This document shows positions 1 through 64,000 of a DNA stretch of 64,000 nt, piece by piece. This DNA comes from Pelosinus fermentans DSM 17108 (lineage in GTDB: Bacteria > Bacillota > Negativicutes > DSM-13327). A program made the position numbers and the translations under genes. The stretch lies in contig NZ_AKVN02000001.1 in the NCBI RefSeq assembly GCF_000271485.2, positions 1,492,001 through 1,556,000 on the forward strand. Direction: 5' to 3'. The notes beneath the pieces are model-generated. The model was not told the DNA's origin. It did no database searches and worked only from the letters and a program-made list of their open reading frames with translations. Every line of letters starts with the position of its first letter. Within the stretch, counting starts at the first letter, position 1.

Positions 1-1
1 T

Positions 2-145
2 TTTTGGATTAAGATCAAATTCTATTGCCCCAAAACACAAGGAAGTATAAAAATCACAGTATTGATGCAAAATTTGATAAAACAGCTGCAAGAAATAAAT
101 CTGCAGCTATTGGAGAAAGTAGGTGAAAGGTATGAAATTTATTGA
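2..145 (+). CDS. 3' end of an upstream gene (partial)
   Basis: An open frame with no stop runs from base 2 to a TGA at 143-145. It ends in a lysine/glutamate/leucine-rich helix ([20 protein letters not shown]) that looks like a coiled coil. Its last bases overlap the start of the J-domain gene, so the two would be translationally coupled. A CbpM- or MerR-type chaperone modulator would fit this position before a CbpA-like gene, but too little is visible to name it. It could also be chance, since only 47 codons are seen. Confidence 0.45.
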
Positions 146-1133
146 CTATTATGAAGTTTTAGGTGTGCCAAAGACCGCCACTGATAAAGAAATTAAAACG
201 GCATATCGTAAACTAGCCAGGCAATATCATCCTGATGTGCAAAAAGGGAAGGAAAAGAAAGAGGCAGAAGAAAAATTTAAACAAATCAATGAGGCATATG
301 AGGTATTAGGGGATGCTTCCAAGCGGGAAAAGTATGATACATTAGGAGAAAACTGGAGGATGGGTCAAGAATTTCAGCCGCCACCCAATGCTTCCGGGTA
401 TCAGACGTATCATATGGATGGAATGGATGGCTTTGGTTTCAGCGATTTTTTCTCCTCCATTTTTGGGCAGGAGTTTTCTAGACAGTCAGATGGTTATGGG
501 AGAAGTTATCAGGCAAGGCAGCCTAGATACGAAGGGGACGATGTGGAAGCCACAATCAGCCTGACAGTGGAAGAACTGATGACGGGAGCAGAAAAAGAAA
601 TTCAAATTCATGTACCAGTCATTTGTGCTGCCTGTGAAGGACAGCGTTTTACCAGCAGGGGCGTATGCACTGCCTGTAAAGGGGCAGGAGTCATAGAAGA
701 ACACAAAAAGCTAAAGGTCAAAATTCCTGGCAAGTCTTATCCTGGCACTGTGCTTCGTCTAAAAGGAATGGGGGGCAAAGGTTCTAATAATGGTGCAAAT
801 GGTGATTTGTATCTTCATGCAGAGATGAAACCTCACTCCAATTGGCGTGTTGTCAACCAGATCGACTTAGAGGGTGATTTGACGATTTATCCGGAACAAG
901 CTGTTTTAGGAGATCTGGTTTCTGTGCATACTCCATCAGGGATAGTTGAAGTGAAGATTCAGCCAGGAACCCATTCTGGTCAGAAACTTCGTTTAAAAGA
1001 TAGAGGATTTAAGAAGAATGCAACGTTAGGGGATTTGTATATAAAAATTCAGATTGATATTCCGCGAAATCAAAGGAAGGAAGAATTGGAGCTTTATAAA
1101 CAGATTTTCGCCCTGCGGCACAAAGAAATATGA
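132..1133 (+). CDS. J-domain co-chaperone (DnaJ/CbpA type) with half zinc finger
   Basis: Hsp40 co-chaperone that would stimulate DnaK ATPase and deliver unfolded proteins in the cytoplasm. The J-domain covers about the first 70 residues with the HPD tripeptide in YHPDV near residue 33. A Gly/Phe-rich linker follows (about 75-120), then the two beta-sandwich substrate-binding domains of DnaJ_C. Between them are only two CxxC pairs (CAAC and CTAC), whereas classical DnaJ has four CxxCxGxG repeats; CbpA has none, so this is intermediate. The ATG at 132 is preferred over an in-frame GTG at 123 because AGGTG at 121-125 is well spaced for it. clpB follows 40 bases downstream, so the pair is likely a heat-shock disaggregase operon. 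Confidence 0.9.
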
Positions 1134-1173
1134 TTAAGGTTGTTATGCTCGTTATATAGAGGAGGTAAATAGT

Positions 1174-3771
1174 ATGAATCAAGAACAATACACGCAAAAG
1201 GCATTGGCTGCCCTTTCGGAAGCGCAGCAGTTAACTGCGCTGCATTACCAGCAAGAAGTAAGTACCAGGCATTTATTATTAGCACTAGTCAAAGAAGAAG
1301 ATGGTATGATTGGGCAAATTTTGTCTCAATCACAAATTGATGTTAAACTCTTAAAGGCCAAGGTAGAGAAATTAATCACGAATCAGCCTTCTGTTCGCGG
1401 TCAAGAGGGCAGTTTGCGAATGAATACGGCAATGATTCGGGTGCTGGGATTAGCGGAAAAAATTGCATCCGGCATGAAAGATGAATTTATCAGTACAGAA
1501 CATTTATTACTAGCTGTTGTAGAAGACGGTGATAGTGATGTAGTGGAAGTCTGTAGGGAATTTGGGCTGCATCGCAGCCGTATTCAGCAGATTGTAAAGG
1601 AATATCGTCAAGGACAGCGGATTACCAGCGACAACCCTGAAGAAGGATACCAGGCATTATCAAAATATGGGCGGGATTTGACCGAAATGGCTAAACAGGG
1701 AAAATTAGATCCTGTTATTGGTCGAGATGAAGAAATTCGCAGAGCAATAGAAATACTATCTCGCCGAACCAAGAATAATCCTGTGCTAATCGGTGAACCC
1801 GGGGTTGGAAAGACAGCGATTGTAGAAGGGTTAGCTCGGCGCATTGTAGCTGGGGATGTACCAGAAACGTTGAAAAATAAAAGCTTATATTCCCTGGATC
1901 TTAGTTCTTTAGTGGCTGGTGCCAAATACCGGGGTGAATTTGAGGAACGCTTGAAAAATGTTTTAAATGAAATTGCTAAATCAGAGGGAAAAATTCTCTT
2001 GTTCATTGATGAACTTCATACGGTAGTGGGAGCTGGTGCTGCGGAAGGAGCTATGGATGCTGGCAATATTTTAAAACCCATGCTTGCAAGAGGTGAACTT
2101 CGTTGTATTGGTGCTACCACTTTGAATGAATACCGTAAACATATTGAAAAAGATGCTGCTTTGGAACGTCGTTTCCAACCGGTCCTTGTGGATCAGCCTA
2201 CAGTAGAGGATACGATTTCCATACTAAGGGGCTTAAAGGAGCGTTATGAAATTCATCATGGCGTTCGAATCAAAGACAGTGCTCTGGTGTCGGCAGCTGT
2301 ACTGTCAGATCGCTATATTTCCGATCGCTTCTTGCCTGATAAAGCGATTGACTTGGTTGATGAGGCTGGTGCGAAATTACGTACAGAAATTGATTCAATG
2401 CCCAGTGAACTGGATGAGATTCTGCGCCGGGTTATGCAGCTTGAAATTGAAGAACAGGCTCTTAAAAAAGAGAGTGATGCTTCTTCCTTGGAGAAATTGA
2501 ATACGATTCAAGAAGAACTAAAAAATCTGCGTCAAGAAACAGATGTGCTGAAAGTCCAATGGCAGGGAGAAAAGGAAGCTATACTGCGTCTGCGTGGTTT
2601 GAAAAAGGAAATTGAATCTGTTAAAGCGGAGATGGAGACTGCGGAAAGAGCTTATGACCTTACTCACTTGGCAGAGCTCAAATATGGTAAACTGCCAGAG
2701 CTGGAAGCACGGTTAAAGAATGAAGATGAATTACTAAGCAAAAAACATAATGACAAAGTTCTGTTAAAAGAAGAAGTCGGTGAAGATGATATCGCTAAGA
2801 TTGTCAGCCGCTGGACAGGTATTCCGGTTAGTCGCATGTTAGCGGGAGAACGAGAAAAACTGGCGAATTTAGAAAGTATTTTGCATACGAGAGTCGTAGG
2901 TCAGGAAGATGCTGTGCAGGCTGTCAGTGAAGCCATCATCAGAGCGCGGGCAGGAGTGAAAGATCCGAATCGTCCAATTGGCTCCTTTATCTTCCTTGGT
3001 CCAACAGGGGTCGGTAAAACGGAGTTGGCAAAAACCCTGGCAGAAGTATTATTCGATGATGAGCGCAGCATGATTCGTGTAGACATGAGTGAATATATGG
3101 AGAAACATACCGTGGCTCGCCTAATTGGTGCTCCTCCAGGTTATGTTGGTCACGATGAAGGAGGACAATTAACAGAAGCGGTACGCCGTCGCCCCTACAG
3201 CGTAATTTTGCTGGATGAGATTGAAAAAGCTCATAGTGACGTATTTAATGTGCTGCTGCAAATATTAGACGATGGACGATTAACAGATGGAAAAGGCAGA
3301 ACCGTAAATTTTAAAAATACAGTGGTTATAATGACCTCCAACTTAGGATCGGCTGAAATTTTACAAAATGAATTCGAGAGGGCTAAAGAAAAAGTTCTTA
3401 GCATGCTCAAGTCTCATTTCAGACCTGAATTCTTGAATCGCATTGATGATATTATTGTCTTTAATGCCCTTACAGAGCAGCAAGTTAGTAAAATTGCAGG
3501 AATCCTATTGGAAAACTTGAATAAGCGTTTGCAAAAGCAGATGAATATTACCTTGGTTTGGGATGAGGCGGTTTTAACTTTACTATCCAAGAAAGGGTAT
3601 GATTCTGCATTTGGTGCTCGACCACTGCGCCGCCAGATTAGCAGGTCTATCGAAACAGAATTAAGCAAAAAAATAGTCCGTGGTGAAATCATGGAAGGCG
3701 GTACCGTGAAACTAAAAGCGCAAGACGGCACAATTCTCTTAACCCCGGCAATAGATGCTGTAAGTCTTTAA
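1174..3771 (+). CDS. clpB: ATP-dependent disaggregase ClpB
   Basis: Hsp100 AAA+ unfoldase that extracts proteins from aggregates together with DnaK/DnaJ. The 865 residues match the family length. An N-terminal double Clp repeat covers about 1-145. The first AAA module has Walker [10 protein letters not shown] near 207 and Walker B-type LLFIDELH. The long M-domain coiled coil (about 400-530), diagnostic of ClpB rather than ClpA or ClpC, is followed by [10 protein letters not shown] and the second AAA module with GPTGVGKTE near 610. GAGGAGGT lies 8 bases before the ATG. It follows a J-domain gene and is closed by a strong terminator. Confidence 0.98.
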
Positions 3772-3817
3772 AATAATAAACTCCTGCAAAACATTTTGCA
3801 GGAGTTTATTATTTTAT
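3772..3817 (+). terminator. Rho-independent terminator after clpB
   Basis: A near-perfect stem (AATAATAAACTCCTGCAAAA paired with TTTGCAGGAGTTTATTATT, 3-4 base loop) begins right after the clpB stop and runs into TTTTAT. Confidence 0.9.
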
Positions 3818-3867
3818 GGTAAATAGAATGAAGTATTAAAGTCATTATCCAAATGGGAGGACTGTAC

Positions 3868-4779
3868 ATGCCAGTTACATTAGATGGAAAGTTAGTAATT
3901 GCCATCTCTTCACGTGCTCTTTTTGACTTAGATGCCAGTAATAAGATTTTTGAAGAAAAAGGAGAAGAACCCTACACAAAATATCAGATTGAACATGAAA
4001 ATGAGCTGCTGAATCATGGAGTAGCCTTTCCATTAATAAAACGGCTGCTGAAGCTGCGAGATCCTGAAACGGGAGAACCTATGGTAGAAATTATTCTAAT
4101 CTCCAAAAATGATCCTAATACTGGCCTGAGAGTTTTCAATTCCATAGAGCAGCATAAATTGGATATTACCAGGGCTGCATTTACCAGGGGACGATCGCCA
4201 TATAAGTATTTAAAAGCCTTTAAAGCCGATTTGTTTTTATCTGCCAATCCAGAGGATGTGTCACTTGCCCTGGCAAATGGGCATGCCAGCGCTACCATTT
4301 ATGCAGGAACTTATGTAAAGCAAGAGGACGATATGGAGGAAATCCGCATTGCTTTTGATGGTGATGCAGTTATATTTAGTGATGAAGCGGAAAAAATATA
4401 TCAGCAGATGGGATTAGAAGAATTCAAAAAACATGAAGCAGAAAAAAGTGAAATACCGCTGCCTCCTGGTCCTTTCATGTCTTTTTTAACGGCCTTAAAT
4501 AATGTGCAGAAGGCTTATAAAAATAAGGAGAAGAAGACAATACGAACAGCACTTGTGACAGCACGAAATGCACCAGCCCACAAAAGAGCAATCAAGACAT
4601 TGCGGTCATGGGGAATTACAGTGGATGAGGCTTTCTTTTTAGGAGGATTGGATAAAGCAGCCATTTTAGAAAGTTTTAACCCCCATATCTTTTTTGATGA
4701 TCAGCATACCTACTGCATTAATGCATCAAAAGTAGTGCCAACAGGGCATGTACCAAGCGGTGTAACAAACAGTTACTGA
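3868..4779 (+). CDS. 5'-nucleotidase (cytosolic NT5C1A-like family)
   Basis: Resembles the 5-nucleotidase family related to eukaryotic cytosolic 5'-nucleotidase IA, which dephosphorylates nucleoside monophosphates. Visible blocks are LVIAISSRALFDLDAS at the N-terminus, ISKNDPNTGLRVFNSI, ITRAAFTRG and the C-terminal FFDDQHTYC. About 303 residues, cytoplasmic, no signal peptide. The ATG at 3868 is chosen because GGGAGG at 3855-3860 is correctly spaced; the upstream in-frame ATG at 3853 overlaps that ribosome site. It appears monocistronic, with clpB terminated upstream. Confidence 0.85.
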   Translation: MPVTLDGKLVIAISSRALFDLDASNKIFEEKGEEPYTKYQIEHENELLNHGVAFPLIKRLLKLRDPETGEPMVEIILISKNDPNTGLRVFNSIEQHKLDITRAAFTRGRSPYKYLKAFKADLFLSANPEDVSLALANGHASATIYAGTYVKQEDDMEEIRIAFDGDAVIFSDEAEKIYQQMGLEEFKKHEAEKSEIPLPPGPFMSFLTALNNVQKAYKNKEKKTIRTALVTARNAPAHKRAIKTLRSWGITVDEAFFLGGLDKAAILESFNPHIFFDDQHTYCINASKVVPTGHVPSGVTNSY

Positions 4780-4839
4780 TTAGTGAATATAAGAAAAAAA
4801 GCTATTCCAAGAGAAATACATCGTATAGGAGGACTAGAA

Positions 4840-5160
4840 ATGAAAGATAGATTGTTAATAAGTAATGCCTTTCAGACTTTTTTAACAGAGGCTCCAGAAC
4901 ATCAAAAAGTATGGATGGAGACGGTAAAAAAGTGGGGTGAGGCAAGCCAGCTGGATAAGAAAACAGAAGCTCTTTCCTATCTATCTGTATTAGCAGCATT
5001 AAGGCTGGAAGGCGGACTGCCTTTTCATGTAAAACAAGCGAAAGCAGTAGGAGCGACCAGAGAAGAAGTCATAAGTGCTATTCTAGTGGGACTGCCAGCA
5101 GCAGGAAACGTAGTGATCCAATCCTTACCAATCGCTTTAAATGCCTATGATCAGGAATAA
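4840..5160 (+). CDS. Carboxymuconolactone decarboxylase-like (AhpD fold) protein
   Basis: A 106-residue helical protein matching the CMD/AhpD fold: EALSYLSVLAALRLEGGLPFH then KAVGATREEVISAILV. In peroxidase-type members the first block carries a CxxC pair; here EGGLPFHV has no cysteine, so peroxidase activity is unlikely and the biochemical role is unknown. ATG 4840 has AGGAGG seven bases upstream; the longer frame from GTG 4783 lacks one. It follows the 5'-nucleotidase by 60 bases and may be co-transcribed, ending at the terminator at 5171. Confidence 0.75.
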   Translation: MKDRLLISNAFQTFLTEAPEHQKVWMETVKKWGEASQLDKKTEALSYLSVLAALRLEGGLPFHVKQAKAVGATREEVISAILVGLPAAGNVVIQSLPIALNAYDQE

Positions 5161-5170
5161 GATTATACTC

Positions 5171-5206
5171 AAAAGGCCCCGTATATCAAATACGGAGCCT
5201 TTTAGC
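5171..5206. terminator. Bidirectional terminator
   Basis: AAAAGGCCCCGTA pairs with TACGGAGCCTTTT across a short loop. It has U runs on both strands and separates the convergent CMD-like and aminotransferase genes. Confidence 0.85.
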
Positions 5207-5233
5207 ATTTACATATATTCATATAATAATGAT

Positions 5234-6523
5234 TTACAATCCTCTAGCAGCTAATTCCTGCTCTGCACTAACTAACTTTATGCAGAGTACGACCAATTCC
5301 ATAGCCTGTTTTAATTCTGACAATGGAGGGAAGGTGGGAGACAGACGAATATTTTTGTCTTCGGGATCTTTGCCATAAGGGTAGGTAGCACCAGCAGGAG
5401 TGAGTAGGACACCGGCGGCTTCCGCTTTTGCTACGATTTTTTTTGCACATCCTGTAAGAGTGTCGAGACTGATAAAGTAGCCGCCTTGCGGCTTGCTCCA
5501 TGAAGCAATGTTTTCGCCGCCCAGCCCTAATTCTAAGATATCCAGGACTAAATTAAATTTAGGCTTAATAATGGCTGCATGCCGTATCATATGTTCCTTT
5601 ATGCCGGCTTCATTTTTGAAAAAGCGGACATGCCGCAGCTGATTTAATTTGTCAGGTCCGATGGTTTGTATATTAAGCTGTTTTTTAAGCCAATTAATGT
5701 TGTTGGCACTACTGGCCAGCATAGCAATTCCAGCTCCAGGGAAACTAACTTTAGATGTTGAGGCAAATTCAAAAACACGGTCAGGATGACCTGCGGTACT
5801 GCAGGTTTGCAGAATATCAAGTAATGTGCCAGGGGTATCTGTGAGATGATGTACTGCATAAGCATTATCCCAGAAAATACGAAAATCAGGTGCTTTGGCA
5901 GGCATTGCTGCCAAACGTTTTACAACGATATCAGAATAGATAATACCGGTGGGATTACTATACTTTGGTACACACCAAATGCCTTTAATTGCTGGATCGG
6001 AGGCCACTAAACTTTCAACTTGGTTCATATCAGGACCATCATCTTGGTAATTAACCCTGATCATTTCAATTCCTAAGTGCTGGCAAATGGCAAAATGCCG
6101 ATCATAGCCAGGGCTGGGACAGAGGAATTTTACCTTTGGCAGCTTACTCCAAGGAACATCACTTTCTGGCAGGCCATGCAGCATGGCGCGAGAAATTAAA
6201 TCATGCATCATGTTTAAGCTGGAATTACCCCCAATGATAATTTCCTCGGGTTTGGCATCTAAAATCCAAGAGAAAAGTTTCTTTGCTTCGGGAATGCCGT
6301 CGATTCCGCCATAGTTTCGGCAGTCAGTTCCATTTGAAGCTTTATAATCGGATTTGGTAAGGCAATCTAAAAGATCAGCAGAAAGATCTAATTGCTCGGT
6401 GCAGGGTTTTCCCCGGGACATATCTAATTTAAGGTTTTGCGCCTGAAAATCTTGATAGCTCTTAGATAATTCAGCATAATAGCCTTGTAATGTGGTGTTA
6501 CTCATGTCTTTCAATTTACTCAT
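5234..6523 (-). CDS. Aspartate aminotransferase-like PLP enzyme (class I/II fold)
   Basis: A 429-residue fold-type I aminotransferase close to the Corynebacterium-type aspartate aminotransferase subgroup (Asp_aminotransf family), which transfers the amino group between aspartate or a related amino acid and 2-oxoglutarate. The PLP lysine is Lys258 in ASTSKVSFPGAG. SNPTG (189-193) and FWDNAY (217-222) are the usual cofactor-contact blocks, and MSRGKP near 35-40 is typical of the subgroup. GGAGAG precedes the ATG. Substrate preference cannot be read from sequence. It lies between terminators and is probably monocistronic. Confidence 0.88.
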   Translation of the reverse strand: MSKLKDMSNTTLQGYYAELSKSYQDFQAQNLKLDMSRGKPCTEQLDLSADLLDCLTKSDYKASNGTDCRNYGGIDGIPEAKKLFSWILDAKPEEIIIGGNSSLNMMHDLISRAMLHGLPESDVPWSKLPKVKFLCPSPGYDRHFAICQHLGIEMIRVNYQDDGPDMNQVESLVASDPAIKGIWCVPKYSNPTGIIYSDIVVKRLAAMPAKAPDFRIFWDNAYAVHHLTDTPGTLLDILQTCSTAGHPDRVFEFASTSKVSFPGAGIAMLASSANNINWLKKQLNIQTIGPDKLNQLRHVRFFKNEAGIKEHMIRHAAIIKPKFNLVLDILELGLGGENIASWSKPQGGYFISLDTLTGCAKKIVAKAEAAGVLLTPAGATYPYGKDPEDKNIRLSPTFPPLSELKQAMELVVLCIKLVSAEQELAARGL

Positions 6524-6651
6524 TTTTACATCTCTCCTTCACATTCTTTCATTATATTGGAACTAGTAAGCCAAAGGCAATAGGTTTTCACAAAAACGAG
6601 AGTATGTATTCTGAATACGTATGAGAGACAATGATCGTTTTTCATACTAAA

Positions 6652-6682
6652 GCAAAAAAAAACTTACTAATTTAAGTAAGCA
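6652..6682 (-). terminator. Terminator after the class V aminotransferase gene
   Basis: On the minus strand CTTACT pairs with AGTAAG over a short AT loop and is followed by nine U residues. Confidence 0.85.
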
Positions 6683-6684
6683 GT

Positions 6685-8010
6685 TTAACATTCAGATTGA
6701 TATTTCTCTTTGTATGCCTGTTTATTTTGGGCAATTTCACTTAATAAATCAATAAAGAGATCGATTTCATTACTGTTATTATAGAATCCTAGGCTTAGCC
6801 GTACTAGTCCAGGAAAAGGAATATCAGGTTGCTGTTGATAATAGGTTAACTTTTTAGGGGTTAGACCTAACAGTTTTTCAACATAGGGATGAGCACAGAA
6901 TAGACCGCTTCTTACAGCGATACCCCCTTCATAGGAGAGCATCTTTGCTAATAATTCATGATGGATACCTGGAAGAGCAAAAGAAATGATGCCTAGTCGA
7001 TCTTCATTCTTTTCAGCGCAGCAATATAATCTTAGATCAGGAATGGATGTTAATTTTTGAATGGTATAGTGGATCAGTTCTTGTTCGTATTGATCAATGA
7101 CATTCATGCCAATCGACATTAAGGTTCTAATTGCTGCTGTTAACGCTACTACACCCATAACATTAGGTGTGCCTGCTTCCTCTTTATGAGGAGAAAGAGA
7201 CCATTCGATAAATTGATGTGAAACTAATTCTACTGCACCGCCGCCTTTACAAAAAGGCTCTTGTCTTTCGAAGGTTTCCTGGGGACCAATGAGAACTCCG
7301 ATGCCAAAGGGGGCGTACATTTTATGGGCAGAAAATACGAGATAATCGATGTGTTCCGGAGAAGCATGGTCTTTCATATCAATCGGGGAATGAGGTGCCA
7401 ATTGTGCTCCATCTACAAGAATTTTTGCGCCATGCTGATGAGCTAATCTGGCGATTTTATGAATTGGATTTTTATAGCCAGTTACATTAGAGGCTCCAGC
7501 AACAGCGACTGTTTTTACTCTTCCTCTATACTTTTTTAGTTTCATTTCTAAATCTTCTAAAGAAAACATGCCGTTTTTATCGATCGTAACATAATCAATA
7601 GTAAATTTATCTCTCCAAGGCAGATCATTCGCTAAATGCTCCATATCGGAGGCGAGGATGACCTGCTTATCATCTTTTTCTGCTAAAACATAAGACAGCA
7701 AATTAATAGACTCAGTGGTATTTTTTGTATAAATAACAACATCTTTCTGATGATCTGCATTCACGAAGCTTTTAATCACGTCTCTTCCTTCTTCATAGAT
7801 GTCAGATGAAAGCAGGGATTTGTAACCTGTACCGCGGTGAATGGATGAATACCAGGGGGCAAAATTAATTATTTCGTCCATGACTGCATGTAGGGGGGGA
7901 GTGGTTGCTGCATTATCAAAATTAATGTAAGTAACGCTGCTGCCATTGATTAAGGGCACTTTTTCCTCTACTCCGACTACCAAATTTCTAAGATTTGAGT
8001 GTAGTATCAT
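6685..8010 (-). CDS. Aminotransferase class V (cysteine desulfurase/selenocysteine lyase-like)
   Basis: PLP enzyme of the SufS/CsdA-like class V family, about 441 residues. NFDNAATTPP is the typical N-terminal signature, the PLP lysine is in FSAHKMYAP (Lys230), and a cysteine in RSGLFCAHP (Cys372) sits where the desulfurase nucleophile lies. This makes cysteine desulfuration plausible but not proven; no SufU, SufB or other Fe-S assembly gene is adjacent. The longer frame begins at 8046, but GGAGG lies just upstream of the ATG at 8010, which also starts better aligned sequence (MILHSNLRNL). Confidence 0.85.
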   Translation of the reverse strand: MILHSNLRNLVVGVEEKVPLINGSSVTYINFDNAATTPPLHAVMDEIINFAPWYSSIHRGTGYKSLLSSDIYEEGRDVIKSFVNADHQKDVVIYTKNTTESINLLSYVLAEKDDKQVILASDMEHLANDLPWRDKFTIDYVTIDKNGMFSLEDLEMKLKKYRGRVKTVAVAGASNVTGYKNPIHKIARLAHQHGAKILVDGAQLAPHSPIDMKDHASPEHIDYLVFSAHKMYAPFGIGVLIGPQETFERQEPFCKGGGAVELVSHQFIEWSLSPHKEEAGTPNVMGVVALTAAIRTLMSIGMNVIDQYEQELIHYTIQKLTSIPDLRLYCCAEKNEDRLGIISFALPGIHHELLAKMLSYEGGIAVRSGLFCAHPYVEKLLGLTPKKLTYYQQQPDIPFPGLVRLSLGFYNNSNEIDLFIDLLSEIAQNKQAYKEKYQSEC

Positions 8011-8223
8011 ATTGTGTCCTCCAATCTGATATTGGATACTCTTCATAAAGTATTTACACTATATGTTATTCTATGCATAAACCAAGGGATTTTACACAAG
8101 GCAATAGATAAAAAAATTAAAAAAAGAGTGATAAATTTGCTGGAGAATAGAGGAAAATCAATGAAAAGAAAGAATAATGTCTTTACATTAAATGATTAAA
8201 ATGTAAAGGGGGCTGTTACAGTC

Positions 8224-8613
8224 ATGGTAAAATGGGAAGACAAATATAGCCTGGGAGTAGAATCTATTGATGAACAGCATAAAGAACTATTTCGAATAGC
8301 AAATCGAATTTATGAGCTTTTGAAAAATGAAATGATCTTGGATAAATATGATCATATTATGGAAATCATTGACGAGTTAAAAAACTATACAGTAGATCAC
8401 TTTAAAGATGAAGAAGAGTATATGAAAAGTATTGGCTATAAAAAGTTTCTTTCCCATAAGGTTGCACACACTGACTTTTTAGATAAAATGGAAAATATCG
8501 ACGTCAATAAAATTGATAACGGGCATAATGAATATTTACTAAGCATATTAGATTTTGTATGCCTTTGGCTTGTGGAACACATTATGAAAGAGGACAAACT
8601 AATCGTGGCCTAA
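8224..8613 (+). CDS. Bacteriohemerythrin
   Basis: A 129-residue non-heme di-iron O2-binding protein. The ligand set of the family is complete: His19 (DEQH), His59 and Glu63 (DHFKDEE), His78 and His82 (HKVAH), His119 (VEHIMKED) and Asp124. It likely buffers, senses or delivers oxygen in this anaerobe. Single gene with its own downstream terminator; AAAGGGGG lies upstream of ATG 8224. Confidence 0.95.
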   Translation: MVKWEDKYSLGVESIDEQHKELFRIANRIYELLKNEMILDKYDHIMEIIDELKNYTVDHFKDEEEYMKSIGYKKFLSHKVAHTDFLDKMENIDVNKIDNGHNEYLLSILDFVCLWLVEHIMKEDKLIVA

Positions 8614-8635
8614 TCATTTTTTTACATAAAAAAGT

Positions 8636-8670
8636 ATTCCTAGGAGAACAAAGCCCTCCTAGGAATTTTT
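8636..8670 (+). terminator. Terminator after hemerythrin
   Basis: ATTCCTAGGA pairs perfectly with TCCTAGGAAT and runs into TTTTT. Confidence 0.9.
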
Positions 8671-8698
8671 GCGATATATCGTTATGTAAAAAATAATG

Positions 8699-8824
8699 AA
8701 TCGCGAAGACACGAAGAAATGCAAAGAACACGAAGAGATATTTTATATGTTTTATATCTTCACAGTTTTAACGTAAATGCTTTCCCCTTCGTGTTCTTCG
8801 CCAATCTCTGTGTCTTCGCGATTC
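8699..8824. repeat. Imperfect palindromic intergenic repeat, copy 1
   Basis: The ends are inverted copies (GAATCGCGAAGACAC at the left; GTGTCTTCGCGATTC at the right). Internal blocks GAACACGAAG and CTTCGTGTTC also pair, so the whole ~126 bases can fold into one long hairpin. The left arm closely matches the repeat at 14513 with A/G differences, and both copies lie just 3' of a plus-strand gene and are followed by a similar TTTTATTTTT tract. No ORF inside. Probably a MITE/REP-like element. Confidence 0.75.
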
Positions 8825-8872
8825 AAAGGTTTTATTTTTAAAAAGGCTCGGCACCGTTTATTGATATGCACG

Positions 8873-9088
8873 TTATTTTACAATTGTAATTGTACCGGCT
8901 TTTCTTGGCGCAGGTTTAGGAGTACTTCTTTCGGGGAAACCTAAGGCGGCAGACCCATAAATCCTATGTTCAGGAGGTACTCCTAATTCAGTTAAGATTG
9001 TTGTCAAAACTAAAAAGCAATTTGCAGGATTTTTATCTTCAATGGTAAATACAGGGAATAGGTATCGAACTGTTATCTGTGAACTGCT
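8873..9088 (-). pseudogene. Nitroreductase-family C-terminal remnant
   Basis: A minus-strand frame open from 9088 to a TAA at 8873 has no start or ribosome site but reads like the C-terminus of a flavin nitroreductase: LTTILTELGVPPEHRIYG, then ALGFPERSTPKPAPRK and ITIVK. That resembles the LGlPegy...LGYPk...PPRKxp.Itwi ending of ferredoxin-type nitroreductases. Upstream stops interrupt the frame, so this is a decayed fragment, not a gene. The assignment rests on family pattern only. Confidence 0.45.
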
Positions 9089-9111
9089 TCAATAAATGAA
9101 ATGGGAGGTTT

Positions 9112-10419
9112 ATGAAAATGATAGAAGAATTAGAGTTTGCTCAGGAACTTATTGACTTTATTTATGAAAGTCCAACGGCTTTTCATGCTGTGGATACAAT
9201 AAAAAAGCGACTGCATCATAGCGGTTTTATAGAAGTTCGGGAAGATGAAACATGGAATCTTAAAAAAGGTGGTAAATATTTTGTAACCAAGAATGATTCT
9301 GCAATAGCTGCTTTTGTTCTGGGAATTGGAAATCTGGAGGAGCGGGGCTTTAAGATAATAGGAGCGCACACCGATTCACCGACGTTTAGAATTAAGCCTG
9401 CACCAGAGATGGTTAGTGAAGGAAACTATATCAGACTCAATACAGAAGTGTATGGCGGTCCTATCCTAAACACCTGGCTGGATCGTCCTTTAGGTGTAGC
9501 GGGAAGAATTACGGTAAGAAGTGAAAATATCTTGTATCCAGCAACTAAGCTTGTAAATATAAAAAAACCGATCCTTATTATTCCGAACCTTGCAATCCAT
9601 ATGAACAGAGAAATTAATAAAGGTATAGAACTAAATCCGCAAAGAGATACACTGCCACTTTTGGCCCATGTAAATGAAAGGTTAGAAGCGGGAAATTATC
9701 TGCTCAATGAGATTGCAAATGAATTGAAGGTAGACGCAGCAAGTATTATTGATTTTGATTTATACCTTTATGAATACGAAAAGGGCAGTATCATTGGTCT
9801 TGCTAATGAGTTTATATCATCAGGAAGATTAGATGATTTAGCGATGGTTCATGCAAGTCTGGAGGCACTCTTAAGAGCCCCGGCAGCACAAGCAACAAAT
9901 GTACTGATTGCCTTTGATAATGAAGAAATAGGAAGTAGGACCAAGCAGGGAGGAGATTCACCATTTCTTTCTACGGTCTTAGAAAGGATATTGATATCCC
10001 AGGGCAAGGGACGAGAAGAATTTTTTCGATCACTGGCAAAATCTTTTATGATTTCTGCAGACCTTGCCCATGCCGTACATCCTAATATGGGGGAAAAGCA
10101 TGATCCTGTAAATAGACCTATTTTAAATAAAGGACCTGTGATTAAAATTAGTGCCAAGCAAAGCTACACTACCGATAGTAATTCTGATGCAGTTTACGAA
10201 GAAATATGCAAAAAAGCAGGGGTACCTGTACAAAAATTTCTTAATCGCTCTGACTTAGCAGGCGGCTCCACCATTGGTCCTATTACATCGGCTCATTTAG
10301 CGATACGCTCTGTGGACATGGGAACTCCTATACTTGCTATGCATTCTGTCAGGGAATTGGGCGGGGTCTTAGATCATACGTATGTAACAGCATCTTTTGA
10401 AGAATTTTATAAGTTGTAA
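9112..10419 (+). CDS. apeB: M18 family aminopeptidase
   Basis: Zinc metallo-aminopeptidase of the aspartyl aminopeptidase family, 435 residues, cytoplasmic, removing N-terminal (often acidic) residues from peptides. Metal-binding blocks are visible: GAHTDSPTFRIKP near 84-96, GRLDDLAM near 243, FDNEEIGSRTKQG near 265, and the C-terminal MHSVRELGG with a ligand histidine. GGGAGG precedes ATG 9112. Monocistronic, with a terminator 60 bases downstream. Confidence 0.93.
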   Translation: MKMIEELEFAQELIDFIYESPTAFHAVDTIKKRLHHSGFIEVREDETWNLKKGGKYFVTKNDSAIAAFVLGIGNLEERGFKIIGAHTDSPTFRIKPAPEMVSEGNYIRLNTEVYGGPILNTWLDRPLGVAGRITVRSENILYPATKLVNIKKPILIIPNLAIHMNREINKGIELNPQRDTLPLLAHVNERLEAGNYLLNEIANELKVDAASIIDFDLYLYEYEKGSIIGLANEFISSGRLDDLAMVHASLEALLRAPAAQATNVLIAFDNEEIGSRTKQGGDSPFLSTVLERILISQGKGREEFFRSLAKSFMISADLAHAVHPNMGEKHDPVNRPILNKGPVIKISAKQSYTTDSNSDAVYEEICKKAGVPVQKFLNRSDLAGGSTIGPITSAHLAIRSVDMGTPILAMHSVRELGGVLDHTYVTASFEEFYKL

Positions 10420-10475
10420 GGATCAATAAGCAGGACGCTGATGCGTTCTGATAACAATAAAATATTGTGAATCGC

Positions 10476-10524
10476 AAAGCTGCCTATTACTTACTAGATG
10501 AGAAGTGACAGGCAGCTTTTATTA
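10476..10524 (+). terminator. Terminator after M18 aminopeptidase
   Basis: AAAGCTGCCT and AGGCAGCTTTT form the stem around a 24-base loop and are followed by a U-rich tract. Confidence 0.75.
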
Positions 10525-10539
10525 TTAAATGAACATAAG

Positions 10540-10568
10540 AAAAGCCTTCGCAAAACTTGCGAAGGCTT
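10540..10568 (-). terminator. Terminator after tRNA-Arg
   Basis: On the minus strand AAGCCTTCGCAAG pairs with TTGCGAAGGCTT and is followed by TTCTT, ten bases past the tRNA 3' end. Confidence 0.85.
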
Positions 10569-10576
10569 AATTTACA

Positions 10577-10653
10577 TGGTGACCCCGGAGGGATTCGAAC
10601 CCCCGACCTATTGATTCGAAGTCAAGTGCTCTATCCAGCTGAGCTACGGAGCC
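10577..10653 (-). tRNA. tRNA-Arg (anticodon UCG)
   Basis: A complete cloverleaf on the minus strand. Acceptor GGCTCCG pairs with CGGGGTC with two G-U pairs. The D-stem is GCTC/GAGC, the anticodon loop CTTCGAA gives UCG (reads CGA codons), and the T-arm is GGGGG-TTCGAAT-CCCTC. Discriminator A and an encoded CCA end the gene. It has its own consensus promoter and terminator. Confidence 0.97.
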
Positions 10654-10671
10654 ATTTAAGTCACATAATCC

Positions 10672-10700
10672 ATTGTAACGAATGACAGCTGAAATGTCAA
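10672..10700 (-). promoter_or_regulatory. Sigma-70 promoter of tRNA-Arg
   Basis: The minus strand reads TTGACA, exactly 17 bases, then TACAAT, placing the start about 10 bases before the tRNA 5' end. Confidence 0.85.
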
Positions 10701-10848
10701 TTTTTTATTAGTAATATTAAATTGAGGATTTTTTTATTGGATCAAAGAAATAATAATTATTACATCTGATTTCTTAAAAGGTAGACGGATTTAAGTACGG
10801 TTTTCCGTTGATGAATGACAAGATGAAATATGAAAGTGAGGCGATATA

Positions 10849-11772
10849 ATGGATGGACGCGGACCAATGATTATATCTACTGAAGATTTGTGGTTAATCA
10901 TTATCGCAATCGCAATGGGAACAATGGCAAGGCTGCTTGTACTAAAGGTCGATTATAAACAATATCCTTCCTACCCCAATGGAGTTCTCATTCATGTAGT
11001 GCTGGCATTTGTAGCCGCATCCATTGGAGCCGTTGCCATTCCAGCTATCAAGTCGAACAATTACACGGCTGTCACTTTTCTTGCATTGGCTGTTCAAAAT
11101 TTTCGTGATGTTAGAAAAACGGAAAGAGAGAGCTTGAAAGATTTGGAGGAGACCGAGTACACTCCTCGTGGGAATGCGTACATAGATGGAATCGCCAAGA
11201 CTTTTGAAGCAAGAAATTATTTTGCATTGGTTGTTTCTCTGTCGTCGGCTGCTTCTATGGAGATCGTTGCTGCACTGCACATCGGTATAATGTTTCAAGT
11301 GGTGGCAGGGGTTCTTGCCGGATATATTGTTTATCAGGTAATTAGCAGATTTTCCAAGGGGAAAAGTGTCGGGGATGTTGCAGCTGTTCGTCTTGCCGAA
11401 ATAAAAGTAGAAGGCTGCGAAGTTTCTGTAGAAGGTACCTTTGTAACCAATCTTGCAGGAACTCAGAATGCTCAGAAGATGATTGCGAAGGAAGGAGTAG
11501 CGGTTATCATTGAACCCAACCAGAAACATTCTGCTATTGCACTTCATAATTTTGGGCAGCGGAAGGCAATTCTTTTTGAAGCGACTCGGACACTTGGGGC
11601 TAAGCGATATAATTTCACACGCAAAGATTATGAAACGGGGAGAATCATCATATTATTTGTACCTATCGTTAGAGATCTTGAGAAACTGATTGACGTAGTT
11701 AAGAATACACCATTATTGGAATCCGTTAAAAAGAGTCATGCCGTATTACGATCAAAAGCAGTGGAGGATTAA
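10849..11772 (+). CDS. YIEGIA family membrane protein
   Basis: A 307-residue protein with several hydrophobic helices: one near 15-30, one near 45-65, and two near 125-165. It carries the family-naming motif as AYIDGIAKTFEARNYF (about 109-124), and a soluble C-terminal half follows. The family is conserved in spore-forming Firmicutes but has no proven function. GAGG precedes the ATG. The next gene starts two bases after its stop and is the partner usually found with it. Confidence 0.85.
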   Translation: MDGRGPMIISTEDLWLIIIAIAMGTMARLLVLKVDYKQYPSYPNGVLIHVVLAFVAASIGAVAIPAIKSNNYTAVTFLALAVQNFRDVRKTERESLKDLEETEYTPRGNAYIDGIAKTFEARNYFALVVSLSSAASMEIVAALHIGIMFQVVAGVLAGYIVYQVISRFSKGKSVGDVAAVRLAEIKVEGCEVSVEGTFVTNLAGTQNAQKMIAKEGVAVIIEPNQKHSAIALHNFGQRKAILFEATRTLGAKRYNFTRKDYETGRIIILFVPIVRDLEKLIDVVKNTPLLESVKKSHAVLRSKAVED

Positions 11773-11774
11773 AT

Positions 11775-11984
11775 ATGGGAAATGAAAGTTCACAAAAGCA
11801 GACAGCAGCAATCATTGCTGCTGTTACTCTCTCAAATCATAAAATACTAAGTGCAGGTGAAGCATTCGTCCTTGAGGCTAAGGATGAAGAAGAGCAGCAA
11901 AAGCTAACACTTGAGATAGCAAAGACAGTAAAAGGGGATGTAACACAATTGAGTAATGGGATCTATTTGATTCTTAAAAGTTAA
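11775..11984 (+). CDS. Small protein paired with YIEGIA (capping complex subunit type)
   Basis: A 69-residue soluble protein starting two bases after the YIEGIA stop; GGAGG lies just upstream. It looks like the small partner annotated in databases as the capping complex subunit for YIEGIA; that name is recalled, not derived here. Composition is Ala/Lys/Glu-rich (IAAVTLSNHKILSAGEAFVL, then DEEEQQK), compatible with a compact alpha/beta fold. The tight spacing indicates an obligate pair. Confidence 0.7.
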   Translation: MGNESSQKQTAAIIAAVTLSNHKILSAGEAFVLEAKDEEEQQKLTLEIAKTVKGDVTQLSNGIYLILKS

Positions 11985-12055
11985 AAAATAAGAATTTGTA
12001 ACTTTAGGGGGACGTTGTACACGGAGGACACATCAGTGCCTCTGTGGTTTACTTT

Positions 12056-12721
12056 CTATTTTTTAAAGGCTGCCCAGCCCAGAGTTTTTTTATCGTTGTC
12101 TACTAATTTTTCAAAAACATCTTCTTCCGAGTGGGGATCTCTTATTTCATTTCCAATAGGTGCTGGAGGAGGAGCATCGAAAGCTTCATTAGAATGATTT
12201 GTTATAGATTTTTCGATGTTTGCCAATCGATCAAGCAAGCGTTCAAATTCCCAGCGGTCAACAGGTTGTAATTCATCCTTGAGTATAAATCCAAATCGTC
12301 CATTGGGTTCAATGGTTCCCCATTTTACATCAGATACTTTAGAAATACTTGCTTGACGAAGTTCCATTTCTAGTTGTTGAATTGTCATTCGAACTTGTTT
12401 GAGCCTTTCTCGTTTCATTTCTCCATTTTCAATGAGCACTACAGGATGTCCGGTAAAAATTTTCTTTAAGAATGGAAATCTGATTTCAGAGTACTCAATT
12501 GCGATCAGAGTAAACACAGCAACTGCAACTAGCACAAAGGTATCGATTAGTTCAGCTCCTACAAGGGGTTCAATTAGAACGGTACCCACTGCTAACATGA
12601 CTACCGTTTGTGCTACGGTCATTTGGGCTAGGGATTTACGTCCTGCAATGCGTAAAATAAGTGTGCCGTAAAGTATCGTGAGCAAGGTTTTCCAAATAAG
12701 GGAGAAATCAAGAGTACCCAA
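12056..12721 (-). CDS. YetF-like (DUF421) membrane protein
   Basis: A 221-residue protein with an N-terminal membrane region (hydrophobic spans about 8-25, 35-55 and 60-80) and the conserved block RIAGRKSLAQMT. The cytoplasmic YetF domain includes HPVVLIENGEM and QLEMELRQASISKVSDV. Function is unknown; Bacillus homologues are sporulation or stress genes. It starts with TTG preceded by AGGTGA, just downstream of the truncated facilitator ORF. The C-terminal tail (about 180-221) is acidic and proline-rich. Confidence 0.85.
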   Translation of the reverse strand: MGTLDFSLIWKTLLTILYGTLILRIAGRKSLAQMTVAQTVVMLAVGTVLIEPLVGAELIDTFVLVAVAVFTLIAIEYSEIRFPFLKKIFTGHPVVLIENGEMKRERLKQVRMTIQQLEMELRQASISKVSDVKWGTIEPNGRFGFILKDELQPVDRWEFERLLDRLANIEKSITNHSNEAFDAPPPAPIGNEIRDPHSEEDVFEKLVDNDKKTLGWAAFKK

Positions 12722-12731
12722 TTTACATCAC

Positions 12732-12869
12732 CTAAACTAAATTTTTAGTAGTACAAATCCAGTCAGCTTCCTTGGCGTAAGATTTCTCTAAAGTAAGATT
12801 TGCATTCACGCCACAGCCAAAAGAAATTAGAAATAAAGTGCCAAAGAATTCGCCAAATACATTTGTCAT
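12732..12869 (-). pseudogene. N-terminal remnant of a glycerol facilitator (MIP family)
   Basis: A 45-codon ORF with a perfect AAGGAGG seven bases before its ATG. It reads MTNVFGEFFGTLFLISFGCG then VNANLTLEK, the first helix of GlpF-type channels (GEFxGTxxLIxFGxGVxAN), and stops after WICTTKNLV. The rest of the ~235-residue channel is absent. The stop lies ten bases before the yetF-like TTG, so a deletion may have joined the two. It could still be translated as a tiny membrane peptide. Confidence 0.6.
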
Positions 12870-13064
12870 ATTTCCTCCTTGAAACGATGTGATGGTTATT
12901 TAGTAATCTGCAGATACAGTATTAATATACGCATTACTTTATTTGCTATACAGATTCAGCAGTTATCTTTGGCAGAACGCATACTTATTGTTGGAGCGCT
13001 GGTAGACAAGCAGTTTAAAGTGTAGGATAATAAAACCTAGAATAACATTACTGGGGGTGTTTTT

Positions 13065-13487
13065 GTGCGACAAAAGTTAAACTTAATTACCTTAGGAGTG
13101 AAAGAGTTAGCTGTATCTCTTGAGTTTTATCGGGATGGCTTAGGCTGGAAACCTTCCAATGCGAGTCAGAATAGTATTATTTTCTTTGATTTAGGCGGTG
13201 TGGGTTTAGCCTTGTATCCTAGGAATTTACTTGCAGAAGATATAACCGTAAGTGCAGAAGGTACAGGTTTTTCAGGAATTACGTTAGCACACAATGCTAA
13301 AAGTATAGAAGAGGTTGATGCGGTTTTATTTAAGGCTGAAAAAGCAGGTGCAAAGATCATAAAAAAAGCCCAGAATGTTTTCTGGGGTGGTTATAGCGGT
13401 TACTTCGCCGATCCTGATGGTCATTTATGGGAAGTTGCCTGGAACCCCATGATCAGCTTTGATGAAAAAGATGCTTTAATCTTGTAA
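13065..13487 (+). CDS. VOC (glyoxalase/bleomycin resistance) family protein
   Basis: A 140-residue vicinal-oxygen-chelate protein with two paired beta-alpha-beta-beta-beta modules. LNLITLGVKELAVSLEFYRD at the N-terminus and YFADPDGHLWEVAWNP near 113-128 are typical, the latter holding the C-terminal metal-ligand Glu. Such proteins bind metals and small electrophiles; substrate unknown. It starts with GTG preceded by GGGGGTG and stands alone. Confidence 0.85.
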   Translation: MRQKLNLITLGVKELAVSLEFYRDGLGWKPSNASQNSIIFFDLGGVGLALYPRNLLAEDITVSAEGTGFSGITLAHNAKSIEEVDAVLFKAEKAGAKIIKKAQNVFWGGYSGYFADPDGHLWEVAWNPMISFDEKDALIL

Positions 13488-13650
13488 TAACTGTTTTAAT
13501 TCTTTATAAAGCTGTACTAATACAGTTTAACTTATTGTAATTGAGGAGTATGATACATTACGATATAATGATGCAAGGGTCTATTATACGAAGATATGTA
13601 TTGAAAATAAAAAAATGATGAGCACTCATTTCTAGTGTAGGTGATAAATT

Positions 13651-14505
13651 ATGAAATTAATCGTATCTGATTTAGATGGCACTTTTCTGGATTCGAATCA
13701 TGAGGTTATTGAAGAAAATGTTGCAGCCCTTAAGGCAGCTCAAAGCAAAGGAATGGAAATTGCGATTGCAACAGGCAGAAATTATGGAAATGTTTTGGCG
13801 CTATGCCAACGTGCCGGACTTAAACCTCACGTAATATCAAATAATGGTGCATTTGTGTATGATAAAAATGGAAATCAGATAAAAGCGATTGGTTTGGATA
13901 AAGATCACGTAAAAGAAGCTCTTGATTGGCTTAACTATCGTAAGTATTTCTATACATTATGTACGGATCATTTCGTATACATCCCAGCTAATGCGCATAC
14001 GATCTTAACCCGTGATTATGAAAATGCAATTAACCATGTCAAGAAGATGACACCTGAGAAGCTTAAGGAAGGAATCGATATTTTTCTAACCTTAGATAGT
14101 GCAGTGTTTGTCAATAATTTTAATGAAGTGCTAGAGCAAGATTTTGTTTTTGGTAATATTTCAGCGATCACTTTGGATGGTGATAAGTTGCGTCATGGGA
14201 GGGAGTATTTTAGTAATTATGCAGGTATGTCAATGACCATAGCGGGCAAGGATATTTTTGAAATGATTCATCCCTCTGCATCCAAAGGTAATGCATTAGA
14301 GGCTTTGACAGCACATTTAGATATTTCGTTAGATCATGTAATGGCATTTGGTGATAACTATAATGACATTTCTATGCTGCAAAGAGTCGGTTTCAGTGTA
14401 GCAGTTGAAAATGCGGAAGACGACGTCAAAAAAATCTGTAAGTATGTATCTCTTTCGAATGACGATAAGGGTGTAGCCTATATGATACACAAGCTTCTGG
14501 GTTAA
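13651..14505 (+). CDS. Cof-type HAD phosphatase
   Basis: A 284-residue HAD hydrolase of the Cof subfamily, which dephosphorylates sugar phosphates or nucleotides. Motif I is SDLDGTFLD (nucleophile Asp8), motif II is AIATGRN near 40, and motif IV is AFGDNYNDISML near 231. The C2-type cap lies between. TAGGTGAT precedes the ATG. Followed by palindromic repeat copy 2. Confidence 0.92.
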   Translation: MKLIVSDLDGTFLDSNHEVIEENVAALKAAQSKGMEIAIATGRNYGNVLALCQRAGLKPHVISNNGAFVYDKNGNQIKAIGLDKDHVKEALDWLNYRKYFYTLCTDHFVYIPANAHTILTRDYENAINHVKKMTPEKLKEGIDIFLTLDSAVFVNNFNEVLEQDFVFGNISAITLDGDKLRHGREYFSNYAGMSMTIAGKDIFEMIHPSASKGNALEALTAHLDISLDHVMAFGDNYNDISMLQRVGFSVAVENAEDDVKKICKYVSLSNDDKGVAYMIHKLLG

Positions 14506-14512
14506 AAACATT

Positions 14513-14600
14513 AAACCGCGAAGGTCACGAAGGAATGCAAAGGACACGAAGAGGTATTAGGGTTAATCAAATTTTTCATAGTCTTCGCATCTTCGCGTTT
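14513..14600. repeat. Imperfect palindromic intergenic repeat, copy 2
   Basis: The left arm (CGCGAAGGTCACGAAGGAAT with following GCAAAGGACACGAAGAG) matches copy 1 at 8702-8737 except for a few A/G changes. The right arm CTTCGCATCTTCGCG closes the palindrome. The centre is shorter than in copy 1. It begins a few bases after the HAD gene stop. Confidence 0.75.
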
Positions 14601-14628
14601 CAAAATGTTTTATTTTTTAAGAATAAAA

Positions 14629-14671
14629 TAAAAGCCTTGCAAAATTCTAATAAAGAATTAGCGAGGCTTTA
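14629..14671 (-). terminator. Terminator (mainly minus strand)
   Basis: AAAGCCTCGC pairs with GCAAGGCTTT with an inner AATTCT/AGAATT stem. On the minus strand it is followed by TATTTTATT; it closes the small membrane protein gene. Confidence 0.75.
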
Positions 14672-14701
14672 TAAGATAAACAACCATACTGCAGTCCCCA
14701 T

Positions 14702-14920
14702 TTAATGATGTCGATTCTTTAAGAATAGATTATGGGCAGCTTCGATTACTGCACAAAGTAAGAAAAATATACAGACAATAGTACCTGAAAATTTAAGAAC
14801 ATCCACTGCGATGGAACATAACAGATGCCATGATCCAACAATTGGTGCAATAAGATAAATTACTAAGAAGATTGTTGAGGATAATAGTAATAAATAAGCT
14901 GATGGATAGTTATTAAACAT
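14702..14920 (-). CDS. Small two-helix membrane protein, unknown
   Basis: A 72-residue hydrophobic protein with two predicted transmembrane helices (about 9-28 and 41-62) and a basic tail KNRHH. AAGGAGAT lies correctly before the ATG and a terminator follows, so it is probably real. No family recognised. It sits upstream of, and reads the same way as, the tonB cluster but is separated from it by a terminator hairpin. Confidence 0.65.
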   Translation of the reverse strand: MFNNYPSAYLLLLSSTIFLVIYLIAPIVGSWHLLCSIAVDVLKFSGTIVCIFFLLCAVIEAAHNLFLKNRHH

Positions 14921-15080
14921 ATTATCATCTCCTTGGTTTGATTATATCACTCCGCATAAGCGTAGTCTAGATATTAAGCTGAATATTTTGAAAATTATAA
15001 CAAAAAAATAGTAAAGCTTCTGTTACAATATAGTATGATGTAAGTTATAAAAAAGGCAGAGAAAAAAGAAAGTATACATG

Positions 15081-15134
15081 AAAAGCACAGAGTACACGAG
15101 GGGAGTTGAATTCCTTCGTGTACTCTGTGCTTTT
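15081..15134 (-). terminator. Terminator of the tonB operon
   Basis: AAAAGCACAGAGTACACGA pairs with TCGTGTACTCTGTGCTTTT over a 16-base loop, downstream of tonB. The words CACGAAG and CTCTGTG recall the palindromic repeat family at 8699 and 14513. Confidence 0.75.
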
Positions 15135-15172
15135 ATGTATCGAACTAAAATCCTATGATTTTTATGATATTT

Positions 15173-15874
15173 CTACTTCAAGCGAAAGGATACTGGCAAT
15201 GATGTATAACATGCTACTGTTTTGCCGCTATCCCTATCTTTAGCCGGTACGAATCTCCATTTTGCTACTGCAGTTACTGCTGCATCATCTAGGGATGAAT
15301 GACCAGTAGAGCGGCTTACAGAAATTTCACCAGGACGACCATTTGCTAGAATCTGCACTCGTAGTACCGCAGTACCTTCCAAACCAGCCTGTCTGGCATC
15401 TGATGGGTAGGAGGGATCTACTTTGGATAAGATACCTGGTGCAGCAATACCGCCGCGGGAACCGCCGCCGCTTACTGGGGCAGATGCTGCAGTACTGCTA
15501 GAACTGCTAGTTTCGCTGGATGATGACGAGGAGGAGGAACTTGGCGCTTCAGCCTCCGTCATGGTCATATCGCTGGCTGTAACAACAGCCTCTGATTTGA
15601 CAACTGGAGTAGGTGTTTGAATTTTTTCTACTGGTGCTGCTTCCGTTGGAATTGGTTTTGGTATATCCTGGGAATGCTGAGGCTCCGGTAGAGATGGACT
15701 ATTTCCAGCTCGATCTGCCGGGTCACTCATTAAATCCATTTCTAGGATGACCTCTTCTTGTACTGGCAAGGAAGCTGTAAATCCAGAAGCGATATAGCCC
15801 GCCGTCACCAAAAGGATAATATGAAGGAAAAAAGATACAGCCATGGCTTTACGCCAATGAAATGCATAGGACAT
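15173..15874 (-). CDS. tonB: Energy transducer TonB
   Basis: Periplasm-spanning protein that couples the ExbBD proton channel to outer-membrane receptors. One N-terminal helix (about 11-32) is followed by a long disordered linker rich in Pro, Glu and a run of serines (about 110-135). The TonB C-terminal domain (about 150-233) shows DPSYPSDARQAGLEGTAVLR and GHSSLDDAAVTAVAKWRF. At 233 residues it is of usual length. Last gene of tolC-exbB-exbD-tonB, seven bases after exbD. It probably serves all receptors in this window. Confidence 0.95.
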   Translation of the reverse strand: MSYAFHWRKAMAVSFFLHIILLVTAGYIASGFTASLPVQEEVILEMDLMSDPADRAGNSPSLPEPQHSQDIPKPIPTEAAPVEKIQTPTPVVKSEAVVTASDMTMTEAEAPSSSSSSSSSETSSSSSTAASAPVSGGGSRGGIAAPGILSKVDPSYPSDARQAGLEGTAVLRVQILANGRPGEISVSRSTGHSSLDDAAVTAVAKWRFVPAKDRDSGKTVACYTSLPVSFRLK

Positions 15875-15881
15875 AGCTGAT

Positions 15882-16289
15882 TTACCTCACTTTCTCTGCC
15901 GCTACCGATACTCGGTGAGCTCCGGCTAACTTTAGTTCGTCCAGAACGGCGATTACTTGACCGTATGGTACTTGTTTATCGCCTCTTAGGACAAAAACAT
16001 TATCCGGTTGTTTTCCCAGTTCCAGACTGACTCGTTTAGCCAGCAAGTTTAGCGGTATTTCTTCCTGATTAAACATTACACTGCCATTATCCAGGACTGT
16101 AATATTTATACTGCTGGGTTTATCCTGCTGAACAGATGCTGCCTGGGGCAGATTCACTGGAATGGTGTGCTGCTCTACCATATAAAGAGTACTCATCATA
16201 AAAAACACTAATAAAAAGAAAATAATATCAATCATAGGGATAATCATCAATTGTGGTTGACTATCTACTCGTAAACTACGCAATCTCAT
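15882..16289 (-). CDS. exbD: Biopolymer transport protein ExbD
   Basis: A 135-residue inner-membrane protein with one N-terminal helix (about 15-37) and a periplasmic domain. The essential aspartate of ExbD/TolR is in MIPMIDIIFFLLVFF (Asp21). It forms the proton-driven motor with ExbB. It overlaps exbB by 14 bases, indicating translational coupling. Confidence 0.95.
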   Translation of the reverse strand: MRLRSLRVDSQPQLMIIPMIDIIFFLLVFFMMSTLYMVEQHTIPVNLPQAASVQQDKPSSINITVLDNGSVMFNQEEIPLNLLAKRVSLELGKQPDNVFVLRGDKQVPYGQVIAVLDELKLAGAHRVSVAAEKVR

Positions 16290-16923
16290 GTGTTTCTCTC
16301 CGTGCTGCTTTTTTTAATGGCATATAGCTGATGACTAATGCGGCTGTTTGCTCAATATCACTGATCATACGGTTAACTCTTCGAGAAAAGTAGCTGTGGG
16401 AAACAAGAGCCAATGTCGCAACACTAAGACCTGTTGCAGTGGCAACTAGTGCCTCTCCGACACCGCCTGTAATGGCCATAGGCTGTCCAGACTGTACGTT
16501 AAATACGCTAAAGGAATTGATCATGCCGATAACGGTTCCTAATAGCCCAAGCAGTGGGGCCAGAGTAACAATCGTGCTCAGATCATCCAGGCGTTCCCGC
16601 AGACGATCAGCTGCTAATGTGGCACTGCTTTCCAAAGCATTTTCTACTTGACCGTTTCGCTGGGAAGCCAAAAGCCCTGCTAAGGTTACTTGTGAGAGTG
16701 TATGTGGCTTCTGCTCACATAATTGAATGGCATCATTCAAACGCTGCTTTTCCAATAAAGGCTGCAGTGCCTGATGAAAGACCTGTGTGTTAGCAAATGT
16801 ATTTTTGTAATACAAAACGCGTTCGACGGCAATTGCCACCACGAATAGCGAGCAGATCGCTAAAAGATACATGACAGGACCGCCCTTGTGAAACAATTCT
16901 ATTGAATGATTTAAAAATTCCAT
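16276..16923 (-). CDS. exbB: Biopolymer transport protein ExbB (MotA/TolQ/ExbB)
   Basis: A 215-residue proton-channel subunit with three membrane helices (about 15-35, 112-135, 150-175). The TolQ/ExbB signature is LAPLLGLLGTVIGMINSF followed by GVGEALVATATGLSVA. It forms the pentameric ring around ExbD and powers TonB. AAGGAGC precedes the ATG. Second gene of the operon after the TolC-like gene. Confidence 0.95.
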   Translation of the reverse strand: MEFLNHSIELFHKGGPVMYLLAICSLFVVAIAVERVLYYKNTFANTQVFHQALQPLLEKQRLNDAIQLCEQKPHTLSQVTLAGLLASQRNGQVENALESSATLAADRLRERLDDLSTIVTLAPLLGLLGTVIGMINSFSVFNVQSGQPMAITGGVGEALVATATGLSVATLALVSHSYFSRRVNRMISDIEQTAALVISYMPLKKAARRETHEIA

Positions 16924-17015
16924 AATTATATTAGCTCCTTATAAATAATTTTTGTGAGTATATTTTAGCAATAAAAAAAATGTATTGCAAAAGCAAAGCA
17001 GCAGCGTCAGACTGC

Positions 17016-18266
17016 TTACCATGAAACAGGCAGCATACCAGTAGCTTGCAGTAGTTTTACCCGGCATTTGTGGTAATCATAGAGGGCATTCACATTGCTG
17101 GCTTTAGCCTCGGCCAGTATACTATAGAAATTTAGAACATCCTCATTATTGGCTTTTTCAGATTGGAACTCCGCAATAGCGGTTTCATAATCCTCTGTGG
17201 CTTTACCAAGGAATTGAGCAGTTTCCTTCATTGCAGTATCAGCTTGTTGAAAGTAATAGAACGCTTCTCTGGTTTCTTGAGTGATTTTCTCAATTTTCTG
17301 TTCCAGGCACTCTTGCGCTTTCGCTTCTTCTAAGCTGGCCTGGCGAACTTCTATATTAGCTCGACCAGCATCAAACAAGTTAGTGGATACACTAACAGTG
17401 GTGTACCAATACTGTTCTGGCAGCCACAGGTCACTGGCGACAAAGAGTAAGTAAACATTAGGACGCTTGTTGCTGGCAGCGACTTTTATACCCCATTGAG
17501 CTACGTTCTGTTCTTTGCGGGCTTGCTTTAAATCATTGCGCTGGCGTAATGCGGCCTGGATGGCAAGATCCAAGGTTTCAGGGGCAGACTGTCCCGGTAT
17601 TTCCGACAACGTCAATTCCTGATCTGGCTTAAGCTGGAGAAGGCTTATTAGCTGACTAGTGACTAACTGGCGCTCATTATGTATACGAATGTAATTTTGC
17701 CGGGCTTGTGCCAGTTTCGCTTCAGTTCGCTGTACATTTCTTTTAAAGTCATTTTTCGTAGCATCCTGAAGTTTGATTTGTGTCAAATGCTGGGTCAGGT
17801 TTTCTACAGCCAATTTCGCTAGATCTTCGCGGTTCTTAGCTTGCAATGCATTGTAATAAGCCAGCATTGTACTAGCAGTTACCTGCTGCTTGGTATGTTC
17901 CAGATTATCAGCAGTTCCCTCATAAAACTCTTGTGACTGCATTACCAAGCTTTTGGTTCTACCTCCATCAGACAAAGGAAGTTTGGCTGTCAAGTAGTTG
18001 CCGTATTCCGGCTTAGGTGATTTTTCAATTTGGGTCTGCTCATGGGTCATACTGACGGTAGGCCAATAAGTAGACTTATTTTTCTTGATTTCCAAGGAGG
18101 CTTTGGCCGCATCTAGCTCCGCTATTTTTACTGCATGACTGCGGGTTAGCGCCAAGTGTATGCTCTCAGGAAGGGTGAGGGCAAGAGGGGCGGTATAGCC
18201 CCAGTTTGGTGCGCTCCAGCAAAGAAGAGTGATGCCGGCACAGAAAAAAGTCCGACGAAAGTTCAT
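17016..18266 (-). CDS. TolC-family outer membrane protein
   Basis: A 416-residue outer-membrane efflux protein with signal peptide (MNFRRTFFCAGITLLC...GYTAP). Two tandem OEP repeats of long helices carry the recurrent LPESIHLALTRSHAVKIAELD and LDLAIQAALRQRNDLKQARK pattern. It would form the trimeric exit duct for a tripartite pump, or here for siderophore or other export. No periplasmic adaptor or pump gene is adjacent; it heads the exbB-exbD-tonB operon, 92 bases upstream of exbB. AAGGAGA precedes its ATG. Confidence 0.88.
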   Translation of the reverse strand: MNFRRTFFCAGITLLCWSAPNWGYTAPLALTLPESIHLALTRSHAVKIAELDAAKASLEIKKNKSTYWPTVSMTHEQTQIEKSPKPEYGNYLTAKLPLSDGGRTKSLVMQSQEFYEGTADNLEHTKQQVTASTMLAYYNALQAKNREDLAKLAVENLTQHLTQIKLQDATKNDFKRNVQRTEAKLAQARQNYIRIHNERQLVTSQLISLLQLKPDQELTLSEIPGQSAPETLDLAIQAALRQRNDLKQARKEQNVAQWGIKVAASNKRPNVYLLFVASDLWLPEQYWYTTVSVSTNLFDAGRANIEVRQASLEEAKAQECLEQKIEKITQETREAFYYFQQADTAMKETAQFLGKATEDYETAIAEFQSEKANNEDVLNFYSILAEAKASNVNALYDYHKCRVKLLQATGMLPVSW

Positions 18267-18531
18267 ACATTGCTGTCTCCTTACATTTTAGTATGCCACC
18301 AGTATGGAGGTATGGCATAGCTAGCAGGGGAGCAAATATGCCAAACTATGATTGAATTTAAAAAGATATTCCACATCTGACAAAATGACTAGTGTTCTTT
18401 TCAAAGCACAGTATTAACTCAACTGGAGTGAGCCTATCTGCACTTATCAGCGGTGTATCCGCCGACACGATCGTCTAATTCAACTCCTTTACGTTTTTTA
18501 AAAAATTGGTTAGATTAGCAGGAATGATATT

Positions 18532-18546
18532 TGATATAAATAATCA
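18532..18546 (-). promoter_or_regulatory. Fur-type operator in the leader of the tolC-tonB operon
   Basis: TGATATAAATAATCA is a 7-1-7 Fur-like palindrome inside a longer GAATGAT...ATCATTC inverted repeat. It lies about 80 bases downstream of the promoter at 18627, so repression would act as a roadblock or through a second start. Confidence 0.6.
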
Positions 18547-18626
18547 TTCTCGATACATCTAAATGGCAAATCGTAAGCACGAGTTAAACTGTATTATTTT
18601 ATGATAATTAACTTGTGTTGAAAACC

Positions 18627-18656
18627 ATTATAGCAAGAAGTTTTTATAAATGTCAA
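18627..18656 (-). promoter_or_regulatory. Promoter of the tolC-exbB-exbD-tonB operon
   Basis: The minus strand reads TTGACA, 18 bases, then TATAAT preceded by TTGC. This is the same design as five other promoters in the window. It leaves a 5' leader of about 350 bases before tolC. Confidence 0.75.
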
Positions 18657-19030
18657 TCACTATAGAACTTAATTATCAGAGGTTGAAAAAATAGTTGCAA
18701 TTGCCATAACGTGAGAACCAATCTCATATTTGAAGGTGTTTAAGTAGTAATTATTTTGTTAAAAAGGAGCATTTTTAAATCAATTTGGGTTAGTATATAA
18801 CTTGAAATATTATCCATATACTATGCTTATAACGGTTCGATTATTCCAGTCATCAGTTACAAGTGCACTTTAGTATGTCGATTTGTATTCACTTTGTGAT
18901 CCAAGAGGTATGACGGATTGCTATTCTATTTATATAGAAGCATTTTGCAAATTTAAGTTTCCAGTGATTCGTTTTGGGTGGTTTTACCCAGCTGGGTTGC
19001 GGTAAGTTCATTCTAATGAGCCCTGCCAAG
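18657..19030. other. Gene-free stretch
   Basis: AT-rich sequence between the tonB operon promoter and the end of the Com-fusion gene. No supported ORF, RNA gene or clear terminator is visible. A short CCCAGCTGGG hairpin near 18988-18997, just past the fusion-gene stop, is the only structure noted. Confidence 0.5.
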
Positions 19031-19975
19031 TTATTGATATAATAAATTGGACAGATAGTCAATGGCTTCATCCACCCGGCTGCCGGGGTTAACAGCAAAC
19101 AGGCAATATGGCAATTGGTAGACCCGATTTTCCTGTACAGCTTTTAACTTTCTCCAGCTAGGGTGAAGTGCCAATTCATTGCGAATTTGGTCGCTGACCT
19201 TAGTATCATAGCTGTGAGTAATGAGCAGGATCAGGTCTGGATTGGTCTGGAGCGCAATATCGAGACTGAGGGGAGCATATCCCAGGGGATTGCCACCGCC
19301 TACGCTCTGGACAACATTCTTTGCATTGAGGCGGCAGAGAAGATCGCCGATAAAACTGTTTGGCAGCGCCATATGAAAACTTTCAGCAGATCCCCAGACA
19401 ACGAGGACTTTTGGAGAGGGTTTATTTTTGCTTTTTGCTTGGACCTGCTGCAATTTGCTGTCCAAACGATGAATCACTTGATATGCTTGCCGCGAATGAT
19501 CTGTCAATTCACCATAAAAGCGCAGGGTTTGGCTAATCTGCTGGTAATTATTCAATCTTTGAAGGTATACTAAAATACCTGCTTTTTCTAATGAGGTGAG
19601 GATTGGCTGACGCAAATGAATATCAGTAGTCAAAACTAAGTCAGGTTTCAAAGCGATAATTTGATCAAGGTTGGGAGTTGGTGTCTCGCCAACAGATGGC
19701 ACATCTTTAATTTTTTCCATCAGATCCGATGACAGAGCCATAGTACTGGGGCGACCGACTAATTCCCCGCCAACGGCATAATATAAATCAACATTAGAAG
19801 CGTTAAGAGCGATAAGCCGCAGCGATCTGCCCTTTCTAATTGTTTGTATTAAACTGCATTTTGGACACTGAATTTCAATATACTTTACCTGTCCTTTGAA
19901 TAGCAGCCTGTTGCATTTCGAACAACGGCATTCATTTGAACCAGTGTTATTTATCATGTTATGATGTAGTTTCAT
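19031..19975 (-). CDS. Com-type zinc ribbon fused to a heme/iron-siderophore binding-protein domain
   Basis: A 314-residue protein without a signal peptide. Residues about 15-47 form a Com-like zinc ribbon: CRCSKCNRLLFKG then IEIQCPKCSLIQTIRKG, i.e. two CxxC knuckles. From about residue 52 (RLIALNASNVDLYYAVGGEL) it becomes a type III periplasmic binding-protein domain, paralogous to the lipoprotein-like one at 20837 (VIVLNASNLELFYAVGGK). It aligns through the ending LFAVNPGSRVDEA, but lacks that paralogue's signal peptide and first ~50 mature residues. It should therefore be cytoplasmic. A nucleic-acid-binding heme or iron sensor is one inference; a non-functional recombinant is the alternative. 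Its leader carries conserved hairpin A. GGAGGAA precedes the ATG. Confidence 0.8.
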   Translation of the reverse strand: MKLHHNMINNTGSNECRCSKCNRLLFKGQVKYIEIQCPKCSLIQTIRKGRSLRLIALNASNVDLYYAVGGELVGRPSTMALSSDLMEKIKDVPSVGETPTPNLDQIIALKPDLVLTTDIHLRQPILTSLEKAGILVYLQRLNNYQQISQTLRFYGELTDHSRQAYQVIHRLDSKLQQVQAKSKNKPSPKVLVVWGSAESFHMALPNSFIGDLLCRLNAKNVVQSVGGGNPLGYAPLSLDIALQTNPDLILLITHSYDTKVSDQIRNELALHPSWRKLKAVQENRVYQLPYCLFAVNPGSRVDEAIDYLSNLLYQ

Positions 19976-20010
19976 GATATTCCTCCATTAGCAGCAATTA
20001 ATATATAAAT

Positions 20011-20059
20011 AAAAAACTCCGTGCGAAATACGATTTCATCACGGAGCTCTGGGCTCTCT
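20011..20059 (-). promoter_or_regulatory. Conserved heme-locus leader element A (AGAGAGCC + hairpin)
   Basis: On the minus strand AGAGAGCC is followed by CA and a hairpin GAGCTCCGTG...CACGGAGTTTTTT with an inner GAAAT/ATTTC stem. It lies in the 5' leader of the Com-fusion gene, which starts 35 bases beyond, and looks like an attenuator-type terminator. Elements B (20653) and C (25647) share the AGAGAGCC word and stem. Confidence 0.7.
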
Positions 20060-20063
20060 TTGC

Positions 20064-20125
20064 TTACATTCATTTTCTATAATGATTATTGTTCTCATTA
20101 TAGAAAATGAATGTAATTTTGTCAA
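20064..20125 (-). promoter_or_regulatory. Promoter of the Com-fusion gene inside a perfect 22-bp inverted repeat
   Basis: The minus strand has TTGACA (20120-20125), 17 bases, TATAAT (20097-20102): a perfect consensus promoter. The -10 and start region lie in a perfect 22-base inverted repeat (20064-20085 against 20095-20116, nine-base loop). Its centre ATAATGA...TAATCATTAT resembles a Fur site. Confidence 0.8.
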
Positions 20126-20189
20126 GAATCACTTGTGCAGAAGTGAAGGGCAGGGTGATTGCCCCAATATATATTTTTATAAAAATAAA

Positions 20190-20218
20190 TTGACTTTGAT
20201 AATGATTATCAATATACT
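20190..20218 (+). promoter_or_regulatory. Fur-controlled promoter P1 (com gene)
   Basis: TTGACT, exactly 17 bases, TATACT. The 17-base spacer is itself the perfect palindrome TTGATAATGATTATCAA, a near-ideal Fur box. Divergent to the Com-fusion promoter. Confidence 0.85.
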
Positions 20219-20319
20219 AAATAGTAAAGGTAAATCCTTCCTTCTCCTGCTATAGGGGAAAATGAATGCCGCAACTTACAGAAGTTGATTTTAAGATCGT
20301 ATAATTTGGAGTGATGTAC

Positions 20320-20508
20320 ATGGAGATAAAGGATAAAGACTTGCGATATGCGAAACCAAAGTGGCCGGAAGTACGCTGTGGTCAATGTAATCGCTTATTA
20401 TTTCGTGGAATCGTTGAAGATATGGAGATTAAATGCTCACGATGCGGCACAATTCAGTGTATAGGTGGTTGTAAACAAGAAACCAGAATGAACGTTTGCA
20501 GCAGGTAA
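20320..20508 (+). CDS. Com-like zinc ribbon protein
   Basis: A 62-residue protein with the Com zinc ribbon: VRCGQCNRLLFRG then MEIKCSRCGTIQ (about residues 20-50), two CxxC pairs expected to bind one zinc. The phage Mu founder Com binds a hairpin in mom mRNA and switches on translation; cellular Com-like genes are annotated as DNA-binding regulators without direct proof. GGAG at 20308 is well spaced for the ATG at 20320. Transcribed from Fur-type promoter P1 directly upstream of the heme operon, so a regulator of that operon is a reasonable inference. Confidence 0.8.
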   Translation: MEIKDKDLRYAKPKWPEVRCGQCNRLLFRGIVEDMEIKCSRCGTIQCIGGCKQETRMNVCSR

Positions 20509-20551
20509 GCTGGAGTTGATGAGAACATTGTTATATTCTTAAAAAAAGATA

Positions 20552-20580
20552 TTGACTTTGATAATTATTATCAATATACT
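20552..20580 (+). promoter_or_regulatory. Fur-controlled promoter P2 of the heme operon
   Basis: TTGACT, 17-base spacer, TATACT, with the spacer TTGATAATTATTATCAA again a full Fur palindrome. It is a near copy of P1, located after the com gene, and drives a leader of about 250 bases before hmuT. Confidence 0.85.
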
Positions 20581-20652
20581 ATAGAACAATAATAGCATTT
20601 GGTGGTTCTGTACGAAACAACACAATACAAATGGTTAGCAAGATAACCGATT

Positions 20653-20704
20653 AGAGAGCCAAGAGCTCCGTGCCAGTAGTAATACGCACGGAGCTTTCAT
20701 TTAT
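20653..20704 (+). promoter_or_regulatory. Conserved heme-locus leader element B
   Basis: AGAGAGCC, AA, then GAGCTCCGTGC pairing perfectly with GCACGGAGCT, followed by TTTCATTTATTTT. It lies between P2 and hmuT. Past the hairpin, a GAGGTG site precedes a possible eight-codon peptide starting at the GTG near 20758 (MIYNVWHK); its reality is uncertain. Confidence 0.7.
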
Positions 20705-20836
20705 TTTAAAAATAACAGCAGCTGAATTCACAGTTGCTTATTAAATGAGGTGATGCAGTGATTTATAACGTATGGCATAAATAGACCCGGGATAGTAAGA
20801 GCCATGCTCGTGAAAATAAAGAAGTGAGGTGTAAAT

Positions 20837-21802
20837 ATGAATAGAATGACTGGAGGAATAATCGTTTTATTATTGGCTGTCAGTGGTTTTTTCTTGTTTA
20901 GAGGGCAGTCAGAACCGGTGGTAAATCAGTTATCAGCCCGGTATGGTGTAACTGACAGTGCTGGCAGACAGGTGGAAATCCCCCGACAGCCCCAGCGGGT
21001 GATTGTTTTAAATGCTTCGAATCTGGAACTATTTTATGCAGTCGGCGGGAAAGTAGTTGGACGTCCCACTACAGAGGCTTTGCCACAGGCTGTTAAGGAT
21101 GCTGTCCAGCAGGTTCCGACTGTTGGCATTACGCCTAATCCTAATATTGAGCAGATTATAGCGCTGAAGCCTGATTTAATTTTAGGAGTTAACATGCCGT
21201 TTCATCATAATTTGATTCCAGTATTAGATAAAGCGGGAATTCCCATTCTCCTGCAATCCCTTGAAAACTATCAGCAAATTATCGATACACTGCGTTTTTA
21301 TGGTGATCTAACAGGAAAACCGGATCAGGCAGACGCACAAATCAACCAGATTCAGTCACGCTACGAAGAGATAATGAATCATAATAAAGATCGTGTGGCT
21401 CCTACAGTAGTTGTTGTATGGGGATCGCCGGAAAGCTTTAATATGGCAACATCCCGCAGCTTTAGCGGCGATTTGCTGAAACGTCTGGGAGCGGTTAATA
21501 TTGCTGATCAGGGAGATGACGGTGGTGGGCAAATGGGCTATGTACCATTAAGCATGGAATATGTTGCAAAGCAAAATCCGGATATGGTTTTTTTGATTAC
21601 CCATAGTTCTGATGAAAAAATCAATGAGAAGTTTCGCAATGAATTGACTAATCATCCTGCATGGCGGGGGCTAAAGGCCGTCAAATCCAATCAAGTTCAT
21701 CAGTTGCCCTATCGTTTATTTGCTGTAAATCCTGGTACGCAGGTGGGTGAGGCCTTGACTGTTTTAGCTGGGTTTTTATATCCGGAGGTGGCGAAGCAAT
21801 GA
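20837..21802 (+). CDS. hmuT: Heme/iron ABC transporter substrate-binding protein
   Basis: Periplasmic (possibly membrane-anchored) binding protein of the BtuF/FhuD/HmuT class, 321 residues. A hydrophobic N-terminal segment MTGGIIVLLLAVSGFFLF has no lipobox cysteine. The mature part begins with VTDSAGRQVEIP and continues through VIVLNASNLELF, IIALKPDLILG and VVVVWGSPESF to LFAVNPGTQVGEAL. Heme is inferred as ligand because hutW and a flavodoxin lie in the same operon. GTGAGGTG precedes the ATG. It overlaps the permease gene by four bases (ATGA). Confidence 0.88.
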   Translation: MNRMTGGIIVLLLAVSGFFLFRGQSEPVVNQLSARYGVTDSAGRQVEIPRQPQRVIVLNASNLELFYAVGGKVVGRPTTEALPQAVKDAVQQVPTVGITPNPNIEQIIALKPDLILGVNMPFHHNLIPVLDKAGIPILLQSLENYQQIIDTLRFYGDLTGKPDQADAQINQIQSRYEEIMNHNKDRVAPTVVVVWGSPESFNMATSRSFSGDLLKRLGAVNIADQGDDGGGQMGYVPLSMEYVAKQNPDMVFLITHSSDEKINEKFRNELTNHPAWRGLKAVKSNQVHQLPYRLFAVNPGTQVGEALTVLAGFLYPEVAKQ

Positions 21803-22803
21803 GAGAAGTTGCAATCGACCCTCGTGGGACTTGGCGAACGGGGATCAGTATAATCGGACTGGTTGCGCTGGTGGCCGCCTTATTTTGGGGGATCAGAGTG
21901 GGAACTGTACCTTTTAGTGCTTATGATATCTGGAATGTATTTATTGCTCCGGCCAGCAATGAAGCTTATCAAATTATCTATAATATCAGGGTACCCCGGG
22001 TATTGGTTGGTGCGTTAACCGGGATCAATTTAGCTTTGGCCGGCTGCATCCTGCAAGGGGTGCTGCGCAATCCTTTAGCCGACCCTGGAATTATTGGAGT
22101 ATCCGCGGGAGCTGGTCTGGCAGCTATGTCTGTAATGATTTTATGGCCTGGGCTTATGGCATTGGTGCCGGCGGCTGCTTTTGTTGGAGCGCTGCTGGCT
22201 GCTGGAATCGTGTTTTTATTGTCCTGGGATCGGGGGATACAGCCTCTTAGGCTGATCTTAGCCGGTGTGGCCCTGGCTGCCTTCTTTGGCGGCGGCATGA
22301 GTGCTCTTATGGTCTTTCACTCCGATAAAGTGCAGGGGACGGTCAACTGGATGGCTGGGGGATTTCAGGGGCGCAGCTGGAATCATGTGCAGATGATTCT
22401 GCCTTACAGCTTGATCGGAGTTTTAGGGACTATGCTTTCTTACCGTCATTTAAATGCATTGCAGTTAGGTGATGAAGTTGCCAAAGGTTTGGGAATCAGA
22501 GTGGAAAAAGCACGATTTTTCCTGGTTGTTTTGGCAGCCTTGCTGGCAGCTTCGGCAGTCAGCGTGGCAGGTCTCTTAGGCTTTGTTGGACTTATCATCC
22601 CTCATATTGCCCGCATGTTGGTCGGTTCGGATTTTGAGTATCTGATGCCCTGTGCAGCCGTACTGGGAGCTACGATTGTAGTGGCTGCGGATACCGTCGC
22701 CCGTACCATATTCAGTCCGGTGGAAGTACCAGTAGGAATTTTTATGGCTTTTTTAGGAGCTCCGTTCTTTATTTATTTACTGCGAAAGGGGATGCGGCGA
22801 TGA
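21799..22803 (+). CDS. hmuU: Heme/iron ABC transporter permease (FecCD family)
   Basis: A 334-residue polytopic inner-membrane protein with about ten helices. FecCD signatures include IRVPRVLVGALTGINLALAG, QGVLRNPLADPGIIGVSAGA and GFVGLIIPHIARMLVG near the C-terminus (coupling-helix region). It takes heme or chelated iron from HmuT and works with the next gene's ATPase. Overlaps both neighbours by ATGA junctions, so translation is coupled. Confidence 0.93.
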   Translation: MREVAIDPRGTWRTGISIIGLVALVAALFWGIRVGTVPFSAYDIWNVFIAPASNEAYQIIYNIRVPRVLVGALTGINLALAGCILQGVLRNPLADPGIIGVSAGAGLAAMSVMILWPGLMALVPAAAFVGALLAAGIVFLLSWDRGIQPLRLILAGVALAAFFGGGMSALMVFHSDKVQGTVNWMAGGFQGRSWNHVQMILPYSLIGVLGTMLSYRHLNALQLGDEVAKGLGIRVEKARFFLVVLAALLAASAVSVAGLLGFVGLIIPHIARMLVGSDFEYLMPCAAVLGATIVVAADTVARTIFSPVEVPVGIFMAFLGAPFFIYLLRKGMRR

Positions 22804-23606
22804 GTCATACCATTGAAGCCCAGTCTATTAAACTTGGCTATGGCAGCAAGGTAATCATTCCAGAAATGGATATTGTAATCGATAAACCGGAAATCATCTC
22901 AATTATTGGACCAAACGGATCAGGAAAATCCACCTTATTGAAAGCATTAAGCCGAATATTGAGTCCTTTGGCTGGCTGCGTATTGCTGGATGGCAAGGAT
23001 ATTCATCAATTGCAACCGGTACAGGTAGCTAAAATCATGGCGATACTGCCTCAGACAGTACATGCGCCAGGAGACATGACAGTTTATGATCTGGTGGCTT
23101 ATGGTCGTATGCCTTATAAAAAAATGTTTGAAAAATTGGACAGTAATGATCAAGAGTGTATGGCAGCGGTACTGGAAGCCACTGGTATCCGGCAAATGCT
23201 GCACCGGCGGCTGGACAGTTTGTCGGGAGGGGAAAGGCAGCGGGCTTGGCTGGCTATGGCCCTGGCCCAGGAGCCTCGCTTGCTTTTATTAGATGAACCG
23301 ACAACCTATCTGGATATTCATCACCAACTGGAATTAATGAAGCTGGTTCGCAAACTGCATCAGGATATGCAGATTACCGTTATTATGGTTCTGCATGATT
23401 TAAACCATGCAGCTCGCTTTAGCCAGCGTATGATTGCGGTCAAAGACGGTCTGCTATTTGCGGATGGGCCAGTGGAAGAAGTATTTACTGTAGAAAATTT
23501 ACGGGCTTTATACGGAGTCGAAACAACGATTATGACGATTGAGCAAGGAGGGAGTTCGCATCTTGTCTGTTTTCCTCATGACAGCTGCCTGAAGCAGAAG
23601 GCATGA
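22800..23606 (+). CDS. hmuV: Heme/iron ABC transporter ATP-binding protein
   Basis: A 268-residue FepC/HmuV-type ATPase. Walker A is GPNGSGKST near 38, the signature is LSGGERQRAWL near 140, Walker B is LLLLDEPTTYLD near 160, and the H-loop histidine is in MVLHDLNHAARF. It powers the HmuU permease. The C-terminal ~30 residues (after YGVETTI) carry two cysteines in CFPHDSC, slightly unusual for the family. Confidence 0.95.
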   Translation: MSHTIEAQSIKLGYGSKVIIPEMDIVIDKPEIISIIGPNGSGKSTLLKALSRILSPLAGCVLLDGKDIHQLQPVQVAKIMAILPQTVHAPGDMTVYDLVAYGRMPYKKMFEKLDSNDQECMAAVLEATGIRQMLHRRLDSLSGGERQRAWLAMALAQEPRLLLLDEPTTYLDIHHQLELMKLVRKLHQDMQITVIMVLHDLNHAARFSQRMIAVKDGLLFADGPVEEVFTVENLRALYGVETTIMTIEQGGSSHLVCFPHDSCLKQKA

Positions 23607-23678
23607 TTATGCACTGACTGTATATGAATAATAGCACAGTTGTAAAATAGGATTTTTAAAAAATAGGGAGGTTTTTCT

Positions 23679-24227
23679 ATGCAAACGTTAGTTGTTTATT
23701 CCAGTCTTACGGGCAATACCAAAAAAGTGGCAGAAGCGATCTATGAAGTTTTTGGTGAAAAGGCCGCCTTGTTTCCAGTTGAAATGGCACCCGCGCCGAC
23801 AGACTATGATTTTGTGATAGTCGGCTTTTGGGTTGATAAAGGAACAGCCGATAAGAAGGCCCAGGAGTATCTCAAGACCATTCAGGATAAACCAGTTGCT
23901 TTATTTGCTACATTAGGGGCCTATCCTGATTCAGAGCATGCTGCCAGCAGTCTCAAAAATGCAGCTGCATTCCTGGATGCCAGCAATCAATTGGTGGGAA
24001 CTTTTATATGCCAGGGGAAAATAGATCCGAAGCTAATTGAACAATTTAAAAACATGCCGGGAAATCATCCTCATGCTGCTACCCCAGAACGGATGGAACG
24101 CTATAAGAAAGCTGCCAGCCATCCTGATGCCAGCGATCTAGAGGCAGCTCAGGCTATTTTTGCAGATATAAAAAATAGCTTGAATCGAGTTGCAGGGCAG
24201 GAAAAAGGTGAGGTGACTGCCTCTTGA
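23679..24227 (+). CDS. Flavodoxin family protein (HmuF-like)
   Basis: A 182-residue flavodoxin with the FMN phosphate loop YSSLTGNTKKVAEAI at residues 7-21 and FVIVGFWVDKGTAD near 48-61. It is immediately upstream of, and overlaps, the HutW-type radical-SAM gene. In Fusobacterium the homologous flavodoxin HmuF supports the heme-degrading enzyme HmuW, so electron supply to HutW is the likely role. Strong GGGAGG ribosome site. Confidence 0.88.
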   Translation: MQTLVVYSSLTGNTKKVAEAIYEVFGEKAALFPVEMAPAPTDYDFVIVGFWVDKGTADKKAQEYLKTIQDKPVALFATLGAYPDSEHAASSLKNAAAFLDASNQLVGTFICQGKIDPKLIEQFKNMPGNHPHAATPERMERYKKAASHPDASDLEAAQAIFADIKNSLNRVAGQEKGEVTAS

Positions 24228-25630
24228 GGGGAAGTAGACTAAAGCAAATTCTGGCAAACATGAGCCCAGAGCAATATGCCTTGACCGTTGGCACAGCAGC
24301 CGAAGAGTCGCTGGTAGAAGCCTTTGTAAAACGCCGGGTCGTTCATGCCGGCGTCAGAGGAAAACCGATCATGCCGGTAGAATGGCAGGCGACATGGCAG
24401 TCTTTACTGGAGCAAAAGCCAGAACCAGAGCAACGTGTAGCATATATCCATATTCCCTTTTGCCGGCATCGTTGTCTATATTGCGGTTTTTTTCAAAACT
24501 ATTCAGCGGCAGAGCTGGAAGCCGTTTATATTGATCATTTAATTAAAGAACTGCAGATGAGCAGAGATAGTCCTTATTTGTCCAGTAGACCGGTTAATGC
24601 CGTATTTATCGGCGGTGGGACTCCCAGTACTCTGGCACCTCAGCAGGTTGCCAGGCTGCTGGATGCTATCCGGGACTGTTTGCCCCTAGCCAATGATTAT
24701 GAATTAACACTAGAAGGGAGGGTTAACGACTTAGTTCCAGATAAAATGGAAGCTTGGCTGGATCATGGGGTAAATCGCGTATCTATCGGTGTTCAGTCCT
24801 TCAATCCAGAAGTACGGCGAGGGGTTGGCCGGCTGGATGATACGCAGACGATTCTTAAGAGGCTGGAACTGCTAACCAGTTATAATCAGGCTGCCGTTAT
24901 TATTGATTTGATTTATGGTCTGCCGAACCAGACTAACCAGGTTTGGGCCAATGATATCAACCTATTGAAAACGGCAGCCATTGATGGAATGGATTTATAT
25001 CAGTTAAACATTTATGAAGACAGTGCCTTGCAGCAGGCCATCAATTCCGGTAAGCTGCCGCCGGCAGCTACAACGGCCCAGCAGGCTCGAATGTTTGCTG
25101 CGGCCGAAGCGGAACTGTCAGCCCATGTATTTTCACGGCTCAGTATTTGCCACTGGAGGAAGACCAATCGCGAGCGAAGTATATACAATACCCTCACGAA
25201 GGCTGGTCACAGTGTAATTCCCTTTGGCGCCGGTGCCGGCGGTAATATTGGCGGTGTGGCTATGTTTTTAAATCGGGATGTCGGTAACTATATTAAAAGT
25301 ATTGAGCAAGGTCATAAACCAGTTGCTGGCATGCTGCTGCAGCCAGCCGACAGTGGTTTGCACAATATGGTTATTGGACAACTCGAGCGCGGCTATTTAC
25401 AACTTAGTGCCTTAGCAGCCTGCTATGGACCTGCTGTTTTGGAATTAGAATCATTACTGGAGATTTGGCAAGGGCGTGGGCTTCTTGAATTTGGTCCATC
25501 AGTAGCTCGACTGACGGTAGCTGGTCAGTTTTGGTATATGAATATCGCCCAGTCAGTATTAGAATGCTTGCATGCTCTGCTAGATGGTGAACATTCGGTG
25601 GAAGTGCAGCCTATAGCGGCCCAAGGCTAG
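24224..25630 (+). CDS. hutW: HutW/ChuW-type radical SAM heme-degradation enzyme
   Basis: A 468-residue radical SAM protein of the anaerobic heme-utilisation branch (ChuW/HutW/HmuW), which opens the porphyrin without O2 by a SAM-dependent methyl transfer and frees iron. The cluster motif CRHRCLYC is near residues 84-91 and is preceded by VAYIHIPF. GGGTPSTL and SIGVQSF are typical of the HemN-like core. The start is TTG overlapping the flavodoxin stop (TTGA), with AGGTGAGGTG upstream; the next Met (MSPEQYAL) is possible. The neighbours (heme ABC, flavodoxin, receptor) support the call. Confidence 0.9.
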   Translation: MRGSRLKQILANMSPEQYALTVGTAAEESLVEAFVKRRVVHAGVRGKPIMPVEWQATWQSLLEQKPEPEQRVAYIHIPFCRHRCLYCGFFQNYSAAELEAVYIDHLIKELQMSRDSPYLSSRPVNAVFIGGGTPSTLAPQQVARLLDAIRDCLPLANDYELTLEGRVNDLVPDKMEAWLDHGVNRVSIGVQSFNPEVRRGVGRLDDTQTILKRLELLTSYNQAAVIIDLIYGLPNQTNQVWANDINLLKTAAIDGMDLYQLNIYEDSALQQAINSGKLPPAATTAQQARMFAAAEAELSAHVFSRLSICHWRKTNRERSIYNTLTKAGHSVIPFGAGAGGNIGGVAMFLNRDVGNYIKSIEQGHKPVAGMLLQPADSGLHNMVIGQLERGYLQLSALAACYGPAVLELESLLEIWQGRGLLEFGPSVARLTVAGQFWYMNIAQSVLECLHALLDGEHSVEVQPIAAQG

Positions 25631-25646
25631 TTGCCGGGTCCTTTTT

Positions 25647-25700
25647 AGAGAGCCTGTGAGCTCCATGACGGTTTATTACCGCATGGAGCTTTGCTATTTT
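25647..25700 (+). promoter_or_regulatory. Conserved heme-locus element C between hutW and the heme receptor
   Basis: AGAGAGCC, TGT, then AGCTCCATG pairing with CATGGAGCT around an inner CGGT/ACCG stem, followed by TTGCTATTTT. Relative to A and B, the G-C pair in the stem is changed to A-T on both sides, preserving pairing. It could set readthrough from hutW into the receptor gene; no separate promoter is obvious. Confidence 0.7.
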
Positions 25701-25813
25701 CTGTTACCAATAACTTAAGTTAATGAAAGGAGTCGATTATGAACTCAAGTTAGCTCATAGATAAAGTGATAAAGTTGTCGATTTTACTACAATATAAGAA
25801 AGGAAGATAGTAT

Positions 25814-27757
25814 ATGAAAATGAGACAAAATCGGAGAAAAGGCAAAGTGGCGTTATTAAGTTTCGGTATTATGGCGGTATTGAGTCTGCCGGCTTACGCT
25901 GAGGAGGAACCTTACCAGTTTAGTGAGGTAGTGGTTACTGCCACCCGGACCAAGCAGAATGTGAAGGATATACCAGCCAGTGTTGAGGTCATTACCCGGC
26001 AGGATATCGAAACCATGGGTGCTGACAGTGTAGTAGCGGCATTGAAGCTGGCCATGAACTTAAATCTTTCTGAAGCGGGAATGACAGGTAATCAGGTTAG
26101 TTTGCGTGGTATGAACACGAACCAGTCCCTAATTTTGATTGATGGTCGACGTATGGCAGGGGAAGATACGGGATCAACCATGAATTATTACGAATTAAAC
26201 CGGATTAATATTAATAATGTGGAACGGATCGAAATCGTACGGGGACCCGTTAGTTCTCTTTATGGATCAGATGCTTTGGGCGGCGTCATCAATATTATTA
26301 TGCGTAAATCGGAAAAGCCACAGACTACCGTGGGTTTGTCGAACAGCAGCAAGCAACAGAACGCTTCCTTCCGCTTTGACTTAGGTAAAGAAGGGAAATG
26401 GTCATGGGTAGTTGATACACTTTTTACTGAGATTAAAGAGAGGACACGAACAGATAGTACGAATATGTATGGACCGCGCCAGTTCTATAATATCAGTGGA
26501 ACATACGATATGTCGGAAGGTAAGAACCTGGATGTCTTTTATGAAAGAATGAGTGAACATTTGAAATCAGGATTTACTGATGGCAGCAGAGATTATTATA
26601 CCAATACGAGAAATTCCTACGGTATCAATTATCGTGGTATCAATTCACGAGGGAATTATGAACTGCGGACTTATTTTAATCAGCTGGAAAAAAATAATGA
26701 TACATTGCTTGAAGGTGGAACCTATAGTGATTTTGACAGAGCAAAGTATAAAACCTGGGTAGTTGATGGGAAAAATACGGTGAAATTGGATGATGAACAT
26801 GTACTGACATTTGGTGGTGAATACCGGTCATCTGAATATCGTGGGACCCGGCTGGAAGACAATGGTGATCATGCTTCTACGATTATTGAGCATGGAATAA
26901 GCAAACCCATATCAGAAAAAGAAATAAAATATCAGGCTGCCTATGTACAAGATGAATGGACTGTTAATAACAAACTGTTAATTATTCCATCCCTGCGGTA
27001 TGATAACAGTAATAAATTTGGCGATGATTTTAGTCCTAAAATTGGTATGACTTACAAAATGGATAATAATTATCGTTTTAAGGCGAATTTTGGGAAAGGG
27101 TTTAAAGCACCCAGTGTCAGTGAGTTATATATGCAAATGACTCATCGCCCGATACCCAACATGACTGTTATTGTTGCTGGTAATCCAGATTTAAAACCGG
27201 AAAAATCGACTAATTATGATATAAGCTTCGAAGGAGAAAGAGGAAGTGATTTTGGAAAAGTAACCTACTTTTATAACGATGTTACCGACCTGATTGGAAC
27301 AAACGACACAATGAGTTATATTCCTGGGACTGGGATGGTTTATAATTCCAAATACATCAATATTGATAAAGCTAAGATAAGAGGCATTGAACTTGAAGCT
27401 GGAAGGCATCTGAATGATAAATTTACGCTGAAATCTGCTTATAATTATCTGGACGCTGAAAATTCCAAAACCCATGAACGCCTGAGCAGCAGGGCAAAAA
27501 ACAGGTATTCCCTGCAGCTGCATTATGATGATATTCAAGATACGGGAATCAGTGGTATTCTATGGCATGAATGGGTGCGTGATTACCGCTATGTTGAGAC
27601 TGATTACAACTATAATACGTTAAACTTTGTGATCAACAAAAAATGGAATGATAAATATGACTCCTATTTTGGTATTGATAATATTCTCGATAAAAAAATC
27701 GATGCACTGATCCTCGAAGGCCGTTTGTGGAGATTTGGCATGAATATAACAATATGA
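25814..27757 (+). CDS. TonB-dependent receptor, probable heme receptor
   Basis: A 647-residue outer-membrane receptor with signal peptide (cleavage after LPAYA). The TonB-box region is FSEVVVTATRTKQN, followed by the plug domain (about 35-155, with RIEIVRGPVSSLYGSDALGG), a 22-strand barrel, and a typical C-terminal aromatic ending. FKAP (about 435) and NPDL (about 459) blocks are present with a histidine between them (MTHRP), as in HemR-type heme receptors. This is suggestive only, since other receptors share them. Operon position after hutW supports heme. Its last codons overlap the ChaN-like gene. Confidence 0.85.
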   Translation: MKMRQNRRKGKVALLSFGIMAVLSLPAYAEEEPYQFSEVVVTATRTKQNVKDIPASVEVITRQDIETMGADSVVAALKLAMNLNLSEAGMTGNQVSLRGMNTNQSLILIDGRRMAGEDTGSTMNYYELNRININNVERIEIVRGPVSSLYGSDALGGVINIIMRKSEKPQTTVGLSNSSKQQNASFRFDLGKEGKWSWVVDTLFTEIKERTRTDSTNMYGPRQFYNISGTYDMSEGKNLDVFYERMSEHLKSGFTDGSRDYYTNTRNSYGINYRGINSRGNYELRTYFNQLEKNNDTLLEGGTYSDFDRAKYKTWVVDGKNTVKLDDEHVLTFGGEYRSSEYRGTRLEDNGDHASTIIEHGISKPISEKEIKYQAAYVQDEWTVNNKLLIIPSLRYDNSNKFGDDFSPKIGMTYKMDNNYRFKANFGKGFKAPSVSELYMQMTHRPIPNMTVIVAGNPDLKPEKSTNYDISFEGERGSDFGKVTYFYNDVTDLIGTNDTMSYIPGTGMVYNSKYINIDKAKIRGIELEAGRHLNDKFTLKSAYNYLDAENSKTHERLSSRAKNRYSLQLHYDDIQDTGISGILWHEWVRDYRYVETDYNYNTLNFVINKKWNDKYDSYFGIDNILDKKIDALILEGRLWRFGMNITI

Positions 27758-28641
27758 AGCTAATAATGAGATCCATTATACTGTTTATTGCCATATGGAT
27801 GACGTTTTTTTCTGTTCTGGCAGAAGCGAATTCAGCTGTTTACCAGTGCTATGAGACCGTTTCCGGGAAGACTGTGTCAGTGGATGATGTCAGTCAGCTA
27901 GTACGGGATTACAATGTCGTGATATTCGGCGAATACCACGACAATCAAGTCCTTCATCGTCTGGAAGAGGAGTTGCTGCGAACTGTTTATGCCCAACACT
28001 CCACGCTGGCCGTCTCCCTGGAAATGTTTGAGCGTGATGTGCAGCAACCGCTGAATGACTATCTGGCCAGTGACATAACCGAAACTGCTTTCTTAGCCCA
28101 GTCCCGTCCCTGGCCAAACTACCAGAGTGATTACCGGCCCTTAGTCGAGTTTGCTAAAAAGGAAGGACTGCAAGTGCTTGCGGCCAACATTCCCCGACCG
28201 ATGGCCTCGCACTATGCGAGACAGGGTTCACTGGAAGGGGTTGAAGAAACGATGCGGCAGTATCTGCCTGCAGTTCACCGCGCTCCTGACGGCGAATACA
28301 AGCAGCGCTTCTTTGCACAGATGCAGTCCGTAAAGGCTATGCCCAAAGAGCAAATGGAGGCATTTTATCGCGCTCAGTGCCTAAAGGATGATACTATGGC
28401 CGAAAGCATTGTAGAGCATCACCACCGTTACCCTGATAGGAAAATCATCCATTACCAGGGGGATTTCCATGGCCGCTATCGGCTGGGCGTCGTCGAGAAA
28501 CTCCAGGCGCTGGAACCGGGTTTGAGAATTCTGGTTATCACACCTGTCCTTGTGGATGACTTTGAGGACGGATCAGCCAAGGCCAGGAATCTGCAGGCAG
28601 ACGGCGACATCGTGGTATTTGTTAAACGAACAACACTTTAA
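27754..28641 (+). CDS. ChaN-like iron-regulated (heme-binding) protein
   Basis: A 295-residue protein with a signal peptide (MKLIMRSIILFIAIWMTFFS, cleavage near AEANS). The ChaN/haem-binding uptake family block is VVIFGEYHDNQVLHRLEE, followed by LEMFERDVQQPLNDYL and the C-terminal IIHYQGDFHGRYRLG. Campylobacter ChaN binds stacked heme at the cell surface; here it would assist heme capture. The ATG at 27754 overlaps the receptor stop (ATGA) and begins the signal peptide; the GTG at 27727 would add nine polar residues. Confidence 0.85.
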   Translation: MKLIMRSIILFIAIWMTFFSVLAEANSAVYQCYETVSGKTVSVDDVSQLVRDYNVVIFGEYHDNQVLHRLEEELLRTVYAQHSTLAVSLEMFERDVQQPLNDYLASDITETAFLAQSRPWPNYQSDYRPLVEFAKKEGLQVLAANIPRPMASHYARQGSLEGVEETMRQYLPAVHRAPDGEYKQRFFAQMQSVKAMPKEQMEAFYRAQCLKDDTMAESIVEHHHRYPDRKIIHYQGDFHGRYRLGVVEKLQALEPGLRILVITPVLVDDFEDGSAKARNLQADGDIVVFVKRTTL

Positions 28642-28720
28642 TCTGAGAATTGGAAGCGTATGGCAGGCATAAGCGGCCAATAAAACGAATAGGTTGGTGA
28701 AGTTTGACTAGGGGAAAGTA

Positions 28721-28760
28721 AAACGCCAGGGATACCGTTACGGTATCCCTGGCGTTTTAG
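28721..28760. terminator. Strong bidirectional terminator
   Basis: A perfect 17-base stem (AAACGCCAGGGATACCG with its complement) and a TTA loop, between the convergent heme operon and siderophore receptor 1. Confidence 0.92.
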
Positions 28761-28787
28761 TACTTTTGTCTAAACCTGGCAGTTTTC

Positions 28788-30968
28788 TTACCAGCGATAC
28801 GTGGCAGTCAGTGTGACTTTACGCCCGGTATCGACGGAATCATAATAAGCCCAATAGTCGGCAGATGAGACGACATACTGCTTGTCGAAGACATTCGTGA
28901 CATTGAGGGCATAGCGCCAGCCATTGGTATCATAACGAACCATGGCATCAGTTAAGACGGAGCCGCCAAATTTGCGGGTGTTATAGTAGTTGTAGCGGGA
29001 ACCGATATAACGCAGCCCGCCGCCGAAGCTCCAGCCTTCTGCTGTATCACCGGGTTTTACCGTGTCCAGCCATAGAGAGGCGCTGTGTCGGGGTACGTTT
29101 TCCGTGCGGCGGCCGACTTTGGCTGCATCGCTGTCTTTAGTGATTTTATTATTGAGTAAAGTATAGGCCAGAGTCAGGTTGACTCCTTTGAAAGCCTGCA
29201 TGTTGGCTTCCAGTTCCAGACCTTTAGAAGCCACTTCGCCGGTTTGTATTTGAAAAAAGGTATCTACAGGGTCGGTGGTGAGGACATTTTGCTTGCGCAG
29301 ATCAAAGATCGCTGCCGTAAAACGGGCATTCATCTTCTTCGGCTCATACTGCACGCCAAGCTCATATTGTTGTCCAGTAGTTGGTTTGAAAGCCTTCCCA
29401 TGCCGGTCGCTGCCGCCCTGACCTTCAAAGGATTCGTTGTAACTGATATAAGGCATTACGCCATTACCGGCGTCATAGACGATACCGGCGCGCCCGGTAA
29501 AAGCGTTCTGATCGGTAATGGTAGTGGTGCCGTTGGAGACGTTTCTGAAAATATTATCATAGCGGTCATAGCGTCCGCCCAGCACAGCGGTCCATCTTCC
29601 GCCGAATTTAAGCTGGTCCTGCAGGTAATAACCATTTTGCTTGGTTTTACCTGCGGTAATATAAGAATAAGCGGGCATGGTGATGGCTTGTCCGTAATTC
29701 ATAGTAGATAAATCCAGGTCTGGGGCTGATCCGCCGCCCCAGCGCCAGTTGTATTCGCCTTCCTGATAATCAAATCCCAGCAGGGTGGTATGGGTGACTG
29801 CGCCGCTGGACCATTTGGCCTGAAAGTTAGTGTCGATGGAATCAGAACTGCCGTATCTGCCGGTTGCCTTGGTGGATCGGCTGATCGTTTGGTTAGCGGA
29901 GTCCAGAGAATCTGCCGTTACTCCTCGCTGGGTCATTGAGGTATGAAAATGACTGGCAGTTTGGGTCATAGACCAGATATCATTGATTTTGTGTTCTAAG
30001 ATATAGCCGATTTGGCTTTGGTTTCGAATGGCGCGGTCAAAATCCCCCTCACCAAAATAAGTCTTGCTGGAAATACCCGAGCCATAAAAGGAGCTGCCAG
30101 GCAAATAGTTTCTTCTGTACAATTCTTCCGTAGTTCCTTTTAAATCATCTTTATTAAAATAGCTCAATAAAGTCAGGCTGGTGTTTTCAGCAGGTTTCCA
30201 GGTCAGGGCTGGGGCGATAAAAGAATGCTCTTTTGTGCTGGAATCGGTGTACAAGTCTTCTTTGGATTTCAGCGCCGTCAGACGAAACAGCAGTTTGCCA
30301 TCCTCGGTTAACGGACCGCCAAGATCCAAAGCACCGCTAAACTTGTCACTGCTGCCGGTCTGCAGTTGAATCTCTCTCAGCGGTTCGGTTGTCGGTCGTT
30401 TGGAAACATTGTTGATGATGCCCCCGGGGCTGCCTGCGCCATAGAGGATTGAGGCCGGACCGCGCAGCACTTCGACCCGCTCCAGGCTGTACATATCAAA
30501 ATCACTGGCGTAGTAGCTGCCTAGGCGGCTGGAACCATTGTTATAGGCGCCGTCATAACTAAAGCCGCGGATGTTTAATCCATAGGTTTGTCCCTCCCCG
30601 GAATGAAATAAAGACGTCACTCCCGGGGTATACCCCAGGGCTTCGGCAAAGTTGGTAACGCCGCGGTTGTTCATTTGCTCCCGGGTGATGATGCTGATGG
30701 ATTGGGCAGTTTCGCTTAAAGGGGTGTCGGTCTTAGTGCCAATCGTGCTGTGCTTGGCGATATAGCCTTCTTCCTTGAGTCGTTCATCCGTCACTTCGAT
30801 GCCTTCCAGGATAAATTCACGTTGACTGCTGTCTGTCTCTGCAGCAGTTTGTTCTGGAGTTGAGGCCACTTCATCCGCTGCGTTAGCGGTCATAGGCAAG
30901 TGCCAGAGCAAGCTGCTGCTCAGTAAGGCATAGAGCAGGCTTTTTCGGGTACGGGAGGTTTTTTTCAT
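28788..30968 (-). CDS. TonB-dependent siderophore receptor 1
   Basis: A 726-residue receptor with signal peptide (cleaved after TANA). A long acidic stretch and [17 protein letters not shown] (TonB-box region) precede the plug, which carries [20 protein letters not shown] and [20 protein letters not shown] of the FhuA/FpvA-type siderophore class. The barrel ends in TATYRW. The ligand is unknown. Divergent from AraC regulator 1, which presumably activates it with the cognate siderophore. GGATTG precedes the ATG. Confidence 0.92.
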
Positions 30969-31020
30969 ACCATCAATCCTTTGCTATTGTATTATATAGT
31001 GAATAATTCCGAAAGTAATA

Positions 31021-31042
31021 TCGATAAGAATAATCAATATCA
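31021..31042 (-). promoter_or_regulatory. Fur-type operator, receptor 1 leader
   Basis: TGATATTGATTATTCTTATCGA (minus strand) is an imperfect Fur palindrome about 60 bases downstream of the start expected from the promoter at 31098. Confidence 0.6.
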
Positions 31043-31097
31043 CTTATAAATAACAAGTTAGCCAACTTAACAAATTCTTGATGACTAGCCTGGGCAC

Positions 31098-31127
31098 ATT
31101 ATAGCAAGGCAGTTCCAGTGGCGTCAA
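31098..31127 (-). promoter_or_regulatory. Promoter of siderophore receptor 1
   Basis: TTGACG, 18 bases, TATAAT preceded by TTGC. The leader contains an AAGTTGGCTAACTT inverted repeat that could be a regulator site. From here to the AraC gene start (31128-31376) no other gene is visible. Confidence 0.7.
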
Positions 31128-31376
31128 CGCCTGATAATGACGGGTTACAGAGGTTTAAGAAGTGGGTTGTCATGAGACAAATAGAGAACTGTTATCAACG
31201 GACCGAGGGTAAAAGGAGGAATTTTTGCGAATAGAATGTGCAGCCTTATGTCAATTTAGGACAGGGATATGGAGCTTGGACTAGTTCTGTTTAGACAAAA
31301 TTCATGCTATCATAAGTAATAACAGTAAGATACTGTGAGCGATAATAGCAGAAGACTGAAAGAAGGGAGGCGGACA

Positions 31377-32369
31377 GTGGATACAAATGAGTATTTGACA
31401 GGAAATGCTGGACTGGCCGGGCAGCTGAGCTGCAGCACAAGAGGCTTTGGCAATGGCGTACTTTATGGGCTGCCGCCGCAAAACGGCAATAGCTGGCTGG
31501 TTGATATTCATCCGGCGGCTGGTCTGTTTTTTACCGATGCTTACTTTACCCTGCTGGAGCCGGTGGTTAGGGAATACCAAATGGAGCAGCCGGGTTTATG
31601 GTTGTGGTCAGTAGCCAGTGGCGATATCACCATTGTCGAGAATGGTAAAAAAACACGCAAACTGGAACCAGGCATTCATGTACTGGTCAATCAGGGAAAG
31701 CCGTTCAAGATTATTTATGGAACCGAACAGCCGATGTGGTATACTAGCATGCTGGTGTTTCATGATTGTCTTGGTCGTTATCTAAAGGCTCACCCGCTGG
31801 AGTCACCTTTTTATCTGGCTGAAGCAGCCTGCTGGAAGCCGTTTCAATACAATACTCCCGATGTTGTCATGGTGTTTGAGCAGCTGAAATATGCGATCCG
31901 CAATGGAGACGCTCCACCGCCGTTTATGTATTATGAAAGTAAGCTGGGGGAACTGTTGTCTCTCATTGTGCGTAATATGCAATACCCGCATTTATGGGAA
32001 GACTACTTGAAGAAAAACCGCAACCAGAAACATCTGACGTATCAAAACAGAAAATATATCTGGAAGGTTAAAGAAGAGCTAGATAAGAATATCCTCCAGC
32101 CGCCTTCCATGGAGCAGCTTATTGTCCTTGCCGAAATGGGGGCAACCAAGCTGCGGCAAAGCTTTAAGCTCTGGTACGGAATCACCATTGCCGAATATAT
32201 TAGGCAGGAAAAACTAAAGCATGCGCTGCGGCTGCTGTCCGTTGACGATTTGAGCATCAGTAATATTGCTGCAACCGTTGGCTATGAGAGTGCCAGCAAG
32301 TTTGCGCTGGCCTTTAAGAAAGTCTATCATGTTACTCCTAGTGAGGTCAGAAAATCATTTCTAATCTAA
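31377..32369 (+). CDS. AraC-family regulator 1 (siderophore receptor type)
   Basis: A 330-residue regulator. The N-terminal ~210 residues are a family-specific sensing domain (TNEYLTGN, SWLVDIHPAAGLF, LEPGIHVLVNQGKPF). The C-terminal double helix-turn-helix covers about 230-330 (MEQLIVLAEMGATKLRQSF, then ISNIAATVGYESASKFALAF). PchR-like proteins of this layout bind ferri-siderophore and activate the adjacent receptor. The GTG at 31377 has GGGAGG seven bases upstream and matches the TNEY start of three paralogues here. Confidence 0.9.
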   Translation: MDTNEYLTGNAGLAGQLSCSTRGFGNGVLYGLPPQNGNSWLVDIHPAAGLFFTDAYFTLLEPVVREYQMEQPGLWLWSVASGDITIVENGKKTRKLEPGIHVLVNQGKPFKIIYGTEQPMWYTSMLVFHDCLGRYLKAHPLESPFYLAEAACWKPFQYNTPDVVMVFEQLKYAIRNGDAPPPFMYYESKLGELLSLIVRNMQYPHLWEDYLKKNRNQKHLTYQNRKYIWKVKEELDKNILQPPSMEQLIVLAEMGATKLRQSFKLWYGITIAEYIRQEKLKHALRLLSVDDLSISNIAATVGYESASKFALAFKKVYHVTPSEVRKSFLI

Positions 32370-32428
32370 TGGTACTAAATATTAATTTGATAAAGAAAAA
32401 AAGATGGAGTGCATGCAGCAGCATGTAT

Positions 32429-32500
32429 GGGACAGGTCCTTGTCCCAAATGGACAGAGACATATTTGAAAAATAAAGGTAAAAGTGTAAAATGCAATAAG
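32429..32500 (+). repeat. REP-like direct repeat, left copy
   Basis: It begins with the palindromic GGGACAGGTCCTTGTCCC and continues through GACAGAGACATATTTGA to TAAAATGCAAT. It matches the right copy at 33736 over about 70 bases with several differences. Confidence 0.7.
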
Positions 32501-32512
32501 CTTTCATTATAC

Positions 32513-32582
32513 TTGACACATTGTAGGTAGGACGATTATAATGTGTGTATATACACACAATGATTTTTTGGTGTATATACAC
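32513..32582 (+). promoter_or_regulatory. Promoter with two GTGTATATACAC palindromes
   Basis: TTGACA (32513), 18 bases, TATAAT (32537-32542). Directly after the -10 lies the 16-base perfect palindrome GTGTGTATATACACAC (32543-32558), and 26 bp further (centre to centre) GTGTATATACAC (32571-32582). Such paired sites over the start point are typical of a repressor, whose identity is unknown; none is encoded next door. They control the Fe-S protein gene at 32675. Confidence 0.75.
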
Positions 32583-32674
32583 TTAAGGTTCAATACTTAA
32601 GATTAAGATGTGATTATAAAAATGGAAATGTAAAATGAATAGGTATAACAACTAATGGAAAGGGCGTTGAATAA

Positions 32675-33709
32675 ATGAATCGATTAGCATCGGAAATAAA
32701 AAGTACAGCACTGAATATGGGCTATGAAAAGTGTGGCATTATTAAGATCTCTGCTATGTCTGGTTATGAAGAGAAGCTTAATGAGCGAGTGAAGCGTATG
32801 CCAGAAACAAAACAATTTTATGAGAAATTTTATCGTTTTGCTCATTTGCAAGATGCGTATCCATGGGCAAAATCCATTGTTATCTGCATAAGTGAATATG
32901 GAAAATATCACGTACCAGAAAACCTGCAAGGTTTGATTGGTAAAGCTTATTTGTTTGATAGTAGAAGAGATGAGCAATCGAAAGAACTTCAGAATAGCTT
33001 GAAATTTGAAGAATATATGCAGGGCATGGGGCTTAAAACGGAAGCTGAAAGGAAATTTGGTGTCACGGCATTACGCTGGGCAGCAACAAAAGCAGGACTT
33101 GGCGTAGCTCGTAGAAATAATTTCTTTTATACGGAATCAGGGTCATGGATACATTTGGAAGCCTGGTTGATTGACAAGGAGTTGGAATTGATCGAAATAC
33201 CAACAGTGAAGGCATGCTCTGAGCATTGTAATCGGTGCGTTAAATCCTGTCCAACAGCTTCTTTAGCACAGCCATATACGATGAATCCTGCATCATGTAT
33301 TTCATTTCTCACCACATTTGGCGGTAGGGACTTATCACATGAAAAGTGTAATGGGCAAATAGGAGGTTGGGTTTATGGGTGCGATGTTTGCCAAGATGTT
33401 TGTCCTATGAATAAAAATCGTTGGAGTGGAACAGAAGAGTTTCCAGCTTTAGAGGAATTGAGTGAACATATATCCCTAGAAAAAATTCTAAGAATGGACT
33501 ATGCTTTTTTAGAGCAGGTAATACAAGCTAAATTCTGGTATATCAATAAAGAGGATGTTTGGAAATGGAAAGTCAATGCTATCAATGCTATGGTAAATAA
33601 CTATAAAGAACAATATAAGGAATATATCGTTGGTGCTTGTAATGACAGCCATGCAAAGGTAAGAGAGATGGCTCAATGGGCAATTAAAAAAATGAATCTA
33701 CTAGTATAG
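32675..33709 (+). CDS. QueG-like epoxyqueuosine reductase family Fe-S protein
   Basis: A 344-residue cytoplasmic protein with two 4Fe-4S clusters: CSEHCNRCVKSCP (about 186-199) and CDVCQDVCP (about 237-245). The N-terminal QueG-type cobalamin-binding region includes RWAATKAGLGVARRNNFFYT. A HEAT-like helical tail covers about 290-344. QueG removes the epoxide oxygen in queuosine synthesis using B12. This protein is divergent, no other queuosine gene is near, and its operator-bearing promoter is unusual for housekeeping tRNA modification, so a related reductase or dehalogenase-like role is possible. It is flanked by a direct repeat. Confidence 0.75.
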   Translation: MNRLASEIKSTALNMGYEKCGIIKISAMSGYEEKLNERVKRMPETKQFYEKFYRFAHLQDAYPWAKSIVICISEYGKYHVPENLQGLIGKAYLFDSRRDEQSKELQNSLKFEEYMQGMGLKTEAERKFGVTALRWAATKAGLGVARRNNFFYTESGSWIHLEAWLIDKELELIEIPTVKACSEHCNRCVKSCPTASLAQPYTMNPASCISFLTTFGGRDLSHEKCNGQIGGWVYGCDVCQDVCPMNKNRWSGTEEFPALEELSEHISLEKILRMDYAFLEQVIQAKFWYINKEDVWKWKVNAINAMVNNYKEQYKEYIVGACNDSHAKVREMAQWAIKKMNLLV

Positions 33710-33735
33710 TGCTGTAAAAATATTGGTGGGACAAA

Positions 33736-33803
33736 GGGACAGGTCCCTTGTCCCAGAAACAGACACATTTGAGAAATCAACGCGTAAGTGTAAAATGCAA
33801 TGA
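33736..33803 (+). repeat. REP-like direct repeat, right copy
   Basis: It contains GGGACAGGTCCCTTGTCCC and ends TAAGTGTAAAATGCAAT, matching the left copy. It abuts the 3' end of receptor 2. Confidence 0.7.
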
Positions 33804-33814
33804 AGGCGAAGTAC

Positions 33815-36046
33815 CTACCAGCGGCGGGTGGCTGTCAATCTGAAAGTGCGGCCGGGACTGACGGTTTCATAGTTATCACCGGTCCAGGAGCCGATGACAT
33901 ATTCTTTGTCAAACACATTGTGAACATTGAGGGCGTAGCGCCAGCCGCCGGCGTCATAGCGGATTAGGGCATCGGTCAGTACGACGCCGCCTAATGTAAC
34001 GGTATTATAATAATCATACCGGGAGCCAATATAGCGCAGGCCTGCGCCAAAGCCCCAGCCTTTATTTCTTTCATCTTTCATTGCTTCTGGCGCAGCGGTA
34101 TCGAACCAGAGGGAGGCACTGTGCCTCGGGACGTTTGCTGTGGTCTTGCCAAGAAGAGCAGCATCGTTGTTTTTGGTCACTTTATGTTTGGGCATGTAGG
34201 TGTAGGCAGCAGTAATATTAAGACCTTTTAGAGCGGCAATATTAGCTTCTAGTTCCAGGCCCTGAGCGGTGACTTCGCCAGTTTGAACTTGAAAACTTTC
34301 GTTTGATGTATTTAATGGATCGCTAGTTAAAACATTTTGCTGGCGCAAGTCGAAAATGGCGGCGCTATAGCGGATATTGCTATTTTCCGGTGCGTATTGC
34401 ACGCCCAGTTCGTATTGGCGGCCAGTGGTTGGATCAAAGGTTTTGCCGTGGCGGTTTGTGCCGGCCTGGCCCTCAAAGGATTCATCATAGCTGATATAAG
34501 GGAACAGCCCGCCGCCAGCATCATAAACCAGTCCTAGGCGACCGGTAAAGGCGCTTTGGTCAATGCGAGTGTGTTCATCCGTTTTGATATTGCGCGTGTC
34601 TTGGTCGAATTGGTCGTAACGACCGCCGGCAATTGCTGTCCAGCGTTGACCGAATTTTAGCTGATCCTGGACATAGAAGCCGGTTTGCTTAATTTTGATA
34701 TCTGCCGAAGTCCAGGAGGCTAATGCAGTGGGAGTCGTAACCCCTTGTCCGTAGTTTAGGCTGTTAAGGTTAAGAGATGGCGCTAAACCTGACCGCCAGA
34801 TATAGCCATATTCATTATTTTGATAATCAAAGCCTAATAAAGTGGTATGGTCTACTGCACCGCTGGACCATTTCGCCTGAAAGTGAGTATCAATGACATT
34901 AGAGCTGAGATCGGTTTGAGAATAATATGCTGTACGTTTGGCGATACCATCCGTTACGCTGTCTATCGACAGGTATTTGAAATCTGCGGAAATGTCTGAG
35001 TGACGGGCACTTTGGGTTACCGACCAGATATCGTTAAAGCGGTGCTCAAAAATATAGCCGATTTGCTTATCATCTCTGATAAAGCGGTCATAGCCCGGAT
35101 CACCGTAAAAACCGGTACCGGAGTAGCCGTATAGCTCGTGTCCGGGTAAGTAGCGGTACGGATTGGTATCGTAGCTGCCTTTGATATCGTCTTTCTGGTA
35201 ATGAGCCAGAAGGGTCAGGCTGGTATCATCGTCAGGTTTCCAGGTCAGAGCAGGGGCGATCATTTGCCGCTTAGCGCTGCTGTAGTCTTCTGGCAAGTCT
35301 TCGTCGGAAGTACGGGCAGTCAGCCGGAAGAGCACATTGCTTTTTTCATTCACTTCACCACCTAGATCAATGGCTCCACTAAGCTGGTTGTCGTTGCCGG
35401 CTTGGATTTGAATTTCTCGCAGTTGTTCGTTGGTGGGGCGTTTGGAGACCTGATTGATAATCCCTCCAGGGCTGTTGGCCCCGTAGAGAATACTAGCCGG
35501 GCCGCGCAATACCTCGATGCGTTCAAAACTATAGGGGTCGTAATTGGACTTAGAAAAGCCTCCAACTGACATGCGCAAGCCATCCGTATAAATGGAATAG
35601 TCGGTGAACCCGCGGCTATTGGCCCTGAAGAACCGAGAATCCCGATTGTAGGTGGCGTCACTAAAGCCGGGGGTGTAGCCTAGAGCGTCAAACAGATCGG
35701 TTACGCCGCGGGCTTCCATCTGCTCTTGGGTAATGACGCTAATAGAGCGGGCGCTTTCTTCAAAGGGGGTGTCAGTCTTGGTTCCGACACTGCTGCGTTT
35801 AGCGACATAACCTTTATCGGCAGCAGCATCTTTATTAGCTGTAACTTCCACGCCTTCCAGACTAAATTCCTGCTGACTTGCAGTTGCTTCAGCAGCTTGT
35901 TCATCAGCAGAATGTACTGTTGGCGGTGCGGTTTCCTTTGTTTCATCTGCTGCGTAAACGGGCGCAGGCAGATGCCAGAACAGGCTGCTGCCAATCAGGG
36001 TATAGAGCAAGCTTCTTTGCGCTGCCCGGGATACGTATTTCTTCAT
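33815..36046 (-). CDS. TonB-dependent siderophore receptor 2
   Basis: A 743-residue receptor close to receptors 1, 3 and 4. Signal peptide ends in APVYA, then an acidic Ala/Glu stretch and [13 protein letters not shown]. The plug has [20 protein letters not shown] and [20 protein letters not shown]. The 22-strand barrel ends TATRRW. Intact copy of the same type as the truncated receptor 3. Divergent from AraC regulator 2. GGGAG precedes the ATG. Siderophore identity unknown. Confidence 0.92.
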
Positions 36047-36081
36047 GCTTTCTTCGACTCCCTCTGTGATAGAATAATAAC

Positions 36082-36096
36082 AATAATCATTATCAA
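36082..36096 (-). promoter_or_regulatory. Fur-type operator, receptor 2 leader
   Basis: TTGATAATGATTATT (minus strand), extended by GTTATTATT, is a strong Fur-like palindrome about 65 bases downstream of the expected start. Confidence 0.65.
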
Positions 36097-36160
36097 TAAA
36101 ATTCCTGATTGAAATGCTAAGTTAGTTTTTGATAAGCCGGCTCTGGCTAACTTGTGGCTA

Positions 36161-36190
36161 ATTATAGCAAGGTAATTTTATGTTAGTCAA
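36161..36190 (-). promoter_or_regulatory. Promoter of siderophore receptor 2
   Basis: TTGACT, 18 bases, TATAAT preceded by TTGC. The leader has AAGTTAG and CTAACTT as a 7-base inverted repeat. The leader start is nearly identical to that of receptor 3. No other gene between here and 36452. Confidence 0.7.
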
Positions 36191-36452
36191 CGGTTGGACA
36201 GATGATGAATTGCTATGTAGAAAAATAAAGTAAGCTGGATTAAACGAGAAAAATTCTCATATTTAGAACTGTTAATAGAATCTTTTTGCGTTTTCTTGAC
36301 ATGATCTTATGTAATTTAAGCATAGCAAATTATTGTATCAGTTATTTAGTTTGCAAGAGCAACATGGTATGATACATATAGATTGTAAGATAAGGATCAG
36401 CGCGAATAAGCATATTTTGCCGATGAAACGTAGCAGTGGAAAGGATGCGGGT

Positions 36453-37436
36453 ATGGGTACTAATGAATATTTTAGCGGTAACCGCGAATTGGCGGCGCAG
36501 CTGGGCTGCATGACAGACAGCCAAAATCATGGAATTGTCTATCGGCTGCCCCCGGAAATAAGGGACAACTGGCTGGTAGATGTTCATCCTAAGCCTGGTT
36601 TGATTCTCAGCAACGTTTACTTTACACTGTCACAGCCGGTCAGCAGAGTGTATGACATTGAGCAGCCCGGTCTATGGCTGTGCTCCTTTGCCCGAGGTGA
36701 TGTTACTATCTTAGAAAAGGGCAAGAAAAGCAAACGGCTGCAACCCGGCATCCATTTGTTGGTCAACCAAGGGCAGTCATTTAAAATTACGTTTGGCAGT
36801 TCAGAGCCCATTTGGTACACCGCGGCTTGGATTTTCTCTGATTTCATTGCCAAATATCTAAAAGACAGGGAATGGGAAGAGCCTCTTACACTGGCTGATG
36901 CTTTAAGCTGGCCAAGCCATTACTACAATACCCCTGAACTGGTTATGCTGTTCGAACAGCTTAAATATGGTATCAGAAATACTGACAAACCTCTGATGTA
37001 TTTTGAAGTTAAGATTATGGAGATCCTGTCCGCCATTTTGAGTAGCGTTCAGTTTGAAGGGTATTCGGAAAAGTTTTTTCAAAAAGAACGTCCTAAGTAC
37101 GTTACTTATCAAAACAAAAAATTTCTCTGGCAGGTCAAAACTGAAATTGATAAGGATATTCTGGTGCCGCCTTCAGTTAAGCAGTTGGCAGCTATTGCCG
37201 AAATGGGGACAACCAAACTGCGTCAGTTGTTTAAGTCTTACTATGGCGTGACCATCGATGGCTATGTACGGCAAGAGAAAATGAATTATGCATTGCGGCT
37301 GTTATCCCATGACGACATGAGCGTACAAAATATCAGCACTTTTCTAGGATATGGATGCCCTAGTCGGTTTACGGCAGCTTTTAAAAAAATCCACGGTTTC
37401 ACACCCCAGCAGTTTCGGAAGTCACTGACTTTGTAA
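36453..37436 (+). CDS. AraC-family regulator 2
   Basis: A 327-residue paralogue of the regulators at 31377, 39812 and 55694. The sensing domain shows GTNEYFSGNRELAAQLGC, WLVDVHPKPGL and LQPGIHLLVNQGQSF. The HTH domain has VKQLAAIAEMGTTKLRQLF and VQNISTFLGYGCPSRFTAAF. The ATG at 36453 follows AAGGA and lines up with the paralogues; the longer frame from 36333 has no ribosome site. Expected to activate receptor 2. Its terminator is at 37458. Confidence 0.88.
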   Translation: MGTNEYFSGNRELAAQLGCMTDSQNHGIVYRLPPEIRDNWLVDVHPKPGLILSNVYFTLSQPVSRVYDIEQPGLWLCSFARGDVTILEKGKKSKRLQPGIHLLVNQGQSFKITFGSSEPIWYTAAWIFSDFIAKYLKDREWEEPLTLADALSWPSHYYNTPELVMLFEQLKYGIRNTDKPLMYFEVKIMEILSAILSSVQFEGYSEKFFQKERPKYVTYQNKKFLWQVKTEIDKDILVPPSVKQLAAIAEMGTTKLRQLFKSYYGVTIDGYVRQEKMNYALRLLSHDDMSVQNISTFLGYGCPSRFTAAFKKIHGFTPQQFRKSLTL

Positions 37437-37457
37437 TAGGCCTTTGGCTTTAGCAAA

Positions 37458-37500
37458 AAAGACATCACTAGCTGCCAGAGCAACTGTGATGTCTTTCTCA
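37458..37500. terminator. Terminator between AraC 2 and receptor 3
   Basis: AAAGACATCAC pairs with GTGATGTCTTT over a 17-base loop, with A/T runs outside on both strands. Confidence 0.8.
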
Positions 37501-37521
37501 GTTATTTGCTTGTCGTAATGG

Positions 37522-39495
37522 TTACCACCTGTACGTAGCTGTCAGCCGGAAAGTGCGGCCTGGGCTGATATATTCATAGCCATCACTAGTAAAGGAGCCG
37601 GTGACATATTCTTTGTCAAACAAATTGTGCACATTGAAGGCATAGCGCCAGCCGTCGACGTCATAGCGGACCATGGCGTCGGTTAGTACCACGCCGCCCA
37701 GCTTGACGGCATTGGAATAGTCGTAACGTGAGCCAATGTAGCGAAGTCCTGCTCCAAAGCTCCAGCCTTGCTCCACGTTTCCCTGCTCATCCCGTGGGGT
37801 GGCAGTGTCGAGCCAGAGGGAAGCACTGTGTTTAGAGACATTGGCTGTCCGGCGGCCAATATTTGCGGCAACGGTGTCTTTGGTGATTTCATGTTTGGGC
37901 ATGTAGGTATAGGCGGCGATAAGATTTAAGCCTTTCATAGCCGCAATACTGGCTTCCAGTTCCAGTCCCTGGGCGGCAATTTCTCCAGTCTGGATTTGAA
38001 AAGATTGACCAGGGGCATTTAGTGGGTCGGCAGTCGCTACATTTTGTTTGCGCAGATCAAAAATTGCGGCAGTGAAGCGGGCGTTGCTGTTTGCCGGTGT
38101 ATATTGTACGCCTGCTTCATATTGCCGGCCAGTGGTCGGGTCAAAGGCTTTGCCGTAGCGGTCGTTTCCAGCCTGACCTTCAAAGGATTCATCATAACTG
38201 AGGTAAGGAAATAATCCATTGCCAGCATCATAAACCAGTCCCAGGCGACCGGTAAAGGCATTTTGGTTAATGCGGGTATGGGCTTTCGTTTTGCGGTTTA
38301 GCATATCACTGTCATAACGGTCATAGCGGCCGCCGATAATTGCTGTCCAGTTCTGTCCAAATTTAAGTTGATCCTGGAGATACCAGCCGGCTTGCTTTAC
38401 TTTGTATTTTCGCATAAAAGTGAAATCTGGATCGGTGACCGTCTGGCCGTAGTTCATGGCAGTAAGATCAAGGTCTGCTATGCTGCCCCAGGCGTAGTTA
38501 TAGTCGTAGCCGGTATTTTGGTAATCAAAGCCAAGGAGTGTAACATGTTTTACTGCGCCACTGGACCAGTCGGCTTGAAAGTGCGTATCAATACTATTGG
38601 CGCTCAAGTCGGCAGTAATGTATTCTGCTGAGCGGCTGGCGATGCCATTAGTTACGCTATCTACGTAAATAATCCTGGAAACCTCATCAATATCTGAGTG
38701 ACGGGCGCTTTGGGTTACTGACCAAGTATCGTTAAAACGGTGTTCAAAAATATAGCCGATTTCCTTATCGTTTCGAGTGTATCGGTCATAACCGGGCTCG
38801 CCGTAAAAACCGGTGCCGGAGTAGTTGTATAATCCGTGACTTGGCAGGTAACGGTACGGATTGATGTCGAATGAGCCCTTGATGTCGTCTTGCTGGTAAT
38901 GTGCCAGGATGGTCAGGCTGGTGGCATCATCAGGCTTCCAGGTCAGGGCGGGAGCGATAAAATGCCTCTCGGCTCTGCCATAGTCCATTGATGTATTTTC
39001 ATCAGAGGCGCGGGCGGTCAGCCGGAATTGTACATTATCCTGGTCATTTACCGTACCCCCCAGATCAATGGCTCCACTGAACAGGTTATTGCTGCCTGTT
39101 TGGAGCTGGATTTCTCTTAGCTGTTCACTGGTCGGCCGTTTGGAGACCTGATTGATGATGCCTCCAGGATTTCCAGCGCCGTAGAGAATTCCGGCAGGGC
39201 CGCGCAGCACCTCAATTCGTTCAAAGCTATAGGTATCATAGTTGGGATTTGCGACACCAGCTCCCTGGAGCATTCGCAGACCATCCGTGTGAGTAACAAA
39301 ATCGTTGTTGAAGCCACGGATTTGAGCTGTAAAGCGTCGAGCATCCCGATTATAAGTTGAGTCGCTGAATCCCGGTGTATAACTTAAGGCATCAAACAAG
39401 TCGGTAACACCGCGGGCATCCATTTGCTCCTTGGTAACCACGCTGATGGAACGGGCGGTTTCCTCAAGAGGTGTGTCGGTTTTGGTGCCGGCACT
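37522..39495 (-). pseudogene. TonB-dependent siderophore receptor 3, N-terminally deleted
   Basis: Encodes the plug (from [18 protein letters not shown]) and full barrel ending TATYRW, very like receptor 2, but has no signal peptide, TonB box, ribosome site or Fur operator. The sequence preceding the plug codons is directly the promoter leader (TAGCCACAAGTTAGCCAG). The longest start-bounded frame begins at a GTG at 39441 without a ribosome site (639 residues). The product could not reach the outer membrane, so it is called a pseudogene. The cognate AraC gene at 39812 is intact. Confidence 0.75.
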
Positions 39496-39511
39496 GGCTA
39501 ACTTGTGGCTA

Positions 39512-39541
39512 ATTATAGCAAAGCAATTTCTGGTCAGTCAA
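39512..39541 (-). promoter_or_regulatory. Promoter upstream of truncated receptor 3
   Basis: TTGACT, 18 bases, TATAAT preceded by TTGC, as for receptor 2. No Fur site remains downstream. The rest of the gap up to 39811 shows only the AT-rich AraC 3 upstream region (TTATGATAAAGAAAAAAAG near 39718). Confidence 0.7.
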
Positions 39542-39811
39542 TGACTATGAGACATGCCAGCAGATGGGTAGGGGAATCTGGGAAAGTGGTTTGGGCGCGA
39601 TTCTTTCTCGTATCCTGAGGGATGGATATACTTCTGCCGCGTTTTTACGGTATAGTCCCCTGGAATTGAGGAACGAAATATTGCATTGGGAATTGTTTCG
39701 TTTGAAATAGTTATTATGTTATGATAAAGAAAAAAAGCGAGTCAGTGTAACCGTACAATAAGGTGATTTATTTCAGCGATTGACATTTGCTGATGTAGAA
39801 AGGGAGAGGCC

Positions 39812-40798
39812 ATGGGAACGAATGAGTATTACAGTGGCAACAGAGAATTGGCAGTGCAATTAGGCTGTTCTGTAAAGAAATATCGTACAAAAGGAATAAA
39901 ATATATCCTGCCGCCGGAAAACGGTGATAGTTGGCTGATTGATGTTCATCCTGCGCCCGGCTTGTTTGTTACGGATGCTTATTTCAGTCTGCATCAGCCG
40001 GTTACCCGGATCTATGAGATTGAGCAGCCTGGCTTGTGGTTGTTTTCCCTGTCAACTGGTGATGTGACGATTATGGAGCAGGGGAAAAAAAGCAGACGCC
40101 TGCAGCGTGGCATTCACTTACTGGTTAATCAAGGCAAGCCATGTAAGGTGATTTTTGGCAGTTCGGAAACCATCTGCTATACCAGTACCTGGATTTTCGC
40201 TGATTTTCTTGCTGACTATCTTAAGGAACGGGGCCGGGGGGAAGAGCTGAGGGTAGAGGATGCCCTAACCTGGCTAAGCCACTTTTATAATACACCTGAG
40301 GTTCTGATGGCCTTTGAACAGCTTAAATATACAATTCGAATTTCCATTGCACCCTTTATGTATTATGAAAGTAAAATCATTGAAATTCTGTCGCTCATTC
40401 TGTGTGGTGTGCAGAATCAAGGTTATTCGGAGATGTTTATAGCACCAAAGCGGCCCAAGCACCTGACGTATCAAAATATCAAACTCCTTTGGCGGGTTAA
40501 GGAAGAACTGGACAAGGATATTTTGTCTCCGCCTAATGTAGAGCAGCTGGCTCGTATTGCGGGGATGGGCACAACTAAGCTGCGTCAGGCATTCAAAGTA
40601 TATTATAAGTTGACCATTGCCGATTATGTGCGCCAAGAAAAAATGAATTACGCGCTGCGCTTATTGTCCAATGATGAGATGAGTGTTCAAAATATCAGTA
40701 CTTTTTTGGGTTATGCAAGCCCCAGTAAGTTTACCGTTGCATTTAAGAGAGTGCATGGGTTTACACCCCGGGATGCCAGGAAGACGTTTAATATTTAA
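39812..40798 (+). CDS. AraC-family regulator 3
   Basis: A 328-residue PchR-like regulator, clearly paralogous to regulator 2 (GTNEYYSGNRELAVQLGC; WLIDVHPAPGLF; LQRGIHLLVNQGKPC). The C-terminal HTH has VEQLARIAGMGTTKLRQAF and VQNISTFLGYASPSKFTVAF. GGGAGAGG precedes the ATG. It faces the truncated receptor 3 and so may have lost its main target, or may still control receptor 2 or others. Confidence 0.9.
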   Translation: MGTNEYYSGNRELAVQLGCSVKKYRTKGIKYILPPENGDSWLIDVHPAPGLFVTDAYFSLHQPVTRIYEIEQPGLWLFSLSTGDVTIMEQGKKSRRLQRGIHLLVNQGKPCKVIFGSSETICYTSTWIFADFLADYLKERGRGEELRVEDALTWLSHFYNTPEVLMAFEQLKYTIRISIAPFMYYESKIIEILSLILCGVQNQGYSEMFIAPKRPKHLTYQNIKLLWRVKEELDKDILSPPNVEQLARIAGMGTTKLRQAFKVYYKLTIADYVRQEKMNYALRLLSNDEMSVQNISTFLGYASPSKFTVAFKRVHGFTPRDARKTFNI

Positions 40799-40807
40799 GA
40801 GTACGTT

Positions 40808-40900
40808 ATGATATCCGAAGAGGTAGTACTTCTAAATAGTGCTGCAGGTGCTTTTAGAGGATATGAGAGACCTAGTAAGTTTAAAATGATTCATGGCAAA
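40808..40900 (+). pseudogene. Remnant of an AraC C-terminal helix-turn-helix
   Basis: Just after AraC 3 the frame from ATG 40808 reads SAAGAFRGYERPSKFKMIHG. This recalls the second HTH of the regulators (GYASPSKF...FKRVHGFTP) with a few residues lost. No ribosome site; it runs into the ahpF terminator. Probably the scar of another regulator copy; short, so uncertain. Confidence 0.35.
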
Positions 40901-40938
40901 AAGAAAAAGACGCAAAGGCTTTTTAAAGCTTTGCGTCT
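40899..40938 (-). terminator. Terminator after ahpF
   Basis: On the minus strand AGACGCAAAG pairs with CTTTGCGTCT and is followed by TTTTTCTTTTT. Confidence 0.9.
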
Positions 40939-40944
40939 TCAAAA

Positions 40945-42474
40945 TCAATTCCGTATTAAGTAGTCGAATGCGCCCAGTGCCGCATTGGCTCCAGACCCCA
41001 TAGCAATAATAATCTGCTTATAAGGAGCCGTTGTGCAGTCTCCCGCGGCAAACACTCCCGGCACATTGGTCGCACCGCGGCTGTCTACAATGATCTCACC
41101 ACATTGGTTGCGTTCTACTGTGCCATCCAGCCAGTCGGTATTCGGAATAAGACCGATCAGGATAAATACCCCCTGGAGTTCCAGATGATGTATATCTCCT
41201 GTACTGCGGTCAATGTAAGAAAGACCGTTGACCTTATCCGTACCAGTAATTTCTTTCGTTTGCACATTTTTCAAAACCGTTACATTCGGCAAACTGTAAA
41301 GGCGCTGCTGCAACACAACATCCGCTTTCAGTTCCGGTAAAAATTCCAGCACAGTCACATGCTCCACAATACCGGCCAGATCAATTGCCGCCTCAATACC
41401 AGAGTTGCCTCCGCCAATAACGGCTACCGGTTTTCCTTTAAATATAGGGCCATCGCAATGGGGGCAGTAAGCCACACCTTTATTTTTAAACTCGGCTTCT
41501 CCCGGTACGCCAATATTGCGCCAGCGGGCTCCTGTAGAGATAATGACTGCTTTGCTCTTTAAGACAGCACCACTTTCCAATTCAACTTCGATCAGCTCTT
41601 TCTTCTCCAAGCGTCTGCCGCGCTGCAGCTTCATTACATCAATCGGGTATTCTTTCACATGCTCCTCAAGATTTGCCGCCAGTTTAGGACCTTCTGTATA
41701 TCTTACCGTGATGAAGTTTTCAATTCCAAGGGTATCCTTAACCTGACCGCCAAACCGTTCGGCAGCAATCCCGGTACGAAGTCCTTTTCTTGCCGCATAA
41801 ATAGCTGCGCTGGCTCCAGCCGGACCGCCTCCCACAACAAGAATATCGAAGGGCTCTTTTTCTTCCAGTTCGGAGACAGCAGAACCATCACTGAGTTTGG
41901 CAAGTATTTCCTCGGCATCCATACGACCGCTGCTAAAAAATTCACCATTCAGATAAACCGAAGGCACCGCCATAATCTCTTTGGTCTGCACTTCCTCTTG
42001 AAAAGCAGCACCATCGACCATGGTATGTGTAATGCCCGGATGAAGGACACTCATAAGATTCAGAGCTTGAACTACCTCTGGACAATTATGGCAGCTCAAG
42101 TTGATATAGGTTTCAAAATGATACGTACCCTTAATCCCTTTAATCTGATCGATGATTTTTTGCTCAACCTTCGGCGCTCTGCCGCTGACCTGCAGCAACG
42201 CCAGCACCAAAGAGTTAAACTCATGCCCCAAAGGAATACCGGCGAAGGTTATTCCACTGTCTTCTCCTGGGCGATGGATGCTGAAACTCGGTGTTCTGGG
42301 CAGCTTTGTTTTCTCGATTGCGATCATGGGAGACATCGAGGCGATTTCATCTACCAGAGCGATCATGTCACTAGATATAGTATCGCTGCCTGCACTAACT
42401 TTAATCAGCACATCGCCTTCCATCAACTGAAGATATTGAGATAATTGTTCTTTTATATCCTGATCTAGTAACAT
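40945..42474 (-). CDS. ahpF: Alkyl hydroperoxide reductase subunit F
   Basis: NAD(P)H-dependent flavoprotein of about 509 residues that reduces AhpC. A double thioredoxin-like N-terminal domain carries the CHNC redox pair (LSCHNCPEVVQ, about 126). FAD-binding VGGGPAGASAAIYAARKG is near 215. The thioredoxin-reductase-type disulfide CPHCDGP is near 340, and NAD-binding VIGGGNSGIEAA near 355. The ATG at 42474 is preferred over the GTG at 42483 because GAGGTGG is correctly spaced. It follows ahpC directly. Confidence 0.95.
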   Translation of the reverse strand: MLLDQDIKEQLSQYLQLMEGDVLIKVSAGSDTISSDMIALVDEIASMSPMIAIEKTKLPRTPSFSIHRPGEDSGITFAGIPLGHEFNSLVLALLQVSGRAPKVEQKIIDQIKGIKGTYHFETYINLSCHNCPEVVQALNLMSVLHPGITHTMVDGAAFQEEVQTKEIMAVPSVYLNGEFFSSGRMDAEEILAKLSDGSAVSELEEKEPFDILVVGGGPAGASAAIYAARKGLRTGIAAERFGGQVKDTLGIENFITVRYTEGPKLAANLEEHVKEYPIDVMKLQRGRRLEKKELIEVELESGAVLKSKAVIISTGARWRNIGVPGEAEFKNKGVAYCPHCDGPIFKGKPVAVIGGGNSGIEAAIDLAGIVEHVTVLEFLPELKADVVLQQRLYSLPNVTVLKNVQTKEITGTDKVNGLSYIDRSTGDIHHLELQGVFILIGLIPNTDWLDGTVERNQCGEIIVDSRGATNVPGVFAAGDCTTAPYKQIIIAMGSGANAALGAFDYLIRN

Positions 42475-42486
42475 TGAATCCACCTC

Positions 42487-43050
42487 TTAAATCTTCCCTA
42501 CAAGATCCAGGCTTGGTTTCAGTGTGGCAGAACCTTCCTTCCATCTAGCCGGGCAAACCTCGCCAGGATTTTTCCGAATGTATTGTGCGGCTTTAATTTT
42601 ATTAACCAATGTGCTTGCATCACGACCGATGCCGCCTGCATTGATTTCAACTGCCTGCACGATGCCATCAGGGTCGATTATGAATGTCCCGCGATCAGCA
42701 AGACCGTTCTCTTCAATCAGCACTTCGAAGTTTCTTGACAACGTATGAGAAGGATCACCAATCATTATGTAGGTGATTTTTTTTATGGTTTCCGAACTGT
42801 CATGCCAGGCTTTATGGGTAAAATGAGTGTCCGTGGAAACAGAATATACTTCCACACCCAGTTCTTTTAGCGTAGCGTATTGATTTTGTAAATCCTCAAG
42901 CTCTGTAGGGCACACAAACGTAAAATCTGCCGGATAGAATAAAACTACGCTCCATTTGCCTTTGAAAGCCTCTTCTGTAACTTCAACGAACTTTCCATTG
43001 TGGTAAGCCTGCGCTTTAAACGGTTTTACCTCTGTTCCAATTAATGACAT
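42487..43050 (-). CDS. ahpC: Alkyl hydroperoxide reductase subunit C (peroxiredoxin)
   Basis: A 187-residue 2-Cys peroxiredoxin that reduces H2O2 and organic peroxides. The peroxidatic cysteine is in [17 protein letters not shown] (Cys47) and the resolving cysteine in [13 protein letters not shown] (about Cys166). GGAGGT precedes the ATG. First gene of ahpC-ahpF, under a PerR/Fur-type site, in keeping with iron/peroxide control. Confidence 0.97.
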
Positions 43051-43115
43051 AATAAATTACCTCCAAATATAAATTTTAACTAATAATTAATGCTTGGTTG
43101 ATGAATCAACTAAAC

Positions 43116-43168
43116 GATAATTATTATCTCTTGATTCATATTATCTTATCTATTTCATTAAATGTCAA
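43116..43168 (-). promoter_or_regulatory. ahpC promoter with PerR/Fur-type box
   Basis: The minus strand reads TTGACA (43163-43168), 17 bases, GATAAT (43140-43145), followed by the palindrome GATAATAATTATC (43116-43128) at the start region. A PerR or Fur box fits; sequence alone does not separate them. Confidence 0.7.
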
Positions 43169-43280
43169 TAGTCAAAATGAAAAAAATTTATAAATCAACA
43201 CGAAGGATTCTGTTACCCAACAAAACGAGCAGAGCAGGGACAGGGAAATCGAGATGCAGCTAAGTTCTGTAGGTATAAAT

Positions 43281-43307
43281 AAAACCTGCTGATATTCTCA
43301 GCAGGTT
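43281..43307 (-). terminator. Terminator of the small coiled-coil gene
   Basis: AACCTGCTGA pairs with TCAGCAGGTT and is followed by TTATTTAT on the minus strand. Confidence 0.85.
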
Positions 43308-43325
43308 GAAGTGTCTTATTAACGT

Positions 43326-43622
43326 TTATTTTACGATTTTCAATAGTGCGATATCTGTTTCAGTTTGAAAAAGTTTATTGTTTATCAAATCAATTTTAGT
43401 GTCAAGCCTTGTTATCGAATCCTTTGTTGCCGTTCTTGCGACATCTTGAGATAGGGCAGAGATAAACCTTGTGCTTTCCGCGAGTTTACTATCAATGTTA
43501 TTTAAACGATCATTATTGATCAGTACCGCCTGTTCGATCAGATCAAGCTTCTTACTCATCTTATCTTGACTCTCAAATAGTTTATTTTGCCCTTCTAGTA
43601 ATTGCTGCAAGATCTTTTCCAT
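43326..43622 (-). CDS. Small coiled-coil protein, unknown
   Basis: A 98-residue, nearly all-helical protein rich in Lys, Asp, Leu and Ile with heptad-like spacing (MSKKLDLIEQAVLINNDRLN). It contains no cysteine, histidine motif or membrane segment. Similar small proteins in Firmicutes are of unknown function. The ATG at 43622 has GGAAGG well spaced before it; the frame to 43637 adds MEGTA without support. Monocistronic with a terminator. Confidence 0.7.
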   Translation of the reverse strand: MEKILQQLLEGQNKLFESQDKMSKKLDLIEQAVLINNDRLNNIDSKLAESTRFISALSQDVARTATKDSITRLDTKIDLINNKLFQTETDIALLKIVK

Positions 43623-43849
43623 GGCTGTACCTTCCATTTAAATCGTTAATTTATTGTATCATAGGTAATTATGCTTGTACAATGAGGATATTTTATTTAT
43701 ACAAATTGCTGGAAAGCCGGAGAAACGAAATGAATATCGTAAAGCCTTTGAAATTCTAGTGCAAATCAGTATAAACTAATGAGCAGGATCAATCACAAAC
43801 CTACGTACTTTTTTGCTTGCAATCCCAACAAAAAGTACTATAATTAGTA

Positions 43850-44235
43850 ATAGGTGGAAATTAAAAAGTCGCCGTGTCCTAAGAGTGTTAGAGCACTCCT
43901 AGGCACGAGCAGGTGTGTTGGCACCTACACGTAACAGCTAAACTGTCCACGACGACAGATTTATTATACCGTGAACGTTTCTTGATTACAAGCAAAGGTA
44001 TGTTCGAGGCGGTATCATAGAGAATGTAGTTTTGGCAGAGGCTAGCGGCTGTATTGAGTCATCGATTTGTCCTATCCAGTAACAGGCTGTAATTTCGGCA
44101 GGAACCTTTCTCATAAAGGGGATTTTCTGCGATGTGTTTGTGGTACCCCAATCAGCCGGGTTATCGGATTTGGATACAAACGACGAAACAATAGCGCATG
44201 TGTAGGTTATAAAAAACCTGGCATGCGCTTTTTAA
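43850..44235 (+). ncRNA. Candidate structured non-coding RNA
   Basis: A gene-free stretch with a promoter-like TTGCAA-16-TATAAT (43817-43844) and a strong terminator (GCGCATG/CATGCGC plus AGGTT/AACCT, then TTTTT, 44194-44235). Between them, 43868-43956 is closed by GTCGCCGTG/CACGACGAC and holds two hairpins (CCTAAGAGTG/CACTCCTAGG; AGGTG/CACCT). GCAG/CTGC and GTTTGT/ACAAAC stems follow further on. I do not recognise a known RNA class. It could also be the leader of the gene at 44369 with an attenuator. The frame at 44067-44372 runs through the terminator and is not credible. Confidence 0.4.
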
Positions 44236-44368
44236 TTTCCCCATTAATAAGGCTGTTGCTGGATGTTCCCACAAGGGTGGGCTTGCATCCTCACACAGCC
44301 AAAATGGGGGAATATAGAGTGATATTCAATCATTGCAAGTTGTACCTTATTGCAAAGGAGTTATTGCG

Positions 44369-44662
44369 ATGAGGATTTTTGAAACAGCTGCGCGAGGGTT
44401 AAGACACATGCATGATGCAGAAGAGCTAAGATGCTTAGAGAATGTTTCAGAAGGGTATTATCAGGCAGAGCAGGCAAATGATCAGTTGAAAAAAAGGTTA
44501 TTGGAAATCTTGCCGAAAGAGGGCATAGAAATTGTGGACAAATTGCAGGAGAACTTTACGGAGAAAGAAACTCTTGCAGGAGAAATCTATTATAATCAAG
44601 GATTCTGTGATGCCGTAAAGCTCATCGTGCAGTCGTTAGCATGGGAGCCGGTTCGAAGGTAG
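44369..44662 (+). CDS. Small helical protein, unknown
   Basis: A 97-residue acidic helical protein (MRIFETAARGLRHMHDAEEL; later LAGEIYYNQGFCDAVKLIVQ). The C-terminal F/Y-x-x-G-F-x-x-A-x-x-L pattern recalls short Firmicute proteins of DUF6809 type, a weak resemblance only. AAAGGAG is ideally placed for the ATG at 44369; the longer frame to 44333 is unsupported. Ends at a strong terminator. Confidence 0.65.
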   Translation: MRIFETAARGLRHMHDAEELRCLENVSEGYYQAEQANDQLKKRLLEILPKEGIEIVDKLQENFTEKETLAGEIYYNQGFCDAVKLIVQSLAWEPVRR

Positions 44663-44663
44663 A

Positions 44664-44707
44664 AAGCAAAAGAAGCAAGGGATGATTCCTTTGCTTCTTT
44701 TGCTTTT
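44664..44707. terminator. Bidirectional terminator
   Basis: AAGCAAAAGAAGCAA pairs with TTGCTTCTTTTGCTT over an 11-base loop, between convergent genes. Confidence 0.9.
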
Positions 44708-44746
44708 CAACAGCTCTATTTCCACATCAAAATGCTAAAAAGCAGC

Positions 44747-45430
44747 TTATTCATTCAGCATAGCTTCCAGTTGCCTCCTGTTCACAATGGTAATCGTTCG
44801 ATTATTTAATGTAATAATATCGGTTTTACATAAATTCCTCAATTCCCGGCATAGTGAGGGGCGGGGTACATTGAGATGCTCGGCCCAGGCTTTTTTGGAA
44901 TAGGGTAGTTCAATCACCTGGGCCATTGGATTTTGGTTTATACAATGCAATAAAGAAAAAGCAATTTTACTTTGGATCGAGCAATAGGATAACAATTCTA
45001 TTTTGGTATTCAACATGATGAGCTTATTAGACATAAGCTGCAGAAGGTTGGTCAAAAGACTGGGATTGCAGCCCAGAGCCTGGAACATATACTGCTTGGG
45101 CAGCAGCAAAATATCAGTTGTTTCCCGTGAGGTTACCTGGCAGGGATAGGTTGGTATGGTAGAGAAGACAGTACCCTCAGCAATAATTTCGCCTCTTTCC
45201 TTATAAACCAGATTGATCATCCGACCCGACTGAATGACTTTTTGGACCTCTACACTGCCAGTGAGAACAATGCCGACATGAGTAATCTGCTGATCCATCC
45301 GAAAAATAAGTTGGTTTTTCTTATAGCGGTTTATACTGTAGTTTGTGCCAGCTAAAAACTCCCTGATTTGCAGGGTAGAGTAATTTTTAAACAACGGGCA
45401 GTGAGCGATAATTTCAAGAATATCAGACAT
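44747..45430 (-). CDS. Crp/Fnr family transcriptional regulator
   Basis: A 227-residue regulator. The cyclic-nucleotide-type sensor barrel (about 10-120) includes LIFRMDQQITHVGIVLTGSV and GEIIAEGTVFS. The C-terminal HTH has SKKAWAEHLNVPRPSLCREL. It lacks the N-terminal cysteine set of FNR, so the signal is unknown. The ATG at 45430 follows GGTGAT; an upstream frame to 45463 is less supported. Divergent from the TonB receptor operon at 45576 and probably its regulator. Confidence 0.85.
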   Translation of the reverse strand: MSDILEIIAHCPLFKNYSTLQIREFLAGTNYSINRYKKNQLIFRMDQQITHVGIVLTGSVEVQKVIQSGRMINLVYKERGEIIAEGTVFSTIPTYPCQVTSRETTDILLLPKQYMFQALGCNPSLLTNLLQLMSNKLIMLNTKIELLSYCSIQSKIAFSLLHCINQNPMAQVIELPYSKKAWAEHLNVPRPSLCRELRNLCKTDIITLNNRTITIVNRRQLEAMLNE

Positions 45431-45514
45431 AGTTATCACCAGCTTGTCAAAATAATGTAACATGGGCTACGAAAATTATACATTCATTCTATTATAATAA
45501 TAAACAGATGTAAA

Positions 45515-45535
45515 TGATAAAGAATTTCATTATCA
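45515..45535 (+). promoter_or_regulatory. Fur-like palindrome before the receptor operon
   Basis: TGATAAAGAATTTCATTATCA is a Fur-like inverted repeat, 40 bases before the receptor start. A TATAAT (45493-45498) lies just upstream but no good -35, as expected for an activator-dependent (Crp/Fnr-type) promoter. Confidence 0.5.
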
Positions 45536-45575
45536 GTAAAATCGTTGTAAGGATGTAAAGTTAGGGAGGATGAAG

Positions 45576-47537
45576 ATGAAGAAGAAAACCGTATGTGCGT
45601 TCTTGTCACTGCTGCTTACTGTCCCTGTTGTTCAGGCCCAGGAAAGCGAAGAGGAGGTATTCCCTCTGTCCGAGGTAATTGTAACTGCTACTAAAACCAG
45701 CAGGGAGGTGAAAAGTGTTCCTACGGCAGTTCAGGTCATAACCAAAGCCGATATCGAGGCACGGGGGGCACAGACGTTAAAAGATATCATCAGTACAGCC
45801 ACCGGTATCAGTGTGATGCGATCAGACGGTAAAAATGCGATTTCCATTCGCGGTTTCGATTCCAGGTTTTCAATGATTTTGATTGACGGCAAGCGGATTG
45901 CTTCGGAAATTGACCAAAACTATGAACTGGAGCGCATTGATCTGGATAATGTAGAACGTATTGAGATCGTCCGCGGGCCTGCCAATTCACTTTATGGTAC
46001 GGATGCGTTGGGCGGTGTGGTAAATATTATTACCAAGAGCCCTGTCGAGCAAGCCTTTACCTTGCGGTTTGATCATGGAGCCTATGGGGGCAATGAGGGA
46101 GCAAGAGATAATTATCATTTTGCCTATGACTCCGGCAGAATCGGCAAATACGGTATCACCATCTCAGGAGCCCAATTAAAGAATGATGCTTCCTTTAAGG
46201 ATGATGGGACAACCTATGCGCCCTTTGGCAAAATCAATAACTTCAATACCAAGATGGATTATCACATCAGTGAAAATGAAATTTTTACATTTACAGCGGC
46301 TTATATGGATGAAGATACGCGGGAGCATGTTTTTAAACAAACTCCGGCTGGCAAAGTCAAAACGGAGGTTCATGATGACAATGAGCGAACCGAATATGCA
46401 CTGAGCTACAGCAAGCAACAGGATGATGCATCCGTATTTTTTCGGGCCTACTTATCAGATTATTATAAGAATGTAGATGTACATAATCTTGCCAACAATA
46501 AGTTTATGAACTTCGGTAAATCCCACCGTACGGTTCCCGGTTTTGAAGCACGCTTAAGCAAGAACTATGGAGCCGATCATTTGCTCACCTTTGGCGGTGA
46601 ATACCGGCCGGAAAAATTTCGCGGAACGGGGGTAAGAACCGGCGAGGGCATTTATACAGAAACCTACAAAGACCCGGTTTCTGGGGAAATAAAAACCCTG
46701 CCCGGCTCAAAAGTTGATATCGATTATTCAGCTCTGTATGTCCAGGATGAATGGCAGGCGTCTTCTAAGCTGCTTGCGGTTACGTCGCTGCGGTATGATG
46801 ACAGCAATAAATTTGGCAGCAATGTAAGCCCCAAGCTGGGACTTACCTATCAGGCGGCTGATGATCTTAGGGTTAAGCTGAATGTCAGTAAAGGATTTCG
46901 CAGCCCTACCCCGAATCAGCTGTATATTAATTCCCAGGTAGTACGCAACGGTAAGGCAATGACTTTACTTGGAAATCCCAACCTGGATTCGGAAGACTCC
47001 AATTCGTATGAGCTTTCCTTAGAGCGGGACTGGGGGAAGACTACGGGTAAAATTACCTATTTCACCAATAAGGTCAGCAACATGATTGAAGAAGATATGA
47101 TAGACAGCAGTACGATTCAATATAAGAACATTGATAAGGCCACTATCCAGGGCATGGAAGCTGAGGTTGTCTATCCGCTGTCGGCAAAAATGCATTGGAC
47201 GACCAGTTATACCTATCTGGATGCAGTAAATGATACGGATGGAAGCAGGCTCTTTAACCGGGCCAGGCATAAAATAGCCTCCCGCTTATCCTATGTGGAG
47301 CCGTCAGCAGGTTTACGGGCTAATTTATGGGCTGAGACCTACAGCAATTATCTATATGAAGCTTCGGCGGGCGTCGGCAGGAACAAATCCTATACCTTAT
47401 GGAACTTAAATCTGGAGAAAGCAATCAGCAGCAACAGTGCAATCATTGTGGGAGTGGATAACCTATTAAATAAGCAGGATGACGATTTATCAATCCAAGG
47501 CGCTTATATCCACACCAGCTACAAAGTTAAATTGTAA
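45576..47537 (+). CDS. TonB-dependent receptor (vitamin/metal-chelate type)
   Basis: A 653-residue outer-membrane receptor. Signal peptide ends in VVQA; the TonB-box region is LSEVIVTATKTSREV; the plug has RIEIVRGPANSLYGTDALGG; the barrel includes FRSPTPNQLY and NPNLDSEDS. It is nearer the BtuB/heme-type receptors, like the one at 25814, than the siderophore group. The ATG at 45576 follows GGAGG with six bases; the ATG at 45570 overlaps that site. First gene of a four-gene operon with an S-component-like membrane protein, a hydrogenase-like protein and an FmdE-like protein. Substrate unknown, perhaps a metal complex. Confidence 0.88.
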   Translation: MKKKTVCAFLSLLLTVPVVQAQESEEEVFPLSEVIVTATKTSREVKSVPTAVQVITKADIEARGAQTLKDIISTATGISVMRSDGKNAISIRGFDSRFSMILIDGKRIASEIDQNYELERIDLDNVERIEIVRGPANSLYGTDALGGVVNIITKSPVEQAFTLRFDHGAYGGNEGARDNYHFAYDSGRIGKYGITISGAQLKNDASFKDDGTTYAPFGKINNFNTKMDYHISENEIFTFTAAYMDEDTREHVFKQTPAGKVKTEVHDDNERTEYALSYSKQQDDASVFFRAYLSDYYKNVDVHNLANNKFMNFGKSHRTVPGFEARLSKNYGADHLLTFGGEYRPEKFRGTGVRTGEGIYTETYKDPVSGEIKTLPGSKVDIDYSALYVQDEWQASSKLLAVTSLRYDDSNKFGSNVSPKLGLTYQAADDLRVKLNVSKGFRSPTPNQLYINSQVVRNGKAMTLLGNPNLDSEDSNSYELSLERDWGKTTGKITYFTNKVSNMIEEDMIDSSTIQYKNIDKATIQGMEAEVVYPLSAKMHWTTSYTYLDAVNDTDGSRLFNRARHKIASRLSYVEPSAGLRANLWAETYSNYLYEASAGVGRNKSYTLWNLNLEKAISSNSAIIVGVDNLLNKQDDDLSIQGAYIHTSYKVKL

Positions 47538-47583
47538 CTTTCGAACTGGCTGCAGCCTATACTCAAAAACGGAGGCGTAACCA

Positions 47584-48090
47584 ATGTATCATAGACTGAC
47601 TAGAGCCGCGCTTTTGCTGGCACTGATGATTGCACTGCAATCCATCAGGCTGTTCGTACCGATTCCATTTTTTATCTCGATGTTTGTTATCGGCAGTGCG
47701 GTAAACGCCTGCCTGCTGCTGGCAGTGGAGAAAAGCGGCTGGAAGTCTGCAATCGTGCTGGCTGTAGCTGCGCCGACGGTTGCGGCTCTACAGCAATTTT
47801 TACCAAGTCCGTTATTTATTTTTCCCATAGCTGCTGCCAATGTAATGTATGTTGCCAGCTATCGGATGCTGTTAACCGTCAATCGCTGGCTGGCAGTTGG
47901 TGCAGCTGCCAGTTTAAAGATGGTGGGCATGTACATGGCAATTTCAATCCTGGTGGAGCTGATGAATGTATCGGACAAACTAGGGGCTGGTCTGAAAATG
48001 ATGTTTGGTTACCCTCAGTTGATCACTGGAGCAATTGGAGGAGTACTATGCTATATGATAATGAAAAGACTGGAGGGAGCCAGGTCATAA
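47584..48090 (+). CDS. Membrane protein resembling an ECF transporter S component
   Basis: A 168-residue protein with five to six transmembrane helices (about 8-25, 32-48, 54-70, 75-92, 100-122, 140-160). Size and topology match substrate-capture (S) components of ECF transporters (LALMIALQSIRLFVPIPFFI), but no specific S family is recognised and no EcfA or EcfT is here. GGAGG precedes the ATG. It overlaps the next gene by 43 bases. Inner-membrane uptake of whatever the upstream receptor imports is the natural inference. Confidence 0.65.
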   Translation: MYHRLTRAALLLALMIALQSIRLFVPIPFFISMFVIGSAVNACLLLAVEKSGWKSAIVLAVAAPTVAALQQFLPSPLFIFPIAAANVMYVASYRMLLTVNRWLAVGAAASLKMVGMYMAISILVELMNVSDKLGAGLKMMFGYPQLITGAIGGVLCYMIMKRLEGARS

Positions 48091-49187
48091 CGGCCAACAC
48101 ATACAATAAGTACAAAAGCAGGGAAATGCTGCTTTTGTCCGGCTGCCGAGAGTGCCATATCTGTCTACAGCAATGTCCCTTACATAAAGGGAAGGGGGCA
48201 GGAGTGACAATGGAAATGGCTCTGACCCAGGGGTGTATTAATTGTGGTCTTTGTCTGGGAATTTGCCCGCAAAAAGCCATTGGCTACCAGGACGATATGG
48301 AATTGTTTCTGCAGGATTTGGCAAGGGGCAGGCAAATCTCTTTATTGGTTGCCCCGGCTGTTCAGCGTCACTTCAGCGATTATCGGCAGGTATTTGGTTT
48401 TTTGCAATCCCTGGGTGTAAGAAAATTTTATAATGTAGTATTGCGGGCGGATATTACCCTGTGGGCCTATGTCCGGATCTTAGAAAGTAATTATGGCAAG
48501 CCCTTTATCTCATCGCCTTGCGCGGCTGTAACTGACTATATAATGAACCATGTGCCGGCGTTGCGCCCTCATTTGATGCCTGTGTATAGTCCGCTGGTGT
48601 GCAGTGCTGTGTTTTTAAAAAAATATCGGCAGCTTGATGATGATCTGGCATTCCTGTCACCCTGTATTGGGAAACGTGGGGAACTGCGGCAAAGCGGCAA
48701 TAAGGTTCGATATAGCGTTACTATTGGCAAGTTAAAGCAATATATAGTGGAGCGGGGCATTGATCTGAGTCGGTATGAGGCTGTGGATTTTGCTGATAGC
48801 AATGAAGGGCAGGGAGTCACGTTAGGAGCAAGGGGCAGCGTGTGCGCAAGTCTTAGAGAACAACTTTCCGACAAGCTGTTTAGAAAAATCAGCGGCAGCG
48901 GAGTATATCCCTATTTGATGGAATATGAAGCTGCTCTTAAAGCTGGTGAGCTGCTGCCTGATTTGCTGGAAATATATAATTGTAAGGCAGGCTGTGATAG
49001 CGGTACAGGTACTGGTGAAATGCCGCCGGGGGGCGCCCCGTCTAAGGCAGCGTTTGACAATGCTGACTTAAAGAAGGAGACGGCAGCAGCCTTTGATTCT
49101 TTTAACCGCACGCTTAATATAGCTGATTTTATTTGGCCGGAGATAAAACGTTATGATACGCATGGAAAAGACAGGGGGAGGATATAA
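48048..49187 (+). CDS. [FeFe]-hydrogenase-like iron-sulfur protein
   Basis: A 379-residue cytoplasmic protein. Two 4Fe-4S ferredoxin motifs are CRECHICLQQCP (about 33-44) and CINCGLCLGICP (about 63-74). The rest is an iron-hydrogenase large-subunit C-terminal domain. The H-cluster cysteines seem kept: SSPCAAV (hydrogenases have TSCCPxW), SPCIGKRGEL (MPCxxKK) and CKAGCDSGTG (CxxGCxxGGG). The proton-relay cysteine and nearby Met are replaced by Pro and Ser, so this is probably not a normal hydrogenase but a group D-like, sensory or redox protein. GGAGG precedes the ATG. A one-base junction links it to the next gene. Confidence 0.8.
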   Translation: MLYDNEKTGGSQVITANTYNKYKSREMLLLSGCRECHICLQQCPLHKGKGAGVTMEMALTQGCINCGLCLGICPQKAIGYQDDMELFLQDLARGRQISLLVAPAVQRHFSDYRQVFGFLQSLGVRKFYNVVLRADITLWAYVRILESNYGKPFISSPCAAVTDYIMNHVPALRPHLMPVYSPLVCSAVFLKKYRQLDDDLAFLSPCIGKRGELRQSGNKVRYSVTIGKLKQYIVERGIDLSRYEAVDFADSNEGQGVTLGARGSVCASLREQLSDKLFRKISGSGVYPYLMEYEAALKAGELLPDLLEIYNCKAGCDSGTGTGEMPPGGAPSKAAFDNADLKKETAAAFDSFNRTLNIADFIWPEIKRYDTHGKDRGRI

Positions 49188-49747
49188 TGCAAGAGGCTCT
49201 TAGGATTAAAGATGGCAATGATGTTTTGTTGATAAGCTATGAGGATATGCTTAAATACCACGGGCGGCAATTTATTGGCGGTGTGGCTTTGGCTTATAAA
49301 CTGCTGGAATTGGCTTTGCGTGAGTTAGTACCAGATGAGGTTCCGGTGCGCGACCGGATTACGATAACTTTGGGGGTATATGGACCGGGCATTATTGATG
49401 GTATTGAAATGGTCACCAGAGCCATGAGAAGAAATGCGTTACTGGTTGAACCGCAGCTGGCTGCTGATAAACTGGCACCTGATGCGGCTGACGGACAGGG
49501 AGGCAAGTATTATTTTGAAATTGCTTATGACGAGGAGAAACTCAATATTACCCTAAAGCCGGGATTGCTGCCGGATGAATTTATTCGGCTTGCTTATAAG
49601 ACTCATGATAAGACGCTAACCGAAGGGGAACAATTGCGTTTACAGGATCTTAAAGAAGAAATTGCTCAATTCCTGCTCATGCAAAAGCCAGAAGACTTAT
49701 TTGATTACTGTCGGACGAAGCTGTCCGATCCATACTGCAAAAAGTGA
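49187..49747 (+). CDS. FmdE-like domain protein
   Basis: A 186-residue soluble protein whose N-terminal half follows the FmdE pattern: YHGRQFIGGVALAYKLLELA, then ITLGVYGPGIIDGIEMVTRA. FmdE (tungsten/molybdenum formylmethanofuran dehydrogenase-associated) domains normally carry CHGH and further cysteines; here they are missing. Metal binding is therefore uncertain. It overlaps the hydrogenase-like gene and ends the operon at a terminator. Function unknown. Confidence 0.55.
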   Translation: MQEALRIKDGNDVLLISYEDMLKYHGRQFIGGVALAYKLLELALRELVPDEVPVRDRITITLGVYGPGIIDGIEMVTRAMRRNALLVEPQLAADKLAPDAADGQGGKYYFEIAYDEEKLNITLKPGLLPDEFIRLAYKTHDKTLTEGEQLRLQDLKEEIAQFLLMQKPEDLFDYCRTKLSDPYCKK

Positions 49748-49792
49748 AAAAATCATCCCTTCGTCTTAGTAACGGAGGGATGATTTTTTTAT
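49747..49792. terminator. Terminator of the receptor/hydrogenase-like operon
   Basis: AAAAAATCATCCCT pairs with AGGGATGATTTTTT with a short internal loop. From here to 50023 nothing else is seen. Confidence 0.9.
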
Positions 49793-50023
49793 AATTTCAA
49801 GAAAGAACCGATCCGTGCAAGATTGTTCGCTAATGTAGTGCTAAAGAGGTCAACGCTGTTAAGATCATCATGAACCCTTACCCCACTGCTTCAAGCATAG
49901 CAAAGATTATGGGGAATAAGGTGTGCTGGCACGTTTATTGCAATAGTAATGTGTGTGACTGTATTGGAGATACATTATTTTAGAACTAGGATTTTGGAAA
50001 AAATTAAATGAGGAGTGACGAAT

Positions 50024-50248
50024 ATGAATGAAGATATTTTAAAAGGAAAATGGAAAGAACTTAAAGGGAGTGTAAAAGAAAAGTGGGGTAATCTCACAGA
50101 TGATGATCTTACTGAGGTAGAGGGAAAAGAAGAAAAATTGTTAGGGCTTTTGCAGGCGAAATATGGATATACCAAAGACAAGGCTGAGGAAGAATACAAG
50201 GGATTTATCAGTGGCTACAAAGATGGAAAATCCTCTAATAAGAAATGA
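50024..50248 (+). CDS. CsbD family stress protein
   Basis: A 74-residue, highly charged protein with the CsbD core: ILKGKWKELKGSVKEKWGNL, then DDLTEVEGKEEKLLGLLQAKYGY. General-stress protein of unknown mechanism. GAGGAG precedes the ATG at 50024; the GTG at 50015 overlaps that site. A PRC-barrel stress gene follows 48 bases downstream, a common pairing. Confidence 0.92.
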   Translation: MNEDILKGKWKELKGSVKEKWGNLTDDDLTEVEGKEEKLLGLLQAKYGYTKDKAEEEYKGFISGYKDGKSSNKK

Positions 50249-50296
50249 AAGTCCAATGAGAGCAGATACAAAAAATAGAAAAGGAGGATGATTATA

Positions 50297-51043
50297 TTGC
50301 TAAACAAAGCCAAGACACTTTCAGGCTACACACTACATAGCTCCGACGGGGACATAGGAAAGGTGAAAGAATTTTATTTCGATGACCATCACTGGGCTAT
50401 TCGCTACCTGGTCGCCAATACAGGGAACTGGATTACGGGCAGACAGGTGTTGATCTCCCCATATGCACTGGCTGCTGTGAATAAAGAAGAGCAGTACATC
50501 ACCATCGATTTGACAAAAAAGCAGATTGAAGAAAGCCCATCCTTGAACAATGACAAGGTCGTTTCACGACAATTTGAAAAGTCGTACAGTATGTATTATG
50601 GAATGCCGATGTATTGGAACGGCCCGGATGTATGGGGTGCTTATCCTAATATTGTACGTGACCCTAAAATGTGGAATGAATCCACCCCAAGTGAGAAATC
50701 CTGGAATCCGAATTTGCGAAACACTTCCACTGTGACTGGCTATAGTATCCAAGCTTCAGACGGTGAAATTGGACATGTTGAGGATTTTGTTATTGATGAT
50801 GAGACATGGGAGATTCGTTATCTAGTTATTGATACACAGAATTGGTGGCCAGGGAAAAAGGTTTTGGTTGCACCGCAATGGATCGAACGGGTAAGCTGGG
50901 ATTTATCCACAGTATTCATCAACCTTTCCCGCGATGCCATCAAGCAGTCCCCGGAATACAGCGCGGAGGCTCTGTTGAATCGGGATTATGAGGACGCAAT
51001 GTATAAACATTATCATCGTCAAGGGTACTGGATGATGAAATAG
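50297..51043 (+). CDS. Protein with two PRC-barrel domains
   Basis: About 248 residues with two PRC-barrel repeats: LSGYTLHSSDGDIGKVKEFY...AIRYLVANTGNW and VTGYSIQASDGEIGHVEDFV...EIRYLVIDTQNWW. The repeats are similar to each other and point to internal duplication. AAGGAGG is best placed for a TTG start at 50297; the ATG at 50288 overlaps it. Function unknown; probably co-expressed with csbD under stress. Confidence 0.85.
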   Translation: MLNKAKTLSGYTLHSSDGDIGKVKEFYFDDHHWAIRYLVANTGNWITGRQVLISPYALAAVNKEEQYITIDLTKKQIEESPSLNNDKVVSRQFEKSYSMYYGMPMYWNGPDVWGAYPNIVRDPKMWNESTPSEKSWNPNLRNTSTVTGYSIQASDGEIGHVEDFVIDDETWEIRYLVIDTQNWWPGKKVLVAPQWIERVSWDLSTVFINLSRDAIKQSPEYSAEALLNRDYEDAMYKHYHRQGYWMMK

Positions 51044-51128
51044 TTACCACAAAGCATCTTCGTTACAATAAACAATTACCTCCTAACCTCTATTAAAGAG
51101 AATGGTTGGTTCTAGTCATAACCTTTTT

Positions 51129-51163
51129 GCCGTCTTTACCTTTTTTAAGGTGAGACGGTTCTT
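51129..51163 (+). terminator. Terminator after the PRC-barrel gene
   Basis: CCGTCTTTACCTT pairs with TAAGGTGAGACGG, followed by TTCTTTT. Confidence 0.8.
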
Positions 51164-51213
51164 TTCTATGAAAAAAAGCATTTGGAATTGAGTGAAATAA
51201 AGCCAGAACACAA

Positions 51214-51243
51214 TTGACACTGATTATCGTTATCGCATATAAT
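51214..51243 (+). promoter_or_regulatory. Fur-type promoter of the SbmA-like transporter
   Basis: TTGACA, 18 bases, TATAAT, with TGATTATCGTTATCG (Fur-like) filling the spacer. The gene starts about 50 bases later. Confidence 0.7.
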
Positions 51244-51295
51244 TAGGTTCATAATTGGCAGTATCAAAAAGGATGCGTTTGAAGGGTGAGCAAAG

Positions 51296-53008
51296 GTGGA
51301 GCATTTTACCCTATTACAAGGGATATGGAAGGTTGGTAACCATTATTGGCGATCGAAAGCAAAAAACTATGCGATATTGCTATTGCTGGTTATTATTGGG
51401 CTGAATATTACCAGTGTTTATATTCAGGTGTGGTTGAATCAATGGCGCAATGTGTTTTTCAATACATTACAGAACAGGGATATGGCGGCATTTCTGGATT
51501 CCTTATATCTTTGGGGAGGGTTGATACTGGCGGCTTGGGCGGTAAGTGTCTACCAGAACTATCTTCGTCAGCTGCTGGCGGTGAGTTGGCGCAACTGGCT
51601 GACTGATCGGCTATTGGGGGAATATTTGCAGTCAAAAAAATATTATTGTCTGCAGCTTCAGGATAATGGTATTGATAATCCGGATCAGATGATTTGTGAA
51701 GATGTAAAATTATTCATTGATTCCCTTTTGACGATTTTTTTGTGGTTCTTGTACAATCTTGGAATCCTATGCAGTTTTACATTGATTCTGTGGGAGTTGT
51801 CAGGCAGTTTTTCTTTGTCCTGGGGGGAGTCGAGTATCACAATTCCCGGTGATATGGTTTGGATTGCCGTAGGATATGCTTTGATGGTGAATTGTGTTAT
51901 GGGGAAAATGGGTCATCCCCTGGTACAACTCAATTTTCTGCAGCAGCGTTATGAGGCAGATTTTCGTTTTGCCTTAGTGCGCCTGCGGGAATATGCAGAA
52001 GAGATTGCCTTGTATTCAGGAGAGAAGCGGGAACGCCATTTGCTCAGGAATTATTTTAAAAAAGTGTATGATAATCTTCATAAATCGATAAAACGCCAAA
52101 AAATCTTAGACAGTTTGATTTTTTTCTTGTGCAGGGGTACAGAGCCTCTTCCCTACATTGTAGCGGTTCCGCGCTTTTTTAGCGGAGAGCTGCAACTGGG
52201 AGGACTGATGCAGGTCACGGGAGCTTTTGAAAAGGTACAACGGTCGCTCCTGTTTTTTTCTAGTTGGTATAAGGAGATTACGGAACTAAAAGCCATTGTA
52301 AAACGATTGGCTATTTTGATGGATACCATGGAAGAATTTAAGAGATTGGATCAGAAGCAGGCAATTCGGATTATGGATGCTCCTGACTCGGCTTTTTCAG
52401 TAGAGAACCTGAATCTCAAGCTGCCAAATGGGGAGTTATTGTTGGACAACTTCGCCATGAGGCTGCAGCCTGGTGAATCGTTGCTGATTACCGGATCATC
52501 TGGCTGCGGCAAAAGTACATTGATCAAGGCAATTGCTGGGATTTGGCCTTTTGGCGAGGGGCATATTCACATTCCCCAGAATCAGCAGTGTTTGTTTTTA
52601 CCCCAGTCGCCCTATTTACCTGTCGGGACCTTACGGGAAGCGCTGCTTTATCCACGCTCCAGTCAGGAATATTCAGAGGAAGCGATTCAGGGGATTTTGA
52701 AGAAATGTTGTTTGGAGCATTTACTGGAACGCTTGGATGATCAGGAGAACTGGTCCCATGTTCTTTCCCTGGGCGAGCAGCAGCGCATTGCCTTTGCCCG
52801 GGCCATTTTACAGCGGCCGCAGTGGCTGTTTCTGGATGAGGCTACTTCTGGATTGGATGAAGCTACGGAGAAAAAGCTATATAGTCTGATCCGCAGCGAG
52901 TTAAAGGGCACGGGAGTAATGAGCGTTGGTCATCGTAAGGACTTAATTGTCTATCATCAGAAAATCCTGACCATTAAAGGAAAAGGATGCTGGGATTTAG
53001 TGGCCTAA
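51296..53008 (+). CDS. SbmA/BacA-YddA-type ABC transporter (fused permease-ATPase)
   Basis: A 570-residue half-transporter of the SbmA_BacA/ABCD-like family. An N-terminal membrane domain (about 1-330, six helices; VWLNQWRNVFFNTLQNRD is typical) precedes the ATPase with Walker A GSSGCGKST near 405, signature LSLGEQQRIAFARA and Walker B WLFLDEATSGLD. Relatives move peptides, cobalamin or siderophores. The Fur-type promoter indicates an iron role. It starts with GTG; the ribosome site AAGGGTGAG is somewhat distant. Flanked by siderophore receptor 4. Confidence 0.88.
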   Translation: MEHFTLLQGIWKVGNHYWRSKAKNYAILLLLVIIGLNITSVYIQVWLNQWRNVFFNTLQNRDMAAFLDSLYLWGGLILAAWAVSVYQNYLRQLLAVSWRNWLTDRLLGEYLQSKKYYCLQLQDNGIDNPDQMICEDVKLFIDSLLTIFLWFLYNLGILCSFTLILWELSGSFSLSWGESSITIPGDMVWIAVGYALMVNCVMGKMGHPLVQLNFLQQRYEADFRFALVRLREYAEEIALYSGEKRERHLLRNYFKKVYDNLHKSIKRQKILDSLIFFLCRGTEPLPYIVAVPRFFSGELQLGGLMQVTGAFEKVQRSLLFFSSWYKEITELKAIVKRLAILMDTMEEFKRLDQKQAIRIMDAPDSAFSVENLNLKLPNGELLLDNFAMRLQPGESLLITGSSGCGKSTLIKAIAGIWPFGEGHIHIPQNQQCLFLPQSPYLPVGTLREALLYPRSSQEYSEEAIQGILKKCCLEHLLERLDDQENWSHVLSLGEQQRIAFARAILQRPQWLFLDEATSGLDEATEKKLYSLIRSELKGTGVMSVGHRKDLIVYHQKILTIKGKGCWDLVA

Positions 53009-53055
53009 TAGAGCTGCGTAAAGGAGGACACTCTGACGTAAAATTAGTGTTAAAA

Positions 53056-53087
53056 TAAGGACCACCCATTAGACAGGTGGTCCTCAT
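53056..53087. terminator. Bidirectional terminator
   Basis: AGGACCACC pairs with GGTGGTCCT over a 9-base loop with T-rich flanks, between the convergent transporter and receptor 4. Confidence 0.85.
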
Positions 53088-53109
53088 TTTATGTAGCTAT
53101 ATTTTCAGA

Positions 53110-55260
53110 CTACCAACGGTGGGTTGCGGTCAGTAATACTGTCCGTTCTTCACCTGCGTATCCATAGGATGCCTCGTACTTCTTATCAAATAAGTTTCGG
53201 ACATTGAGGGCGTAATGCCAATCAGCCAAGTCATAGCGGATTAAGGCATCGGCTACCACCACGTCGCCGAGTTTAACTGTATTCGCAGCATTGTACCGGG
53301 AACCAATATACCGTACTCCTGCGCCGTAGCTCAGACCTTTAGAAATCGTGTTTGGTGTGGCAGTATCTAGCCACAGGGCAACATTATGCCGTGAAACACT
53401 CTGGGGTCGAAGACCAATTTCCGTAGGGGCGCTGCTCTTAGTCGTTTTGGCATCCAGCAATGTATAGGAAGCTGTAAGATTCAAGCCTTTAAAGACAGGC
53501 ATGTTGGCTTCCAATTCCAGGCCTTTGGAGGTGATTTCGCCTACTTGTACGTTAAACCACTCGCTGGAAGTGTTCAGTGGGTCAGAGGTCAACACATTTT
53601 GTTTGCGTAGGTCGAAAATGGAGGCTGTAAAACGTGCATTCATTTTCTCTGGTTCATATTGAATGCCTAGTTCATATTGTTTGCCTGTTGTTGGGTCGAA
53701 ATTTTTACCATGGCGATCTTGACCTTCCACTGGCTCAAATGATTCAGAGTAGCTGATATACGGTGACAGCCCACGACCAGCGTGATATACCATTCCCACG
53801 CGCCCCGTAAAAGCATCAGCCGTCTGACGTGTCCTTACGCCAGTCTGAGGGTTAACGGCGTCACGATCATAATGATCGTGGCGCCCGCCGAGCATCGCTG
53901 TCCATTTATCGCCAAACTTAATCTGGTCCTGGGCATAAAGGCCGGTTTGTTTAACGGTAGCCTTATAGATCAACGAAGTTTCTGGCTTAGTCAAAGATTG
54001 ACCATACTTCAAGTTGTCAAGGTCGATATCCGCGGTACTGCCACCTTCGCCGTAACGTCTTTCTAAATCACCCTTCCGATAGTCAATTCCCACAATAGAT
54101 TGATGGTTTAAAACGCCGCTCTTCCATTTAGCCTCACCATAGGTATCGAAGGTATAGGAATCTGCGGTTTCATCGTAAATATACAATGGACTCAGTGCCA
54201 TGGTGTGTCCATCGGGCTGTAGATTCGCTGAGTTCATATTATAGACCATTCCCACATGACCATAGCGAAAATTTTGATGAAGAGACCAGACATCATTCAC
54301 CTTGTGATCTAGGAGATAGCCGTAATAGTATTGCTCCCGGTCATAACCAGTCCAGCCTGGTATGCCTAAAAAATATTTTTTAGAAACCCCATAAAGATTA
54401 TCACCAGGATGATAAATACTATTTCCAGTATTTCCATCGTGTTGATCTTTAAGGTAATGAGCCTGGAAGGTCACGTTGGTGTTCTTGCTGATTTTCCAGG
54501 CAAGAGAGGGGGCGATGAAGGTACGTTTGGTACTACTATAGTCATCTGATAAATCCTGGTCACGAGCCAGCGCAGTCAAACGGAAGGTTAGGTTTTCCTG
54601 TCCATCTACCTGCCCTCCAAGATCAAGGGCGGCACTGCGAAAGTGGTCGCTGCCACCCTGTAGTTGTATTTCCCGCAATGGTTCGGCTGTTGGTCGTTTG
54701 CTTACCCAGTTAAACATACCACCAGGCGAACCGCCGCCGTAGAGGGTAGAAGCAGGGCCACGCAGAATTTCTAGGCGGTCCATGCCGTAAGGCTCAAAAT
54801 CCCATATTGCGAAATCGTTGCCAAACAAACTCAAGCCGTCCACCCGAGTACCCTCATAACCGACACTAAATCCTCGCACATAGCTCCAGTTCCAGCGTGA
54901 ATCGTTACCATACGGTTGGGCAGTGATACCAGCACTATATTCCAGAGCCTGTGCTAGGTTAATAACACCACGGGCGCTTAGCTGATCCCGTGTTACTACA
55001 CTGATGGACTGCGGTATATCGTGGAGCGCTGCATCGGTCTTGGTACCGATTGTGCTGCGTTTGGCCACGTTATCTTTGTCTGCCGTTACTTCAACGCCTT
55101 CCAATGTAAATTCAGATTGAGGCGCAGCGGTATCGGCGACAGTACTTTGAGGTTCAATGGCCTCTTCGGCGGAGGCAGCATTAGGCCACTGCCAGAGTAG
55201 GCTGCTGCCTAGCAAGGCATATAGCAGTTTTTTTCTGGCATGAGATGTTGTTTTTTCCAT
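53110..55260 (-). CDS. TonB-dependent siderophore receptor 4
   Basis: A 716-residue receptor with signal peptide (ends NAASA) and TonB-box region [14 protein letters not shown]. The plug has TDAALHDIPQSISVVTRDQL and RLEILRGPASTLYGGGSPGG. The barrel ends TATHRW. Same family as receptors 1-3. The ATG at 55260 has AAGGAG seven bases upstream; the frame reaching 55281 adds MNQGVDT. Divergent from AraC regulator 4. Siderophore unknown. Confidence 0.92.
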   Translation of the reverse strand: MEKTTSHARKKLLYALLGSSLLWQWPNAASAEEAIEPQSTVADTAAPQSEFTLEGVEVTADKDNVAKRSTIGTKTDAALHDIPQSISVVTRDQLSARGVINLAQALEYSAGITAQPYGNDSRWNWSYVRGFSVGYEGTRVDGLSLFGNDFAIWDFEPYGMDRLEILRGPASTLYGGGSPGGMFNWVSKRPTAEPLREIQLQGGSDHFRSAALDLGGQVDGQENLTFRLTALARDQDLSDDYSSTKRTFIAPSLAWKISKNTNVTFQAHYLKDQHDGNTGNSIYHPGDNLYGVSKKYFLGIPGWTGYDREQYYYGYLLDHKVNDVWSLHQNFRYGHVGMVYNMNSANLQPDGHTMALSPLYIYDETADSYTFDTYGEAKWKSGVLNHQSIVGIDYRKGDLERRYGEGGSTADIDLDNLKYGQSLTKPETSLIYKATVKQTGLYAQDQIKFGDKWTAMLGGRHDHYDRDAVNPQTGVRTRQTADAFTGRVGMVYHAGRGLSPYISYSESFEPVEGQDRHGKNFDPTTGKQYELGIQYEPEKMNARFTASIFDLRKQNVLTSDPLNTSSEWFNVQVGEITSKGLELEANMPVFKGLNLTASYTLLDAKTTKSSAPTEIGLRPQSVSRHNVALWLDTATPNTISKGLSYGAGVRYIGSRYNAANTVKLGDVVVADALIRYDLADWHYALNVRNLFDKKYEASYGYAGEERTVLLTATHRW

Positions 55261-55320
55261 AGTATCGACTCCTTGGTTCATCAGGGTGATTTTGCTGCTG
55301 GCCTAACAGCAAAAATCATA

Positions 55321-55341
55321 TGATAAAAATAATCAATATCA
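55321..55341 (-). promoter_or_regulatory. Fur-type operator, receptor 4 leader
   Basis: TGATATTGATTATTTTTATCA (minus strand) lies about 80 bases downstream of the start predicted from the promoter at 55417. Confidence 0.6.
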
Positions 55342-55416
55342 ATAAAATTGCTTATTACATTCACTAGTGACAGCTAGCCCTACTAGGATTAACAAGTAAA
55401 GGACTAACCTGGATCT

Positions 55417-55446
55417 ATTATAGCAAGGCTTTTTTTATAGAGTCAA
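55417..55446 (-). promoter_or_regulatory. Promoter of siderophore receptor 4
   Basis: TTGACT, 18 bases, TATAAT preceded by TTGC. The leader contains GGTTAGTCC and GGGCTAGC words like those of the other receptor leaders. The rest of the gap up to 55693 holds the AraC 4 upstream region with a GAGAATAATTATCATG palindrome near 55503. Confidence 0.7.
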
Positions 55447-55693
55447 TTGAAGGAGGAGTCGATTTCTTGGGGTGTAAAGAATCAAACAGCAGCTTATGAT
55501 GTGAGAATAATTATCATGTAATAGGATGCTGATTGAGATAGTTTTGCGATTTTGAACCGTATCCTGGTGGTATTTGGCAGTATGAAATTATGATACAGGT
55601 TACTTTTTTCTACGGATTCCATGTTATGATAAAGAAACAGATTGCGTGAATTTAACTCTAATGTCTCGCGAATTATTGGAAAGGAAGATCGCC

Positions 55694-56677
55694 GTGGGAA
55701 CGAATGAATATTTGACGGGCAGTGCAGAACTGGCCGCCCAGTTAGGCTGCACCCAAATTGATCAGAATAATGTTGTTGAATATCAGTTACCGCCAGAACA
55801 TGGTGACAGCTGGCTCATGGAAGCACATCCTGCTGCCGGATTATTTGTTACTAACGCCTACGTTACTTTGCTGAAGCCCGTTGTCAGGGAATATGATATC
55901 AGGCAGAATGGGCGGTGGTTATGCTCGTTGACTGGCGGCGCTATTACGATTCTAGAGCCTGGAAAGAAAGCACGGCGGCTGCAGCCCGGTATTCATTTAG
56001 TGCAGACAGGAAGGCAGCCATTTAAAATGATATTCGGCGCTGATGCACTAATTGGGTTTACCAGCATTTGGCTGTTCGATCACTATATTCATATTCATTT
56101 GCAAGATAAACCAGTAGAGCCGTCTTACAATTTCACTGATTATGGTGCTTGGCAATTTGCCCAGTATAATACTCCGGACATTCTGCTGATATTTGAGCAG
56201 CTAAGGTATGCAATAAGAATTGCCGGTGTACCGTTAATGTACTACGAGAATAAAATCGGCGAATTGCTGGCATTGATTATACGTAATGTCCGTTATGAAT
56301 GGTTTTGGAAAAGGCAGCTGCAAGAGGAACGGCGCCGTTATGTCACGTATCAAAACAAGAAATATATGTTTCTGGTCAAGGAGGAACTGGATAAAAACAT
56401 TTTAAATCCGCCCTCAATTAAGCAGCTTACAGCCGTTGCCGGCATGGGGACAACCAAACTGCGTCAATGTTTTAAGAAAATCTTTGGAGTTACCATGGAT
56501 GAGTATCTGCGTCAGGAGAAGATGAAAGAAGCCATGCGGCTGTTGTCAAACGATGACCTGAACATTAAAAATATTGCGGCGGCAGTAGGCTATAAAAACA
56601 GCAGTCAATTGATCACCAACTTCAAAAAAGTACATGGCTTTACGCCTAATGAGTTTCGGAAGTTGTTCGGTTTGTAG
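55694..56677 (+). CDS. AraC-family regulator 4
   Basis: A 327-residue PchR-like regulator: GTNEYLTGSAELAAQLGC, WLMEAHPAAGLF, LQPGIHLVQTGRQPF, and the C-terminal HTH with IKQLTAVAGMGTTKLRQCF and IKNIAAAVGYKNSSQLITNF. The GTG at 55694 follows AAGGAAG and aligns with the start of the other three regulators; the longer frame from 55646 is unsupported. Expected activator of receptor 4. Confidence 0.88.
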   Translation: MGTNEYLTGSAELAAQLGCTQIDQNNVVEYQLPPEHGDSWLMEAHPAAGLFVTNAYVTLLKPVVREYDIRQNGRWLCSLTGGAITILEPGKKARRLQPGIHLVQTGRQPFKMIFGADALIGFTSIWLFDHYIHIHLQDKPVEPSYNFTDYGAWQFAQYNTPDILLIFEQLRYAIRIAGVPLMYYENKIGELLALIIRNVRYEWFWKRQLQEERRRYVTYQNKKYMFLVKEELDKNILNPPSIKQLTAVAGMGTTKLRQCFKKIFGVTMDEYLRQEKMKEAMRLLSNDDLNIKNIAAAVGYKNSSQLITNFKKVHGFTPNEFRKLFGL

Positions 56678-56810
56678 GCTGAAAGTGGATTATGAAAAGT
56701 TCTAATTGGAAAGTATTTTTGTAGTGGCAATATGAGAAATCAGTTATAATAAGAACCATAGAATAAAGCTTTTGAAGCTGAATAAGTGTAGTGATTGGAG
56801 AGTGGCACAT

Positions 56811-57047
56811 TTGGCTAATAAAAATTTGAAAAAAATTGTTTTACAGGTTGTAGACAACCAACTCAGAGAGAATAATCCACCAATAACGAAGATTACATTT
56901 GAAAGACTGCAACAATCCGGATATACAACGCAGCAAGCAAAAGAAAAAATTAGTGCTGTCTTGCTAGAAGAGATGTACGATGTGCTGAAGACTAAACAGC
57001 CATATAATGAAGAACGATACAGTAATAAATTATTGAAGTTGAAATAG
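56811..57047 (+). CDS. Small conserved-looking protein, unknown
   Basis: About 78 residues, basic and helical (ANKNLKKIVLQVVDNQLREN; later EEMYDVLKTKQPYNEERY). Short proteins with such an ending occur in Firmicutes, but I do not recognise a named family. A TTG start at 56811 with GGAGAG upstream gives the natural beginning; GTG 56802 and TTG 56772 are alternatives. Placed between AraC 4 and the toxin-antitoxin genes. Confidence 0.55.
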   Translation: MANKNLKKIVLQVVDNQLRENNPPITKITFERLQQSGYTTQQAKEKISAVLLEEMYDVLKTKQPYNEERYSNKLLKLK

Positions 57048-57173
57048 TATACTGCCGTGAGAGAAAAATTATGGATATTAGAGAAAGCCACAGGAGAAAG
57101 ATTACGGGAATTAATAAGGCAAGGTAACAATTAGACATCTGTAAAAGCAACAAGTAATGAATGTAGATTAGTC

Positions 57174-57218
57174 AATAAATAAAACGATTTTAATCTTATT
57201 AAAATCATTTTATTTATT
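57174..57218. terminator. Long AT-rich hairpin, bidirectional terminator
   Basis: AATAAATAAAACGATTTTAAT pairs almost perfectly with ATTAAAATCATTTTATTTATT. Confidence 0.75.
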
Positions 57219-57302
57219 GATTGTAGAAAAGTGTTGTGATATATTATTACTAGGATTATAAATTAATGTAGTAGACTTAGACGAAAGGTAGAGTGAGCAG
57301 TT

Positions 57303-57620
57303 ATGAAAACGATAATTCGTCCTTTAACTGATCTTAGTAAAAATATGACGGTTATAGATGATTATGCTGTAAAGAAAAACCTTCCCGTTTATATAACGAA
57401 GGGGGGATCTAGCTATCTAGTTGTCTTGAGTCATGATCATTATGAGAAAATGCAAGAGGAAATTGCTTTCTTGAAGCGCCTTGCAACTGCGGAAGCTGAA
57501 AGCCGTCGTGGTGAGCTGATAGATGTTGACGATCTAGGAAAAGACCTTGATAACATCATATTGGAGGAGTTTCGCCATGACGACAGAGAGAAATCAGTTC
57601 CCAGGGAACTTGAAAGTTAA
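57303..57620 (+). CDS. Type II antitoxin, Phd/YefM family
   Basis: A 105-residue antitoxin. The N-terminal Phd/YefM DNA-binding fold shows IIRPLTDLSKNMTVIDDYAV and VYITKGGSSYLVVLSHDHYE. An acidic C-terminal tail would neutralise the toxin. The same architecture is seen in the antitoxin at 59459. It overlaps the toxin reading frame by 44 bases and normally autorepresses the operon. Confidence 0.88.
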   Translation: MKTIIRPLTDLSKNMTVIDDYAVKKNLPVYITKGGSSYLVVLSHDHYEKMQEEIAFLKRLATAEAESRRGELIDVDDLGKDLDNIILEEFRHDDREKSVPRELES

Positions 57621-57919
57621 GTTTACTCCAACGGGCTGCACAGGAAGTGAGGGACATAATTCGCCACATGGCGAAGGAAAGTCCCAAAGCAGCACAGCAT
57701 GTGCGGGAAGCTCTTATAAGTAAAACAAAAGAAGTGCTCACAGCTAACCCTTTTCTCGGCAGGCTGTTGTCTGAATATCCTGAATACGAGAAAAAGGGTG
57801 TTAGACGTTATTTACCTTTGGCGCACTATTCTATATTATATTTTGTGACAAATGATACAGTGGAGATATGGCATGTTTGGGATAATCGTCGTAACTGGAC
57901 AACTTTATTTGATGATTAA
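57577..57919 (+). pseudogene. RelE/ParE-family toxin with a frameshift
   Basis: ATG 57577 has a perfect GGAGGAG seven bases upstream and begins a frame reading NLKVKFTPT, the normal first strand of ParE/RelE toxins. The next expected segment, RAAQEVRDIIRHMAKESPKA, is in a different frame from about 57633 onward. It continues to 57919 with YLPLAHYSILYFV and WHVWDNRRNW. One extra base near CCAACGG (57628-57635) explains it. The downstream open part alone (GTG 57647, 90 residues) lacks the first strand. Either a disabled toxin or a sequencing error. Confidence 0.75.
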
Positions 57920-58008
57920 TGAATACTTTAAAATAGACATTGCAAATTATTGACTAGGAAGATAATAAGAACGTCCCTTGCTGTCTAGTAGCTATTTTTG
58001 TAAAGAAT

Positions 58009-58051
58009 AAGGCTGCTCGGAACGGTTTTGATAATTGTTCCGGGCAGTCTT
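58009..58051 (+). terminator. Hairpin after the toxin gene
   Basis: AAGGCTGCTCGGAAC pairs with GTTCCGGGCAGTCTT over a 13-base loop. The U tract is weak, so function as a terminator is uncertain. Confidence 0.55.
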
Positions 58052-58110
58052 AGTTAAATCTTATGGTGGAGTTCGCTGTAAATCAAGAGGTAAGGGGTGG
58101 CTTATAAAGC

Positions 58111-58128
58111 GAGAATGATAACCATTAC
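58111..58128 (+). promoter_or_regulatory. Fur-like site before the barrel protein gene
   Basis: GAGAATGATAACCATTAC resembles a Fur box and lies about 80 bases before the gene at 58205. No confident -35/-10 pair was found. Confidence 0.4.
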
Positions 58129-58204
58129 TTGGAAGAAATTCGGCAATCATTCCAGATACATACAGGGCTTGTTAGCATAGTTTCAGTTAAAAGGAAGGAT
58201 GCAG

Positions 58205-59071
58205 ATGAGAAAGATAATATCGATTTTGATGCTTTTATCCATATTGCTGCAGCCCATTAGCTCTGCGGAGGAGGTTAGCGTAGAAGATGGATTAACCAGG
58301 GTGGGAAATTCGTATATTATTCAGGGGATTCAAGAGTTTAAACGAAATGATCTTCCTACCTGGCTGCAGCTTACGGATATTGGGTTCCGTTTTCAAACAG
58401 ACGGCGCACCAATCTATTCAATCGAAACCATTCAGCCAATTGGGGTTCCCTCCGATCAGATTACCAATTTCACGCAGTTCAGATTGGGCAATGATTTAAG
58501 TGCAGGTACAGTGGCTAATTTTGTCCTTGGACGGCGTATCCTTTCGGCTGATAAGACGTCAATGTATACTGTGAATACTTTTTATGATCATGGATTCAAA
58601 TATGGACATGGCCGGGTTGGAGGAGGTCTTGAATATGCTAACGGACGTAACAAATACCAGGCCAATATGTATTATACTGTTTCCGGTGAAAAAATGGTTG
58701 ATCCTTCCAATGCAATTTACGAGCGTGCTTTGAGTGGGTATGATTATTCCGTTGGAACTACGTTTGCATATGCACCATGGGCACAAGTGTACATAAAAGG
58801 GTATTCGTGGGATTATAATAATTCCATTGATGATGTTGATTTTAAGATCTATACACAATTGCAAGTCACTCCGAGGCTGAATATTGAATTCGGCTATTTG
58901 GATGATAACGGCGGGGAGCATTATGGAAAGATATTGTATTCCCTTGGACACAAAGGACCGGCAATGATCGAAAAAGGCAAAAAGATCTTCAGAAGTGAGG
59001 ATGGAAAGACCATTTTTGCAACAACATCCCTAGAGAAAGTCCAACGTAAAAATGATATTTATGTAGAATGA
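58205..59071 (+). CDS. Outer-membrane barrel protein resembling an inverse-autotransporter beta domain
   Basis: A 288-residue protein with signal peptide (ends QPISSA). The region FYDHGFKYGHGRVGGGLEYA and following KYQANMYYT, LSGYDYSVGTTF and YIKGYSWDY matches the pattern of inverse autotransporter (intimin/invasin) barrels. It has no passenger or Ig-like domains, so it would be a stand-alone barrel. The ATG at 58205 follows AAGGAAGG; ATG 58199 abuts that site. Function unknown. It lies between two toxin-antitoxin pairs. Confidence 0.65.
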   Translation: MRKIISILMLLSILLQPISSAEEVSVEDGLTRVGNSYIIQGIQEFKRNDLPTWLQLTDIGFRFQTDGAPIYSIETIQPIGVPSDQITNFTQFRLGNDLSAGTVANFVLGRRILSADKTSMYTVNTFYDHGFKYGHGRVGGGLEYANGRNKYQANMYYTVSGEKMVDPSNAIYERALSGYDYSVGTTFAYAPWAQVYIKGYSWDYNNSIDDVDFKIYTQLQVTPRLNIEFGYLDDNGGEHYGKILYSLGHKGPAMIEKGKKIFRSEDGKTIFATTSLEKVQRKNDIYVE

Positions 59072-59097
59072 TTCATAAAGAATTCGTGACAGGAAGA

Positions 59098-59138
59098 AAG
59101 CCATTTCTCTATATGCTAAGAGAAACGGCTTTTTTTTG
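59098..59138 (+). terminator. Terminator after the barrel gene
   Basis: AAAGCCATTTCTCT pairs with AGAGAAACGGCTTT and runs into TTTTTT. Confidence 0.88.
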
Positions 59139-59145
59139 ATTTATC

Positions 59146-59490
59146 TTACTTTAGTAATTTTATTGGTGTATTCAACCATAAATTCTGTCGGGTATCTACG
59201 ACATATACAATATGAATATTTTCCCGTTCAACTAGGTACAAAATCGCATGATGCTTATATACCGGAGCCTTATGATATCCTATTTCTGCGAAAGTAGGTA
59301 AATTGTCTGGGATACCATACATATATGGATTTTGACCGATAATCTGTAGTTTTTCATAAACTGCATCCCTAAATTCTTTGGCGGCCGGAGGATAGTTCAT
59401 GGCATCCACATAAAAGTCTACGATTTCCTTAATATTTGCTACGGCATTAGGAGTTATATTAACCTGATACTTGCTGTCCTGACTGTTCAT
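59146..59490 (-). CDS. Type II toxin, RelE/ParE family
   Basis: A 114-residue toxin with the RelE/ParE fold: YQVNITPNAVANIKEIVDFY at the N-terminus, then YHKAPVYKHHAILYLV and IHIVYVVDTRQNLW. It probably blocks translation or gyrase, but the class cannot be told. Starts inside the antitoxin 3' end (32-base overlap) with AAAGGAG before the ATG. Intact, unlike the related toxin at 57577. Confidence 0.88.
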   Translation of the reverse strand: MNSQDSKYQVNITPNAVANIKEIVDFYVDAMNYPPAAKEFRDAVYEKLQIIGQNPYMYGIPDNLPTFAEIGYHKAPVYKHHAILYLVERENIHIVYVVDTRQNLWLNTPIKLLK

Positions 59491-59764
59491 GTATACGCTC
59501 CTTTAGGTACTGGTCAATGTCAGTCATCGCTGTATCCAATGGCAGAGATTTGCCTTGTCGGATTTCAGCCTCGGAGCGTAGCAAATTTTCATACATGCTG
59601 ATTTTTGCTGATAGTTTTTCGTAATGGCTGCTGCTCATGATAACCATGTGATTTGATCCATTTTTAGTAAGATGGACAGGCGTATCTTGGTCAATCGCAA
59701 AGGCTTCTACATCTGCCATTCTTTTCGACAATTCACTAATGGGACGGATAATCGTTTTAATCAT
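59459..59764 (-). CDS. Type II antitoxin, Phd/YefM family
   Basis: A 101-residue antitoxin, paralogous to the one at 57303: IIRPISELSKRMADVEAFAI and VHLTKNGSNHMVIMSSSHYE are the shared DNA-binding fold. The tail is acidic (TAMTDIDQYLKERIHE). First gene of the pair, with AAGGTGG before its ATG, and the likely repressor of the operon. Confidence 0.9.
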   Translation of the reverse strand: MIKTIIRPISELSKRMADVEAFAIDQDTPVHLTKNGSNHMVIMSSSHYEKLSAKISMYENLLRSEAEIRQGKSLPLDTAMTDIDQYLKERIHEQSGQQVSG

Positions 59765-59886
59765 GCTTCCACCTTCTTTACTGATTTTTCTTTATTATAC
59801 CCTGAATTTCGGAAAATATAAAGAAAATCTTCCGAAACAAGAACGTTTATATCTTAATAGAAAAATACGTAGGCAGCACAAAAGCC

Positions 59887-59920
59887 ATCACTGCATCTCT
59901 GGCAAAGAGATGCTGGTGAT
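59887..59920 (-). terminator. Hairpin downstream of the MsbA-like transporter
   Basis: ATCAC..GCATCTCT pairs with AGAGATGC.GTGAT. On the minus strand it is followed by GGCTTTTG, a weak tail. Confidence 0.5.
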
Positions 59921-59942
59921 TGGCGTTTGTGAATCGTAATGC

Positions 59943-61667
59943 CTAAATATCTTGGGCTGCATGCAGGCGGGCGTAGATGCCTTTTTTCTTGAGCAGAGTT
60001 TCATGGGTGCCTTGCTCGGCAACGCCTGTGCCTTCCAGTACTACGATTTGGTCGGCGCTCTTAATGGTTGATAGGCGGTGGGCAATCATCAGGGTGGTGC
60101 GCCCTGCGGACAATATGGACAGTGCCTGCTGGATCGCTGCTTCTGTCTGATTGTCTAGGGCCGAGGTTGCTTCGTCCAACAGGAGAATGGGTGCGTCGCG
60201 CAGAAGTGCTCTGGCAATAGCAAGCCGCTGTTTTTGTCCGCCGGAAAGCTTTACGCCCCGCTCGCCAATATAGGTGTCATAGCCATGCTCCAGATCCATG
60301 ATAAACTCATGAGCCTGTGCCTTTTGGGCGACAGTTATGATCTGTTCTTTTGTCGCATTTCTGCAGCTATAAGCAATGTTTTCAAACACCGTACCAGTAA
60401 ATAAGTATACATCCTGCAGTACCATGCTGACATTATCCCGCAGGCTTTTTAAGGATACATCTTTAAGGTCGCAATTATCAATTAAGATGCTGCCCTGCAC
60501 CGGATCATAAAAGCGATTGAGAAGGCTGACCAGCGTGGTTTTGCCTACGCCAGTCGGACCAACCAGCGCAACAGTCGTACCCGACTGGATTTTCAGATCA
60601 AAATTTTTTATAATAGGACTGCCTTCAATATAATGAAAGGTCACATGGCGAAACTCGATATCACCCTTCATATTTGTTAACTGGGTAGGATTTATTTTTT
60701 CCTTGATACTGCTTTCCTCATCCATGACTTCAAAGACACGTTCACAACCGGCAATCGCAGTATGCAGCTGTTCGTTGACGTCTGACAGCCTGGTAATTGG
60801 CTGATAAAATAAACCGAGATACAAGATGAAGCCCACGATATCCGCAATAGAAACTTCACCTATCGATGCCAGATAACCGCCATAGATAATGATGATGACG
60901 GTGCCAGCTGCACTAAAAAAACTAATAAAGGGATGGAACAGTTCTCCCAGCCGCATGGCGTTTAGAAAGGTATTGGATTGCCTGCGGGCCAACATTCCGA
61001 TCTTGCGAATCTCGTATTCTTGCTGATTAAATACCTGTATTTCTTTTACGCCGGACAGATTATCCTGTAAAGCGCCATTTAAGTCACCAATGGCCTTTTG
61101 GTTCAACCGGAATTTCGGCAGGACAACGCGGGCATAAAAGATATTGATCAAATACAGAAAGGGAGTTGTAATAAAGCTGGCGGCAGCCAGTTTCACATTG
61201 ATGGAAAACAATATGGCTGCCACGGAAAGGAAGATAAAAACATTGATGATTAAATCAGGTATTGCATGGGCAAGCAATAGTTCGACGTTGGCAGCGTCAT
61301 TCATAATACGACTGACGAGCTGTCCAGTTTGCTTGTCATTAAAATAGTTAAGGGACAAGTGCTGCAGTTTATCATAAAGTGCTGTTCGCAGATCAGCGAG
61401 GTAATGGTAGGCGCCGTAATGGGCCGAATATCCCCGGGTAAAGGAGCATAATGCCTGTAAGGCATAGGCGGCCAGCAGGTTCAGTCCCATTTTCGAAGCT
61501 TTGGCTGCAATTTCTGGATCGCCCTTTGTCGCAAGGTCCGTCAATTCCTTTATCACCCATGGTGCATATAATTGCGTAAGAGTTAATACTATGATAGAGA
61601 TCATCGATAAAATAAGGTAGCCCCAGTATTTTTTGGCACCAAGGATAACCCGGATACATACTTTCAT
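59943..61667 (-). CDS. MsbA-like ABC exporter (permease-ATPase half-transporter)
   Basis: About 574 residues. A six-helix exporter membrane domain (about 15-315) is followed by the ATPase: Walker [10 protein letters not shown] near 375, signature LSGGQKQRLAIARA, Walker B ILLLDEATSALD, H-loop IAHRLSTI. It works as a homodimer or paired half-transporter; lipid, drug or siderophore export are all possible. Shares the TTGCTATAAT promoter type with the siderophore receptors and follows one, so a siderophore role is inferred. ATG 61667 is preferred over the TTG that opens the frame at 61691, though neither has an ideal ribosome site. Confidence 0.88.
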   Translation of the reverse strand: MKVCIRVILGAKKYWGYLILSMISIIVLTLTQLYAPWVIKELTDLATKGDPEIAAKASKMGLNLLAAYALQALCSFTRGYSAHYGAYHYLADLRTALYDKLQHLSLNYFNDKQTGQLVSRIMNDAANVELLLAHAIPDLIINVFIFLSVAAILFSINVKLAAASFITTPFLYLINIFYARVVLPKFRLNQKAIGDLNGALQDNLSGVKEIQVFNQQEYEIRKIGMLARRQSNTFLNAMRLGELFHPFISFFSAAGTVIIIIYGGYLASIGEVSIADIVGFILYLGLFYQPITRLSDVNEQLHTAIAGCERVFEVMDEESSIKEKINPTQLTNMKGDIEFRHVTFHYIEGSPIIKNFDLKIQSGTTVALVGPTGVGKTTLVSLLNRFYDPVQGSILIDNCDLKDVSLKSLRDNVSMVLQDVYLFTGTVFENIAYSCRNATKEQIITVAQKAQAHEFIMDLEHGYDTYIGERGVKLSGGQKQRLAIARALLRDAPILLLDEATSALDNQTEAAIQQALSILSAGRTTLMIAHRLSTIKSADQIVVLEGTGVAEQGTHETLLKKKGIYARLHAAQDI

Positions 61668-61745
61668 GGTAACGGTAAACCTGCCTCTCAAGTTTTAGAA
61701 TCATCAGTGATACCGTGCAGATGTCACCCTGGTGACTCCTTGGTC

Positions 61746-61775
61746 ATTATAGCAAGTTGATTTTATATGCGTCAA
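61746..61775 (-). promoter_or_regulatory. Promoter of the MsbA-like transporter
   Basis: TTGACG, 18 bases, TATAAT preceded by TTGC, identical in design to the receptor promoters. No Fur-like site in the leader; a GTCACC/GGTGAC hairpin follows. Confidence 0.7.
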
Positions 61776-61955
61776 TTACTGAGGAAGATGAGTGCAGCAG
61801 GTTGGAGAGCAGGCTGAGGAACCTATCAAGTGAGTGTTCTTCACATTTCAGCAACCATATATGCAGCTTTTATCTTGTTAAATTAGAGTATAATTAAATT
61901 ATTTTGGGATCATACTCAAGAGGGTGAGAGGGTGATTGATAAAAAACGTGAATGA

Positions 61956-61996
61956 AAAAGGCAGTACCTTTCCTAAGGGAATGGTACTGCCTTTTG
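61956..61996 (-). terminator. Terminator of the 62-kb receptor gene
   Basis: AAAAGGCAGTACC pairs with GGTACTGCCTTTT over 14 bases. On the minus strand it runs into TTCATTC. Confidence 0.85.
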
Positions 61997-62045
61997 ATGT
62001 GGAGGACCCCCCGTTCTTTAGACAGCGAATCCTTCTTGTGATCTA

Positions 62046-64000
62046 CTATAGATCCACTGTTGCTGACAATAATAAGGTACGTGGTGCGCCAATGGCCAAG
62101 GCTCCTCCGGTAGTTCCTGTCCAATGACGCTTATTTAGTACATTGGTTACAGTTGCCCGGATGGTCACTGGTGTGCCAGACTGGTTGAAAGTATAGCGTG
62201 CACCGACATCAAAGCGAGTCCAGGGCGAAACTTTAAGCGTGTTGGCGCTATTGAGGTATTGAGAGCCATTGTATACTGCCCTGGCTGTCATTGTCAGTCC
62301 AGGCTGGAATGGAACGTCCCATTCAGCGCCTAGCGTAGCGGTCCAGCGCGGTACGCCGACGGGTTCATTGCCGTCATAAGTATCATTGGCCGTCTTGACC
62401 ATTTGACCATCCAGCAGCATAAGACCGCCCATCAGGCGGGTTCCCTTGACCGGTTCACCAAACAGACTCAGTTCCAGACCGCGATGACGCTGCTCACCAT
62501 TCACGCTGTAGATCAGCGTATCTGGATCGGTCAATCCACTGGGCTTCTTAATTTGAAAAGCACTTAATGTGGTGGCAAAAGTACCAGCATCAATTTTTAT
62601 GCCAGCTTCATATTGTTTTGACTTATAGGGGGCGAAAACTTCACCGGCATTGACTGCAGTGCTTGGCGCAGTGGGGCCTTGCTGCAGACCTTCAATATAG
62701 TTGCTGTAGAAGGACAGGTTAGGCCTGACCTTCACGACTAACCCCACTGCGGGGGTAGTGGCGCTTTCATCATAACTTGTGGCATTTGACCAAGTGGAAG
62801 CAGCATTATCGATTTGCACTTGCTGGCGGCGAACTCCCAGTGTTAGTTGCAGGCGGTCATCCGGAGTGGATAGTGTGTCAGCCAGAACAATACTGGAAAG
62901 GATTGTTGAAGATGCTTTTGGTGTCCCTTTTAAAGCTTCCAGGGGGGAGCCGTACACGATGTCGTAGATATTTGACGGAATACCATTGACTGTTCTGAAA
63001 TTTTGATACAAGTCAGCTTCCAGCCGGGTGCCGCTCAACACTAATTGATGACGGACAGCACCAGTGGAAAATTGACCGCGAATTCCCAGTTCTTCGGTCT
63101 GGGAATTCGTCTTACTGGGATAGTTATAAAAATATTGGCTGAAATCGCCCGCAGCATTGTTGATCGTTCCTCGGGAAAATAAATATTCAGTGCGGCTGCG
63201 GCGCATACCGGCAGAGGCGAATGCTGTCCATTGCTGGTTCAGGTCAAATTCACTGTGCAGGACACCAAAAGTATCTTTGCTGCGAGCATAAGCCCAGGGG
63301 GAATCAAAATTGGTTGTATTTTTAGGCACTTTAGGCACAGATACGCCACTGGCCAAATACATGACCGTACTTGGAGCATCAATATCATTTTCCTGATATC
63401 CCAGATCAAGAGAAGTGCGCAGACGGTCCTGCCGGTAATCAAGAGCAAGCGTTGCAGCACTTGTTTTTTGTGATTCGCCGTCAAATCGCATGTCGCCATT
63501 GCGATAAACACCATTAAACCTCACACCGAACTCTTGATTTTCCCCGAAGCGGCGTCCAATATCCAGATGTCCTCCCAGTTGGCTGTCGCCGCTGTAACTG
63601 GTCGTCAGTCTGGTAAGCGGTTCTTCGCCAGCCCGTTTGGGGATAAGATTGATGCTGCCGCCGATACCACCCGTCGGCGACATGCCGTTTAGAAGGGCAC
63701 CAGGACCTTTTAATACTTCAACCCGTTCGACAAATTCCGTACCAGAAGAGTACAAAGGAGCAATGCCATATAAGCCGTTAAAGCCAACATCCTCGTTTAA
63801 TACGGGAAAGCCGCGGATCGTCCACATCCCATAATAAGAAGCATAGGCATTGGAGCGTACCGATGGGTCATTGGTCAGTACATCGGTGAGGTTTTTCGCC
63901 TGCTGGTCTTCCATCAGCTCGGTGGTATAGCTGGTGATAGCAAAGGGGGTATCCAAAAAGTCTTTATTGCCAAGCAGGCCCACCTGGCTGCCGCGTGCTA
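62046..64000 (-). CDS. TonB-dependent siderophore receptor (5' end outside window)
   Basis: A receptor whose frame stays open to the window edge (ARGSQVGLLGNKDFLDTP precedes the GTG at 63983), so signal peptide and start lie outside. The plug shows TDVLTNDPSVRSNAYAS, RVEVLKGPGALLNGMSPTGG and GSINLIPKRA; the barrel ends in LLLSATVDL. It is a different subgroup from receptors 1-4 (hydroxamate/coprogen-type FhuE-like pattern) and has no AraC partner in view. Upstream of the MsbA-like transporter in the same direction, with a terminator and a new promoter between. Confidence 0.9.
   Translation of the reverse strand, partial: ARGSQVGLLGNKDFLDTPFAITSYTTELMEDQQAKNLTDVLTNDPSVRSNAYASYYGMWTIRGFPVLNEDVGFNGLYGIAPLYSSGTEFVERVEVLKGPGALLNGMSPTGGIGGSINLIPKRAGEEPLTRLTTSYSGDSQLGGHLDIGRRFGENQEFGVRFNGVYRNGDMRFDGESQKTSAATLALDYRQDRLRTSLDLGYQENDIDAPSTVMYLASGVSVPKVPKNTTNFDSPWAYARSKDTFGVLHSEFDLNQQWTAFASAGMRRSRTEYLFSRGTINNAAGDFSQYFYNYPSKTNSQTEELGIRGQFSTGAVRHQLVLSGTRLEADLYQNFRTVNGIPSNIYDIVYGSPLEALKGTPKASSTILSSIVLADTLSTPDDRLQLTLGVRRQQVQIDNAASTWSNATSYDESATTPAVGLVVKVRPNLSFYSNYIEGLQQGPTAPSTAVNAGEVFAPYKSKQYEAGIKIDAGTFATTLSAFQIKKPSGLTDPDTLIYSVNGEQRHRGLELSLFGEPVKGTRLMGGLMLLDGQMVKTANDTYDGNEPVGVPRWTATLGAEWDVPFQPGLTMTARAVYNGSQYLNSANTLKVSPWTRFDVGARYTFNQSGTPVTIRATVTNVLNKRHWTGTTGGALAIGAPRTLLLSATVDL

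Follow-up and report, generated by a model that had tools for sequence, protein, structure and literature searches.

A Com-type zinc ribbon fused to a heme-type binding-protein domain is a probable ligand-sensing, RNA-binding antiterminator of heme uptake in Negativicutes

Several described systems resemble the gene studied here in part. Btr/YbbB of Bacillus subtilis is an AraC regulator with a FeuA-like sensor domain, and LicT/SacY and HutP are protein-dependent antiterminators. EutV/ANTAR also belongs to the latter group (PMC3369931). The Com protein of bacteriophage Mu acts on translation (PMC6483171). Nowacka et al. (2019) used the zinc finger of a Mu-like Com from Haemophilus sputorum to select RNAs and obtained the SELEX consensus NGAGNNCC(N)2-3GAGNNCCNN; they propose that the recognized motif is 5'-CC(N)2-3GAG-3' in a hairpin loop with a C-G closing pair (PMC6483171). 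The same protein bound duplex RNA more weakly, while an earlier study cited there had the opposite hairpin/duplex result (PMC6483171).

Here we analyzed a gene in which a ribbon of this type is part of a larger protein. It is located in the window, by which we mean the whole 64,000-nt stretch of DNA that was examined (Table 1). The initial annotation had described an in-frame fusion of a two-CxxC zinc ribbon to a type III binding-protein domain, the lack of a signal peptide, and halves that resemble the adjacent com and hmuT genes; the data agree with all three statements. The protein matches Zn_ribbon_Com (PF10122) with 24.3 bits, compared with a Pfam cut-off of 22.9, and Peripla_BP_2 (PF01497) with an E value of 3e-29. 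It agrees with com at 56% over 32 aa and with hmuT at 52% over 262 aa. The ATG start is backed by a Shine-Dalgarno sequence, GGAGGAATATC; just four further in-frame codons lie upstream of it (open frame, 318). The best 15-residue hydropathy window within the first 45 residues is 0.30 in the fusion as opposed to 2.75 in HmuT and 2.36-3.15 in the 21 HmuT-type proteins that were compared. None of the 20 fusions described below has a strongly hydrophobic N-terminus (best windows 0.16-1.44), and for this reason the fusion was not filed as a transporter component. An alignment of the ribbons shows that C18, C21, C37 and C40 are invariant in all 20. The fusion in the window lacks the strand with which the binding-protein domain begins (TDSAGRQVEIP in HmuT), which the second fusion lineage has.

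Table 1. Coordinates of the fusion gene, its neighbors and the predicted control elements. Positions refer to the window, except for the last four rows, which refer to loci outside the class Negativicutes.
Feature	Position	Strand	Basis
Com-PBP fusion gene, 314 aa (zinc ribbon + type III binding-protein domain)	19031..19975	-	Pfam, conserved family, dN/dS
Com zinc ribbon of fusion, residues 15-47	19835..19933	-	PF10122 above cut-off, alignment
IsdE/HmuT-like binding-protein domain, residues 55-289	19109..19813	-	PF01497; PDB by sequence and fold; pocket residues
Leader A, 5' UTR of fusion; predicted Com site AGAGAGCC-CA-GAGCTCC overlapping intrinsic terminator	20003..20061	-	R1 68.0 bits
Perfect 22-nt inverted repeat, 9-nt spacer, Fur-box-like, overlapping fusion promoter	20064-20116	-	
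Predicted promoter TTGACA-17-TATAAT, sigma-70-type, before leader A	20097-20125	-	12/12
Promoter-like site with Fur-box-like GATAATGATTATCAATAT, 5' of com	20190..20218	+	
Stand-alone com, 65 aa (ATG at 20320)	20311..20508	+	PF10122 38.4 bits
Promoter-like site with Fur-box-like repeat, 5' of leader B	20552..20580	+	
Leader B, 5' of hmuT	20651..20707	+	R1 63.5 bits
hmuT, heme-type substrate-binding protein, hydrophobic N-terminus	20837..21802	+	Profiles, hydropathy
hmuU, FecCD permease	21799..22803	+	Pfam
hmuV, ABC ATPase	22800..23606	+	Pfam
Flavodoxin (Flavodoxin_3; possible HmuF/FldH-type anaerobilin reductase)	23679..24227	+	Profiles; function by analogy with PMC10404700
hutW/chuW-type radical SAM enzyme, anaerobic heme degradation	24224..25630	+	TIGR04107 502.8 bits, cut-off 400
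Leader C, 5' of TonB-dependent receptor, spacer TGT	25645..25702	+	R1 55.3 bits
TonB-dependent receptor; best NCBIfam match is a heme/hemoglobin receptor family, below its cut-off	25814..27757	+	
Out-of-class leader, GAGAGCC-N2/3-GAGCCCC + terminator	L140 4127-4179 (G477)		
Out-of-class leader, same pattern	L139 4638-4693 (G564)		
Out-of-class leader, same pattern	L138 4268-4316 (G564)		
Out-of-class leader, same pattern	L141 226-274 (G439)		

Judged by its gene content, the locus serves heme uptake and the anaerobic degradation of heme. The inverted repeat in front of the fusion gene, which resembles the Fur-box consensus, is likely a Fur-like operator of this gene. The promoter-overlapping repeats before leader A, com and leader B suggest that Fur controls initiation and Com controls elongation.

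In order to see how widespread the architecture is, PF10122 was searched in 380 Negativicutes genomes. It was present at E<=0.001 in 27 of them, in 25 of these above the cut-off, and a reading of the loci revealed 20 fusions of Com with a binding protein in 15 genomes from 8 genera and 7 families. The recurrence of the same architecture in 15 of the 380 genomes indicates that the fusion is not a product of chance. The fusion of P. fermentans JBW45 is 97% identical; a search for related loci returned four true relatives and two remote ones. A fusion profile was also run against 398 genomes of the phylum, 14 of them from the class, and among the matches listed there was no fusion outside Negativicutes. 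The one listed match that starts inside the ribbon region was rejected; it is an ordinary exported binding protein.

In a tree of the binding domains (one row of which was left untrimmed) the fusions form two clades, one of 9 rows with a support of 97/92 and the other of 11 rows with 100/100; the well-supported branches force at least two changes. Of the nine type 1 fusions, eight are divergent from an adjoining stand-alone com. Type 2 fusions are followed by hmuU and hmuV in four of five cases, and each of these four loci has, further along, another hmuT that is preceded by a leader of its own. The six type 3 fusions lie upstream of flavodoxin and hutW genes, once with exbB and exbD in between. 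Com is found immediately 5' of hmuT in several genomes. Because of the two separate clades and this direct adjacency, a fusion of neighboring genes, which probably occurred more than once, explains the origin better than the duplication and fusion of com and hmuT that the initial annotation had suggested.

The fusion is under strong purifying selection. Among Pelosinus sequences (three pairs each), the ribbon has a dN/dS of 0.021-0.074, the binding domain one of 0.052-0.072 and hmuT one of 0.086-0.099. It had been considered that the gene is a non-functional recombinant of com and hmuT, and both source genes do lie within 2 kb. This explanation can be discarded as having a negligible probability in view of 20 fusions in two lineages, purifying selection with dN/dS of 0.02-0.07, and a promoter-like site and a leader of the gene's own. 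In Fusobacterium, flavodoxins traffic heme to HmuW (PMC10404700), and by analogy the HmuF/HmuW pair probably shows what the genes next to the fusion do (PMC10404700). This trafficking, together with the position of type 3 fusions before flavodoxin and hutW genes, would also be compatible with a fusion protein that acts in the cytoplasm to chaperone heme or traffic it to HutW, with the zinc ribbon in a structural role. We regard such a function as very improbable, since the ribbon belongs to an RNA-binding family and is constrained about as strongly as the rest of the protein, and since the fusion gene itself has a Com-type leader.

The structure of the fusion was modeled, as the initial annotation had proposed, with a mean pLDDT of 87 (about 68-75 in the zinc ribbon). 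Sequence searches of the PDB, Foldseek and fold alignment all identify heme-bound IsdE and Lmo2184 as the best solved relatives. The model aligns with Listeria Lmo2184 over 257 residues (Z 29.8, rmsd 2.0) and with the IsdE-heme complex of S. aureus over 255 residues (Z 29.6, rmsd 2.0); a profile search by sequence found IsdE (2q8p) with an E value of 3e-38. A search of the PDB with com alone gave weak, chance-like matches and nothing better. The heme ligands of IsdE are His229 and Met78. H254 of the fusion aligns with the former and is kept in all 20 fusions and in 17 of 19 HmuT proteins, while the position of Met78 is not retained in the profile. A second histidine, in another loop, occupies position 122 in 18 of 19 HmuT proteins and in 10 of 11 type 2/3 fusions; in type 1 fusions it is at position 120 (8 of 9). 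Hence key pocket residues are kept but are not identical, and heme appears to be the likeliest ligand, with a heme-derived product as a possible one. The ligand of the fusion may differ from that of HmuT, because the binding domain does not reach the NCBI cut-off for IsdE equivalogs (149.5 of 298.65 bits) and because the type 1 histidine is shifted (H120 instead of H122).

The initial annotation had missed candidate RNA targets of the protein, namely leader attenuators that match the published SELEX motif of Com. These leaders consist of AGAGAGCC, 2-3 bases, GAGCTCC, a variable loop, a 3' arm of the CACGGAG type and a T-rich sequence; the latter elements constitute an intrinsic terminator. A covariance model, R1, was built from an alignment of 38 leaders; the window contains three, leaders A, B and C. 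A simpler search with the pattern AGAGCCNAGAGCTCCG and two mismatches was abandoned. It matched leaders A and B along with three sites that are unrelated, and the 3-nt spacer of leader C prevented a match there. Rfam has no described family for the leader at the fusion locus, where a single miRNA match was far below the gathering score, and gave zero matches in eight related loci. We found no description of the leader or of a Com-binding-protein fusion in the literature searched, which included few subscription papers and no bioRxiv preprints.

A leader is located directly 5' of 19 of the 20 fusions. The exception is the deepest type 1 fusion (L057, 5062-6042(-), in genome G079), which has no leader within the 12 kb examined; its targets may be leaders in other parts of the genome. 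Among 56 leaders examined, 54 are followed on the same strand by a fusion (19), a TonB receptor (11), hmuT (10, in one of which a tonB-like ORF comes first), com (6), tonB (4) or exbB (4). The other two are L106 and a leader at a contig end (L043:444), where the next ORF is tonB-like at its start alone. Not all targets are close to the Com genes that were found; distant ones include receptors in G304 and G077, which suggests action in trans. In one locus (L103, G304:C1:4364000-4371500) the gene 3' of the leader is a single open frame of 1620 aa with two TonB-receptor-like matches, apparently a tandem receptor.

The leaders read N-GAG-AG-CC-(N)2/3-GAG-CT-CC-NN, and the SELEX pattern is matched exactly by 33 of 38 leaders compared with 4 of 76,000 shuffled sequences. 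The pattern is broken in the other five, in two of them solely by a longer spacer. Five leaders from outside the class also fit the consensus by eye. By comparison with the published site, recognition of RNA by the fusion appears well supported. The 5.03-Mb genome contains nine matches to the pattern, of which five are in one tandem repeat and three are leaders A, B and C; a reversed control gave eight matches, so that the pattern is not enriched genome-wide and this argument was dropped. The 3' arm of leader A (CACGGAG, window positions 20017-20023(-)) also ends the Com-target region of Mu mom as given in PMC6483171, possibly by chance.

The spacer of the site also varies with the type of fusion. 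It is AG or GG in four of five distinct leaders of type 3 fusions (TG in the fifth) and in none of 13 leaders of type 1/2 fusions, one of which was read by eye. In the alignment the type 3 ribbons have N/H-S-M or N-S-L at a place where the other fusions have N-R-L. From these small and kin-linked numbers, the circuits of the two types may be kept apart in genomes that have both.

Next we considered the predicted structure of the leaders. In 37 of 38 leaders the Com-type hairpin, in which GAGC pairs with GCUC, is exactly the fold predicted for the 5' portion, with an energy of about -2.5 to -6.4 kcal/mol. The full free leader folds with the terminator at -12 to -29 kcal/mol, which is far more stable than the Com hairpin. 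On an alignment that was not fitted to this hairpin, 236 of 236 cells are paired, with compensatory changes at two of the four pairs (one leader has AU in place of GC, and two have UA in place of CG). The terminator, to whose structure the alignment A2 is fitted, has 94.2% of 535 cells paired and 21 two-sided changes, values neither of which was reached in 500 shuffles; three terminator pairs have a two-sided change, a number reached in 298 of the 500. Columns 18-21 of A2 are common to the Com hairpin and the terminator helix. On this sequence evidence the two structures are mutually exclusive because both use the GCUC bases. As termination is favored in the unbound RNA, binding of a Com domain would make it an antiterminator.

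Zinc ribbons can also bind DNA, and some Com proteins are named DNA-binding by NCBI. The fusion could then be a DNA-binding transcription regulator with the leader motif as its operator. This is most improbable: the predicted promoters precede leaders A and B, the aligned leaders combine the motif with a terminator, and the motif shows compensatory changes, which matter in RNA alone. An unlikely but more substantial alternative keeps the same RNA target and assumes another output, in which the protein stabilizes termination or controls translation or mRNA stability, and heme releases it (feedback repression). The action of Mu Com on translation (PMC6483171) fits with such an output, and the leader before the fusion gene itself is compatible with negative feedback. 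It is, however, at odds with the T-rich tracts after the leaders, with the exclusion of the terminator by the Com hairpin, and with the long distance between some leaders and the start codon, which is 130 nt in the case of hmuT and 112 nt in that of the receptor.

We then compared the distribution of leaders and Com. With a threshold of E<=1e-6, which was picked after the list was seen, strong full-length matches to R1 occur in 21 of 27 Com-positive and in 0 of 353 Com-negative genomes. Among the 111 of 380 genomes with a HutW relative (called at E<=1e-60), the strong leader is present in 21 of the 23 that are Com-positive and in none of the 88 that are Com-negative, for which a Fisher test that ignores kinship gives p of about 1e-20; these Com-negative genomes are mostly from other families. 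The two Com-positive hutW genomes lacking a strong leader have a diverged form, AGAGAGTC-N2/3-GAACTCC, about 0.1-0.15 kb upstream of exbB and with no clear terminator. None of the four Com-positive genomes that lack hutW has a strong leader. Three leader-less genomes of the same genus (G074-G076) provide no independent contrast, since hutW is absent there too. In six leader-bearing genomes (one of them 85% complete) the fusion is the sole PF10122 match, so the fusion alone would have to serve there.

The association inside the class is partly built in, because the leaders used to train R1 came from Com-positive loci. Genomes that did not contribute to the training give the fairest tests, namely four class genomes with a leader (one a near copy), all of which are Com-positive, and the draw from outside the class. 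At E<=1e-5 one Com-negative genome joins with a partial match to the terminator alone; at E<=0.01 there are matches in 121 of 380 genomes, and most of the weak matches listed span just positions 14-57. Weak leaders can be missed, because the scan used strict filters and the best 14 candidates per genome. Com and the leader share one locus, and both could be inherited jointly.

The draw from outside the class consisted of 398 genomes of the phylum, 384 of them not Negativicutes. Strong leaders were found in 4 of the 384. Com is above the cut-off in three of these four and a weak match in the fourth, compared with a base rate of 3 in 53 (own genome included). A stand-alone Com lies within about 0.4 kb of the leader in L139 and L140, and about 5.5-6 kb away in G564 C24 and in G439; weaker second leader matches flank com in L139 and L140. 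Among the neighbors are a thiolase and a sigma-54 regulator; others are, by eye, CBS-like or acyl-CoA dehydrogenase-like. The pair of Com and leader may therefore be a general regulatory module. In L137 (4004-4063, G714:C19) a strong leader with an E value of 8e-11 is situated just 5' of a gene that by eye resembles a mobile-element integrase; a weak Com-like match is about 3.7 kb away.

These results also bear on the view that the leader is a stand-alone riboswitch or a plain attenuator, and Com a mere genomic neighbor. This view is favored by the terminator itself, which is conserved and covaries partly. The leader nevertheless matches an independently selected Com motif, its strong form is confined to Com-positive genomes among the 380 searched, it recurs with Com outside heme loci, and it has zero Rfam family matches; we therefore consider this view highly improbable.

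The initial annotation had read the protein as a cytoplasmic heme- or iron-responsive regulator that binds nucleic acid, a reading to be given up if the fusion occurred in no other genome, evolved under relaxed selection or lacked the ligand pocket. The same domain order was found in 15 genomes and two lineages, selection is purifying and the pocket histidines are kept, so that this remains the best reading. We propose that the fusion is, with good probability, a ligand-sensing, RNA-binding antiterminator of heme uptake. The Com ribbon would recognize a short hairpin (GAGC-loop-GCUC, with C-N2/3-GA in the loop) in the 5' leaders of the fusion's own mRNA and of the hmuT, TonB-receptor and related mRNAs. 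The 3' half of this hairpin is the 5' arm of the intrinsic terminator, and formation of the hairpin in the bound state would prevent termination. The IsdE-like domain, having lost its export signal, would act in the cytoplasm, where binding of heme or of an iron chelate derived from it would set RNA binding. Fur-like control of the promoter and control at the leader would together make an AND gate that responds when iron is short and heme is present. The sequences establish that the fusion exists and is conserved, that the leaders exist and match the published Com motif, and that the two RNA structures exclude each other. From this we infer that the RNA is bound, that heme is the ligand, that the outcome is antitermination and not termination, and that the protein is active when its ligand is bound.

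A broader proposal, for and against which we see about equal reason, is that the phage-type zinc ribbon is a general cellular antitermination module with a dedicated leader class, in heme loci of Negativicutes and in acyl-CoA-metabolism loci elsewhere in the phylum, and that it was joined at least twice to a transporter binding domain as a cytoplasmic heme sensor, which would make it the first heme-responsive RNA-binding antiterminator derived from a periplasmic binding protein. If the proposed mechanism is true, Com proteins gain a cellular role outside of phages and their RNA target is named, a new class of leader RNA is defined, and a substrate-binding domain of a transporter is reused as a sensor that works on RNA. 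One protein, a single 60-nt RNA and hemin would then be enough for a direct test of how anaerobic heme uptake is regulated in Negativicutes. The fusion and the position of its predicted RNA target before heme-uptake genes suggest a new way for bacteria to switch on such genes.

The known systems each share a part of this arrangement. Mu Com, which activates translation of mom mRNA, shares the PF10122 ribbon with the fusion, whose predicted target has the same bipartite GAGNNCC...GAGNNCC element with the CC(N)2-3GAG hairpin (PMC6483171). In contrast, the ribbon described here is fused to a ligand-binding domain and located in heme-uptake loci with heme uptake as the predicted regulon, and the target hairpin overlaps a transcription terminator and not a translation-inhibition stem. 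The fusion resembles IsdE and HmuT in the fold of its binding domain and in the histidine at the position of His229, but it has no signal peptide or lipobox and carries a putative RNA-binding zinc ribbon; in most loci read, a separate hmuT is present beside the fusion or further along its operon. LicT/SacY, HutP and EutV/ANTAR (PMC3369931) are, as predicted for the fusion, trans-acting proteins on a leader hairpin that excludes a terminator. The similarity to Btr/YbbB would be in the cytoplasmic type III binding-protein domain as a sensor of the substrate of the transporter that it controls; the output of Btr/YbbB is a DNA-binding AraC domain at promoters, whereas that of the fusion would be an RNA-binding zinc ribbon on leaders. 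To our knowledge, the protein folds and RNA motifs of LicT/SacY, HutP and EutV/ANTAR are unrelated to those described here, and these antiterminators have neither a zinc ribbon nor a binding-protein sensor.
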